DNA of 64,000 nucleotides, from the NCBI GenBank assembly GCA_036924285.1, contig JAYKYS010000009.1, forward strand, positions 13,950,001 through 14,014,000, in the 5' to 3' direction. The notes beneath the pieces are model-generated. The model was not told the origin of the DNA, ran no database searches, and was given only the letters and a program-made list of their open reading frames with translations. The DNA comes from Asterella californica. Taxonomy: Eukaryota; Streptophyta; Marchantiopsida; Marchantiales; Aytoniaceae. The number at the start of each line of letters is the position of its first letter. The stretch's first letter is position 1. Of this stretch, positions 1 to 64,000 are shown piece by piece. Position numbers and translations under genes: made by a program.

Positions 1-1960
1 TTGCTATCTGCATAAAAAGGTCTGAGTTGATCCCATTGACAAGCATGTTTTTGGCTCAAAGTAACTTACTACTCGATCTATTCCAATGCTCGATCTGAAT
101 AGAGTGAGGTCATTCATGGACTTCATAGTTCGCAGTTGTTTTTTGTTATCCTGCAACAACTCATTTTTTGTTCGGTTTTGTTTTTTGAGTTGTTTTCGTC
201 ACGGAGCTCTTTGCTCTTACACGGATTACACCACCTTCTGTAGTACACGGGTCACTCATGAGAACCAAGAGATCGAGATTTTCTAACATCTGATACTTAG
301 CGTATTCATATCGACGGGAGGTCGAGGTTTTTTAACAGCTCCCACTTGTCTGACATACTGACCTCCAGCCGGATCTAGTCTGTCAGACGATTTGATAAGC
401 CTTGACGTACGTCAAGCGTCTGGCCAAGTCACGAGAATTGATTATATAACAGATGCAAAAATTTATCAAAATATTATGATGGGTCTGATTCTTCAATGGG
501 AATTGATACATGCTTTTTACCTTGTACCTATCTATAACTCTTAAGTTTGGGTTTCTCAAGGAGGTTTCTTGCGATTTTCTCTTCATTTCTGAAACAAACT
601 TGATCCACTCGATTCGAGAGCAGAACTTTCTCATTTTTTGTACAAAGTAAGAGTTCTATGGCTCAAAATGATCAACAATTCTTGATGGTTTATATAGAGG
701 ATGTATATTAAGTCTTTGCATGATTGTAATGCATGTTTTGGTTTCTAAATTATTGTCTTGTTGTTTGTGAGAAATCAATTCTAGATTCTTACTTTCTGTG
801 GAGAATGAAGTGTTGAATCCACTTCATTCTCCATGCAAGGATCTTTTCTTAGTGCTAATAGATGAAATAAGACTATCTCAATCGGAGTGACTAATAATGT
901 TGATCTAGAAGGGAATTGAGTTGTGGGAGACTGACAGATTTTTGAGAAGAAAAAATCAAGCAAAAGGAAACCATGACAACAATCTGAAAGTTCAGTCGCA
1001 CTTAAACATTGTCTCATGTTGATAACATATGCAATCTGAATGTAATATTGTTGAACCAATACTCAGTATTTGCATGTTGTGTTTTATATATGTATTTACA
1101 GATGTTTTTTTGTTGAAAAAAGCTAAAATTGAATGGAGGCGTGATCATGTGATAAATTTTCTTGAGTTATAGGAATACTTCTATTTCAATCATTGCAATC
1201 AAGTCATTGTTAGTCAGGATCAGTGGTAAGTTTTACTACAAAGTTTAATTATGTTACAAAGGTTATATCGTGATTAGAGGTTTAGAGTCTTAAGAACAAG
1301 TTGGATGGTCTCATCAAGAAATATAATTAAAAAGACTAAAACAAAGCCAAACTGGAACATATCCAAGTACATGGGAATTCTACGAACAAATGCATAAGAT
1401 TAGAAGACCTTCCCCTAAGGAGATAAGAATCCCGAGTCCATGTGATAGTGGTGCAAGTATTATTTATTCTTATAGACTCCAAGTGATGTGAACAAAAGAA
1501 CATCTGAAGAGATGAGAAATAAAAATCTTCATTCATACATGACAGAGTTACTTTCTGATGATGAAACCAACACTTGAGACATCTTCAATAGAGACACCGA
1601 GTTCAACACACCCTATGAGTCTCAAAGAGTGCAGCATGCAATCAACCTAGTGTTGTTGATCAATGCAACAAGAAGAGGAAGAACTCAAGATAACAAAGAC
1701 TGCATTAAATATATCATATCGTAAAATACAAAAAATCTTACAAAGAATACATGAAATATCTGATTGTGAAAAGTATGTGATGTCGTTAAAAAAAATAATA
1801 ACACACGAATGTCCAATATCTAATCTAATCATTAAATGTTTTTATTTTTATATAAAAATATTTACAATTAAATTTCTAAAAGTTACTCATACGAGTTCTC
1901 CAAATTAAAATTTGTCAATCTCTTTTTTTACTTAACCCTTGAAAATATATTTTCAATGAT
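1..1960. other. AT-rich stretch without a recognisable gene
   Basis: I see only short open frames here and none carries a family motif. A frame around 1660-1908 encodes a lysine- and isoleucine-rich peptide of the kind AT-rich DNA gives by chance. A degenerate frame near 1345-1470 contains a DSGAS string that could be a retroelement protease scrap, but it is too short to call. Treated as intergenic or old transposon DNA. Confidence 0.5.
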
Positions 1961-1968
1961 ATCAACAA

Positions 1969-3060
1969 TTATTCCTTTTCACATATTTCAATCACTCTCA
2001 CACAACAAGGTTTGTTATTCTCCGTAATAAGACCTCGCAATTTAAGCCTTTTCCTTATTTCCTTTAATGGGATCAAAATTTGCAGAGGTAACGCCTGGTA
2101 TCTTCCCACGTGTTCTCGCCGAGCCTTCTTTCTATCTTTATCAAAAGAGGTTCGGACTTCACACTCATCGCACCACTTGTCGAGTTTCCTCTCAAGGTTA
2201 TCCATTGCTTCCCGCGCCTCATCCGGGGCAAAGTCTAGCCTGCTCGCTAAAACCAAGTGGAAGTTTTTCTGCGAGTCCCGAATGTCGCTTACTAGCTCGT
2301 TATCGGCTCACATCTCTCTTAACAAAGCTTTAGCTAACTCCGCCATTTCCGGGTATTTGGGACTCAGGAGTTTTGCCAGCCCCGCAGAGTTCTGCTTCCT
2401 CGACAATTTCCCCAGCGCTCTAACCAAGGCATCGTGGACTAAGGAGTCTTGGTCTTTCCGTTTTTGTACTTTTAGGGTAAAGATACGATTCTTAACCCTG
2501 CGTCGCTTCTCCATGGCCTTGCTGAATCTCCTTCGAAGTTTCAAGGAGGGCACAACCTTGATCTCCATTCCCAGAAATTGAACACTTTCGACGCTTATGT
2601 AAGATATATAACCTCCGGTGAGTTCCAGGTGCAGCTCCGAATTAACGAACTACACAATCCACTCTTGACCGTTACCACCACTTCAATCCACTCTTGACCG
2701 TTACCACCACTTCCCTGGGTCCGGCAATACCTAAGAGGAAATTCCCCGCATATCGAACATGAGATGCGCGTGTGTAGTTGGGGTCCTTCCTATCAGTCGG
2801 GGACAGTCCCCGAGCGCCCTTTCTACGAACCCTCATGATTTCCGCCTGCAGGGTAAGCGCTCTGAACGCCTTCGTTCTGGGCGTCCTCGTAGCAACCGTG
2901 GTCCTTTTGTCGACTCTTCGCTTGCGGCTTCGTGAGAGTTCATTAGCCATCTTGGCCACTTCATGGTCCAATTCGTGCAAGTAAATATTACAAAGTAGAG
3001 GGGCGAGGGCCTAGGGGGGACTCGACCAACGGGAGAGTCCTGATCGGGTTCTTCCTCTAC
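1969..3060 (-). pseudogene. Broken group II intron maturase (RT plus domain X) relic
   Basis: Intact members of this family are reverse-transcriptase-like proteins that splice their host group II intron, usually in organelles. Read on the minus strand, the pieces come in the right order. RT block 4/5 (ALAPLLCNIYLHELD, about 3010-2965) follows a stop where PQG is expected. Then comes the RT active-site block (VRYAGNFLLGIAGP, with YAGN in place of YADD). The thumb region follows (ELHLEL, then VQFLGMEI). Last is a domain X start (PLKEIRKRLKLRGL, then NKPCCVRVI, near 2060-1990). A tandem 29-bp duplication at 2655-2712 plus a further single-base shift breaks the frame, and one in-frame TGA lies at 2305-2307. 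The LLCNIYLHELD wording is like liverwort and moss mitochondrial intron ORFs, so a nuclear copy of mitochondrial DNA is my inference. A decayed nuclear maturase gene is the alternative. RT catalysis is impossible with YAGN. Confidence 0.75.
2655..2712. repeat. 29-bp tandem duplication inside the maturase relic
   Basis: Two adjacent identical copies of a 29-base unit (2655-2683 and 2684-2712) contain the CTCTTGACCGTTACCACC core. The duplication adds 29 bases, which is not a multiple of three, and so contributes to the frame break between the RT and thumb regions. Confidence 0.9.
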
Positions 3061-3477
3061 TTTTTCTTACAAGTCAACTTTGAGATGCGTTTTGAATTTA
3101 ATGTTGAAAGTTTACTGTTTTCCTAAATCTGAGTATCCTAACTCCTTCTCAGAAAGCTGATTCCAATGATACCCAACGCGCCCCAAACGAACCCTCGAGT
3201 AGAAAGTTAAACCTCCCACTTCTCCCTTCATCAACTTCGGGAAGTGTCCATATATGAAAAACTCTTAACACTCTCTTGAAGCATTTCAGATGCAAGTATA
3301 TAATCATAGAGAACTGAAAGGAGAGGAGATAATGAGGAAAGTCCTAAGAGGTGCATGCTTCGGTCACATAGAGGGGAGTGGACGGACCCTGGATCAATCC
3401 GAATTTGTAACTAGAATGAATTTTGTAAATTTAATTGCATTGTAACTCTTGAATGTCTACGTACACTAACTTTACGA
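3061..3477. other. 3' flank of the CFM2-like gene
   Basis: This short stretch lies between the CRM gene stop codon and the maturase relic. It should hold the 3' UTR and polyadenylation signals of the upstream minus-strand gene. I see no coding sequence of its own. Confidence 0.5.
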
Positions 3478-6400
3478 TTACATTTGAACCGCACGTTGAG
3501 ATACATCCTTCCTACGACTCTCATCCTCATCTTCGCTACCAGCACCGTCGGCCACCTCATTCCATTCGAAGTCAACATCATCGTCACTATCATCCTCGTA
3601 CTCAAAATCGGCTGTATCGCCGTCAGCTACATCCACTTTGGAAGCCGGCAGGTCAGCTACATCCTCTGTCCTACTTCCTGAGCCGTCTTCTTGCCACTGA
3701 GATATAACGTCGTCTTCTTCGTCATCCTCTAGATCCTCGTCGCCATCCCAATCAGAATCCACATCAAAATCGACGCTCCCTGTGGTTTTCATGTCTTGCC
3801 GTTCGTTACCCTCCTCTTCTTCATGTTCATTCTCATCCCAATCGATATCATCCTCCTCCTCGTCTTCAAAGAAGCGCTCATCCATGCCTTCTTCAGTCAT
3901 CATAGCATCGCGAAGTTCAGGCGTAAGATCGTCCTCCTCGTAATCCAAGTCTTGTTTGGGTCTTTCCTCCCCATCAGGCCATCCCCGGTAAAGTATGATT
4001 TTAGAAGCTTCTTGTGAAACAAGTGTTGCTCCAGTAGCATCCTGCATAGTGGAATGTTGAGACAGAATTCTCGCTTACAAACAAACCAAAATCTCCTAAT
4101 CAAGTGAGCAAAACATACTTATCTCACAGTGGAACCAATCTTGAATGTTCAAGTATTTCATGAGTTGGAAACAGGGATCCGTCTACAGCAGACAGTACGG
4201 GAAGAGAGGGACTGCTATTAAAGAGACAAGAAATTAAATCTAATGATAAAATAAATCTTTTTACGACTTTGTCATGAACAATTTACGCACCTCTAGTTGG
4301 CTTACAATTTCCTCAACAGGTGTCCCTTTCGCCCTTCCCTTGATGCCCACCTTGGCAACAGCATGCTTTTGGAAATGGATCCTGATAGCCCTGGCCAATC
4401 CCGCGACAACATTGCTTGCACCTGCAGAATTGTTGTGATATATACAGCGGAGTCACAAATCTCAGTCGGATACAACAAAGTTAGACTTGCAACATATCTT
4501 GCAATACATGAACAGGTCCAGCGACTACTGTACCAAGACAGCTGGCAATCCTACCGCATCACAAGAAGAATCCACAACCTCTGAACAAAAAATGATGGGC
4601 ATATATAATCCTCCAACCTGGACTTAGAATTCTGAATCACCTAAACTCACACACTATGATTAGACTCGTATGTGACAGTCTAATACCCTACACTTACCAA
4701 CGTTGAAATGAGCAGCTTTTCTAGACTTCAATGCGTTTTGTCGCAGAATAAGTTTCTCTTTCCTAGAGAGTGGATCGGCCCTGAATATAGGATCCAGCTT
4801 TCCACGTTTGCTTAGATATCCCACGCCAGTATCTTCTGTTAAACCCTTGGTGTCCACTCCAGTAAACCTGATATCCATCTCGTCCTCATCAAAGTCGGAG
4901 AAGGTAGGTCCAACTCCATCAGTGCTCTCTTCATCATCGGCTTCCAGTTTACTCTGCGATAAAGCGATTTCCAGATATCAAGCACTAGAGGAGAGGCAGA
5001 TGATTCCCTCAATGAAGGAAGCTGTGCTCTCTGCGATTCAACAATACGTGTTCGAATGCATTCTTGATAGGTCCCTTAATTTAAGCTACTTGAATCTTAA
5101 CTCGGTTTCTCTATTCTTAAGTGACCAACATACCACGCTACGCTATCCCAGACAGAAAATCTGCATACTTGTTGCACTTGAAAACTAGCCACCAAGGAGA
5201 AAGAAAACATGAACGTCCTCAACCAGAATAGATTGCACGGTCATACGGGCAGTGGAAGAAAAGATACCAGATCTGCTTGCATGAATTCTATCTCCTTCTC
5301 CAAAGCAAGCATGTGTCTTTCCAAAGCCTGCCAAAGAGGAGACCGTCAGCGGGTATACCTGACAAGAGTGACTGCCTTACAGATGGTGAGCTACGCTGGA
5401 ACTCACCAACACGAAAAAGAGAAGGGGATGAAAATACTTAAATCCACACACTGAGCAAGAAGAATAAGAGTTCTAGCAACGAGTAACAAAGTCGTGAAGA
5501 AACCTGACAAGAGTTCTCCCAGATGCAGAATGGAACTCAACAAAACGGAAAAGAGGAGATAGGAAAACAATAACAATCTACACACCCAGCACCTTCCAAA
5601 AGAATTCGAGAAATGAGTAACAAAGTCGAGGACAAACCTCCTGCCTCTGAAGCTCTATAGACCTCTTCAAAGCTTGGCGTTTAGTGAGAAGGGACCGAGG
5701 CCGCAGCTCCGGTGGTCGTGAATAATTCTTTCCACGATACACAACGATAGCTTGCCCTTTAGATGTGGGAACCGTCCCTATGAGAATTCCCCCGCTCTCA
5801 TACTCGAGCATCTTTGCAGTTTGTTCCAAATCAATCTTATTTCTAGCCTTGTATATGATCTTAACAAGTTCTCTATGTTTCCAGTGGAGATGCATGTTCT
5901 CAATTGTACCGTCAAAGACTCCTCTTCGGCCTGCACACAAAAGCAAGCGCCGGAAAAGCCATGTGTGATGTTTTAGAGCTCACGTTTCACTGTAACAGCA
6001 CAAATTAAAGACAACCAAGAGACTCGCAGCACGAATCGTTGAACATTCTATCTTCCACTTGTAAGGATAGAAGCAGAAACATATTCAACCAAAGACGAAC
6101 ACTTTATTCAAACATCCCAAAGATCTACAATTGTGAAAAACAACTATAATACATACCAAGTAGAAGGAACGCCTTCATCTTCAATCCAAGCTTGACGTAC
6201 ATATGCATTTCCTCCTCCGTGATAAGCTCACGATCTATAGGAGGACCTGCGGGCCGCAGCCGCTTTTCTACCTTCTCAAGCTCTGACTCTGCCCTTTGCT
6301 TTTTCGCCGTAGTCTGTTAGAAACAAACCGGGAAATAAGTAGATGACGCACGAGTAAGCAGAATTATTCCCATTCAAGTCGACCTATCTGAGACTACTTA

Positions 6401-9400
6401 AGCTATGATGATGGCAGGGACGTATCGCCCCACATTTTCGCAAGACTGCTTGACAGCATTGAACAAATCCTGACGTTAAACTGGAACATAAAACCCTCTT
6501 CACTAGGACAGCTACCTCCGACTACAATTTCAACTTGGACGGGACATTCCATTAATTCCCTCATCGAATATTTCGGTATATGAACGTGATCAGAATCAGC
6601 GACTATCCTACTAGTAGGGAATCCTACTAAACTTACAATTGCTAATTTCCTCTGAATCCGCCTTGCCATGTTTAGCTTAGCATTTCTTCGTGCATTCTCC
6701 CTGTTTAAGCGTTCTTCTTCACTGTTCTTCTGGACCTCCCAATTAGCTTTGGCTTCCAGTGTTTCAGCGAGCGTTCCAGCAACAGCAGCCGTCACTTCTT
6801 TGGAATTGTCTGGAACTGTAGTGCTTCTAGGCAATAAACGCACTTTTTCTTCCTCTTCCTGTAGCGCATGAGTCATGGCCTGTCGTTCTGCAAGAGCTGC
6901 AGCTACGGATGGTGGAAGAAAATCTTTGCCCCGATACAACACGATGAAGTATTTGTCCCGAGCAAGGAGGACACCACCAGTGAGACGCTGCCAATCGAAA
7001 TGACCACCACTGCTTAGAGGACCCATGCAAGGTATCATCCACTAGAAACCTCGAAATGTACGACCAAGACAAAGGAGGGCAGTGCTAAAAGTTCTTCATT
7101 CCTCGCTCCATGACACCGTTGGTCAGAACGAGCTATCCAAAATTGAGGACTGTCTATGCAACCACAAAGACAAGAGAGCAGACCGTAACACGCTAACGGA
7201 GGGTGAGAGCAAACCTTGAGCTCCTCTCCCATCCTTTCATGGTTCGTGTTCTGGACTCCACGCTTAACGGCAACTTTCGCAATCTCGCTTCTCTCCCAAA
7301 GTTTAACGATCGCAGCTGCCAGTCCGTCTAAACCCTTATTCCTGCCTGCCAACATTTCCACCAGTGCGGATGTGAAAGCTTGAAAGCCACGGCGGTAAAA
7401 TAGCTCAAAACCAAAACAAAGTTCCAAGTGCAAAACCTTGAACCAGTAAAGGGTAGAAAGAAAGAAAACTAGAGAAACATTACATGAGCAGAACACTTGC
7501 ACAACGTGCAGGTTAAGAAAATCAAGGCAAAGTGGAAAGCGCGCAGATTTCCCTCTAGTGTAAAACAGGAACCTAGCTGAAACCTAGAAAAAGACCTCGA
7601 ATCTGGAGCTTTAAATACTAACAGAACCGAAAGGAGCCGCGATGTAAATGAATGAGTTTCCACCTGGAATTTTTCTCAAATAGTAGCTGAGAGCAAAGTT
7701 CTAATTTGCTCTATGCCGCTTCCAGCAGACTTGTACCAGGTGATTAAGACGAAGTATCACTTACCAAGAACAAAATGAGGGGGGATTGGTCGTGCGAGTT
7801 TCCGCAGCTCCGTCATCTCCTTGTTAGAAAGACTAGGTTTTACGCCATAAGGTAGTAGCCTGTATGGCTTCTTGAATGTGAACTCGTTGTCAATCAACTG
7901 ATCGGCATCAACAGGTACCGGCTTTCCCCCCGTCCAATCCTCATAACGAGGGCCCAGTGCTGCGAGTATTTCCTCCACCTCTTTTTCCATCTCAGGATCA
8001 TAGACACTCGAGACCTTAGGCACTACTACAACGGTCTCAGTAACCTTTTCATCGCCTCCTTCTTCACTTTCACTTCCATCAACGGCACCATCAACAGTTT
8101 CAACCTCTTCCGTGAACTCGCTCCCTTCGACTGATTCCGTACCTAACAGTCCTCTCAGAGGTGGGGGTACGTAATCCTTTCCACGATACACTAAACAGGC
8201 ACCGCCAGCTCTCCATATCACCAACCCACCAGTTCTTCCCTGATTTCAGAATGTTCAAGACATGGTAAGTGCTCGTAAACCGCACACACTACCTGTAGGA
8301 CACAGTTTCTAGCTTCTGAACTTAAACATGACGACGGTATGCGTAAGGCTTACTTTCCAAGCCATAAAAGTAGAGTTCAGCACCATACACGGCGCATTTA
8401 TCTACTGAGCAAGAAAAAGCTCTAACCTCAAGCTCTTGATGAGTTCTCTTCATATTCATCGCTGGTGGGCCTTCACACTTCACCCTGACAATCTCGTTAT
8501 CTCGCCATTCATTATGAATCGATTCCACGATACCGTTAGTCACACCTGCCTTGCCAAGTTTGATTCTATGTCTGGCAAGTATACCAAGACTCCTCAGTCT
8601 TTTCAGCTCATCCTCTGGAATGGTCAATTCAGCTAACGATGGTGGTTTCACTCTCTTTTGTTTCTCGGAGGACGCCCTTCCCATCTCCATTACTTCCTCT
8701 TCTCGTTCCCATGGGAATCTAGTGTCCGGACGGTTCTTTCTAGGCACTTCAGCTGGTATGGGAACCGGATGATCAGGAGTGCTCCAGCCCTTTTGTACCA
8801 TTGGGAACATTGGCTCCGCAGTCTTGGGTAGAAATATGTTAGACCCATCCAAAGAACGTCCCACTTTATTTCTTGGCTCGTATACCTTTCGAGATCCAGG
8901 AATACTGCTGAGCTTTTCCACAATGCGTGCCATAGCCGACTTTTCACCTCTACCAACAAAATGTGAAGTCTGAGCATCATCAGCCTCGAGGTTACCATCC
9001 ACATTATTGTCGGACTCATCTTTGACAGCTGGTAGACTTTGAAGACGCTCAATGAGGGGATTCCTTTTCGTAAAATTTCGCTCACCAAAGCTCCTGAGGA
9101 CAGGTTCCGAATCATTACCTTGTTCCCAAGGAGCTTTGTAAACAGCACGATCTGAAACAAACTGAGATGTCGACTCTCGCGGAGTGATTGTCTGAAACGA
9201 AGATGACTGACCCTTTCCTTTCCCAGCCTTACTTCTTTCTTCAAAACTTCCCCAGGGTTCCCTTGTCTCCCGGGGTCCATTTCTTGTGGCAAATCTTCCT
9301 CTACCTGCACTACCTGGTTGAATCTCTCTAGAATCACCCCTTTGTGGCAAGTTCACCCTAAAATTGCCATCCTGGCGGGCAAATTCCCCCCGAGAACCAT

Positions 9401-10259
9401 TTCTCCCGGCCGCATTTCCACGTCCTCTGCCCTCTTCTTGACGTACAAATCCTCTACCTTCGAAACCTCCACCATCACTTGCTCCAGGACCTGCTCCTCT
9501 CGTACTAAATCTACCTGCACTGTTTTCAGTGCCCCCACTTTTCCCCCTTGCGCCGCGCCCCCTACCGTAACTCCCTCTCGCATAGCTGTTTCCTACATTC
9601 TCCTCCCTTGAGTCACTTCGTGCTGGATAACCTGCCCTGCTGGAGCCATTCCTTCCGGCATATCCTCCGCTACTAGTGCTACTATTCCTACTCTCCCCTC
9701 CTGAACGACCCCTGCCGTCTCGATTCTCACCTCTGAACCTGGAATCTCCCCTCTCAGAGCCACTATCCGTTCTACTCGAAGCACGCTGAGAATCGTAAGA
9801 ACCATCTGTGCTACGGAAACTGGAGTGCGATCGGAACTCCCTCTCGGTTCCTGGTCCAGGCGAGGAAAATCCTGAACCTTCTCCTCTGCCCCTGCCCCTG
9901 CCCCTTCCTCTGCCTCTATCACTACCCCTACCACCTCTTTCACTCCAACTGGTCCTCCGTGCTCCTTGATGTGTGCGAGGTTCAGAACTGCCACTCCCTT
10001 CATTCTCCAGCTCCTGCACATCGAACACAGCCACCACCAGCTTTTGACGATCCCTCACTCGCTTCAAATACGAACTGCTTTTACAGTGAAGGAAACCGAA
10101 TTGCGGATCATTTCCAGTTCCAACATTAGCTGCCGAAGCTAATCTCTTGCTCCAACCTTCGTCCACAGGTCCGAGTCCACCTACGAGAGCAACACCTGTG
10201 ACCGCACGGAGGCGCGGCCCTGAAAACTGCAGGAGCGCCATAGCTCTCTGCTCTGTCAC
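3478..10259 (-). CDS. CFM2: CRM-domain chloroplast intron splicing factor, CFM2-like (10 exons)
   Basis: CRM proteins bind organellar introns and help them fold; CFM2 of seed plants acts on chloroplast introns. The coding exons, from 5' to 3', are 10259-8427, 8239-7765, 7345-7215, 6987-6637, 6313-6157, 5930-5638, 5327-5268, 4953-4698, 4421-4291 and 4041-3478. All junctions are GT-AG and the sum is 4251 nt, giving 1416 aa without a stop. Residues 1 to about 75 look like a transit peptide; MALLQFSG at residue 7 is an alternative start. Residues about 105-345 are rich in RG, S and G. Four CRM domains follow: about 547-635 ([16 protein letters not shown]), 752-845 ([14 protein letters not shown]), 968-1055 ([14 protein letters not shown]) and 1165-1245 ([17 protein letters not shown], ending in KIILYRGW). 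An acidic tail follows. Four rather than three CRM domains, plus the LTPELRDAM tail, point to CFM2 rather than CFM3 or CRS1. The family is certain and the subfamily likely. Confidence 0.9.
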
Positions 10260-11640
10260 TCGCTCGCGCTCAACGAGAGCAGCGCATGACTACGAGAGCG
10301 TACAATCCCCTTGCGGAACCCCAAACCCCCACTGCCTTCTCCCCAGAGAAGAGACCAGAATAGCGCCAATGCTAACCAGTTCGAATCATCGTCCGCCGTA
10401 ACGTCGGCCCTGTTTCTAAATGCGGTGTTCAAACCATTATCCGCTACGTGGATCCAACGAGTTCTCCTCTAAAGCAGTTCTCTGTTCTCTCTTGTCCAAG
10501 CTGGACTGACTCGATTTCCAAGTAGGATAACGTCGAACCTTATGTACAGTACACATTTATGCTCGGGCATGGATTTATTTATCGTCACGGTCTGTGGATA
10601 ATGCGCGCGGCGCACGATCACATTAGGATACGAGCCGATACCTGGTATCCCGGAATGAGTACTTCTTCTTTTCTTATTACGCGAAAGACTTTATATCAAA
10701 CGCACGCAAGGAGCGAACATTGACAAGTCTCACCCAGTTCTCGACCGGTAAATGCCGTAAATGCGGTATTCTTTGTATTCTCAACCTGCTGGAATTCTAA
10801 AAAGCCTGGTTAGAATGGTGGGCAACCGAAGCTTTTACCGGCGAAAATAACACATAACGACCAATTATCTGTTTATGGAAACTGATAGACGATCGGATCC
10901 AGTCCAGCTTCTGGCACCCATCACAAGCTGGGTCACCGGCGGACTTGACAGCTTCCCGCGGAATGAGTACTTACGTTATTCTACGTTTCGGGGGACTTGG
11001 TTTCTGGTGAAACGGCGATAACTGTATTCCGGGACGCAGCCCATGCTTCCGGCGTGCTTGTCTTTTTCTGACTGGACCTGCATCCTGGTCGCAGGTGCTT
11101 GTGCGTGAACGAACGCACATCTACCAATAACTCCAGCCCAGTGACTGTACCAGGTATTACGCCCCATCCACACCTGCTTGGTTTTTTCACTATCTGATAG
11201 GTCTTTACAGTTTTCGAGACGTGCCTAAGCTCAGAGAAAAATTCTTCTTCTTCAGTCCCCGAAACGAACAGTCGATCTCCCCGAGACCCCCGAAGTTGAA
11301 AATATCTCCGTCAACCTGCTGTCGTCCGTTTTCGCTCTCGATGTAAAGATTGTCACAAATCGCAGTTCTCAAAACCACCGCGGGTGTGGGTCATGCGATG
11401 GACACTATACGTTTTTGATAGTGTGTTGGGAGTCACGAAAGGTGAGTGCATCTTGGTCTTGGTCGCGACCAAGACCAGGGTTTACTTTGAAATTATTTCC
11501 ATGACCGTATCAGCCGTCAGCCACCCTTCGTCAGCTTGGTCAATGCTTCACAATTGTACTAAACTTTTTCACGTATCGACAATAAAAGTTCGTCAAACCA
11601 ACAAATGTTCAAACTCGACTCACATCTATGAGGTGTGAGA
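10260..11640. other. Upstream flank of the CFM2-like gene, no gene seen
   Basis: This region should contain the promoter and 5' UTR of the minus-strand CRM gene. The short frames near 10976-11190 overlap each other in two phases and have no family motif. A perfect 24-bp palindrome sits at 11454-11477. The retroelement remnant begins at about 11640. Confidence 0.5.
11454..11477. repeat. Perfect 24-bp palindrome
   Basis: The half-site TGGTCTTGGTCG is followed directly by its exact reverse complement. A second small inverted repeat (ACACTAT and ATAGTGT, 11402-11424) lies 30 bases to the left. The site is close to the border between the gene flank and the retroelement. No function can be assigned. 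Confidence 0.9.
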
Positions 11641-11664
11641 TACTGCAATAGCCTCAACCTTCAT

Positions 11665-12400
11665 CTATTGAACACTCAACCCACTTGGGTAGATGGTGTG
11701 GTCCAAATACTCTACCAACTCTTGGAAGAACTTACACTTCGTCGGGTGTAACTTCAACCCATGAGCTCTCAACCGCTCCAACACATCCCTTAAGTGTCTC
11801 TCGTGCTCCTCCATTATAGCATTATAGACTAAGTTGTCGTTAATATAACATCTGATCAAATCCAATCCTGCTAGGATCTTGTCCGTCATTCTTTGGAACT
11901 CAGCAGTGGCATTCTTCAACAATGTTATATTGCTGAAGAATCGTCACTGATATAAACAATCTTTGCCGTGAGAGTTAATTCCTCAGAATGTTTTCTTAGA
12001 CTTATCTTTTTCTCTCATCGGCAACTGATGATACCTTGCTCGAAGGTCCAAAGTACTGAAGACCTTCACATGCCCTACTGCATCAAAGATTTCCTCAGAT
12101 GTCAGCATGACATACTTATCGGACTTCGTCTATCGATTGATAAGACAGTAGTCTCCACACATCCGCCTATCCGTGTAGTTGCCATACATATCTTTCTTTG
12201 CTGGCATAACTATGACAGATGCTACTCTCCATGCGACATCTTCACCAACCGAGCCTCCAACGAGTCTTGAATCCTACTCTAGATCAAGACTCTCTTCATA
12301 TCATTATATTTGTAAGAACGTCAAAAGATTGACGTGTCATTAGTCAAGTCGATCCGTATACCTAGTCCTTTCAAGGTACCCAAATCCTTCATATTGAAGA
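11665..12400 (-). pseudogene. Ty3/gypsy reverse transcriptase fragment
   Basis: The region just before RT is recognisable at about 12400-12280 (ELTND-type stretch reading RIDLTNDTSI). RT blocks follow: RMCGDYCLINR (near 12165), then VKVFSTLDLRARYHQLPM (near 12050), then FQRMTDKILAGLD and the active-site block CYINDNLV (11880-11800), then LRAHGLKLHPTKCKFF (about 11770). The YIDD box reads YIND, and a stop and frame changes separate the pieces. The family assignment to Ty3/gypsy is firm; the copy cannot be active. Confidence 0.85.
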
Positions 12401-12776
12401 CAAAATAATTCTTGTAGCTCTTCAAGAATCTTTAAACTCTTCGTCTTCCTCTCCTATAAGCTTGGGTCCAATCTTCAGCTTCAAAGTATCCGCTGTCATC
12501 ACGCTAGAGGTAGAAGACGAAATCGTTAACTGCTATCTTGCAGCTTTTGGAGCAATGTCATTCCGCTCACTACCAACAACCTCCACCTCCATTGTCCAAA
12601 AAACTTCTGCAGTCCTAGCTGCAAGCTCCACACTCTCTTCTACGACATTCCATGTGATGTCCAAAGATGACGAACTCCACACGCCTCGCTTCCAACATTT
12701 ACCTCCATCGATCCGATAAGCAAAGAGCTCAGAAGTGTCTAAGTAGTAACACTCGTCGATCACATCCGACGCTGCT

Positions 12777-13690
12777 CAACAATCCATGTCAAGCAATTCA
12801 AGTCCATTGCTTGATCCAATACTTGACGACGTGAAGTCTCTGACATCGAAGCTACTGCCGTAGAGAACCAATCGCTCGTTCTCTCTCATCGGCATTGGAC
12901 TCCACCAACTGCTGTAACCGAACATCTCACACAAGCTTAGGTCCTCCATCTTTGTAATCATGTGACCCTAGAAAGCTCATCAAAGTGAGCAACGCTGCCA
13001 TGGATCATCTCACTAAGTTCACCACCACCATGAGTGATCTATCGACGACTCTCACTACTTGAGATCATCACTCTACATCCAAGATGCCATCAACTGTGAG
13101 GTGCGCTGATCGTCTCATTGCATCGTGTGTGCGCTTGAGCACCTCCTTCGGTAACAAATTCGTCCACCACTCTCGTGGACGATGTGCACGGGATCTTACG
13201 GCTCGCTGCATCCAATAACATTATCGGTCCAATCCAGGATTGCACTTGGTGCACACTCGTCATCATTTGTGTCATCCAAGATGTACGTTGGAGAATCCAC
13301 CTGATGTATCTAGAGATGTCATAAGATCCGTAACATCTCTCAAAACATACTAGATCGCGGGTAATGTAAAGCCTTGATCTCTACCAGCACGCGTGTGACC
13401 TTGACATGATCACTCGGCTATAACCACGTGAATGATGTCAACAATTGTGAGATCTTGCGCCCTCAGCAGCGAAATATCCGATGGTAATGCTTGCTGGTAT
13501 CCTCTGATAGCTGATATGGACAACAACTCAAGATATCTTTGCACCAAGCGTGCCACATGACGCAATGAGATGCGTCTCGTAATCTCATCTCTCTCCATAG
13601 ATTAGTATCGTTGTACTCGTATGCATGCATGCAATACCGCAACCAAACCTATGATGATCTCTCCAAACAGCTCCAACACACATACACCCT
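12777..13690 (-). pseudogene. Cytosine-5 DNA methyltransferase-like domain inside the Ty3/gypsy pol
   Basis: Active homologues transfer a methyl group from S-adenosylmethionine to DNA cytosine. Seen in order on the minus strand are five pieces. VLELFGE (13659-13679) is an SAM-binding motif I. After it comes ALPSDISLLRAQDLT and the string VVIAE, a stop, then SCQGHTRAG (SCQGH at 13395-13409). This matches the W-P-C-Q-G catalytic motif, with tryptophan TGG now TGA and proline now serine; the catalytic cysteine is kept. Then LLDAAS and, after a frameshift, SRAHRPREWWTNLLP (HRPREWWTN at 13158-13184), resembling the R-x-R-x-F-W-G-N block of DNMT3-type enzymes. The end (ENERLVLYG, then LELLDMDC, about 12880-12780) fits the C-terminal motifs. 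Several stops and at least one frameshift make this copy inactive. It lies upstream of RT, where the family normally has only a linker. The identification rests on motif order, not a search. Confidence 0.72.
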
Positions 13691-13944
13691 CCTCTGGATA
13701 CTACCATACAACGGTAGTGGTATCCAACGGTGATAAGGTCACAGATCTAGTAGTAAGAACAACCTTTTGTTTTTTTATTGACGATTCAAAGACTTCACTC
13801 CAAACCCGCTGTCGTGTCGTGGACCAGCTCCTACTTGAAAATCAAATTTTGATGTTTATCATTATCGCTCCAAAGACACTCATGGGACTAAAAATGAAGC
13901 TTTTTGAACAACTTTGGATCTTTACTTTCATCGCATCAATGGGT

Positions 13945-14215
13945 AGAGCTCATTGTCAGCTTTCCATGGGCACTTTGTTTACTTCATTTGGACGCCTAGT
14001 GGAGAAGTTACGAGACTCGAAAGATGAGAAAAGCAAGCTAGACCCCAGCTTATGGGCTTTTTGCACAACTTCAGATATTCACTTTCATCGCCATGAAAGT
14101 GAATATCTGAAGAGCTCTTTGTCAGCTTTCCATGGGCACTTCGTCTACTTCATTTGGACGTCTAGTGGAGAAGTTAAGAGACTTGAAAGAAGGAAAATCA
14201 AGCTAAGCCCTAGTT
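13945..14215. repeat. Two direct repeats of about 110 bp, 165 bp apart
   Basis: Both copies carry AGCTCATTGTCAGCTTTCC or the variant AGCTCTTTGTCAGC, then GGGCACTT, GTTTACTTCATTTGGACG or its variant, and TAGTGGAGAAGTTA. The spacer between them holds a perfect hairpin (14069-14112). One open frame (13621-14259) runs through, but its protein has no family motif and I do not call it a gene. Confidence 0.8.
14069..14112. repeat. Perfect 20-bp inverted repeat with 4-nt loop
   Basis: The left arm CTTCAGATATTCACTTTCAT (14069-14088) is exactly complementary to 14093-14112, with loop CGCC. It lies between two direct repeats of the nested insertion. It may be a junction formed by local inverted duplication. 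Confidence 0.9.
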
Positions 14216-15559
14216 TACTTTTGCTGACTGGGTACTTGCAGCTCCTAGCACTATACTAAGGACGCAAGGGGCATGCTAGCTCATAATATGAGAGAACTTG
14301 TACGTACTGCGACTGACGTAAGGGGGCAGCTTAAGGAGCTAACTTGCATCTACGACCTGTTAGCGGACGGTTCGGGAGATTTGGAGGTCCAATGCAAATG
14401 CGCAAGGCGTCGTTGGGTTCAGATATGTGCAAGCTATGCATTGGTTTAGACGGTTCGTGAAGAGACGGATCAAGGACTGTGTTCTAGGAGAAATTGAGAC
14501 GCATGAGAGGTTTTTGAGGACTTCATTGATCTGTGAAAGAGAGTTGGACCGTTCCGACCGTTCCAGAGTCTAAACTTGTTGTGCTTGAATCCATCGGGAT
14601 CATAACGCCGAGTTCTTCAGGAAATTGAAGACGATACGAAGTTTCATCGAACGATTTGGGAGTTCTGGGTGAAATTGACTCGCAAGGAAGTACTTATGTC
14701 AATCTTTCAACGCCTACGACTTGAGATTGCGTTGTTCTTCACGATCGGTGAGCCAAGCTCTCTATTCTTGATGCCTATGCGATCAGGAAGTCTTCACCTA
14801 CGCACATGAGAAGACCGTGTGTGGATTGGATTGTTCGGTTGGGTGTGGTGAACGAGTTTGAGCTACAGGAAGTCGATTTACGTCAGTTTTTGTAACTTGC
14901 GGTCAAATTTCTTGCGTGGTTTTGCAAGAAGAACTCCAAACGGCTTGTTTGGAGTCTCGTTGGGTTCAGGGTAGCTAGATCTACCTACCAGACGAATATC
15001 AGATCAAGTGATCCGTTTAGACGGTGTGTGCGGTTTTAAACCGCAGGGAGAAGTTTTGCAAGTTCGATCACCTGCGACCAAAAATCGACAATATCTTGGT
15101 TGTCAGGAGTCGGATCTGATAGTTTTTGAGACCAACAGAGTCAGGAAGGAAGGCCTTATCGACATCTGAAGTCCGTTTGGCGAAAGGAGAAAGTTCTCAG
15201 ATAGGTCTTTTTCGGTTCATTCGCTACGGATTTTGTCTTTTTGAGTTCGTTGGAGTTCTAGTTGGTTATGTACAGCTTGTGGTATCTAGTTTTAGCTAAG
15301 AGCTTGTACATGAACGTTGTTTGGACTTAGGTTTGAATCGTGTGATACTAGTGCAGCTCTTTTTGTTAGCAAAGAGATGTTTTTCTTACTTTGAGCTACG
15401 CTTTGATAGTTTTGGGTCTGGGTTGAGATTCAGGGACTTGTTTTAGGGGCTTTGGAAGCAGATTACAGACCGCTCTGGTCTGTTTCTTAGTTTTGTGTTC
15501 TTAGGGAGAAAGAACCGGCAATGTATGTACATTGGGAGCCTCTCACCTGACCGCCAACC

Positions 15560-15915
15560 TGGTCTTTAAGATGTTGTCTCCGTCCAATAGTCGATCACGA
15601 ACTCCATAGGGTATAACACAACACCTCCAACCAATACATCATAAGACTCCGCGGTCGTTACAATAGTCTTGGTCTTCATCATAGAGCTATCTGTGGAATG
15701 ATCTAGTCGAACTCTCACCGTCAACATCTCGCGTGTCATGTGTAGAACTGTACCCCCTAATCCTCCTAGAGATGTCTGTAGTTAGAATGGACATCTCTCC
15801 ACCTCGGACTTCCTCGTACCCAAACGATGCACGTCGCTTTCTCCGACATCAACGGTTGGGCTCCAGAGTCTAACAAGACTTTCTACGGTTGATACACCTT
15901 CCCTTAAGATGTCAC
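15560..15915 (-). pseudogene. Retropepsin (aspartic protease) fragment of the Ty3/gypsy element
   Basis: The aspartic protease motif appears as VLLDSGAQPLM (DSGAQ at 15856-15870). Downstream on the minus strand is SYDVLVGGVVLYPMEF, which fits the C-terminal flap region of Ty3 proteases, with DV-LG-type wording. Multiple stops separate the two. It is followed by the nested insertion, then by the methyltransferase domain. Confidence 0.65.
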
Positions 15916-16539
15916 CAAAGAGAAGATACCACTTCTGTTGTCCAACAACATCACACCTGGTGTCAAACCAGCACGGTCAATCGTCGACCTAGCTGGTAAC
16001 TCATCTAACATGGCAGTCGTCGCTTGTCAAATACCACTGGTAGCTGTCTTGATCCTCGACTCCATAGACACATCTACCGTCTCTCGGTGAACCACCTCAG
16101 CACTAGAGGTAACTACATCCTCGTGCTCACTGAGCGTGGCCGTCAACTGAAACATTGGAGCCAAGCTGACTCCCAATGCCCTCATATCCGTGGCTGAAAA
16201 GAGTGAGGTTCGGAGAATTGCTATAGCCGCCCCAACATCGGATTTGACATCGCATCCACAGACATCGAGGGTTGATTCGCATCACCTCCACTCATGGATG
16301 TCGATGCCTCCAACTCCACTGCATCATCTGTAGGTCATTTAAGAATCATAGACGTGGTCCTCAACGCCTCCGATAGCGTGAACGACTGAGGAAACTTGAC
16401 CTGTCTATCAGCCTTCTCGCATTGTGGACCCAACTTCACCAACGCACCTCATGACTCACAGACACGTACTGCACGCCGAGTCACTGCCGCAAATGTCTCG
16501 ATCTGTGCCACACCAGTCATGAAGTCGAAGTCAACTCCT

Positions 16540-17960
16540 TCTTCTTCATAAGACGTGGAAGTCTCTGTTTAGATCTCCGATGAGCCATAGTCATACTAGC
16601 TATCGTCTGCTCTAACTGCTCAATCCGAGCAGCCATACCCGCATTTGATGTCGTAGTAGATGGTGGACCGACTGATCTTCTCCTGGGTGCTGGACCTCTA
16701 CCTCCAGCTCGACCACCACGGTCTTCTGAGCTCTTCTGTCTTGTCCACGATCAGTCTTCTCTTGTCATAGCTTGGAGTGGAGATCAAAGCAACGGTCACA
16801 ACTGTGATCTGGTCGTTCGCAATGCTTGAGACGTCTCAAACATCTCATAACCACCTCTCCTCAGTGGACATTCCTTCTGCTATGAGGACCATCACACGTC
16901 CAGCTAGGACCCACTTGCTGTTGACTAGAGAAGGACGGCATCAGCTTCTGTCCACCATGTCCTCAAACACCTCCTTGAGATCGTGATTGTTCAACACGAT
17001 CCTTACCACCACCACCACCACCATGCTGTTGCGTAGCTTGTGATCCTCGATAAGAGGTGATCACCACACTCTCCTCCACCATGTTGAACTCAACTAGATC
17101 AAAGACAACAGTCAACATCGGAGTGGTGGCTCTAAGAAGAATCGCATCTCTAACTCTCCTACGCAGCTCTCTGTCCAGTATCCCAATACCAGAACTGGAC
17201 CGCATGTGCTTCCGCCACCCCTTGGGTAACGTTGATCAACAACCTCGTGGGAGTAAACGCCTCACGTAGACTCTCTCCAGTCTTCCGTTGGAACTCCTGT
17301 AGACTCTTCAACTTGTCGATCTGCACACCCTGATAGCCCTTCTTCAAACACTAGAAGAACTGAACCACAAGGTTAAACCTTGGTGGTATCCCGCTCATAA
17401 TACCACCTGCTCCACTACTAGTGGACACACAGTTGGTAGTAGGTACTCCATCACCCGTGGATGTATCATAGCTATTGGCATCCGAACTCGTAGGTGCACG
17501 TCTCTTGAAACTACGCCAGTAGTGATAGAAATGTAGTTGGGAGACCAATGTTGTCTCCATAACCCAATCTCCACGCTGTAGTCTCACCTGAACTCATGAT
17601 AATTGTCCATCGGTGGTCCCTCCAAATGTTAGAACAAACCCTTCCACGTCATGAAGGGTGTAAACAGTTGTGAGTTCGGCATTTGCTACACTTCGCACCA
17701 ACTGTCGAACTTATGGATGAAGTCATCCAGCTCAATAGTACTCACCGTACTCGAGTATCATCGAGGTCCTTTCGTGATCTCATAGATCTCTTCCCACAAC
17801 AACGGTGTGACGACACTAGGTGTATCTCCAACCACATCCTCGTCTGAATCGATGTCCTTTGCTGATGATACCGGTGCTATTGGTTGATACCTCACACCAC
17901 TCCATGTGAACCCGCTACTTATTACAGCTGAATCTCCGACAACCCTCGTGAACACTAAGC
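16540..17960 (-). pseudogene. Gag remnants of the Ty3/gypsy element
   Basis: Short in-frame segments on the minus strand fit a retroelement gag: an acidic N-terminal piece (DIDSDEDVVGDTPSVV, near 17850), MTWKGLF near 17645, a stretch ending in KLKSLQEFQRKTGESL (about 17310), and a coiled-coil-like RIEQLEQTIASMTMAHRRSK near 16620, preceded by an arginine- and glycine-rich patch. No zinc knuckle was found. The frames are broken by many stops. The position between leader and retropepsin supports the call. Confidence 0.5.
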
Positions 17961-18169
17961 TCTAACCAGAGCGTCGAAACCTCATCACCATACGTGACGT
18001 CAACCTGCCTAATCTCGCTCTTACTCAGCTCACCTATCCCTTACTAGGACGGTCAAGATAAGGACAACATGTATTTGTCATCACCACAGACAACCTCTCA
18101 CGGCCTGTTGGTCACAAGTCCAACCTCACCGTAAGAAAAACAAAGATAGTCTGACTGATCCGCGACTCC

Positions 18170-19450
18170 AGTCTCACTACCGACAGCACACTGGAGTGGA
18201 CTCACTCCGGAAATCAAACGCCAACACAAGCAAACACGACGCACAAGCAAGAAGCAAAATATGGAAGGGTTCCAACCACAAGAAGTCCAAACGATAACCC
18301 TCCACACTCAAACATGCACAAAAGATAAACCTCGCCTCACCCGGGCTGACGACTCTTTTTCGGTGACCACATGCACAATATATGACCACCAACTGTCATA
18401 ACTTATACCTAGGTCACTAACTAGATGTCAACACCTCTAGTAGCTCCAAAATTATCTATGTGGTAGCTCTAGACAACTGCCACCAACTGTCTCCATACGC
18501 GTCTCTACGCTATAAGCAAACACTACCACAACGACAGCTTCCTCCTAGTACTATAAGGTTGCCCTACCACTCCTCTAGAAACGTGCGAAAAGGTCTCCTA
18601 TTGTATCTAAAACAAGTCCATAAATACTTGCATGCATCCTTAGAAGACACCAAGAGCTATTGGTCTAGTGGTAAGCCAAAGCTAAGAGCTAGTAGTTAAG
18701 CACAATCTTCATGAATAGTGTTGGGATAGGTGACTTGGTTTTACTCACTCCCACACCATTGAAATTAGGCTTAGCTCACGCACACCAGCAAGTTGGCTTG
18801 CTGGCTCGAGCTCGGGCTCCACCTCCGTCTTCGCACCCTCGCATTTCGCTCTCACGCCTCCGCACTCACGCACCTCTGCTCCTCGAAGCCTCCTAACACC
18901 CGCTCACTCTCCGCTCCGTTCCGCTTGGAGTAGAGTAGAAACTCGGATCAAACTACACAAGAAGGATGTGTAGGAAGGAAACACACTACAAAAAAGCAAC
19001 TTCAGAGGTCGGAAACACACTCGACAAGGTCAAAATCTGCCAAATTGACACTCGCATGCGAGATTACGTCAGATTTTTGACCACCCGTGACCTTCTTTCC
19101 CTTGTAACTCTTTCGATCGTTCACCAAATCGGATGATTTTTAGTGCGTTGGAACTGTCTTCTCAGCGCGCACCTACTGCACTTCTCAGCACCAGAAATTT
19201 CTGACCCATGCCTATCCGACATCCACCTACACACTTCTGCCGATCTCAAATTGATCTCAAAAACTTGTCACGAGAAATTCCAGCAGCATTTCCGCATTAC
19301 CTCACCACAAATTTGACTAAGAAAAGATCCAAATAGTACTTATCACACAGCGATCAACCACACGACCAATAAGAACCACTTTACGCATACGTGCACTCGC
19401 AAATCGAAGGTACCAACGATTTGCAAACTCCGAAGATACCACCGGCAGAA
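18170..19450 (-). repeat. 5' leader/LTR-proximal region of the Ty3/gypsy element (copy 1)
   Basis: This stretch is related, in inverted orientation, to about 42975-44330. Shared landmarks are the PBS-like CCGGTGGTATCTTCGG (minus strand, 19433-19448), a GAGGTGCGTGAGTGCGGAGG block (near 18860), and a frame encoding YRLDFLWLEP (near 18290), then CxLLVL. The shared order over more than 1 kb shows that both are copies of one element's 5' end. The coding look of the last block may only reflect strong sequence conservation. Confidence 0.65.
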
Positions 19451-19751
19451 ATCCGCGTCGCAATGCATAAAATCGTCTAGAATCGGTTGATCGATCAAAA
19501 CTCGCTAGTTCACGTTATCGTGACTTCTGATGGTTTGTTTTTAGATATGGTTTTGTCAGTTTGCAGTCATGCTATGGTTGTGGTTGATTACCAGACTCGT
19601 ATCATGTGTTTAACTGAGCCATGGTTGTGGTTGGTTCATGCCAAACCCCTCGTGGTTTTGGTTGGTTATATGATTCGGTTCATGTTCTACTATATTCATA
19701 GTATACATATTTTGTCTCGATCAGTACCATCAATGTATACGTTGTCAGAAT

Positions 19752-22214
19752 GTGATACGTCTACTTAAGAAAGCGTTTGGTTTCTGGTTGTGGTTACTCA
19801 AGAGATAGACTTCATGTTATAACGTGGCACTATAAACACTCACACAGGTCTGTTGGGTCCTCTAATATGTTCAGAAAGCGAAAATCAAGACTAACTAGTG
19901 GTAATAAGATCAGATGGTGAACTTTAACACTCAAGAATAGGAAACGTATGATAGTTTAGACTTCAAAACTTCTCTTACATGTAAAGGATGCCACATTGAA
20001 CACACATATGAACTTTCAGTGAGCACTGAGATATGGGCAAAAACATTTTGAGTAAATAATTACGGTAATTTCTGACATCCAGATGGCTACTTTGACCTAG
20101 AATAGAGAATAGCTTCGAATAACTTTTAGTGATTCTTACATGATTAGGAGTCTACAGCTTGCTGAACATCTCTGTGAAATTTGACCTGCTGGTTGTACAC
20201 AGTTCTCCAGATCTCGAGCTCTGAAGTTGCTGCTCTCGATTGAGAGATTTTCAGACCCCCCTCTGCTTCAGCGATCGCTCTGAATTACTCACTCATTCGA
20301 ATGACATGAAACTTTTTAGACAGTCGTAGCCCTGCTGACATTGAACGTAACCACGAAGGTTTGAAGCAATTATCTCTATTCTGCTGCAATTGACATCAAA
20401 AACTCCAAAATCAACAATTTTGATGCAATTCCGTCCAATCCGAACTTCAATTTGGCATAACTCTTTCTTTATTGCTCCAAATCGATCAAAATTTTCAATG
20501 ATAGTGACTCGCACGACGAGCTCTCTCATCCTATGTTCTCAATTTTTTGAATATTCTTACCAAAAGCTCGAACTTCTCTTAAGACCCCTGCTTCTAAGTT
20601 TAGAGTTTCACAAAAGATAAAAATGGACCAATGTGAATTCATAGCTCCAATTCCCTGTTCTTTTGTATCCCAATCCACGTGGTAATTTAATTGCACACAT
20701 ACATTACCACGTCAAGCCTCTAAAGTGCTAGCGTAAACCTTGAACTTCCTACGAATACATGTGAAATGACACATTACCTTGAAATATAACTTAAACAAGC
20801 TAGAGAGCATGCATTGACGACATCTAAGTACAACCCATGAGCTTAAACAACGCACGGGCAAAGTTGGATAGTGCACGCGGTCTATCCACATGGTAGACTT
20901 AAAGTTATTTATTTTGACAACATAGATAAGTATGAAATCACTTGCACAAGCGTTGTCGTGATGTGAATCATTTTACATAGTAAATAATTCACCTCTGTCA
21001 GGAGTTAGTCTCTCTGAGTGAAGTTATGACCTCAAAGAAGTCGATTCTGGAGGATGTTATATATTTTGAGTCTTAGTAGGTTGTTTACCGTGTTGATAGA
21101 GTTTAAGCTCATGGGTTGCACTTACATGTCGCTCATGCACGCTTTCTAGCGTGGTTATGTTATCTTTCGAGATTATGTGTCGTTTTACATGTCTTCGCAT
21201 GTAGTTTAAAGTTTACGCTGGCACTTTAAGAGCTTGACGTGGTAGCCTATGTGTGAAATGAAGTCACCACGTGGTTTGAGACACAAAAGGACAGGGAAGT
21301 GAAGCTATGAACTCCCATTGGTCCATTTTTATCTTTAGTGAAATACTAAACTTAGAAGTAGAGGTCTAAAGAGGAGTTCGAGCAATTGGTAAGGACATTC
21401 TGAAATCTGAGAACACTGGAGGATAAGGCTCGTCGTGCCAATCGGTGTCAGTGAAATTCTTGATCGATTTGGAGCAATAAAGAAAGAGTTATGGTAAATT
21501 GAAGTTTGGATTGTACCAGAATTGCATCACTTTTGTTGATTTTGGAGTTTTCGGTGTCAATCACAACAGAATTGAGAAAATCGCTTCAAACCTTTGTGGT
21601 CGCATTCACTGTCAGCAGGGCTACGACTATCCACAAATTTTCATGTCAATTGAGTGAGTGAGTAATTCAATGCGATCGCTGAAGCAAAAAGGGTCTGAAA
21701 AGCTCTCAATCTAGAGCAACAACTTCAGAGATCGAGATTTGGAGAACTGTGTACAATCAGGAGGTCAAATTTCACAAGGATGTTCAGCATGCTGTAGACT
21801 CCAAATCCTGTAAGAATCATCGAAAGTTATCGAGCCAATTGTCTGATCTAGGTCAAAATAACTGTCTGGGTATCAAGAATTATCATAATTTCTTTGCTCA
21901 GATCGTTTCTATCTATATCTCGGTGCTCAAATTTGATCTCAGGCTGAAACTTCATATGTGTGTTCAGTAGTACCTCATTTACATGTAGGAGAAGTTTTGA
22001 GGACTAAGCAATAATATGTTTCTGGTTCTTGACTGTTAAAGGTCACCGTCCGACCGTATTATTGCTAGATCGACTTGATTTTCATTTTCTGAACTATACT
22101 AGAGGATCAAATCGACCTGTGTGAGTTTTTATAGTGCCCTTTATGACCTAAAGCCTACTCTTGAGTAAGTAACCACAATCAGAAATCCAACGCTTCCCTG
22201 AGTAGACGTAACAC
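19752..22214. repeat. Long inverted repeat, arms about 1.1 kb
   Basis: The left arm (19752-20848) and right arm (21101-22214) are diverged reverse complements; the spacer is about 250 bp. Landmarks that match over the whole length include GTTTAAGCTCATGGGTTG at the inner ends, the CACCACGTGG/CCACGTGGTAAT pair, GATCGATTTGGAGCAATAAAG, and GTGATACGTCTACTTA against GTGTTACGTCTACTCA at the outer ends. A plus-strand gag relic starts just right of the right arm. Either two Ty3 LTR regions lie head to head, or this is a foldback-type element. The arms differ by many substitutions and small indels, so the event is old. Confidence 0.8.
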
Positions 22215-22279
22215 AGCCTTTACGATCATATCATAGCCAGAAGGTTCTGCCCTTCCCAAGAAAACTCTTACCACGACAT

Positions 22280-23460
22280 CTGGTGCTTCCACTGAGAGCT
22301 CTTGGGGTGATTGACCGTGAGATTGAGTTCTAAGACGAAGAAGAAGATGGATCGGAAGAGCGGAAGCGCTGCTGCTGCTACCTCTACGGCTGCTGCATCT
22401 ACGTCTACTGCAGCACCTTCTGTAGCACATGTGACCGCAGCGACATCTGTATATGGTCTCGATACAGCTGAGGTTCTGAAGACGCTTGCGGTCCTTGTCC
22501 AATAGCATCCAATCGTTGGAGGGGGTGAGTTAAAATCCACCAAGGCTTTGCAAGCTATTGTGAACTGATGTGGAAGGTTTGAAGGTAGAGATATTTCTAG
22601 ATATCTGCGTGAATACAGAAGAGAGATGGAACTGGTTAGAGTTACTGATATAGAGATGATAACCAGTTTTGAGTTAGCTGTAATCCTTGAGTTGCGGGAC
22701 CAAGTTAGGGATGTATAGAGAAGAAATCTAGGTGTCTGGATGAGTTTCGAGCGATCCCTTTGAGAGGAGTTTCTCGAAGAAGATTCAGAGAGAGTTACTA
22801 GGAGAACATTTTTGGACTGGGTCGAGCAGCAACTTGGTCGTATGATGAGTTTGAATGAGTTGTTGAGAGAGTTTGATCAAAGATATCGACAACTTTCAAC
22901 TCTAGAACACATAACTTTAGATGCTAAGAGAACATAGCTATTTCTGCAAGCTACCGATGATGCTACGGTAGATCGGTTATGCTTCATGTTGGCTGATCGA
23001 TCGGCTGAGGGAGGAGTTACCACTGACTGGGAGAGAGTCGAGGATGTTGTTACTGTACTAACCAGACAGAGGCGTGGAAGAGTGGCCGTGAGAGGACGTC
23101 CGCTTGTAGAAGTGATCTCTCAACCTCGCACTGCTCTTCAGTACAACAACCTCCAGCTCCTGCTCCCAGACCTGCTATCCCGGCTGCAGTTCTTTTGATG
23201 TCAGTTGTGTCAGTTCTTGCACAAAGCGCACTTGTTCAAAGACCTGCGGAGAATTATGGACAAAAGAACCAGATCGAAGACCTGATTTGACAGATGCAAG
23301 AACTGAAGGTGGAGCTAGCTGACCTGCAGAGAGAGTAGCCACCGACGCTTGCTGCTGCACGTTCAGGAGGTGCTCCTGTTCGTAAATGTATCTGATGTGA
23401 TAGTCCTGATTATTTTTGAGGAGACTGTCAAATTCAGTTACCGCTAAATTTATGCTACCG
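22280..23460 (+). pseudogene. Gag relic of a second Ty3/gypsy element
   Basis: On the plus strand an alanine-, serine- and threonine-rich N-terminus (MDRKSGSAAAATST, 22344) is followed by typical retroelement gag strings: FEGRDISRYLREYRREMEL (about 22570-22630), RRTFLDWVEQQLGRMMSLNE (22800), and TEGGVTTDWERVEDVV-like wording (23010). A damaged zinc knuckle reads KCI, stop, CDSPDYF, stop, GDC (about 23380-23420). At least five stops break the frame. No protease or RT follows. It begins about 70 bp right of the long inverted repeat, which may include its LTR. Confidence 0.7.
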
Positions 23461-24200
23461 AATGATAACAAATGTTAATATTACGGACGGTCTCCAATTT
23501 CTCTCGCTGTACAAGACCGAGGCGAAGATATGAGCAGCGTGGTGGAATACTCTTTCTAAAGAGTTGAAATTTTTCTTCACCAAGTGGAAAACAGTCAAAA
23601 CCGCAAAAGTCCTTGGTTCAACCACGTGACTCTACTTTATTAAGTCCGATTTATGAGAATCTAACATCACCAAATTAAGAGCAGTGGCATGCTAACTTCT
23701 TGTATAATTATTCTATAAGGAACCGATGCATATGATTTTGTTTTTGGAGGTGATTCCACACAAAATAGCTGCAATTTCCATTGTTCATCCCATATACATC
23801 CCAAATGATATATGGGGACAAGTTTATTGGACGTTGTTAAGAAATATGTACAAGATAAAATAGTTTTTTTTATTAGTTATGCAATCTCTAGAGTAACATC
23901 TGGAAATACTTCATGATATGGATTAGACATGAAGAAGAGTTTTGTCTGCTCCATATTTTCTACATGAACGATTATGCGTGCAAAGTGCACTTCCGGGGAA
24001 AAAAGACATAAAGACAAGCGGGATACACGGGACGAAAATCTTGAAATATCATTTGCAACAGTAGGTTTGTATCATGTCTTGGAAACAGTCATTAAGTCAT
24101 TATGAATCAGTATTGGAAACAGTCATTAAGTCATTGTCTCAGAGAACTCTGTTCTTTTATTTACACTTTCTAAATATAGTAGAACATTATCTGTTAGAAA

Positions 24201-24241
24201 CAAGACGCCACTCTGTACTTGTAGAATAGAGTGGCGTCTTG
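24201..24241. repeat. Perfect 14-bp inverted repeat
   Basis: CAAGACGCCACTCT (24201-24214) is repeated as its exact reverse complement at 24228-24241 around a 13-nt loop. It is followed by a string resembling a tRNA B box (GAGTTCGAATCCC), which did not fold as a tRNA. Confidence 0.85.
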
Positions 24242-25806
24242 GTACAGACTAGGTCTGGGGATTCAACCAGCCTGAGTTCGAATCCCACTGCGAAAAAACT
24301 ATGTCTCGGAAATATATTTGAAATTAATTAAGACCAAGAGAGTTAAAGGGTCTACATTGTAATTTAGTTATCTTAAAAAAATTCTAAAATTTGAAATGAG
24401 TTAGAGGGGTGTCTTCGTAATTTGGTTGTCCGTAAAACACACAAGGTGAACAAACGATTAGTCGAGAGTGAAATAATTTGAATTAAAAGACAACAGACAG
24501 TTGAATACAACTATCGAACCGGGAGGAGGTGATAATGCAAGGTTTATGCAAGGTTTTCAGGTGATTCTGCCATGCGATAACATATCTAAATTAAAAACTA
24601 TCTATAATACAATGCATTCTTGAAAGTCTTTGCTAAACTCCACTTGATATTTGATGCTAACTCAGGGTCACCTGGAATTAATATAGTATATCCATTATAC
24701 AGGTTCGACTTAATACTTTGGTTCAGAGACCCATAATTAGAACAAATATACTATACGCAATGTAGGTGTTTGACTCAAAAGTTAAAGACAATGACTCAAT
24801 AGTTAGGACAGTGCCACATTATGAAACATAACCATAAGTTAACTGCAGACCGGAGCACCTATGAGATTACAAGTGACAGGATCTGCTAATAAAAATAGTA
24901 TATTATAAATTAGCACATTAACTCAATGTTAACCCTTCTTCACCAAAGGGTTAGGTAATAAATTAATCTAGCTTCCCTCTTCTATGATGGAAGCGAGTCT
25001 CATATACACTCAACATACACCCATGTCCACTCTTTGCATCATCTTCAAATAGGAAGAATGTAATATGAAGGCATATGATCAAATCCTTCTTTATGGAAGA
25101 ATTTAGTTATAAACCAAGCTAAAATAAAACAAGTTATTGAGTTTTGCCCAGCCATAAACTTATGCACGGTTTACGAAGGTTTTCTTGTACACCATCTGTA
25201 TGGCTTTTCTATGTGCTTGCAACAAATTGCAACATCTTCAGAAAGGAACAGTTCATGTCCACTTCGACTTGAATTATATAAATTTAGATCCTTTTTCCAA
25301 AGCTACTAGTTGAAATTTAGTGCATTTTATTTAGAAAATTGTAACTTCGATATAACCTCTACCTCTTTTCATTGCACATAACAAATAAATTGGTTTTTGT
25401 TATTCTCCGTTGTTCTTACTATTATTTTCGCAAACAAGTTCTTTTTACAACTAATACATAGTCTACCGGATGGCTTGGATGCATATTAAACTTCCTGTTT
25501 TATTTCCCGTAATATTCGATTTTACGTATAGCATATCGGTAATGTGGCGGCGCCATTTCATGAACTCGTGAACCAGACTGACAGAAGAATACTTTGTTCA
25601 GCATTCTTCAACAAAAAGCTTATCGTCACGTTCATGTGCATGGTTTTGAAGTTTTGCATCACGTAAGTCAATGCAATCCTGTATTCCCGGTAACCAGGAG
25701 AGAACCCGCGGTTAGCAGAGCGACTTACCCATCAGCCTAAACTATGTCAAATATGTAACTGTGTAAATATGGCCACTCAAACTTAGCTTTTACGTAACTC
25801 CCATAT

Positions 25807-25829
25807 AACCCAGGTTCTAAACCTGGGTT
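25807..25829. repeat. Perfect 10-bp inverted repeat with 3-nt loop
   Basis: AACCCAGGTT, loop CTA, then AACCTGGGTT. It lies next to several TTTACAG-containing short repeats. Confidence 0.85.
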
Positions 25830-27308
25830 TTACAGAATTACTGTAATTCCCGTATATGCTTTTACAGGATGTAACTATACAATTTTACAGTCACTTTACG
25901 TAACTACTGTGTGTCTATATATAACATCTCTTGAATTGGTGAAGATAAATTGGATCGATTTAATACATTCGTTCTGCATTCCTTAACAATGGCTGATAGT
26001 TTACACTAATTTCTTCTCATCTGAACCCTATAAATCATTTCTGTACGAGAACAGGTTTAAGTGGCCATAATTCCATTAAAACTTTTTACAGGTGCTGTAA
26101 AATTTATATGATATGGAGTGATTCCCGTAAAAGAGATATGTTGAATCGGATGAATACAAACGTTATGGAGTCCCTGACATTTTGGATTGTGTCTTCTCAT
26201 CTGACTTCTGTAATTTTCGCTATGGGGAAAGGTTTGAGTGGACCTAATGCCTTTGAAAGTTCACCCAGTAAAAGTAATAACGGAGTAAGGTTCGAACCTG
26301 TAAGCCTCGAGCGTGGGAAAATGTCAGAGCATGGAGAATGTATAGAAGAGTGCGACTGACAAATTTCGAGAGACCGTGCGTCCGTTTGTCGGTATAACAG
26401 ACGGGAACCTCCGGAGGTACCTTGTCTCATAAAATGGTATACATGAATTACATGAATGCTTTACGGGATACGTTTGAGTGGTCTTTGCCCATTGATTGAG
26501 CACCGAACTGCTGAAATCTCTTCCACTTCAGAAGGAATCGAAGTCCACTACGGTGGCGAAGCACTCTCCCAGCAGGTCGACTCATGTAATTTTCGTACGG
26601 GAAGCTGGTTCCCAAAAACGTCAGTAAATGTGTTCAGAGCGAATGAGCCCCACTCACCAACTATCGACTCAACTCTGCGTGAGAAAGAGAGATTCGACGA
26701 TGGATGCTTCCAGCTCACTTTGCCGAACAGCTACTCAGAGGGTGCATGTTCAGAGTTCAGACTGTCATTGTTGCTTACCTGGTTCGCGCTGACCCGGACC
26801 ACAAGAGTCCAAGCTACAAGGAATACATGAAGCAACAGTGGAATTGAGGACGCCATAAGAGACTTCGATGTTATTTAATTCGCGAGTTGCTCGAAACATG
26901 ATTCCCTTCTGCATGATGCTCCACGTGCGGTACTGCTTTGTTTGCTTGCTGGCTTCTCAGTGCTTGCAGTTATCGATATCCGAGACTAAAGTTTTTAACT
27001 GTTTAGTTCACTACTGGGGCCAGGACATATCATAATTATAAGTAGCAGTTAGACGCGACGAGACAGTACGTTCAACTCGATCGTGTTGGTTGGTGGAAAA
27101 TCTAGCCAACACTCCGTTCTGGATTCTAATCTTATCGCTGGCTCATCAACTGCCACAGACTCTACTGGACTCTACCACAGCATATGCCTGTCTGTACCTC
27201 ATGCCAGCACTGGCCCCAACCAATTCCGTTACCATTGCAACAAACACTCAGCTAGCACTAATCGATTGATTCGCCAATGGGCACTGACGAACAAATCTCG
27301 TGATAGTT

Positions 27309-27508
27309 AGAGCAAGATTGAAACAACAGAGCCACTGATAATTAAGTTCTCTACATGGTTGGTGTCAACAGAGTCACGGAAACAATAGACATCTCTCCCC
27401 TTCACTATAGAGCAAGATTGAAACAACGGAGCCACTGATAATTAAGTTCTCTACATGGTTGGTGTCAACAGATTCACGGAAACAATAGACATCTCTCCCC
27501 TTCACTAT
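27309..27508. repeat. 100-bp tandem duplication, two copies
   Basis: Copies 27309-27408 and 27409-27508 differ at only two positions, so the duplication is recent compared with the surrounding retroelement relics. It lies about 250 bp downstream of the LEA_2 stop codon and is not coding in any clear frame. Confidence 0.92.
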
Positions 27509-27756
27509 CATGGGCGGGGCAGACTCTGAGCTAGTCTAAGACCTATCTATGTACAGCCGGAGAGAGGAGGAGATAGTCGGCACGTTATAGTTAAAGCGAG
27601 TCTAGTATCCACTAAAGGGCAGCATAGTCGCATGTATCTCTAGCTCTTAGCAGGGATGGCATCTGGAGGAGTGCCGCGTGCAAAGCAAAGCATATTATGC
27701 CCGGTCCGCCCTGCTCTACTTCAGAAGACCTGCTCAAGCTGCAGCAAGAGACCTTA

Positions 27757-28356
27757 TCATAGCTTCAGCTTGTAGTTGCAGTTGAAATCGCCCACTGATG
27801 CAGACTGAGTGTTAATATTCAAGTTACAAACTGCTGTTGAGGTGGCGTGGCGCTTGACGATATTCCCAACGTTGATCTGCCCGGGTAGAGAAGTCGTGAC
27901 TAGCAAGGGGATTACGCCTGCGGCTATATCAGTTGACAAATTCGGGTTCCCGATGAACGCTGAAGCGTCGATGGTCACATCCGTAGAGACGAGCGTTGTG
28001 GTCCTCGCTCCAACCTTCCCAGCAGGTATAGGAGCGGATCCTATACCCACTCCTCTGTACGACAAGAACGCTGTGCTAGCTTTGTACTTGAAGCTGGCAT
28101 GATTGCGGTTTTTCACAGTCGCATCGAGGCTTAAAACGAAGCTCAGCATTGGTCCTGACTGCGGGAACGTCAATGCGAAGCTCTTGAGCTGGATGTTGTT
28201 CACATTCACTTCAGGATCCCTCACTTTGAACACAGTTAAGGCTAGCACAACTATGACGATCGCCACGACGATGATCAACCCGATCAGGATCGCGCACCAA
28301 TGCACCCCACCGCCCCCATTCTTATCGTCGTTCTCGTCTCTCTGGTCTCCTCCCAT
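27757..28356 (-). CDS. LEA_2 / NDR1-HIN1-like membrane-anchored protein
   Basis: This single-exon gene encodes 199 aa. LEA_2 (LEA14-like) domains form a beta-sandwich; in the NHL branch they are tethered to membranes and linked to stress and defence responses. Residues 1-19 are hydrophilic and charged (MGGDQRDENDDKNGGGG). Residues about 20-43 form one strong hydrophobic segment (CAILIGLIIVVAIVIVVLAL). KVRDPEVNVNNIQLKSFAL then starts the LEA_2 domain, which has LDATVKNRNHASFKY in its middle and ends at NLNINTQ and CNYKLKL. Length and topology are normal for the family. The start is the first ATG of the frame and lies just before the charged tail. No intron is needed. The frame is intact, unlike its retroelement surroundings. 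Which stress it answers to cannot be read from the sequence. Confidence 0.88.
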   Translation of the reverse strand: MGGDQRDENDDKNGGGGVHWCAILIGLIIVVAIVIVVLALTVFKVRDPEVNVNNIQLKSFALTFPQSGPMLSFVLSLDATVKNRNHASFKYKASTAFLSYRGVGIGSAPIPAGKVGARTTTLVSTDVTIDASAFIGNPNLSTDIAAGVIPLLVTTSLPGQINVGNIVKRHATSTAVCNLNINTQSASVGDFNCNYKLKL

Positions 28357-31300
28357 CGCAAGCTTTTCCTGTTCACAATCTGATACAGACGAAACTTAAG
28401 ATATCCCCAAGTTACTGGAGGCTCGACTGAGCTCAGCTTGTCGCGATGACAATTTGTCCTTGTGACCCCTGCATCATTCGAACAACTTTGGAGTGAGTAC
28501 TGCGCTTCTTTGCAACTGGAACCATCAGTCCGAGTTCGTCCCCAGACGAGCTCCAAACGCATAACGAAAGCGTCATTCTTCCCAATACTCTCACCACGCC
28601 AACCGGCCTGGTAACTGTCACAGGTCAACCGGTACCTCTATAGCTAGTCCGCCTTTCCCGACTGATCTCACACCAAGTCTGTTCGTAGACTGTAAGACGA
28701 GGTATGACCATCCCGATGTGCGGTTCTACAACTTCCGGTAAGTTCACTACGCGTGCGACTACTAGACAACATTTGACCTCTCCTATCTTGCCTATCACCC
28801 ACCGGGTATTAAGGTCTAAGTCGTAACAGCAAGTACAATCGCAATCTACACGCTGCGAAGAGAATGTGAAAGCTATCTTCATAATCGACTGCGACCCCGA
28901 CGTAGAGGGACTAACTAACTGCAAGGTTAAGGTGCACGAAATCAGAAGGAAGGCCAGGTAAAGCCTCTCTGGCTTGCTCCTGGGGCAACATTCTGACGAC
29001 AATCAGATGAAGCAACAACGTTGCGTCCAGGTACATTTTTCGCATGATGATGCTTGGAGAGTCCGACTAAACGAACTGCTTAAAAGTAAAGAAAGAAAGC
29101 GAAGCGCAGTTGCTAAAAGTAAACAAGGTTTTCAACGTTGCCACAAGACAATGACAGGAACAGAGAGAGCAATTCTCTCAACACGCTCGGCAATAAACAC
29201 CTACGAGACGCACTCGAGCAACCCACTGCCTCGAGAGAATATAGTACCTCCTTCGGCGGGGTAAATGCTGTCACCTCTTACACAGACGACAGACGCGTCC
29301 AGGCGCTTGACACATTGTGGAGTAATCGAGACCGAACTAGGTCGAGCACATCACCAATCAGAGCAAGCAGTCTAGACTGTCAACTGAGCACCAGCACCAG
29401 GTAACCTTGTGTGCAAAACAAGTTGGACATCTCCCGGGAGAAGGTGCGTTTTTGTCAGACAGAGAATATAGACTCGAACGCCTCTAAGTCTCTAAGTCAG
29501 TACGACTGGATAACTGTGGCACGCCATTCAACCACACGAATGAGCGAACAACGTAAGAGCTGAAACCTTGGAAGGCATACGTGCTCGACCTGACAGAGAC
29601 AGCTCAAATGTACGGTAACATTCATGCGTCCCACGGAAGAGCACAGCGGAGGAGGAGGTAGGGAAGGCAGGGATGTGAGAGAAGTGAGGTTCCCCTACCA
29701 AATCTGAGACTCTGCAACTCATCAGCAGCGCCTTGCTCGAAACGAGTGAGCTGCTGCTGCTTGCTGTGGTCCCTGGAGACCAACTTCGGTCCTGAAGCTC
29801 ACAATGTGCCCCGAGGAAGAGAACAGAACTTCTGAATAGAGACGGAAACTCAACTCTGTCGCCGCGATACAGAAGTGAGACAGACTGATGAGAGGATTCC
29901 AACTGGACTCGATCGACCAGCAGCAACTCTAGAGACTGGAATTTGACGTCTGCCTCCCGAGCGTCGACTAGTTGTGGAGGAAAAGTAACAAGGCCCGACA
30001 ATCACTGGCTACCTAATACGACAACGCTACTTTCGAAAGGCACCATCCGTGAGGGCACACTGGCACAGCAAGGTACTGACAGCCTGCCTGAAGGTTGGTG
30101 GAATGGTTAGTACCGTAGTTAGTACTCTACCCTTCACTAACCTAAGCTTGCCACCGCCCCCCCCTGCCGGAAATCATCCGCTTGGGTGGTTTGGTAAATT
30201 CGCGACCCCGACGCCTAAGTTCTGTCTAACAAGCGCGACCAGGAACAAAAGGATTTGATTGATTCGTTCGAAAGAAAAGGAAAACTACACTAGAGAAAAT
30301 TTAGAGATTTCGGTGAGGGTGCTGAATGACGGGTACGTATAACCGTTGCCACCTCCTGTCCGTTAGTTTGTCCAGCTCCGCTCGAAATATTCCATTTGTG
30401 TCTCTTCTGCAATGACTCTGCTTTTCCTTCTCATTTCCATTCTCTCGGGACTTTACCGTGCAGATGCTATTATTGCAAAGGAAACTTTTCTGTACTTATT
30501 CATGCAATATTTTTGACCTTTCTGCAGTATGATTTCTTTTCTTTTATCAGCTCGTTACGTTAAAGTTGCTATATAGTACCTTCTCCTCATTTGTGCATAT
30601 GGCTCTGCGGCTTCGAGGCTCGAGCTCAGAGATCTGGACAAGGACTCATATGTGTCCAGAATTAGACCAACGTCTCTAGTTTGTACTTTAGAGGCGAATT
30701 CTGTCGGTGACCATCTCCATCCAGTAACGTCCGTCCGCCCTCTTTTCTCTTGCAGGTCTTGGACTTCTCCTTTTAGTCGGTAAATAGCAGTCGGCCCCGG
30801 TTCAGTTCGATCTAGAGCGATCCGGGTAGACTAAATCGACCCGTTTTACATAAAACCGAACTGACCCAGTAATGAATTAATTTTAAAATTTAGAACTCAA
30901 TTGTTTTGAATCGTATTATTAATGACCTTTTATCAATAAACCTTCAGATTTTATTTCTTTATAATATAAGTAATATGATATTATTTATTTTACTTGTAAT
31001 AAATTTCATCATTCATATTTATTATGAGAAGAAAATAACTAATATTAAATTATGAAAAGTTTGATATTATAGCATCGACTATTTAAAGATCATTTACCTT
31101 GGGAACCGGACGTTTTAAAAATCATTCATGTGGAAAGCAACCATTCGTAAACTATAAAAACTAAAGATATTATTATAAATATCTAGACCAGATAGTTTAA
31201 TAACCGACTCGATTTGAACCGAACTGTCGATAATGGTTTGATCCTATACGGTTGGGGACTGAACCAGTACGGACTCCTGTTGTAACCCGCTGGGACCCGA

Positions 31301-32600
31301 GGTTAGGTTGCAATACAACTCATGGAGAGGTGAAGAACACAGACCATCGGATGGGCCTCGGGAGTGGAAAGAATACCTGTAGGCCGTAGATTTGGCACAT
31401 TCTTGGGAAGTTCGTAGGGATTTCATGTTGGGGATTTTCCCATCTTCCCTCGTCATGTCGGCTAGCCCCTGGCATAGCAGCTACGTAGCTAAGGTTCATA
31501 CTTTTCTTCATATACTAATATTTTATTTATGTTCTGACTCTCTGTGAATAAAAGTGTCTGACTGTGATCATGAGATAGTGTTGGCCCGTCTGGCACCCGA
31601 CCCGGGAAATTCCGGTCGGGGGTTCAACTCTCACTTATCCGGTGGTCGGGCGACCGGGAGAGGTTTCCGGGACCGGCGGATGCTCTAACCTATGTAGAAT
31701 AATAGCAAAGCTTCACGGAGGAAAAATCTTTAGTACAAAATACAATTAATTATGATAATGAGTTATTTTGAAAGTTATAGAACTGACATAGAATATGTCT
31801 AATAACTGATAACTGATAATTTTTGTAAACATCTCACTCCTGTTAAATTCAAATATGTCTAATAACTGAGCGTTTAGAAATTTATAGAGCTGTCTTTCCA
31901 CTCCTACAACCCGAAATGTTTTAAGACGAGCATTCAAACAATACCTCTCACATATTATATATCAGACAAAATAAGCGTACACGTGTTCAAGATTCTAAGT
32001 TTCTCCATAACGTTAAAAAAGACACATGTTGTCTTTTATACAGTCATACTACTGTCATGGAGGAGTAAGTTGAGAAGATTTTCGTTGAAGAATGGTAAGT
32101 AATTCTTTATTAAATTTATTTTAATAATAATTTTTATTTATGATAGAAGAAGAGAAAGGGGTTCAACATTTCTTATTATTCGTTGGAAGACAATGCATAG
32201 TCTTTTATATAATAACGATAACCATTTTAAGTGAATATCAAGTCTTGTTTCACAAAATTATGAACAAAAACAATAAGTACTATGAAAAGTGATTGTACCA
32301 CTAGGATTTTCGTAAAACCATACGTAAAAATACTCGATCTAATCCCTTGTATTTAGACGGTATCTACCTCACTCACAATGCACAATCGATAAAAACATCC
32401 TTCTGCTTCAGGATTGTGTAACTAAAAAACTCATCTAAATCCCATCTGATTAACAAGGAAAAATATTAGCACATAAATTTTTCCAATACATTATATAATG
32501 AGGCAACTTACTGCTTTATCTGTACATATATCAATAAGAGAGGAGCTTATTATTTCATAAAGTTTCTTTTCTATAACTAGGTATTAAATTTGAAACTAAA
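28357..32600. other. LEA_2 upstream region and gene-poor DNA
   Basis: The first few hundred bases should hold the promoter of the minus-strand LEA_2 gene. The frame at 29528-30001 on the minus strand (157 aa, serine-rich) has no motif or intron evidence. From about 30800 to 31270 an AT-rich core is flanked by CCGGTTCAGTTCG and GAACCGAACTG-like ends, which could be an old non-autonomous transposon. No coding feature is supported. Confidence 0.45.
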
Positions 32601-32624
32601 TATAATTCACTAAGATTTTTAGCA

Positions 32625-33839
32625 GTGATAGCTAAAAAGTTTTATTGGTCCCACATGAAAGACAACGTTGCCCACTTTGTGAAAACTTGTGTAACCTGTC
32701 AGACAAACCGCGTTTCTTATGAGAAGAAACAAGGGTTGCTTCATCCTTTGTTGATTCCAGCCAGACCTTGGGAAAGCATTAGCATGGACTTCATTACGTC
32801 TCTGTCTGACTCAAATGGATACAATGTAATCTTTGTGACAGTTGATCAGTTTAGCAAACTAGCGAAGTTTATCCCGACTTTGGATACGGCAACAGCATTC
32901 ACGACTTCTCGCTTGTTCCTAGATACTTGATGACGTTCACATGGATTACCTCGGAATATTATTTCAGACCAAGACTCTAAGTTCACAAGTGTCTTTTGGA
33001 AACACTTGTTTCAAAAAATGAGAACTAAGTTAAAATTCAGTACCGCATTTCATCTCGAAACGGATGGACAAACAGAACGAGTTAACTCGGTTCTGAATCA
33101 ATACTTGAGGAATTATGTGAGCACGGACCAAAGTGATTAGGCAGAGTGGCTCAGTCTTGCGGAGCATTCAGCAACAGATGAATCGTCTTTCTTATTGACT
33201 TACGGACGTGAGTCAGAAGGACCTCTTGACTTGACTCTTACAGGGAGCTCTACATCGGCACGACCAAGAACACGGAAAAAATCAGCTGAAGAGTTGGTGG
33301 TGGAAATGCAGCGATGCGAGGAACAAGTGAAGAAGAACCTCGAGAAGGCGCAACAACGGTACACGAGGCAGGTAAACAAACATCGGTGGCAAGTGAAGTT
33401 TCAAGTGAGCGAAGAAGTATGGTTGAGTACGAGGAACTTCACCCTTCCAGAAGGAATTTCGGCTAAGTTCTCATCCAAGTTCACGAGATCTTTTGTCATT
33501 GTTAAGAATCCGCATGAAGATGTCTGTACGTTAGATCACCTCTCGAGTGGCAGTTGCATCCGACTTTCTATGTTTCTTTATTAAAGAAATACTTCAAGGA
33601 TGATTTGCGGCCGGAGCGCAAACAAGTCTCAAGCCTCAACCTGATGTCGTGCAAGGCGAAGCAGAATACGAGATAGAGACCATTTTGCGATCGCGGTGCA
33701 AATCTAACCGGATGGAGTACTTGGTCAAATGGTGTGGATACCATTTGAAGGAAGCAACTTGGATGCCAGAGGAAGAGCTAGCACATGCAAGTGAAGTATT
33801 GGACCTCTTCAAACGACGACATGGACAACACGGGTGTTA
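32625..33839 (+). pseudogene. Chromovirus (Ty3/gypsy) integrase and chromodomain relic
   Basis: The plus strand shows the end of the HHCC zinc-binding region (FYWSHMKDNVAHFV, then CVTCQ) and the DDE core. The first aspartate is in ISMDFITSLSD, the second in [15 protein letters not shown], and the glutamate in DGQTERVN. A lysine-rich C-terminal part follows, then a chromodomain (EYEIETILRSRCK, EYLVKWCGY, ATWMPEEEL, 33660-33790). A double stop near 32930, a TAG near 33139 and a frame change near 33580 break it. Chromodomains guide such integrases to marked chromatin. RT and RNase H were not found to its left, so it is a 3' fragment. The strand and position differ from those of the methyltransferase-bearing element. 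Confidence 0.85.
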
Positions 33840-34553
33840 GCAAGATGAGGACATCTCTTTCCAGCGAGGAGTGAAGGAACGACAAACCATACGTGTAGCA
33901 ACTTGAGGCGACTTGGACCGATGGACTTTGTAGCTTTACTTTGTATTTTGTGGAAATAAAGAATTTATTTCTTGAAATTTGTCTAAGTGTATTGGTAGTG
34001 CATGGCTATGATTAGTTCTGATCAGATGCCTAGGATATTGTCAAGAGGAAGAACGAAGCACACTCAAAGGAAGCGAGCTGGTTTGGATAAGCATCTAAAT
34101 CAAGACTTAGGTTTGCCGTAGCGTTGACAATGCAAGTATGAACTTTTATACTTGTCTTGGGGCTTGGGGTGATCTTGCTTGCGATTCTAACTGCAAAGTA
34201 AACTTAGTCGCGCGTCTAAGTCAAATCAAGTTGCGATCAGAAAGTGAGTTTCTTGGGACCTCGTAAGTAGGTGTGAATACTTATAAGTTAGCAAGTTATA
34301 ATCTTAAGTAGAATGTTTAGAAATTTTCAACTAGTTTTGTTTAGGGATGGCCAAAAAGGTTAGGCTTTCTCCAAGACTAGTTGGAATTTTCTGAGTGTTC
34401 TAGCGACCACTTAAGATTCAAGCCAAAAAGAGAATTGCGGGTTAGCTACCAGAATGCAGTTTTGGTACCAAGGGGTTGGCTACCCATTTTGAACTTGGCG
34501 TTAACTTAAGGATCATTGTTAATGAGGACATCAACCTCCAAAGTGAGGATGAA

Positions 34554-35692
34554 TGTCGCGACCTTCAATCTCAAGATTGGACACAGACGCGAACAATAAA
34601 ACGCTAGTGAACTTGCGCTAGGTTGTGCATGCTGCGAGTAGGACTTAATGGCTTGACCAGGAAGTCGGGATCAGATGAACCCTAAGTGATTCTCTGAACC
34701 AAGGTTGGAACATTGTGTTAGGACCTAAGGGCCTATCCCGAGACAACCCTAGACAAATGCTAACTTAAGGGGACAAGTTTGGAAACGGACTGAAACATAG
34801 GTTTGAGACATAAGTTTGAGACGTGGGTTCGAGACTTGAGACCGAGACGTGGGTCCAAGACGTAGACGGACTGTCGTTCAGACGCTGGTCCGAACAACAG
34901 GGTTCAAGTCAGGGTCTGGATCACAGGTTCTCGAAACAGACTTAGTGTTGGAGCTCCAGCGACGTTTTAGATCGTGGACGGAGCTCCACATAAGATCTCA
35001 AGGCGAGTAAGGTATCATTGAAAAGGTCTCGGCGAGAGCTTTCCAGTAATATGCAGAACTCCTAGAACTGATCTCTGAGCTGAGAATTATGGCCGATCCC
35101 GTGATCGAGTTGTGGTATAATTTTTAAGGACCAAAGAGGAGGGCGAGGTCACGGATCCCCAAAAGTATATATGAGAGCAGCTCGATGCATGGGTGGGCTA
35201 GGACGAGTCACCCAACTCCAGAGTTCGGCGAGCAGACTTTGGAGGCATGAGGTGATGACTAGACCGAATGCACGTTCCGGTCCAGACTTGGACGTCTGGA
35301 CTTAAGAACGATGTAAGGGTTGAGGCAAGACTAGGGTACAAGACGGCGGGTTCGACCACCGTTCGGGAGCTTAGACATAAGCGGACATCACCGGCACTTG
35401 TGTGTTGGAGGCACTGTTTAGGACCCTGGACTTTATGGGAGGTCTGCCCCAAGTCATCTTGTGACTTGCTCATGTTTTGGGACCGACCTAAGCGGGTCTA
35501 GGTCAGGACTTAGGGATTGCTGAGCTTGATGATTAGGGAGACGGTCCGACTTCGATCCGGACCAAACAGAGTTAAGGTAAGTGGTGCATGGAGCTAACTT
35601 GTGATTGTGGTTTGCATGTTAGCTGTGTGAATTTCGTGACCTACTGAGCAAGAGCTTCCGCTGGCGCAACAAGGCGGTAGGTGTGCGAAAAG
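34554..35692 (+). mobile_element. Probable LTR region of the chromovirus
   Basis: Downstream of the chromodomain, a purine-rich run (AAAGTGAGGATGAA) is followed by TGTCGCGACC at 34554, a usual type of start for Ty3 LTRs. The region ends at the PBS-like site at 35693. Inside are short GAGAC-GTGGGTT repeats (34795-34870). Its right 530 bp (35163-35692) already contains a leader-like unit, so the true LTR end may be near 35160. Borders are uncertain. Confidence 0.45.
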
Positions 35693-36140
35693 TGGTATCA
35701 GAGAGAAGGGGGCTCAATGCTTGGGTGGGCTAGGACGAGTCATCTGACCCCAAGGTTCGGCTGGCCGACTCTGGGTGCATGAGGTGATGGCTGGACCGGC
35801 TCCAAGGCACGTTCCGGTCTAGACTTGGACGTCTGGACGGAACAATGTAAGTGCTGGGGCAAGACTAGAGAACGAGACGGCGGGTTAGACCACCGTTCGG
35901 GAACTTAGACCTAGATGGACATCACGAGCGGTTGGACCGCTAGGTGTGCTAGAGGCACCGTTTAGGACCCTGGACTTTATGAGAAGTCCGTCCCAAATCA
36001 TCTTGTGACTTGCTCATGTTTTGGGACCGACCTACGCGGGTCTAGGTCGGGACTTAGAGATTGCTGAGCTTGATGATTAGAGAGACGGCTAGGCTCCGGT
36101 CCGGACCAAACAGAATATTAAGATAAGTGATGCATGGAAA
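35163..36140. repeat. Tandem direct repeat of retroelement leader, period about 530 bp
   Basis: Unit 1 (35170-35600) and unit 2 (35700-36140) share long blocks: GGGTGGGCTAGGACGAGTCA, AGACTTGGACGTCTGGAC, TTAGGACCCTGGACTTTATG and GTGACTTGCTCATGTTTTGG. About 100 bp of unit 1 tail separates them. Each unit starts near a sequence resembling a primer-binding site (GTATATATGAGAGC, then TGGTATCAGAG). Confidence 0.85.
35693..35703 (+). promoter_or_regulatory. PBS-like site (initiator tRNA-Met type)
   Basis: TGGTATCAGAG is the usual start of plant retrotransposon primer-binding sites complementary to initiator methionine tRNA. It lies at the junction between the LTR-like region and the second leader unit, where such a site is expected. 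Confidence 0.6.
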
Positions 36141-37014
36141 ATTATGAATATACCTATGATTTTTTTATTTTTTATATTTGAATTTGAGGTTATATTATAT
36201 TTAGCTTCATAATTATTACATTTTATTTAAAAAGAGGTGTGTTCATGTATTAGAGTTTAAATAACGAGATATTTATTTGTCTTTTTAGGACACACTATAA
36301 TCATACACACGATATTCTATTCATACAACATCTTACTGGTCTTGATAATACAAGATATACAACATCTTACTGGTCTTGATAATACAAGAGTTCGACTAAT
36401 AACAATATATGTATAATATGAAAGATAATATTTCTGTCATCTATATTATACCACTCGCTCTTCCATTTGGAGCTCAACAAGGTGATGTTCAATGGAATTG
36501 CGACTAAATGCACACAAGATATTGAAATATTATCTCATATATTCATTTTCTTGACATCTAGTATAATCAGAAAATTAGTATTAAAATTACAAATATAAAG
36601 CAAAAATACCTCGAAACACGAGAACATCTATCGTGGTGTAAAAGACCAAGAACTGAAGAGCGAAACAGGAAGTGGAGCCAAGAGGACAATTGAGAATAGA
36701 GGGAAACTCCAAATGTCAGAGCTGGTCACAAACCTTGGTATTTATAGTCTGATGTATACAAAGTTTCTTCTTGAAACTAGCCGTCTACTTCTATCATAAG
36801 ATAACCGTTAACTTTCTCATGAAGTTATCATCTACTTCTTTGGGAGTAACCTCAGTCCTCATGAAATTTCTTAGTACATTACTCATTTAATATGATAGAA
36901 GCTTCATAATTATCTTACTATAATATTCTTTATCAAGTTTTCTTGATAATACATACTTATAACTCTAGAGAACTTCTACTATAACTTTCGAGTAACTTTC
37001 ACTAGTGTTTCTAC

Positions 37015-37205
37015 TTATGTTGTCGTGTCATGGACAGACTCCTACGTGAAAATCAAAATTAGATGTTATGCATTATCGCTCCAAAGACGTTCATAGAACT
37101 AAAAATGAAATTTTTACATAACTTTTGAATCTCCACTTTCATTACATCAAGTGGTAGAGCTCATTGTTAGCTCCACGTGGGCACTTCATCTACCTCATTT
37201 GCATG
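37015..37205 (+). repeat. Dispersed repeat, copy of 13800-14000
   Basis: It shares GTCGTGTC-TGGAC, CTCCTAC-TGAAAATCAAA, CATTATCGCTCCAAAGAC, GGTAGAGCTCATTGT and GGGCACTT-ATCTAC wording, in the same orientation, with the nested insertion at 13800-14000. It marks another member of that non-coding element family. Confidence 0.75.
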
Positions 37206-37851
37206 CTTAATGATGACGTTAGTGTAATCAAACTCAATGATAATATCTCTCGAGCTCTATCCGACACTTATTATGACATCTAAACCTTGAGGAATGTTTC
37301 TAAGTCTAACTTTCTAGTCTTTTGAACCTCCACTCATGTTGTTTTGCCTTGTCAATCATTAAGTGGACAAAATACCTTTAAGGAAAATAATTCTACATCA
37401 CTTTTTTAACTCTTTCGAGCTTTATACTGGAAAGTCGTGTATTACACATGCTATACATGAAATAAAATCCACTCTAAAATTAAATGTCTAAGATAATATC
37501 CTCATGACCATCGTCTGTATTAATCACAACATGCATCTTAAAGTCACTATTGTAAGGATCTAACTCTACTTCACCAGGAGCATTCGTGGCCTCCACAGTG
37601 AATGATGCTTGCAACTCAACTTTCTTCACATCTGCGTCAACGGTCTCATAAGCTTCTTGATATAGAGCAAAGAGGGCACTCCAAGTGCTACATATACATG
37701 TTTGCAACGCATATATACTCAACTTTCGTTATCCCGTCTTCTTTCGAACTTCCAAACGTCTCTTCTTCCACCTCGGCACCCGAACTAGATTTCTCATGAA
37801 ATATTTTCAAGACCTCATTGTATGCTGAAACGTATATTTCTTAGTCGGTAA

Positions 37852-37906
37852 GAGCTACTGGAGGTCAAAAAAATCTCTCCAAGATTTTTTTGGCCTCCAG
37901 TAGCTC
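37852..37906. repeat. 25-bp inverted repeat with 5-nt loop, one mismatch
   Basis: The left arm begins GAGCTACTGGAGGTC (37852-37876) and pairs with 37882-37906 around the loop CTCCA; a single G/A difference interrupts the stem. It lies immediately left of a 190-bp tandem array. Confidence 0.9.
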
Positions 37907-37929
37907 GACCTCCAAGCTACTAACTCATG

Positions 37930-38580
37930 AAGTTTCAACAGAAACTTCCCTAATCAGAAGAAATGGTGTTGATTGTACAAATTTCTAGAGAACTGAAATT
38001 TGTATATTTTGACTTCACTCATGATTGTCAAGCTCATCCACTTTGAAAACTTCTATCGTCCTCTCTAGACTTCATCTTCTCATAATTTTTGTTTCCTCTA
38101 ATAGCTTATCAGACAAGCCATAATCCTGGAATTTTTCACAGAGAAATAAAAGACACAGAAAAGATGACAACGACTATATAGAATTTTTAGAGAATAGAAT
38201 TTCTAAACTTTCACAAATAAACCTTCTCAGCTTTGAAAATTTATAGCTCCTTCTCTAGACCTCCTCTTCCCATGATTTTTGCTGCCCAATATATCTTATC
38301 ATCCATGCTAAAATACTAGAAATGTTCATAGGAAAATAAAATCACAAAAAGTCTGACAAGGACTGTACAAAATTTCCAGAGAGCATAATTTCTAAACTCT
38401 CGTGAATAAACCCCCCTCAATTTTGAATAATTATATCTCTTTCTCTAGACCATTTTTTTCATGGTTTTTGTTGTCCTAGAAAGCTTATCAGCCAATCTAA
38501 AATACTGAAAAGTTTCACAGGAAAACAAAAAACATAGCAAATTTGACAGCAACTATACAAATTTTCCAGAGCGCTTCGAA
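37930..38580. repeat. Tandem array, unit about 190-200 bp, just over three copies
   Basis: The phrase TACAAATTT(C/T)-(T/C)AGAG recurs with starts at 37976, 38177, 38366 and 38556. Each unit also has a TTTGAAAA-CT-TATC run, TCTCTAGAC, ATGATTTTTG or its variant, AGCTTATCA and TTTCACAG-GAAA. A partial unit precedes the first. The copies are diverged. No reading frame is kept between units, so it looks like a minisatellite inside old repeat DNA. Confidence 0.8.
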
Positions 38581-38917
38581 GTTTCCTCCTGTAGTAACTT
38601 CTTTCTCCTTTTTTCTCTATCACTCTTGTTGCATCCACTTTCAACTCTCCTCAAACCTTTTCTAAGTGAACAAGATATAAAGAACGACCTCTAACGCGTC
38701 ATCGATCACTACGGGGTACATAAAAGGTTCTAATGTTGCTAACATCACGTTAGCTCTCTCTCTCCTCCTAACATTCTCTCCATGTGCTCTCACATGGTCT
38801 CCTTTTGTCGAATGTAAAATTGAACTCTAAACATCTTCCAAGAATTCTTTCAAGTGAGTTCCCGATAACAGAACCAAAAATGTAAATCTTCAGCGTTCCT
38901 ATCGATCAACTACCCTC

Positions 38918-39473
38918 AATCTCTCAACCTCCACGATAGTCATCGATCAACCTGCAACATGTCGGGTCTGTCTCTCACTCAGGGGTCACCTCTTATGGCT
39001 TTGATGGAAGCACACCATTAACTTGAAGAGAAAAATGCTAAGTTCAATAGTTCACACACCCATAAACTCATCAACTAAAATTCTCTATTCTAACGACGTC
39101 TTTCAAGTTCTCACATGCTAAAATATCACACTCTCTCTATATTGCTCAAGTTGTCATTACGACGATGTGAAAACAAGGACGAGGAGCTCTTCTCTATTCC
39201 TCTATTTATACATTTTAGGTTTTTACTTTGATACTATCTGATAATGCAGTCGTAATAGTGTGATATTTTAGCATGTGAGAACTTGAGAGACGTCGTTGGA
39301 ATGGAGACTTTTAGTTGATGAGTTTATGGGTGTGAAGTATTGAACTTAGCATTTTTCTCTTCAAGTTAATGGTGTGCGTTTATCAAAGCCGTCAGAGGTG
39401 ACCTTTGAGTGAAAGACATGTCCGACATGTTACAAGTTGATCGAATGACTATCGTGGAGGTTGAGAGAGATTA
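38918..39473. repeat. Inverted repeat, arms about 216 bp, spacer about 120 bp
   Basis: The left arm 38918-39133 and right arm 39257-39473 are diverged reverse complements. Matching anchors are TCAACCTCCACGATAGTCAT with ATGACTATCGTGGAGGTTGA at the outer ends, GAGAAAAATGCTAAGTTCAA with TTGAACTTAGCATTTTTCTC, and CTCACATGCTAAAATATCAC with its complement at the inner ends. It may be a MITE or the remnant of two inverted LTR ends. Confidence 0.85.
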
Positions 39474-39618
39474 AAGTCATACACAAACCTAAAGAAACTA
39501 CTTCTGCATTCTTTGTTGATCTTTTTTACGTCAACTTTTCTATATAGTGCTACTTTTAATGAATAAGAGTCAAAACTATAATACTCATTGACACCTACGC
39601 ACTAGAACCTTCAGATAC

Positions 39619-40101
39619 TTGGATCGGCAAGTTGAAGGTCTGAAGACACTCTATGGTCTTCCCCCAGTCCTCATCCCTACAGTCATGTCTTCGGACATCA
39701 CAGGAACTTCCCATGTGGAGGATCCAGACAAGGAAGAATTTGACCTAGCTGTTCACATGGTGGTAACAACATTGGATTTGAGAGGAGGCACAAGAAGAAG
39801 TCCCAAAAACCAAGATGTGAGTGAGGTACAAAGGCCAACGGGGATTGGTCGGGACGCCATGTCCTCTGAAAGACAAGAAGAGGGGCCGACTTCTCAGATA
39901 TTCAGAGTGGAGGTAATGTCTACCTCTGACCTCCAAGAGTTCATCAAAACTCCAAGCAGCGACCGAGCCTTGCAGAAGAGCCTAGAAGCGAAGCTGAGTA
40001 CGGCTTCCCAAAGTCATCTTCCGTCTTCCGGGTCGAGTCAGATGAACACATGGCTGTCATTGAGACAGATGTCACTTCAACGGCTCCTGAGGTCCAGCTA
40101 G
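39619..40101 (+). other. Unrecognised 160-codon open frame
   Basis: The frame opens at a TTG rather than ATG (first ATG inside at residue 23). It encodes an acidic, serine- and glutamine-rich peptide (DPDKEEFDLAVHMVVTTLDL, then SRDAMSSERQEE-like wording). I do not recognise the family. The region to 42050 has only short broken frames, for example 41060-41260. A gag or pol scrap of an unknown retroelement, or chance, is more likely than a gene. Confidence 0.25.
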
Positions 40102-42483
40102 CCGCACATGGTACGAGAAACAAAATTAGACACAAAGACATGTGCGGATGTCATGGATATCACACCTGGTGACCAAGAATAGGTAGGAAATTTAGTTGCC
40201 TCGTTGACTTTCAGGAAATTCAGATTTAGTTGTTTTTAGCTTTGCAGTTTTCCTATGTATTTTTAGATCACTACCCATGTGGCAGAGTTAATTGGAGCAG
40301 GAATAGAGAAGGACTTTCTAACTTAGAGGAATCAAAATCCAAGGAGGAGGTGGCAATCTTCCAGTGGACCCTTTCATCCTCCGGACTCTGGTTGTGTTCG
40401 AGGGAGTCCTCTTCTACGATTAGAAGTAATTTTGTTCGACTGTTAGTCAGTCCATGCCCAAGAAGCAGTATAAGACTTGGGATTGACATGTAGTTTACAC
40501 ACATGCATGCATAGTAGGTTCTACAGTACTGCATCCAAGGAGGAGCGCGGAAGTGTAGACAGAAGTAGACAAGGAACGACATCCTCGTGTAGTCCTGTTT
40601 AGTCTGGTGTGTCGAGGAGCAGAGTTAGGAAGCTGAAGGGGTAGCTACGGAAGGCTGATGTAACTCATTCTCAAGGATTTGATTGACCATTTTGTTTACA
40701 GAAACTTTGTCTATGTCTTCTGGAGATTGGGTTTCATCAAATTCATACCCAATTGTGCATGAGATATTTTTCTAATGAGTGATGGTGACTGTTAGAAGTT
40801 GTGTAGTGCCAAAGTTCATCTCATCTAGTGGAGCACTTAGGATCCATATACGACCTGTCCGTAGAAATAGATTACTTGGGACAGAGTAGTCGAAGGTGAG
40901 GAAGAAGCTGTATTTGTGGTACTTTGACTGAGTAACAAGTAGGAAGTCGAGGAGTTAGACGATGAGAGTGTCGGTACAGGTCTGAAAGCCTGTAAAAGCC
41001 CTTTTGACCCCCCAAAGGGTAAGTGTTTGCAGCCGTGAAATGCAGAAGAGTCTGACCATATGAATCCGCTAATCTCAGACTTGTGCCACGTCTTAGTTGT
41101 TGAAACTAGTGTGCACCATCACTTGTTTTTTCAGAGACAATGGGTGGTAATTAACTCCAAGTTGCTCCGAGAGGAAAACCTAAGGTGCCCAGAAGCTGAC
41201 GGACCGCTTCTTATCACATTAGAAGACGACATCCTCAACAAGAAGACGGTGGGACTGTAAGTATATGTTTAGTCTTCTCCTTCATATTACTACAAGCAGG
41301 GATGGCTTGTTAGTCAGGATCCGTAAGAAGATTTATTTCTCACCTTCTCCCTCATTTTATTATTTTCTATTTTTCCTGTCTCTTCTATCATCTTCTCATC
41401 TTCATTCTATCTTCTATCCGATTTTAGAAGCCTTGAGCGAGCATCATTGGATGTAGAGTGTAGAGTGTCGTTGTAGTGCTGCCAGAAGATCATTTCAGTA
41501 GGCAGAAGCTTATGAAGGCTACAAAGGGTAGACACCATGTGATTGATCTAATCAGTGGAGCATCCGTAAGGATGGTTTGCATTGTGTGGTACGGTGAGTT
41601 CTGAGTCTGTGATAAAGACTTAAGGACTCTCAGAAATCTGGAAAGGATCCTTCCAGAGGATGTGAGCTTCCGGAAGCCTCAGCTGGACCAGAGAAGTGCA
41701 ACATCATCTCTGCATGAGTTTGTTGTGCGAGAGTAGTAACTGGCATCTACCTAGTAGTGGAAGTGCTCTAAAGGTGTCAAAACTCGAGTTGAACCACCAG
41801 AAGACGAGATTTACTTCTGGAAGCAGACTTGAGAAGAGTGGAAGCCTAGCAAGAGTCCAGTAATCGTCTTCTCTGTCTTCTCAGTGTACATTTGTGTTAT
41901 ATTTGAAGTAGTAGTCGTGTGTTACGTTCTAGAGCACCTTGTGGAGAGTCTAGAAGCTACGTGATTGTGTGGGTTAGAAGGAACTTTTGGACAAAATCAT
42001 TGTGTTTGTGAGTTTGATTAGATCTTAGAACTTAGAATAGTGTAACTAGTGTAAATATTCTTTAAGAACAAAATTTTTTATGCTACTGTGGTAAAAGAGA
42101 AATCCCAAGACATTACATAAGTGCGCAAAACTAACCCACCATTAGGATTTCCTTTGTACTCACTCTCACTATATATACATGGAGAGACGAAGTCTCTCCC
42201 ATCTCATTCCTATTTACTTCCTTGTCTACTCGCTCTCTCTTCTTGGAATGTCTTCTTAGAAGTATCGATCTTTCTACACGGATGACCCTTCCTGCTCCAC
42301 AAAGAGATCAAAGGACAAAGCAAAATCTCTCTTTCATACCATATCATGTCCTTGATGTCCTCTTGTAATATGAAGGTGCAGAGTCGAGGGTCCTTCAGCA
42401 ACCGTCTGAGTCCTTTGATCTACTCATCACCTCCCCAATCTTCTTGTAAGTAGGCTCAAAAGAAACATGTAGTAGAGTCTCCA

Positions 42484-42502
42484 ACCCTCTCTCTCTCTCT
42501 CT
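42484..42502. repeat. CT microsatellite
   Basis: A short run of CT dinucleotides lies in otherwise unassigned DNA. Confidence 0.8.
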
Positions 42503-42974
42503 TGAGATGTACATGCTCCTCTACCTCACATGCCAAAATGGTCTTCAAAGACACTATCTGACCTAGTTGAGCTCTCATGTCGAACACAACTTCTGCATTA
42601 GCCTTGTCGGCTACCTCTCTCTGCTGATCAGCTATGTCACGTCATTTTTCCAATTGCTAGTTCGGCCGAATGCGAAGTGACGCGTACCGTTAGTACCGGT
42701 AGAACCGTTAGTAGAGTTTCTTGCGTTGAGACCACCAAAGAGTATATTTCGAGTTGGAGCTTGTAGTCTCTCATCTTTTCTCGAGTTGAGCCTTCATGCT
42801 CCTAACTATGATAGATGCGCTTAGTGAGTATAACCTAGATTCTCTACAAACATAGAGTGGGCTTGATTTGTGAGTGATTTGTTGTCGTTTGCCAAGTGTT
42901 TATGCATGTGTTCTCAGATTACTCGAGAAAAGATGATTCATGAAATCTTGATTGAGAGAAACTAGGTCACAGAT

Positions 42975-44330
42975 TTTCTACCGGTGGTATCTTCGGGTGA
43001 TCCCAGATTGATGATAGCTTCAGTTTGTGGAGTGGGGGTGATTTTTTCTTCGTTTGGTGTATTTTTGAAGTGATTTGGTGGAGGTTTGGTCGCTGGTGAC
43101 AGTTCGTCATTTTTTTGAAACTTGACATTCTGATGTGCGGAAGCGTTGGTCAGATTTTATGTGATGGTCGATTTTGATCCACAAAGAGTGCAGTAGAAGT
43201 GCGTTGAGAAGACGTTTTCAATGCAACCAAATTGTTCGAAACGAAGTCCGTTTGAGTTCCATAGAGCTCTTTTTGTGTTGCAGGGAACCAAAACTGAGAT
43301 TTACGTCAGATTTTTGGACGGAATTGACAAAATCTGTGGGTTTGTAGTGGGTCTTGTTGGTGGTTAAGGGTAGTGAAGTGTGCGGCTGGCCTTGTGTGGA
43401 TGTGTTCTCCTCTCAGAATTCTGTTGTTGGTATCCAAAAGGTGGCTTTGGTGATTTTACGTCAAGACTTTTGTCTTTTCGTGTGTGTTTTTGGGTGTCAT
43501 GTGGACAGATTTTGCATTTCGTCTACACACCAGCAGAGCAGAGAGTGTGCGAGTGTGTTTGCGATGGAGAGTGCATCTTAAGAGGTGTTTCGAGACTTCG
43601 AAGAGTAGAGGTGCGTGAGTGCGGAGGCATGGAGAAGCGGAGTGCGAGAGTTGCGGAGGCAGAGGTAGAACCAAAGCCGAGTCGAGCCGAGTCAGCTTGC
43701 TAGCGTGCGAGAGATAGGTAAGTTTTCAGTGGTGTTGGGAATGCGTAAACGTGATCATCCATCCAAACAGTATTCTAACTTAACTTCTCTGTTCCTAGTT
43801 TTAGATTATATCACTAGACCACTAGCTCTTGGTGTCTTACAATGACGCTCATAGGTACTTAAGGACTTGTCGTATGTCCTAGGAGGCCTTACAAAAATTA
43901 GGAAGAGAGTGGTAGTAAGATCTCATAGTCTTAGGGAGAAGCTACACTTGAGGTACCAGTTTTTCATGTTGTAGGTGGATGCATGGAGGGTGCTCGTGGT
44001 GTGAGCTAGTATAGCTACATGGTTGACGGTTTTTGTAGTTACTAGAGAATTGGACATCTAGTTAGCAACTCTAAACACATGTTATGATCGTTAGTGATAA
44101 TATATTGTGCATATCGTTATCTGATGAGAGAGACGTCAATCCGGGTGGGATTGAGTTTCTACTTTTGTGAATGTTTGAGGATGGAGGATTATCGTTTGGA
44201 CTTCTTGTGGTTGGAACCCCTCCATGCTCTGCTTCTTGTTTGTGCGTCGTATTTGCTTGTGTTGTCGAGTGATTCCGGAGTGATTACTCTAGTGTGCTGT
44301 CGGTAGCGAGATTGGAGTTGCGGACCAGTC
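42975..44330 (+). repeat. 5' region of the methyltransferase-bearing element (copy 2)
   Basis: This is a plus-strand relative of 18170-19450 (minus). The PBS-like CCGGTGGTATCTTCGG lies at 42981-42996, GAGGTGCGTGAGTGCGGAGG near 43610, and the YRLDFLWLEP block near 44193-44222. It is not followed by a recognisable gag, so only a 5' fragment remains. Confidence 0.65.
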
Positions 44331-44554
44331 ATACTATCTATGTTTCTCTCACGATGTCGTGTTGTGACACGGCTTACATGTGAATTTAACATAAAACTTG
44401 TATTGTGTTTTTTTCTAGGTTTCACGAACCTTGTTCATGTAACTCATTTGTCAGCGTATTAGGTGTCACATCCATGGTTATCTAGGATGTCAGATTAGAC
44501 AATAATGAGAAGTGTCAACTCAGTGATCCGTGGACATCGCGTGAGTAGCACTCG

Positions 44555-45050
44555 TTATCAAATTTGGGTATAAGATAGAGGATAGAGAGTTCATGGGGTA
44601 TTCTTCCTTGCGTCATGTTTCATGAATATTTCTTAGTGCTTTACATGAAGAGTGAAGAGCTACGACGGTTGTATTTATGGATGGAAGATTGATCCGAGTT
44701 CCGGATCTCTCATTTCTGAATCCGTTCATTACATCCATCGTGATCATTTTTAACAGTGATTCGTTGCCTACTTGGGTGATGATTGTTGTCAAATTTGCTC
44801 TTGTTGTCAAATTTGGATATAAGATAGAAGGTACAGGGTTCATGAGGTATTCTTCTTTGCATGGTGTTTCATGAGTATTCTTAGTACTTTACATGAAGAG
44901 TGATGAGCTATGACAGTTGTATTTTATGGATGGAGGATTGATCCGAGTTTCGGATCTCTCATTTCTGAATCCATTCACTACATCCATCGCGATCACTTTT
45001 CACAGTGGTTCGTTGCCTATTTTGGTGATGAGTTCATGAGGAGAGTGATG
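44555..45050. repeat. Tandem duplication, unit about 249 bp, two copies
   Basis: Copy 1 (44555-44803) and copy 2 (44804-45050) share GTCAAATTTGG-TATAAGATAGA, GTGCTTTACATGAAGAGTGA or its variant, GATTGATCCGAGTT and CGGATCTCTCATTTCTGAAT. They are about 90% alike by eye. The duplication lies just downstream of the element copy 2 and may be an internal duplication of its body. Confidence 0.85.
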
Positions 45051-48000
45051 GACTTGCTTACTCTGATGATCTTGTTGATCGTCACATATGGGAAGAATTG
45101 GAACTTGATCCGATGTCATTGCCGATGGAAGATGAATCAAGAGTGTAGAAAGCATCCACGTCATTCAAGTCTATTGTCTTTTGGTCCGATTTATCAAAAT
45201 AGTATCAAAATAAAATAATACCATTAAAAAACTATGAAAAATATTGCCACATGAACTAAGATATTTACACATCAGACTTGGTTCTTCGCAGAAAGACTTA
45301 TCTGCTTATGTCGTTATGTAAGTGCTACATAGGAAAATCTAGAAAAAAAAAGAAAAACGAACCAATCGAAAAAGATCTTCGAAAAGACAAAGGTGGCTAA
45401 AGCCCACGATCCCAACACTTTCTCTTAACCAAATGAGTTGAAATTTCACACTCCAATCCTCTAAATTTTTGCTTAGAGATTCGATCTCGTGCTCATGGAA
45501 CAACCCAATCTTTGAATCCAAGCAAAACGGTTTTACTTCTACCTCCCAACTGTTACAACCAACTTCAACCGATCATCTCGAGGTCAAATCCAACCCAAAC
45601 TTAGGGCTATTTTACATCAGTGCAACCAACATGGCGTAAACTATTCAATCCCCTTGACAACATCAAAAGATCATCTTATAAACTCTTGAGACACTCAAAA
45701 ACATGATTCGAGATATCAATCTGATCCTCTTGAGTTTGAATGATCAAAACACTCCGCTCAGCACTCCAAATAGATCAATTCCTCTCAGATTGTAGTCCAG
45801 CTCGAGAGCTTTTCTACGATATCTCACGCTGAGTGAATGACTCTTGGAAGACCTCCGAAATCTCAAAATCGTCCTTAGGACTTGGATGAACTTGATTGAT
45901 AAAAAATGAACCAATGAGAAAGAAGATTGGAGATCACTTTATCTCCTACTTGGCACCATAGAACGAGTTGTAATCCTAAAACACTCTCACCCCTTCAAAG
46001 CTTGAACCAAAATACTTCGAACCTTAATCTTAATATAGGATAATCATCCTCGCCGGACGATAGAGATAACAATGAAATGAAAATACACGAGATTCAATAC
46101 AAAGTCAAGATTATGACCTTGAATTGATCTACGATGAAAGATACGATAAAAGAAAATGAGGAAGTCATCTCTTGATTATAGTATTCCTCACCAAAGTTTC
46201 TTGTATCTAGCACTAGATCCTGAACGACTGATTATAGTCCAGTCGTACAATTTATCAGTTTTTCTTTGAATTTGGAGCAGATTAACCATAACACATAGGT
46301 AACACATAGGTTTTTTTCTCCACAAACATGAGATAAATGATTCGGCCAGTATATAATTTTTTGTTATTTTTTGAAATAGTAGAGAAAACGTTTGCATTTG
46401 AATGTTAAAACGATTGGATTAGAAACATTATGCAAACAAGAGTAAGTGACGCCATGTGCTTCAACCTCAGCATTCACAGAACATTAACGTCCACATATGT
46501 TGATATCAAAAGTATGCACTCTGCGAAAAATCCTAAAAATTTACCCAAGAAGACTCTCTGCCAATCGACTAATTTCATAAATATTCTCTATTCTAGTTTG
46601 AGAACCGAGAAACTGATATGTGAAATCGTGATTCTTATTACCGAACTTCGAGAAGAAAACTAAAGAGAATAAACTATGTGCAGTTAGGCCCTTAGAGGGT
46701 TTCAAACTAGAGATATGGGGTAATAAGATAGAGAATTTCCATTCATTTTGTGAAATAATTCCACGTCAGAAAATACAATTCGAAGTTAGACTTCTGACAC
46801 TGTTTATAGTTGATATGGTTGTTTTATTTGCTTATGTGTCACACCGTCTGATTACAACTAGTCATAGCACGGCTGGAATTTATAATCTACAAATCAAAAT
46901 TATCTATCTCCATATCAATTACGGCAAGTTTTGTGAGGGTACTTCTTTACTATTCTGTTCATGCATATGGTATTAGTGAGCTCTACAAGAGGTGATTTTA
47001 TTCTTAACTTTTGCTCAATTTAAACTTGTAGAAAGGAAAAGTCCATTTCAAAATCCGATTTGATTGAAACAAATTTCTAGCATGTCGCTGTTCTACACAG
47101 TGTTTAGATTATTTCTAATTTTAAGACTATTAAGGGGAATGTTGTGTGTATTTCTACAGAACACAAGTACAGATAACATTCTAAACTAAGAGTCTATATT
47201 TTCTTTTTACATGGAAATACCACAGGCACAGTTTTATCGAGATATGACAAGTCGTTTTCAAAAAGGCTTCACCGTAAAGTCTTTACTTTCTAGACCTGTT
47301 TCAAATTTCTTTATTTGATTTTCTTGCACACTCTGCATCCTCTGATGACTTATATTTGAGAGTTACGTTTTCACTTTCACTTTCACGGCTCCAAGAATGA
47401 GGTACGTTATTATACCTATTATAATAAGAAGTTCGAAAGCTAGATAAATAGGTTCTCAATAAGGAAAAGTAATAAATTTCGTTAATGAGTTTATTATTTC
47501 TGTCGAGGCAAGACGTCTAGAATATTCAGAGGCAATATATTTTAGTTCGAGATCAAGATAGTAAATAAGATATGAGATTTCGACGGGAGGGAAAGAAGAA
47601 GACGAAGGAGGAAATAGAGAAAAGATTTGGATGGAGACTGGTTCGGGTAATGGCGGCTCTTGAGGAATTAGACTCGGGTTTTGCAATTGCATTGTAGATT
47701 ATAAAATTCTCTTCTTATAATTTTCATTTGGTTATCAAAAAGTTGGAAATTGTTAAGTATAAATTCTAGATTCTAGATTAAATCAATGTGGAAACTGTTA
47801 AATATTAACACCTCAAGGAAGAAGAGAGAGTTGCGAGAATCCGGCCATAACCCATAAGGCAAGCGCGCTTTGTACGCTTGTGAAACTACAAGTGCAAGTG
47901 TACTATATATCATTTATTATCTAACTCTTTTTGTCGATAACTAGTAGATAATAAATTAGTGAACATGCTGCACTCTTCCATCTTCAAATGGAGTGCTACT

Positions 48001-49533
48001 ATTCGTTCTTGTTAACTCACACCAAGACGTTACAAAAGTCGGGATTTGTACATACTCTTAGCTCTTTGCGAACTGTATAGACTTTTCGAGATATGTAAAA
48101 TGTACCTTTATTCTGCCAACTGTATTGACTTTACAAACATATATAACTCCGCCATATCGTCAGTACGAGAGACAGTTGTGTGTATGAGCATATTAGTTCT
48201 CCAATGCTCCTTCGTCTTCCACGTTATGCATTTTGGATATATTAAAATCTTTTCATCAGATGATACAGATCCTAGAAGAGTGAAGTACATGGGAACCAAA
48301 ACTAATCGTTCAGATTTGGAAACGTGCATTCATGAACTCATCCAACCGTGATAATTAAGCCAAGGCACAACATGTTACTAGTTATTACTTCCGAAATGTA
48401 GCATTGAATTCACCATCCGATATTTAACATAACTATCCTAAGATGTGTTCATTGTCTGATTACCGGAGTAGAAAAGGCCACTAACAACTGGCCCTCGTTA
48501 TCAGAAACTGAAGCATCATGCAATCTGAAACTCTCTTTGCAAAACACTCTATGAAGAACGTGTCAAGATAATCGTGCATCAGCATTCACATCGTCACTCA
48601 CAACAGAGTCAATGTCGAATCATGTTCAATCTTTAACTTAAATTTGTGATCTTACGTAAGCGGACTTGAGGTACCCCTAAGATCTATTCCCCTAACTTAT
48701 AACTACAACCCGCGAAGAAAAGAATGAAATGCACGAGAAAATAGTATCTGCCTTCCACCCCTATCTTGAACCTCCCTAATAGACCCCAACTTAGGTCGTG
48801 ACGGTCATACTGTTCAGACTTTGTCCAATCATAAGCTTTCAGAAGCAATAACGTGAGGTTCGAAGTTCGACGAATGATTACAGACCCACCAGGTCTTGTG
48901 TCATTCTACTTCACTTTTTCCGCTCTTTGTTCTTTCAGCTTCGCTTTCGGAATACCTCCAAGCCTATAAACTCATGTGAACTAAAGCTGTTTTCTGAGAC
49001 CGCTGAATCATGATCGACGTACAAGGATGCAGGCTACGAGGGACGGCCTGGCCCTAATGTGTAGGATCGGCTGATGCTGATTGATTGGACATCTTTATTT
49101 ACGACCAGAACAAATTATTTACAAATTGACAGATCAAAGTGGAGGACACAACGTGTGATTTCGGGTCATGCTAGAAGAGCTACACGTTCATCGCAGAGCT
49201 GTCCTACAGAAATCCGGTTTCGATACCCAAAGTACTTCCCCTGTACGCACAGCGACAAACAAGACAGAAGACCTATAAGTCAAGAGCTTACATATCGTCT
49301 CAAAGATGCCCAATGAATACAAATTGATATAAAAGAAGCACTGGAAGATCTAGCGTTCCCGAGGCTGATGCTCAGGAAACCTGATGCAGCTCTCCCTTTC
49401 GGACGGCATACAACCAGATCTCTACAGCAATTCTTTCTCGGCCTCCAGGAATCAGTCAGTGTGGTAAACGACATTTTCAACTTTCTACTTAAAGACCTCT
49501 AATTCATTATCAATGCGAATGCCAGCCAGAGGT
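45051..49533. other. No recognisable gene
   Basis: Only short frames without motifs were seen. The left part (45200-46150) reads, on the minus strand, like non-coding retroelement leader. The last few hundred bases before 49534 are the 3' flank of the PQ-loop gene. Confidence 0.5.
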
Positions 49534-52328
49534 TTAGAAAGTAAGGACCTGAAGAACGAGGAAGATGTCCAGTGATACTGTACCCAAGCTACCCAAGAGC
49601 CACGGTGCTTTCGCTACCAGACCATTCCTGTCGGGATAAGAGATAAATCGCCTTGTAAAAGTGAGACAAGTCTGAACGGTATGCAAAGGCACCTAAGACT
49701 TCGGCCAAGAGCTACTCATACAGGACTCTGCCGCAATCAATCTCCCGTTAGATTAAACACTGGCTATCATTGCCACACTGCGAACACTATCTCCACTCAT
49801 ATGTAAATTAGCTACCGAGTCCAGAATTTTGTGGAGAAATATTACCGAGACTGTGATCGCATCAGTATAGAGATGCCCATGCAGGTATTCGCACACGCAG
49901 CACACGAAAGCATTGCCAAAGATAAACCCTCTGCGGATTGTCGTCGAGTATTCAGCGCAATTTGTGAAAAGCGAGAACCCAGATAAAACCCCGAGGATCC
50001 CCACCTGCAAGCAATCCAGAGCCCTAATTGATCAAAATCCACCAAAGAAAGGAGGACGAGACATTCTATTTTCCTAAGCATCCAGAACTGGCTGCCTTAC
50101 TTTCCAGAGAGCAAAAACTTGGGATTCCGGCACAGTGACAATACCCAAGCCATCCTCCTACGCTTCTCACCCACGGAGAACGCGAGCTCGTCCCGCAGAG
50201 GACACCAACTGTGTTCCAAAGCGAAGCTTTAGTTGGGCTCAATCCACCTATTACCGAGGTTGCACCGTGTGCTGAAAATCTAGGCAATCTGTCCACGAGA
50301 GTTCTTCTGTAACTTCTGATATGAGGTTGACGACTCTCCGACCGTCCCCGCTTTCCAAAAAAATTGGTCGAAGTCGCGACGCCAATAAAACTGGCCAAAC
50401 AAACAGCAGCCCTTACTGGTGGAATCGCCAAAAGATTCCATTTCACAGCCTTGCTGACTCTCAGTCTCAACCTCGTTCTCTCCAGCTCAAGTTTACGTAG
50501 GCTGCTGGTATGGTGAATGGTGAGTCTAGATGCTATTGGAGGGCCAGAATCCAAACCATAACGATTCACAACTGAGCGCTTATAGCGCTGCATCCCCTTT
50601 TCTGACGAAAATAACCGATAGCACTCCAGCTGTGGGAGGCCAAAGTATTTTGAGGTCTCCATACGCCTTTTCAGGCATCGGATCCACTCCTCCCTACTCA
50701 AACAGACAGAGGCACGGATAGCTTCAGGCTTCGTCTTCTCTCCCAGATTTCTGATTGTAACCCTTCCTTTCTCTTTCTCAGAAGGGGTTGACGAAATCTT
50801 CTTCCCGTGATCGGCATGAGGTGATTGATCCATACTAAGAGGGGACTGCATTGCATGGGCGATCATCGCAGCTCCTGAACGTCCAGCCACGAATGTGACC
50901 GGATGGTGGTGGTGAAGACTTTGGTGATGTCCCTGTTGATCTTGTACTGGACCACCCATGTCATGCTTGAAGCGCACATCCGCTCCTGCAGTACAACACA
51001 CACAACAACAACAACAAAGGTCAGGTTCGACATATTCGAACCAACCAATTCGACATATTCTGGAGCCCTTGGACCACTCTTCAGGATCAGGTTCCCGTCT
51101 AGAGTTTCCTACCCGCTTTCTTGCCACAAAAGCGAGATCCTTAACGAAGACCGGAATAAATTACACAGGTGATACAAAAGTGTTCCAATATGAAGACCTG
51201 AACAGACGTTTTCAATCTGTGCACAGAAAGTTATGATACCGAATGCTCCGCGAGGGGGGTCTACCTGACTCGGGAATCACGATGGTCATCTTGGCCAGCC
51301 GCTTCCTGAATTCGACAAGGTCATCCTTTGTGGGAGGTTCATACTCAGTGACCGCTTTGATAACTAAATCATCTACTTCCTTTTCTTCCTCTTCTAAAAC
51401 CAGCTTCTCCTTGGCCCGAATGCTGTAAACTATGTACTGCAATATGACATTTCCAACCACAAATCATTTCAAAGCTACCGAAGACACTATCTGAACTTCA
51501 GCTGATATGAAATTTGGAAACTTTCAGCATGATCTCGTGACGCCGTTAACCTCATACTAAGAAAAACTGCAACGTACCCCAATTAACATGCTAAAGACTG
51601 GAAGAAACCAGAGGAGCTACAGTTCAACTGCTACCAAAGGGATGTAAGGGACAATCCAAAGGCAAGATTAATAGCTAACATGATTACCTGACTTATAATG
51701 ATGCAGTCAGCGAGAATGAAGTACGTGGCAGTTAGAGTTTCCGTGGCCAACTGATCACCAGTCAGAAGGCAACCAAGCAGATTGAACGAGTCTCCCTGAA
51801 ACCAACAACATCAAATGGAGCTTAAGGCGCATTAAGATACAATATATTAATCGATTAGTGTCTCAGAATAGGCTGGCAAGAGTTGCTTGCGCGGAAAAGA
51901 ACTACTCCCTATGTTAAGAGTGGAAGACCTGATCCTTTTCCGAACTATTCTGGGTTTAGTCACACTGTAGCTTTCGAAGTCTGTTTCAGCTGACTAAGGA
52001 TTTCTTTGATTCCAAGAGAGCGTACAAAATGCATATTTTGCAGTTGAACGAAGTAAAGGTTGGAAAATCCACTTACAGTTAGCCATTGGAAAAGAAACCA
52101 AGGAGACAGAGCTTCAGCACTTTGGTGCTTGATGTTGCTTAGAAACTGTGGCAATTGCGCCACGATCCAAAATATGACCGAAGAGAGGCCAATGTAAAAG
52201 CCAGCTAAATCCCATGTCGTATAAACACAGTCACTGAACCAGTTCTGAACAAAAAGATTTGCGTTCGGCTCGCACTCGCAGGGTCCAGCTCTAAGCGTTC
52301 CAATCATACCGAAACCAGATAAGACCAT
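49534..52328 (-). CDS. PQ-loop repeat membrane transporter (YPQ/PQLC2-like), 6 coding exons
   Basis: Relatives (yeast YPQ proteins, animal PQLC2) export cationic amino acids from vacuoles or lysosomes; plants have several uncharacterised members. The exons are 52328-52077, 51795-51688, 51436-51265, 50985-50145, 50004-49846 and 49627-49534, giving 541 aa with all frames joining. The first PQ-loop is FWIVAQLPQFLSNIKHQSAE (PQ at residues 60-61), followed by GDSFNLLGCLLTGDQLATET, which is typical of the family. The second is FYLGSRFSQIALN, where PQ has become SQ. The protein ends in APWLLGSLGTVSLDIFLVLQ. Between them is a linker of about 280 aa, longer than usual, with a histidine cluster (HHQSLHHHH) near its start and a basic RKLELERTRLRLR run. 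The start is uncertain: I chose ATG at 52328, but the frame stays open to an acceptor-like CAG at about 52374, and an upstream non-coding or coding exon may exist. Confidence 0.87.
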
Positions 52329-53352
52329 AAAGCCCTCGAGGCGTCTAAAAGCTCCTGTTAAAGCCTTGCACACTGAATAATGATTTCTCCAGAATCACCT
52401 CATCTGAAGAGTTGTCCTTGCAATAATTCAACAAAATCTTCCTGTCCTTTCCCACATGTTATGCCCCTTGCAATAGAAGCAAAAAACGTCCCAAAGGTCG
52501 TGAAAATAGCAGAGCATCCAGCGTCAAGCATTTCTCTTGGCACACTTCTTAACCACAGCCTCTTATACACCAACATCAAGCCCAGTTGCACATGTATAGA
52601 CTGTCGAGAACCCCTCTAGAGGCAAACGCCGTTCAACAGGAAGTGTATTTGTCTCGCCTTTCACCTGCCACGTTCGGATCAACAAAGATTGATAAGCCCT
52701 GGGAACCGGACAAGAACCAGATCCCAAGAATTCTTCACGCTCTACGGCGTGCACCAAACAGAGGACAATGGTGCGATCAACGGGCACACGAGAAGAAGTG
52801 CAGGGACAAGGAACCGTCCGTGAACAAAAGACGCTAGAATTCTCTGACCAACAGAGCGCGAGGAGTGGAATTCGTCCTTCTCTTCTCACAACAGTCAAAT
52901 GCTGTCGATCCTTCCTCGACATTCCCCACGCGCACGCGCACACACATAAACATATACAGTCCAAAGGTACAATGCGGTTCGGCAGTCCTCTCACCTCGAT
53001 CACACGCACGGCGAGATCTGCTCCTTGCTCGCTTCCATCTCCCTGTGTCCTCCGCGTCTCATTTAACTGCTTCCTTGGGCTCTCTCACACTCCTCTTTCT
53101 CTTCCTCGCCTTTTACTGCTGCAACAGTTACAGTAAGGTTTTCCTTTCCCTTTTTCGTCGTCCATGTTCAATCTTTGGCGGGGTAAGGTTTTCCACCGAG
53201 CCCCGGAGCATTCTCTACCACTACAGCTTTCACTTGCTTCGTCGTCGTCCTCCATCGCTTCTTACTTACTTACTTACCTCGGCCGCGCGCCCGCGGCGCT
53301 TTTGGCACCAGGCGCATCAGTGCAAATTACTGTCCTCCTCCCTTACACCGCC

Positions 53353-53466
53353 ATGGCCTCGTCGATCATTGGATTAGCGACCCCGGGAGCCAATTACCGG
53401 AGCTCTGGGATGCTAAACACGACATTCTGGTCAGGTCAGACAAGACCCACAGCTGACCAGGATTAG
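53353..53466 (+). other. Possible first-exon fragment with a strong start context
   Basis: CCGCCATGGCC is a good plant initiation context. It opens a 37-codon frame (MASSIIGLATPGANYRSSGM) after a CT-rich leader, the arrangement of a plant 5' UTR and plastid-type N-terminus. No further exon could be recognised downstream before AT-rich DNA starts at 53870. It may be an orphan 5' end or chance. Confidence 0.2.
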
Positions 53467-54389
53467 CTCACTCGTTCACTCACTTCCGCATAACTGCAAT
53501 TTGGGTACGAGGTTGGCTCCTGGAGAATGAAAAGCCAGAGATGCATGCGGTGACTGCGCCGTGACGTGGCCGGGGACTCCCTCTACCCTGAGGGCCTCGC
53601 TGCTTGGAAGTCGGATGTGTCTACTGTAGTCGTCAAGTTGTGACTTCGGAATGTCACATGCAACTTTGCCAGCGTCGGGCTCCAGGGATTTGGGGTCCGG
53701 TCGTCGTACGTCTTTATGAGATGATTCCCCTTCCTCCGCAAAGTCCCTTAGAAATCGCGACGGTGCACTGCGTAGTCGTAGCAAACTACCGGTGGAATAG
53801 GGAGTGTCAAAGCTAAGAATGAAGATCTCTAACGGGAGAAGGAAAAACCGCAAAAAAACAAGCAAATATGCAGAGGTTTAATCTATTATTTCATAAATTT
53901 TTTAAGGGTTAGGTAACAAATGGAAATCATAAATAATTAATATATAATAGTTATTAGTTCTAAGATTTAGAAGTGTTGCAGTCTACTCATGTCTTGTGTT
54001 TATGTCTGAGTTCTTTTACGTTTCAAATTTTAAATAATAATTAATATTCATAAAATATGTTGGTTTTCAGTTAATTTAATAGAGAATTTTTATTTAACAT
54101 TTATATATTTTCTTGATCATAATTTTTACATGTATATTTTATCAGATGGCTTTGTATAGAATCATATATCGTTTACTGTATTATCTGTAAATGGAGAGAG
54201 TTATTTTATATCGTAACCATGTGCAAGGGCATCAACGGCTGTAAAAATCCTCACAGCGGAAAAGACCTAAAAAAAATTCAAAAAAGTTTATGTTAAAGAA
54301 TCACGAGAATGGAAAAATATATAATTTCGATTCACGATATAAATAATGAAATCTTTTTTCTCAATAACAAATGCAAGTCCGGTAAATGT

Positions 54390-54735
54390 ACAGTAGTATT
54401 CTGCCCCCTTCTACTGGCAGGAACTGAGGAGTCCCGCCGCCGTGTTTTCTTGCCTTCTTCCTTCTGTTTAGTGGGGGGGTTTGCCCTCCGGGGAACAAGG
54501 ACAATTGAGGAGCCCGCCCGGCACGAGGGTTAGACTGACCCCACGGTGTGGGTAGAAAACTGAGTCGTCTGACCGTCGGACCCAGTGGTCGTCTGAGCTT
54601 CCCGGGATGGCGGATAGCGATCAGTAACCAGTTGCTTACGCAGTCGTCTTCGACTGGCGGCGGGGCAAGAACTTTGGAAACTGGAGGAAGGGAAAGAGTT
54701 CCAGACCAGGTAGACGTCAACGTTGTGAGTGAAAC
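54390..54735. other. GC-rich island in AT-rich DNA
   Basis: About 345 bases with much higher GC than both flanks stand between very AT-rich blocks. The style (CCCGGCACGAGGGTTAGAC, GGGATGGCGGATAGCGATC) reminds me of bryophyte mitochondrial non-coding DNA, so an organelle-derived insert is possible. No gene motif was found. Confidence 0.3.
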
Positions 54736-55083
54736 AGTTTTACTTCTCAAGATTTATACTGTCGGTGGATCTATTTTGAAATATTGTCATTTTATTAATG
54801 GATTCAATTTTTAATTATTGATCTTCAGAAGATAATGTACCGTTTCAGTTACATCCTGAGAGGGTAAGAAAATGAGAAACAAAAGAAAAATCAATACTGT
54901 ATGTATGTTAATGTATCAAATAATATAACAGACTATTGTAGTGCAGAAACGCGATAAATCGCATTTTGCGGGTTCGCATTCAGAAACTTAGAAACTGGAA
55001 AGTTATGCAAAGGATGGTTATCATGATTAAGTGATCATCCCAACACAGAATCTGCTAAAGTAAATCTAAATTATAAATTAGTA

Positions 55084-55134
55084 CGTCATTACTAAGTTGT
55101 GCTTGATCTCATATCAAGCAACTTAGTAATGACG
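55084..55134. repeat. 22-bp inverted repeat with 2-nt bulge
   Basis: CGTCATTACTAAGTT, bulge GT, GCTTGAT, loop of 5 nt, ATCAAGC, AACTTAGTAATGACG. Both stem parts pair perfectly apart from the bulge. It could be a transposon end pair or a small hairpin RNA; nothing nearby decides. Confidence 0.85.
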
Positions 55135-57487
55135 GTGAATATGAAAATTTCAAGGTTTCTTGGAGCTGAAGAGAATCTTTTCTTTATACTCAAAGTGGAC
55201 TGCGAGCATAAAATAAATATTCTTTTTCGAGCTTTTACAGCCATACTTGGGGTTTAAGAATGCTGTGCCCAACCTACCAATCAAGGTGTGATCATGCAAA
55301 TTTCTGGCCAGACGAGGTGGTTTCGAGCTCACCTTCTCATCGATTCCGTTTTGCAGCTTGTTCCTACATTATTTACACGACGGTCTGCGTTTTGGTTTTC
55401 CCAACCTGTTCGACTTTTGCATAGTCTTCTTCTCTTTGACAGTTTTACCCCCCGCATGGGACAGCGGATTACATCGAATTCCTAACTTGTTCTACACATA
55501 TAGTGGTTGGTCTCTTTCTCGATACTCAAAATCGTCAGGGCAGGGCAGGGCAGGAATAGAAGCATGGGACTGTAGGTTGACGGATATACCTCATTTCAGG
55601 ACGTTCTCCCGCTAGAATTGAACATTTTCTCTCGAGATAGGAGGGTCGAGAGAGGAGCGAGTTCATGTGCCTTACGATTTCCTCCGACACAGCGACACGT
55701 TGCCTGCCGCAAAGCCCTGAACAGTATCTGTGCAGGGGATTCCAAACAATGACCGAGCTGCAGCAGTCGTGCAGGTCGCTTGTAATGTGGAGCTGCAAAA
55801 TTTAGCAGTCAACTTCTGCATGTGCGACCCGGCCTCTGAGTGAGACTCCGCGTATCATGCGGCCCTAATGACGTGTGAGCGAGTAAAACTCAGCTGTCTC
55901 ACGAGTTCTCCCGTCCTTCTTAGCTTTGCTGATCGGCAACTGAACAAAACGATACAGGCCATGACGTATAAACAAAGTCACACACGACGGCTTGCTGAAT
56001 CCGGATAAGATGATAGTACCTGCAATTCGTGATTAGGGTCTTCTAGACTTGCGTGAAACGAAGTAGTCTTGCTCACTTTCTGCAAGGGTCTATCTAGAGC
56101 ACGAGCTTTCGTCGTCTCACAAGGAATCGAAACTCATGTTAGAAAACTTCCTCAACGCGCTTCGCGAATGGCGGATTCAGGTGCGCTAACGGACGAGACG
56201 CAGCTGAGATTGGAGAGTTTTGACACTCCAGAAGTCTAATCTGCATTTGAACAGACTCGTATAATAGGCTCAAGGTGCGAGTCCATGGGGCTCTCCATTG
56301 TTTCCATTGGTCTTAATAGGAAACCTGGATATCTTTCGTGCTCTGCTGTTTGACCGAAAAATAAAACGTCACTTCGAAAGAGCGACCTGCTCAGAGTTTA
56401 GGGTTCGCAGATAGTGTAATCAGGGTGAACTTAAGTAGATGAGACACGATAGCGATTACTTCTCTCGCCAGGAGTTGTTCTGAGGCTTGACAATGACCGC
56501 ACTGCGCACCTAACCTCATACCTGGGGATGGTAGCACTGAGTAGCGCAGCACTTTGTAACAGCCTCACGAGAAGTCGACATCGTGTACTTACTCATGTTG
56601 GAGCTCCCGAGGAAAAGCTCCTTGGTGCGTGTGAACGCCCCCATAATTGACTGAGTTACCGGAAGCGGCTTCATGTACAGCATCCAGTAACAGCATCCAG
56701 TAACAACCAGCAATTGACGCGTCTCGGTTTCACCTCGCTAACTGTGTCATTGCCCCAAGCGCAAAGATAATGTGATGGACACTACTCTGGAACTAAGTTG
56801 ATAACACCTGTTGCTGCTTACGCTCCACTTACTTCTTCCCCACGGTCTTCCCATCCGTTTGGTACTCATTGCGTCGCGCTTTTCTTCCGCTCCACTTACT
56901 TCGAAACCTTGCATGTGGTTAGAATCCAAAGTACAGACGACATGTCTCAAAGCACGCACATTTTCTTGCATAGAAGCAACCAGATACGCGATAGCAGGCT
57001 CCGCTTTCGTACTAGACTGTGATCTTCGATGAAGGCTTTATTGCAGTAAAGAGCACTGCTGGTATGAATTTACAGGATTTCATCCGAATAAATGTCTTCC
57101 GGGGAGAAGATGGTCGGGTCTCCCAAATGCAACGACTGAGTTTGAGAAGTAAAATCTGAACCGTTCAGAAACAAACAGCTACCACTAGCCATATTCGACT
57201 CAGCTTCCAGTTGTTAACACACGACTGCAACGTCTCTCAAGCTCCGTACATATAACCAGACCTCAGAAACTTAAAAGGCTTCAACAATTCATCCCCGACA
57301 GATTTGTTCCTGTGTCTTTCTCAACAGCCACAGGACAAACCATTTATAACCCTCACGTAAGTACAAGAATTACAAGATACCACGAGTACCATATGGCCAA
57401 TCCTTGATGTGATGTTTAGAACTCTGATTACAACCTTAAACTCTAAAGGCTCTGTTCACTTGGGAGGATCTTTGCCCGTTGATGTAT

Positions 57488-57518
57488 TACACTTCTCGCT
57501 CTACGAGTGAGAAGTGTA
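57488..57518. repeat. Hairpin in the 3' flank of the EDR2-like gene
   Basis: TACACTTCTCGCTC, 3-nt loop, GAGTGAGAAGTGTA; 13 of 14 positions pair, and the remaining one is a wobble on one strand. It lies about 250 bp downstream of the EDR2-like stop, so it may be in the 3' UTR. A second inverted repeat (GTTGATAATC and GATTATCAAC, 57572-57614) is even closer to the stop. Confidence 0.6.
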
Positions 57519-57767
57519 GCAAGAATGCAGTGACATGTTGAAGAAACGTCACACAACCATACTGTTCCCTAGTTGATAATCAAAAACTTGTGACTTAAGA
57601 AGATGATTATCAACACTCTGTCGCCTTACACGGCTGCAATAGCAGTCGAATAATTTGGTTGGATACTTCTTCTGTCCATGAATTGTCGGTTGTTTACATC
57701 GTTTCTGTACATAAAATGTTAGTTAAATTCTTCGTTCCGTGAGTTACATACCTACAACACGTTACCT

Positions 57768-60700
57768 TCACGGTGAGCTGGGTACACCATTACTGTCTTC
57801 ACAACCCATAGAATGAGCAGTACTACCTCCTTGCAACGTCTTGTAGTCACCGAAGTCAAGTTTGTGCAGTCTCAAGGCAGCTAGTACTTGCTCCGGTAAT
57901 TCCTCTTGCTTGGTGGCCTGAAATAAGAAACCCAGAAAGCAGGAAGACATTCAACAAACCCGCAGATATGTACACAAGTCAAACAGCATACTTGTTGCCC
58001 TCTACCAGGTTTTGTGGAAGCAAGAGCGAATCATATCCACAAAAAGAATGCTTCTGCTGCCAATCTGTCCGATTGACTGGCAGCTCGCTGCCACTTGCTT
58101 TCCTTGTTTATAAAACGGTAGTGACCATGAATAAGGGCGGCATAGGGGAAACCCCACCTGAATAGTCAAACCAATATCTAGGACACAGTGTTTCAGACGT
58201 TCTCTGAACGTATCAAAGCCCTTCCTTGCGATGTAGCTAAACCGATGAACGTCCAAGTCCACCTCAAAATAGTTTGCTCCCTGAAAACACCAGTGATTCA
58301 AGACATATATTCATACGTAAGGACCTTAGCGCACGATCTGGGTTGCTTCTCTCTTGTACGAAAACCTCCACAAGAGCACAGTCCTAGAAGAAAACTAACT
58401 GCAGTTAAGTTACTAGTTGCTCAAGAAGTCTAAGACCAACTCCGTATAGCAGGTCAAGCGAGTAAGGTCCGTTCAACCAGATTCACATCGTGTGTACGGA
58501 CGCTTAAGTCCATAGTCTATTAAAGACGCACGGACAATAAAGACATCGACAGAACAACTCTGCTTTTCACGACCCCGACAGAAGCTATAGATGAATATTT
58601 GGGAAAGGTACCCTGTAGAAGCAATGTTGCGGTCGGGACAAAACAGGTTTCTCATTGTAGTTCGCAAGTAGCTTCTTTTCGGCCCCACTAAAATGTATCT
58701 CTTCAGGATTCACCAACCGTGCAACAACTTTCAACCTATCTCTGAAGGCATGGTGTGTTTCTCCTACAAAAGCTTTCACCTTCTCCATCTCATCACAAAA
58801 GAATTTCTGCACCACAAGTTGAAACATACGGTGTTCAGGTTAAATGCTTTCCCATGATGACTGGCAGAGACCAACTCATAAGGATTCAAGAGAGATGTGC
58901 CGTACAGAAACTGTTCAGTTTCATCCATGGTGTCTACTTTAGATAGCATGATACGTAACTCCACAGTTCAAGCTGGATAAGGATACCAAAAGTAATCCAG
59001 AGCTACAGAAAAAGTGTTTTCCCACCCTTAGCATCTCCTTCACGAAAGGAGGAGCTTGCTGTATTGACTCCTCTGAAATCTTGAAGTAAAGGACGAGACT
59101 CAATCCGTCCCCATCACTGTCGCCCAAAAAGATTGCAGGTGGGTATAACGGAAGCTAGAATGGCACACAGACACATTCGTCAGTTTGAGCACGGTCAAAC
59201 TACACGGAATCAAGCGAGGGTGGAGCGCGCTCAGCGAGACTTAAAACTTGCCGGTTAGAAGATAGAGCGGAGATGCTTACCTGGATATTAACAATAAAAA
59301 CGCCTGGTAGAGCATCTGATCGAGGTAAAGAATCTTGGGAAGGTAATTTCACATACTGAGCAATATGATCCAGTTTCTGCGATGACATAAAAAGATCGAC
59401 TCCGACTGGAACAAAAGTAGCATAGTTGGGAGCAGCATACTTCTTCTTGTCCCTGTTCCATCATTGGGTGAAAAGTATTAGCTTAGATTGCGGTAACGTT
59501 AATCTTGCTGAAAAGATGTAACTAATACTATGGTCTCCGGATATTTTTACAAGAATCAGCCATTAAAGCTTTCCAACTGAAGGGTTGCCAGTTTCAACGA
59601 ATATCAGGAATCACATTCAGATCTGTGGAAGAAAGTCAAATAAACAAATCCGCTAAGCTTGATCTTCACCTTCCGTAAGCTAGTATAACTTTATATATCC
59701 TACGCAGTTCTTCAATCTACAAAGAAACAATATGCTACAGCCTATGTGGTTACCAGCGCAACGCAAGAACTACCAACATACACTAAAAGGTAACCCGTGA
59801 ATTTGAAACCCAGGGAAGATGAACTCATTTAGCTTTTCAACCATAGACCCCGCGCCGTGGCTGGACGGTGCTAGCAAAACCAGAGAAGCATACAGCAAGA
59901 AGAAAGATGGAGTAAATTTACGCTAAAATTGTCCGTCTTTTTAGCAAAAGTCTTTTTAACCAGAGATCATGATGTTGGGAATGTGTAGCAAACGGCATAC
60001 TCCCAACAGCAGGAACAGGCCACCAGGTATAGAAACAATGAGCATAACTTCTGAAAGATGAGATGCAGACTAATATACGCGTAGTGCAAGAGAAACATCC
60101 TTAGACCTACACCCTGACCGCTCATCACTCCAAGTCGTGAGCAGTGTCTAGAAGTTCTTCAGAGCATGACAGAAAATCTGACAGGAGATAAGAAACATAC
60201 ATGTACGACAAGGTAAGTGAATAACCAACGCTAAAGAGATAGCAAAAAGGGGAGAGAATGAATGAGATACTCTTAGAATTTACGATTAAAAGAGAAACAT
60301 ACATTGAGAAAGCATAGCATACAGAAGCAGCTGCAAGCCGAACATCGCAACATAGAATGCTTGAAAACTAGAAATGTTATGAGGCCAATATAAGCAAACA
60401 TCTTCCAAGATGCATATTATTAACAATCTGCGCTGGAAAAGAAACTGAAGATGAAAACAGCAACAGACCAGGCAAACAGTTCCTAAGAGGTAGAGTGTAA
60501 ATTAAGCGAAATGTAAAATTTCAACCATACCAAGGAATGTGACAAAAGGGGGCATCTTAGTCATCATACAAGGAGACCGAACCATGATCACAGAGCAAGC
60601 AACCAGCACAGAATCTATGCACATAACCATAAGGACAGGATACAGCAACTATGAAGAAAACCACAACCAAGAAAGCAAAAATGAAGCAAGAACGATCAAC

Positions 60701-63700
60701 AGAAGGTAAAGGACAGACAATAATTGAGAAGTAACATTGGTAAAGAAGGTAGAGAACCAAAACCAGCTAAACAAGACATGTTGGAGGTCCTATTGTAGTA
60801 CCAGACATTTCTTACTTTGAGTAGTGCTTCCCCCGAAGCTTAAATACTGAAGGCGCCACCTCAGACCAGCACCCATCTACAGGTTTGTCGCAGGAACATT
60901 GCGGAACCTGGGTACCGGCCACAGGCCTCTCAAGGACGTATTTTGCTGACGCTGCTGCGCAACCAGACCAAATTTAGAAGTAGGTACCCAGCGGGATGGA
61001 CACATTCCTCAGATCAGTTATGCTCTTATGTTGCAAGCATAACCCCTCAAAGGAGAACAGTCGTCCTCCACGTGGGCGTTCGCACATTCAACACACGTAC
61101 AGAAATGGCTTTGTACTAGGGGTAGCCGGATGATATGCACGGGTGCAGAATTTGAGTGTATCCATCAACGTCGCAGAACATGAGTTACGCTACTCACATT
61201 CATTATCGATATTGTCATGTGACTCCGTAGATGAGTGACGCTTGAACGAGAATCTCATTATACTACCCTTTTTCTTTGCATTCCGAGGGCTGGTTGGACG
61301 GTTCTTGTTCGACGTCATAGTTGTGCGAAGGCGAGGCATACATAGGCTATCAAAAACCCCTTTATGATCACTAGCCTTGACACTGTCTCCAGTTCCTGGT
61401 GATTCGAGGTGCGTAGAATTACGGCCCGATGAAGTATCTGAGATCTTCCTACTTGGAACCTCAGTTACAGACCTCTCCCATTTCGCTCGATTCAGGGCGA
61501 CTTTATCCTCTCCTGATAATGATTGCAAGCTCTTCCTCGGTGAAAGATCCAACGATTTACCACCACCTCTGAAGTTCTCTGGGGCAGTGCCAGTTAGTGC
61601 AGCTAAACCGTTGGGAATATCCTCTTCTTGTGCATGGTACGTTGGAGAACTGAACTTCCCGGAAGGACCGCCTTTAAATCTTTCAGCTTGCAACATTCCA
61701 ACTTGCAGTTCTGCTACCGAGGGTCGCTGGCAAGCTGCTTCATGACTAGATGGATATGTGAGGCTGTTGCCAGCCGAATTTGTAAAGTCTGCAACGGAGA
61801 AGCAGGAGAATGTTAATAAATATACCAAGCCAATCAGCGCTAGGCTGACACTGATAATCTACTCCTGAAGGCCAGCGGCTGATACGTATCGTCAGTAACA
61901 ATCACCTAGTACAAAGAAAAGCGGAATATCAAGCCTACTATAGAGATTTCCAGAAGAAAGTTTACCAGGAAGACCAAAATCTTGAGAGAAAAGAGGCTAA
62001 ACATCATTCTACGCAAAGGGCACTTGGAAGTTTGTTATCTTGGTTCTAGCACGACCAGGAAGCTAGAGCAGAGAATCTCAGGATCCTGTTCACTGTGAAG
62101 TCTGAAGGGTGTCTTGCACTGTGGCCACATTTTGTACTATACGATAGAATTCTGTCGCGCCAAGTCTCCATCTGACTGAGCAGCTGACAGATTGGCATCA
62201 AAGTATTGTGTCGGGAGAGGTCCAAACTGTTCCGAAAGTGAACCAGTCGTAACGCACTGGCTTGTTCAATGGCTGCGTAGTTGATATCGGGAAAGGCAGC
62301 ATATAGAATATAACGACAGAAAGCAAGCGGGTTAGAGGTGCAACATGAGCAGATGACTGGTAAGAAACAACAACATCAAAGAAGATACTCGTAAAGTTGT
62401 TGCCAGAGGAGAAATTTCTTTCGAAATCTCGGTTCTAATTCTTCAAGTAAATACCTTGGTACTTCTGGTTTTGATCATGACCTTATGATCAATCTGCACC
62501 AATATGGTGGGTGCAGTTACATGGAGTGCTAAACATCTTCCAGGCGAGCTTCACATCTCCAGATTAGAGCCGTATATTTTTCAGTCCACATGAACGCTTC
62601 CAGGCCACAGATCAGAAACTAGATCTCCCTCCCTAGAGACGGCGGAGAGTACTAGGAACAATGTGTACCATGCTGTATAGACCAAAGGGGAGATAGTGAA
62701 ATTATATCTTGAAGAAGCCAAGAAGATATAGAGATCAGCCTGTAGATGGATGAACGTGAAGCGTGAATACTTCTACCGATCTACACATGCCAGGAAAACC
62801 TCTTGAAGGAGGCAGTTGTCCAAAAGTTTACTCAAGTTTTTACGGTCAGTGATCGCCGTAGGATCCAGTGACGAAAGTAAATCTTCACCAAATTCGAAAC
62901 TGGGCTTTCGAGGATTTTTGGCCTTACGAAGCACCTGATTGCTAGGACTGTAGAAGGGGGTAAGACAGTGACTTCCGCGGTTTTGTTACATAGGACTTAT
63001 CAGCTTGCAGAGAATGAACGAGGACTGAGCCTAGAGAAGAACCAAAAACGATAGCTTACGCACCAATTAGCAATCATTAGTCGGTGCATCACGGTGTCTT
63101 TACCTCTCATGCAGACAAGCACGATGCAAAGAACCAAAAAGCACATAACTTGGGCAGTGTCGTCATTCGTCGAGAAGTACGTACAACAAGAAAATCTAGT
63201 GTCTCAGGTACGACACTGTTAAGGAATCTCTAAGTTCAGAGGTTCCTCGCTGGCGAACAGAACGATGCTGGCAAGCTAGCACCTAGTCAGATATCAATCG
63301 TGCCCCAACGTAGCGGACGAAGGGCTAGAATACTTTGGACTGGCTGCACAACCTAACAGTTTAACACATTGGATTTTCTCCACGGTAATTCAGATGACAA
63401 TTACCACCCAACCTGAAACTCTAAGTAGCCAGGATTTAAACTGCACATGATTACAGCAATCAAGGAAGCTCAAATTTAGGGTACAGAAGACTCGGATTTT
63501 TTGTGGGAAGCTTAGAGAGCAATACTTGAAGCATGTAACTGATCCTTGCACGATGCATGCAGCAAAAGAACTGTTATTGCGATAGAAGAAAGGATCCCCC
63601 CGTATGTACAAACTTCTAGAGTGCGAGAGCAGATTGACAAGATGTGAACTCAGAAGAGAAGATACAGTCAACTTACCACCATGAACACTCATGTATTCAT

Positions 63701-63751
63701 CATCAGAGTTGAAGGATATGTCTGTTTCAAAGAAAGTCTCATCTCTGCTTC
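57768..63751 (-). CDS. EDR2-like DUF1336 protein, 5' end not found (8 exons seen)
   Basis: EDR2_C/DUF1336 domains occur in plant proteins related to ENHANCED DISEASE RESISTANCE 2, a negative regulator of cell death. Their exact biochemistry is unsettled, and stand-alone DUF1336 proteins are common. The exons are 63751-63677, 61788-61198, 60945-60816, 59452-59281, 59154-59026, 58806-58612, 58280-58158 and 57917-57768. They join in frame to about 520 codons. The first ends in [10 protein letters not shown] wording typical of the family N-terminal part. The second is serine-rich with no domain. DUF1336 then runs through [80 protein letters not shown] and [17 protein letters not shown]. The exon at 63751 starts in mid-codon, so at least one more exon exists, probably beyond the window. 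A 1.9-kb intron follows the first visible exon. Confidence 0.88.
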
Positions 63752-64000
63752 CTGCCAGTCTCAAACAAACATGTTGACTCAAAACAAGTTAATGAGTGCA
63801 CACTGATCCTACAAGAGTCAGGATTGCATGCCATAGCCCCTACATTGCCTGCTTACGACACCCTCCCCAAAGCATACAGGGTGACCGGAAGCACTCACTT
63901 CTCTGATAACCTTGCAACTCTGGTAGATAAACTTAACAAGCTACAGAATTTTGACAACTTGCGCTGACTCTTCTCCGGTTTCTTCATCGAAGAATATATT

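What the first reader, a model, noticed from the sequence alone, without database searches (positions are those of the whole stretch)
12777..13690. Retrotransposon carrying a captured cytosine DNA methyltransferase domain
Between retropepsin and reverse transcriptase of a Ty3/gypsy relic, the minus strand reads in order a motif I-like LELFG, a catalytic-type SCQG, HRPREWWTNLLP, and a C-terminal ENERL / LELLDMDC block. This is the order of a cytosine-5 methyltransferase. Capture of such enzymes by retrotransposons is, as far as I recall, known from dinoflagellates and charophyte algae. An element that could methylate DNA, perhaps its own copies, in a land plant would be notable. This copy is dead, but intact relatives may exist elsewhere in the genome.
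Basis: partly seen in the sequence, partly recalled or inferred. Interest (0 to 1): 0.88.

Follow-up and report, generated by a model that had tools for sequence, protein, structure and literature searches.

The report
Land-plant jumping gene carrying DNA methyltransferase
This window holds a dead copy of a jumping gene that carries a predicted DNMT3-type DNA-methylating enzyme, and the same genome, most likely a moss or liverwort, holds hundreds of related copies, 17 of 30 sampled with that reading frame intact, so the element likely methylates DNA itself, perhaps its own new copies.

Summary

The same 517-Mb genome holds 798 matches to the junction after the MTase. Of 30 copies taken from the best-scoring 111, all keep the catalytic residues, 17 have an intact ORF1, and MTase pN/pS is 0.17 (gag 0.20, protease region 0.23).

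Anatomy: gag-protease-MTase, an in-frame UAG in a CARYYA (leaky) context, then RT-RNase H-integrase-PHD finger. Terminal repeats are split (A1...B1-A2-B2), yet 10 of 10 copies read have 4-bp target-site duplications.

Relatives occur in liverworts and Sphagnum. The closest published case is Klebsormidium KnitGypsy-Dnmt3 (PMC5890265); seven searches of one open-access library found no land-plant report.

Most likely mechanism, inferred and untested: the MTase is made at Gag level, packaged, and methylates new cDNA. New variant of a known kind.

The parts
16233..17790 (-). gag remnant (broken in several frames)
   Evidence: tblastn of P0073/P0074/P0088
17791..18935 (-). remnant of the element's 5' leader; the match to the element ends here, so the relic is 5'-truncated
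   Evidence: blastn of the 5' piece of an intact copy, 18935-15542 at 80%
15476..16227 (-). retropepsin remnant (VLLDSGAQP)
   Evidence: tblastn; DNA match to intact copy runs to 15542; no Pfam hit for the relic piece itself, relatives hit Asp_protease_2
13812..15541 (.). unrelated insert of about 1.7 kb in place of about 270 bp of the element; contains a tandem pair (13899-14052 / 14056-14217)
   Evidence: gap between the two DNA matches; self-comparison
12778..13811 (-). DNMT3-type cytosine-5 methyltransferase domain, decayed (9 in-frame stops against the intact frame in the core, plus indels)
   Evidence: tblastn E 2e-84; 1061 of 1233 aligned bases equal to an intact copy over 13811-12533
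12533..12535 (-). UAG stop between ORF1 (gag-PR-MTase) and ORF2, followed by CAGTTA (fits CARYYA)
   Evidence: the UAG is shared with the intact copies, where the next six bases are CAGTCA
11644..12428 (-). ORF2 linker and reverse transcriptase remnant
   Evidence: tblastn of P0078/P0086; RVT_1 7.6e-12 for 11665-11943
11525..11641 (-). stretch between RT and RNase H; the match to the element ends here (3' truncation: no integrase, PHD or 3' repeats found)
   Evidence: tblastn to 11546, blastn to 11525
42635..42888 (+). second, fragmentary copy: part of the A terminal repeat
   Evidence: blastn 68%, E 4e-13
43532..44356 (+). second, fragmentary copy: part of the 5' leader
   Evidence: blastn 71%, E 2e-112

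Best explanation
The window holds a dead copy of a high-copy Ty3/gypsy-type retrotransposon family whose Gag-protease reading frame ends in a DNMT3-type cytosine methyltransferase, and the enzyme likely methylates the element's own newly made cDNA in or on the particle before integration. Shown: the domain, its place, its conservation in well-preserved copies, the UAG between ORF1 and ORF2, the split repeats, the target-site duplications and the PHD finger after the integrase. Inferred: the UAG would be read through at a fraction of passes, so the MTase would be made in Gag-like amounts and RT-RNase H-integrase in smaller amounts; the protease would release the MTase inside the particle; methylated cDNA would arrive looking like silent host chromatin (or be shielded from attack on foreign DNA), which would limit harm to the host; and the PHD finger would help choose the insertion site by reading histone H3 tails. 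The window's copy itself is broken in gag, protease, MTase and RT and truncated at both ends, so it does nothing now.
Against: No activity, expression, methylation or particle data here. In PMC5890265 the Klebsormidium gypsy DNMT3 showed no activity in yeast (judged inconclusive by the authors, since human DNMT3B failed too). The stop is not universal: predicted proteins that run from MTase into RT include P0073, P0078, P0079, P0086 (Marchantia), P0088 (Sphagnum), P0038 (Riccia) and unnamed P0101, P0102, P0107, P0108, P0120; gene models may bridge a stop by an intron, but this was not checked. RNA folds around the stop are unremarkable (z -0.87 after it in the intact copy, 0.17 in the relic; -1.99 before it). 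Excess C>T at CG and CHG sites fits host silencing equally well. Purifying selection shows use, not substrate.
Confidence: 0.55

Rival explanations
1. The MTase is real and selected but acts on host chromatin or on RNA, not on the element's cDNA: for example it would disturb or mimic host silencing in trans, or mark packaged RNA.
For: PMC5890265 raises RNA methylation and effects on the host methylome for other elements (section 11).
Against: Its place behind Gag and protease in one frame suggests a particle protein; no nuclear-targeting signal was looked for.
Confidence: 0.25
2. The MTase serves a truce between host and element: self-methylation would slow transposition, so the domain would be kept because restrained copies survive.
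For: Suggested in PMC5890265; consistent with many well-preserved but C>T-marked copies.
Against: Repeats are nearly identical in the ten sampled copies, so restraint is at best weak; not separable from the best explanation by sequence.
Confidence: 0.15
3. The MTase is a passenger: a chance fusion or host gene fragment with no role.
For: The window copy is dead.
Against: Same place in relatives from liverworts and Sphagnum; pN/pS 0.17; catalytic residues in 30 of 30 sampled copies.
Confidence: 0.03
4. The UAG is a true stop and ORF2 is made another way (reinitiation, splicing), so Gag-level expression of the MTase would hold but readthrough would not.
For: Relatives whose predicted proteins join MTase and RT; no special RNA fold.
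Against: Same frame on both sides, UAG-CARYYA context in young copies and relic, 99 of the 100 listed junctions keep a stop.
Confidence: 0.2

Closest known systems
KnitGypsy-Dnmt3 of the charophyte Klebsormidium nitens (PMC5890265)
   Same: Gypsy-type domains, intronless DNMT3-type MTase, purifying selection, and repeats whose structure is said there to be the same as that of a DIRS retrotransposon (section 9 read whole).
   Different: Host is a land plant by its nearest relatives; MTase lies at the end of the Gag-protease frame before a UAG, whereas theirs is described as in the Pol polyprotein ORF; PHD finger after the integrase (they mention none in the sections read). No protein named as Klebsormidium appeared in my three protein searches, so common descent is untested.
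SymbioDIRS-Dnmt3 of Symbiodinium (PMC5890265)
   Same: Retrotransposon-borne DNMT3; two copies shown there to methylate CG in yeast.
   Different: Those use a tyrosine recombinase; this element has a DDE integrase and 4-bp target duplications.
PAT/DIRS-type split direct repeats (layout recalled; papers seen as a listing only)
   Same: A1 ... B1-A2-B2 repeat layout.
   Different: Tyrosine-recombinase elements lack target duplications (recalled); here 10 of 10 have 4 bp and the ends are TG...CA.
Tf1/sushi-type self-primed gypsy elements (recalled)
   Same: 11 bases directly after A1 are the reverse complement of an 11-base stretch inside A (position 140), as in self-priming.
   Different: Only a sequence resemblance; priming untested.
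Chromodomain gypsy elements (chromoviruses; recalled; PMC2864245 seen in the listing)
   Same: A histone-reader-type domain after the integrase.
   Different: Here a PHD finger (6.7e-11) resembling those of CHD4, KDM5 and DPF proteins.

Membership tests
DNMT3-type cytosine-5 methyltransferase | Match to PF00145 above the curated cut-off | tested here: met
   Own-genome ORF1 35 bits vs 22; 7 of 10 short relatives and 9 of 13 long ones. Not met by P0016, P0038, P0072, P0073, P0088, P0107, P0108 nor by the relic's own pieces.
DNMT3-type cytosine-5 methyltransferase | Motifs I, IV (PCQ), VI (ENV), VIII (HRPR) in unpermuted order | tested here: met
   Order in ORF1 at residues 912, 1000, 1045, 1083; residues kept in 30 of 30 sampled copies. 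Motif numbering recalled.
DNMT3-type cytosine-5 methyltransferase | Closer to DNMT3 than to other C5 MTases | tested here: met
DNMT3-type cytosine-5 methyltransferase | Methylates cytosine in DNA | not testable with these tools
   No assay.
Ty3/gypsy retrotransposon | RT - RNase H - integrase (DDE) order | tested here: met
   RVT_1, RNase H, H2C2 and rve in order in ORF2 of one copy.
Ty3/gypsy retrotransposon | Two whole identical LTRs forming both ends | tested here: not met
   5' end is A1 (294 bp); 3' end is B1-GC-A2-B2; B found only in the 3' piece of the copy searched. Hence 'Ty3/gypsy-type pol with split repeats', not a canonical member.
Ty3/gypsy retrotransposon | RT branches inside Ty3/gypsy | not tested
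   No RT tree built.
DIRS/PAT tyrosine-recombinase elements | Split direct repeats | tested here: met
   A1 ... B1-A2-B2; B1/B2 0-1 mismatches in 10 copies.
DIRS/PAT tyrosine-recombinase elements | Tyrosine recombinase, no target duplication | tested here: not met
   DDE integrase, 4-bp duplication in 10 of 10.
KnitGypsy-Dnmt3 family | Sequence kinship with the Klebsormidium elements | not tested
   No protein named as Klebsormidium found.
UAG-CARYYA readthrough (type I) | UAG followed by CARYYA | tested here: met
   TAG CAGTCA in 12 of 12 copies, TAG CAGTTA in the relic.
UAG-CARYYA readthrough (type I) | Measured readthrough | not testable with these tools
   Needs a reporter assay.

The most novel reading that the evidence does not exclude
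Land plants host a highly successful retrotransposon lineage that carries both an epigenetic writer (DNMT3) and a reader (PHD finger): it makes the MTase at Gag level ahead of a leaky stop, methylates its own cDNA in the particle so that each insertion arrives pre-silenced, and replicates by a route that yields split terminal repeats yet inserts with a DDE integrase.
Probability: 0.3. Interest if true: 0.93.

Novelty: new variant of a known kind. Interest (0 to 1): 0.8.

Why it matters
DNA methylation is a main weapon of plants against transposons. A transposon family that keeps a de novo-type methyltransferase under purifying selection in a land-plant genome turns that around and makes a 2018 open question (what the DNMT is for) testable in bryophytes, where Marchantia, a genetic model, carries relatives. 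The split-repeat layout joined to a DDE integrase and 4-bp target duplications also points to a replication route that the textbook LTR scheme does not cover.

Tried and rejected
Rejected: (a) chance motif order, by tblastn E 2e-84; (b) host gene interrupted by the element, by the many copies with the same order; (c) bacterial-type or DRM-type MTase; (d) viral kin: one scan of viral contigs gave 2 loci of 28 matching stretches, at 31-34% identity, whose MTase frames look bacterial or phage-like; (e) an RNA fold that explains readthrough: none clear.

Led nowhere: the host DNMT3 search and the genome count of the split-repeat junction did not complete, so the origin of the captured domain relative to host DNMT3 is open. 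Paper searches: seven bore on a land-plant case and found none, showing 20 of 59 papers; three were on PHD fingers, split repeats and readthrough. Only a held open-access library was searched, no preprints or subscription papers. Read: PMC5890265 sections 9 and 11 whole plus passages; PMC12344493, PMC2754532 and PMC4132726 passages only; all others, listing only.

Limits: the 111 scored copies are the best-scoring of 4318 first-look candidates; my 30 came from them (10 plus-strand ones read at both ends, and 20 taken at steps through the rest), so '17 of 30 intact' and '30 of 30 catalytic residues' overstate the whole family. The junction pattern fixes its flanks and so favours preserved copies. 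The context count had no control family. Tree labels for MTase position (27 and 8 rows; 28 left unlabelled) were set by hand; only P0103 of the 8 shows both RNase H and integrase around the MTase, the other 7 are partial proteins showing one side; the tree warns of long branches meeting.

Full report
The observation. Raw translation of the minus strand shows LELFG, SCQGHTRAGR and SRAHRPREWWTNLLP in order in one frame, with further pieces (HYPRSSMF, PTYILDD, SVHQVQSWIGPIMLLDAA, ADERERAIG, SRRQVLDQAMDLNCLTWIV), several in other frames. Stop-masked pieces of the relic give no PF00145 match and the protease piece no Pfam match, while an RT piece matches RVT_1 at 7.6e-12.

Relatives settle it. The stop-masked composite found 72 proteins at E <= 0.001 among 931 candidates, the best 8e-107 at 60% identity with PF00145; named ones are from Calypogeia fissa, Marchantia polymorpha, M. 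paleacea, Riccia sorocarpa (liverworts) and Sphagnum troendelagicum and S. jensenii. A search set for long proteins found 36, among them many Marchantia gene models and one of Sphagnum fallax. A search with a profile of divergent members listed 52 at E <= 1e-5, among them one from Cymbomonas tetramitiformis (a green alga, recalled); one is labelled as a bacterial bin, probably mis-binned (inference).

Mapping those proteins back and the DNA of an intact copy draws the relic: leader from 18935, gag 17790-16233, protease 16227-15476, an unrelated insert of about 1.7 kb, MTase 13811-12778, UAG at 12535-12533, RT 12428-11644, end at 11525. DNA identity to an intact copy is 80-86% by segment. In the MTase-to-stop part 1061 of 1233 aligned bases agree, with 9 in-frame stops in the MTase core, and 106 of the 172 differences are C>T or G>A, as expected for long-methylated dead DNA (inference).

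The genome. The window is G000:C765:13950001-14014000 of a 516,715,530-base assembly. A protein search gave 4318 first-look candidates, of which 111 were scored, all at 78-79% identity to P0001, many in open frames of about 1370 codons. The junction pattern GCTGCAAGANNNCAGTCAACG occurs 798 times (control 0); of the first 100 listed, 96 read TAG, 3 TAA, 1 AAG. Besides itself, the relic's scored matches in the genome are at 79-84% DNA identity.

Anatomy of young copies, from 10 copies read at both ends: A1 repeat of 294 bp, about 2 kb of leader, ORF1 of 1307 aa from its first ATG in the copy used as reference (two CCHC-like motifs by pattern; Pfam zinc knuckle only 0.65, no protease hit), UAG-CAG-TCA, ORF2 of 1041 aa in the same frame (complete in 8 of 10) with RVT_1, RNase H, H2C2, rve and a PHD finger at its very end, then B1 (107 bp)-GC-A2-B2. 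A2 meets B2 directly in 7 of 10, with 1 extra base in 2 and about 22 in 1. The reference copy is about 10.0 kb. Ends are TGTC...GACA with a 4-bp target duplication in 10 of 10. A1 and A2 differ at 7 of 2930 sites. The 11 bases after A1 are the reverse complement of a stretch at A position 140, as in self-primed elements (recalled).

Selection. Of 30 copies, 17 have an uninterrupted ORF1. Pooled pN/pS among these: gag (codons 1-560) 0.200, protease region (561-790) 0.227, MTase core 0.173; counted once per site the ratios are 0.31, 0.37 and 0.22. Catalytic residues are unchanged in 30 of 30; the sample is from the best-scoring copies. The 76 codons between MTase and UAG behave otherwise: 2 synonymous and 11 nonsynonymous changes (core 39 and 26; Fisher p 0.005), which is unexplained.

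Breadth. Across the database proteins the MTase sits before RT (behind the protease where that is seen) or next to RNase H and/or before the integrase (8 proteins, one of which, P0103, shows both sides). On a tree of 63 rows, 27 and 8 of them labelled by position, each placement falls on one side of a branch (99/99), so the position changed, or the domain was taken up, few times (inference; long branches). The DNMT3A row covers 45% of the columns, so the root is not informative.

Mechanism. Shown by sequence: domain, order, stop, repeats, duplications, selection. Inferred: readthrough (context as in TMV, PMC2754532), Gag-level MTase, packaging, cDNA methylation before integration, PHD-guided targeting. 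Against a general readthrough rule, at least eleven predicted relatives run from MTase into RT without a stop (P0038, P0073, P0078, P0079, P0086, P0088, P0101, P0102, P0107, P0108, P0120). The cDNA idea was put forward for Symbiodinium elements in PMC5890265 (section 11), where two such enzymes methylated CG in yeast and the Klebsormidium one did not, inconclusively. C>T changes are commoner at CG and CHG (0.25 of sites each) than at CHH (0.16), which shows methylation of inserted copies at most, not who did it.

Comparison. The nearest published element is KnitGypsy-Dnmt3, whose repeats are likewise said to be DIRS-like (section 9). Against that description, new here are the land-plant hosts, the high copy number with recent activity, the MTase upstream of a UAG, the PHD finger, and 4-bp target duplications around split repeats. 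Whether the two descend from one element is untested. PMC12344493 (passages) repeats the streptophyte case without naming land-plant elements in the passages seen.

Noticed in passing
L011-L030 (own-genome copies): Split direct repeats A1 ... B1-GC-A2-B2 with TG...CA ends and 4-bp target duplications in 10 of 10 copies of an element with a DDE integrase; the A2/B2 join carries extra bases in 3 of 10. How reverse transcription makes this is unclear.
   Followed up: partly
L012:3248-3382: PHD finger at the very C-terminus of ORF2 after the integrase, most like CHD4/KDM5/DPF-type fingers.
   Followed up: partly
ORF1 codons 1231-1306 of own-genome copies: Synonymous changes depleted and nonsynonymous enriched just before the UAG; may hide an RNA element or overlapping signal.
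   Followed up: partly
P0103, P0125, P0126, P0128, P0130, P0133, P0136, P0138: Second placement of the MTase, next to RNase H and/or the integrase, in unnamed metagenome or genome proteins that group together.
   Followed up: partly
window 13812-15541 and 37021-37221: Unrelated insert within the relic with a tandem pair of about 155 bp and a 79% copy of one part at 37021-37221.
   Followed up: no
window 8322-10289 (-) and 7757-8245 (-): CRM-domain (CRS1/YhbY, 5e-12 and a weaker 2.4e-4) gene, chloroplast splicing-factor type (recalled), just downstream of the relic.
   Followed up: no
window 56627-56768 (-): U4 spliceosomal RNA match, 50.8 bits, E 2e-8.
   Followed up: no
window 42635-42888 and 43532-44356 (+): Fragment of a related element (A repeat and leader).
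   Followed up: no
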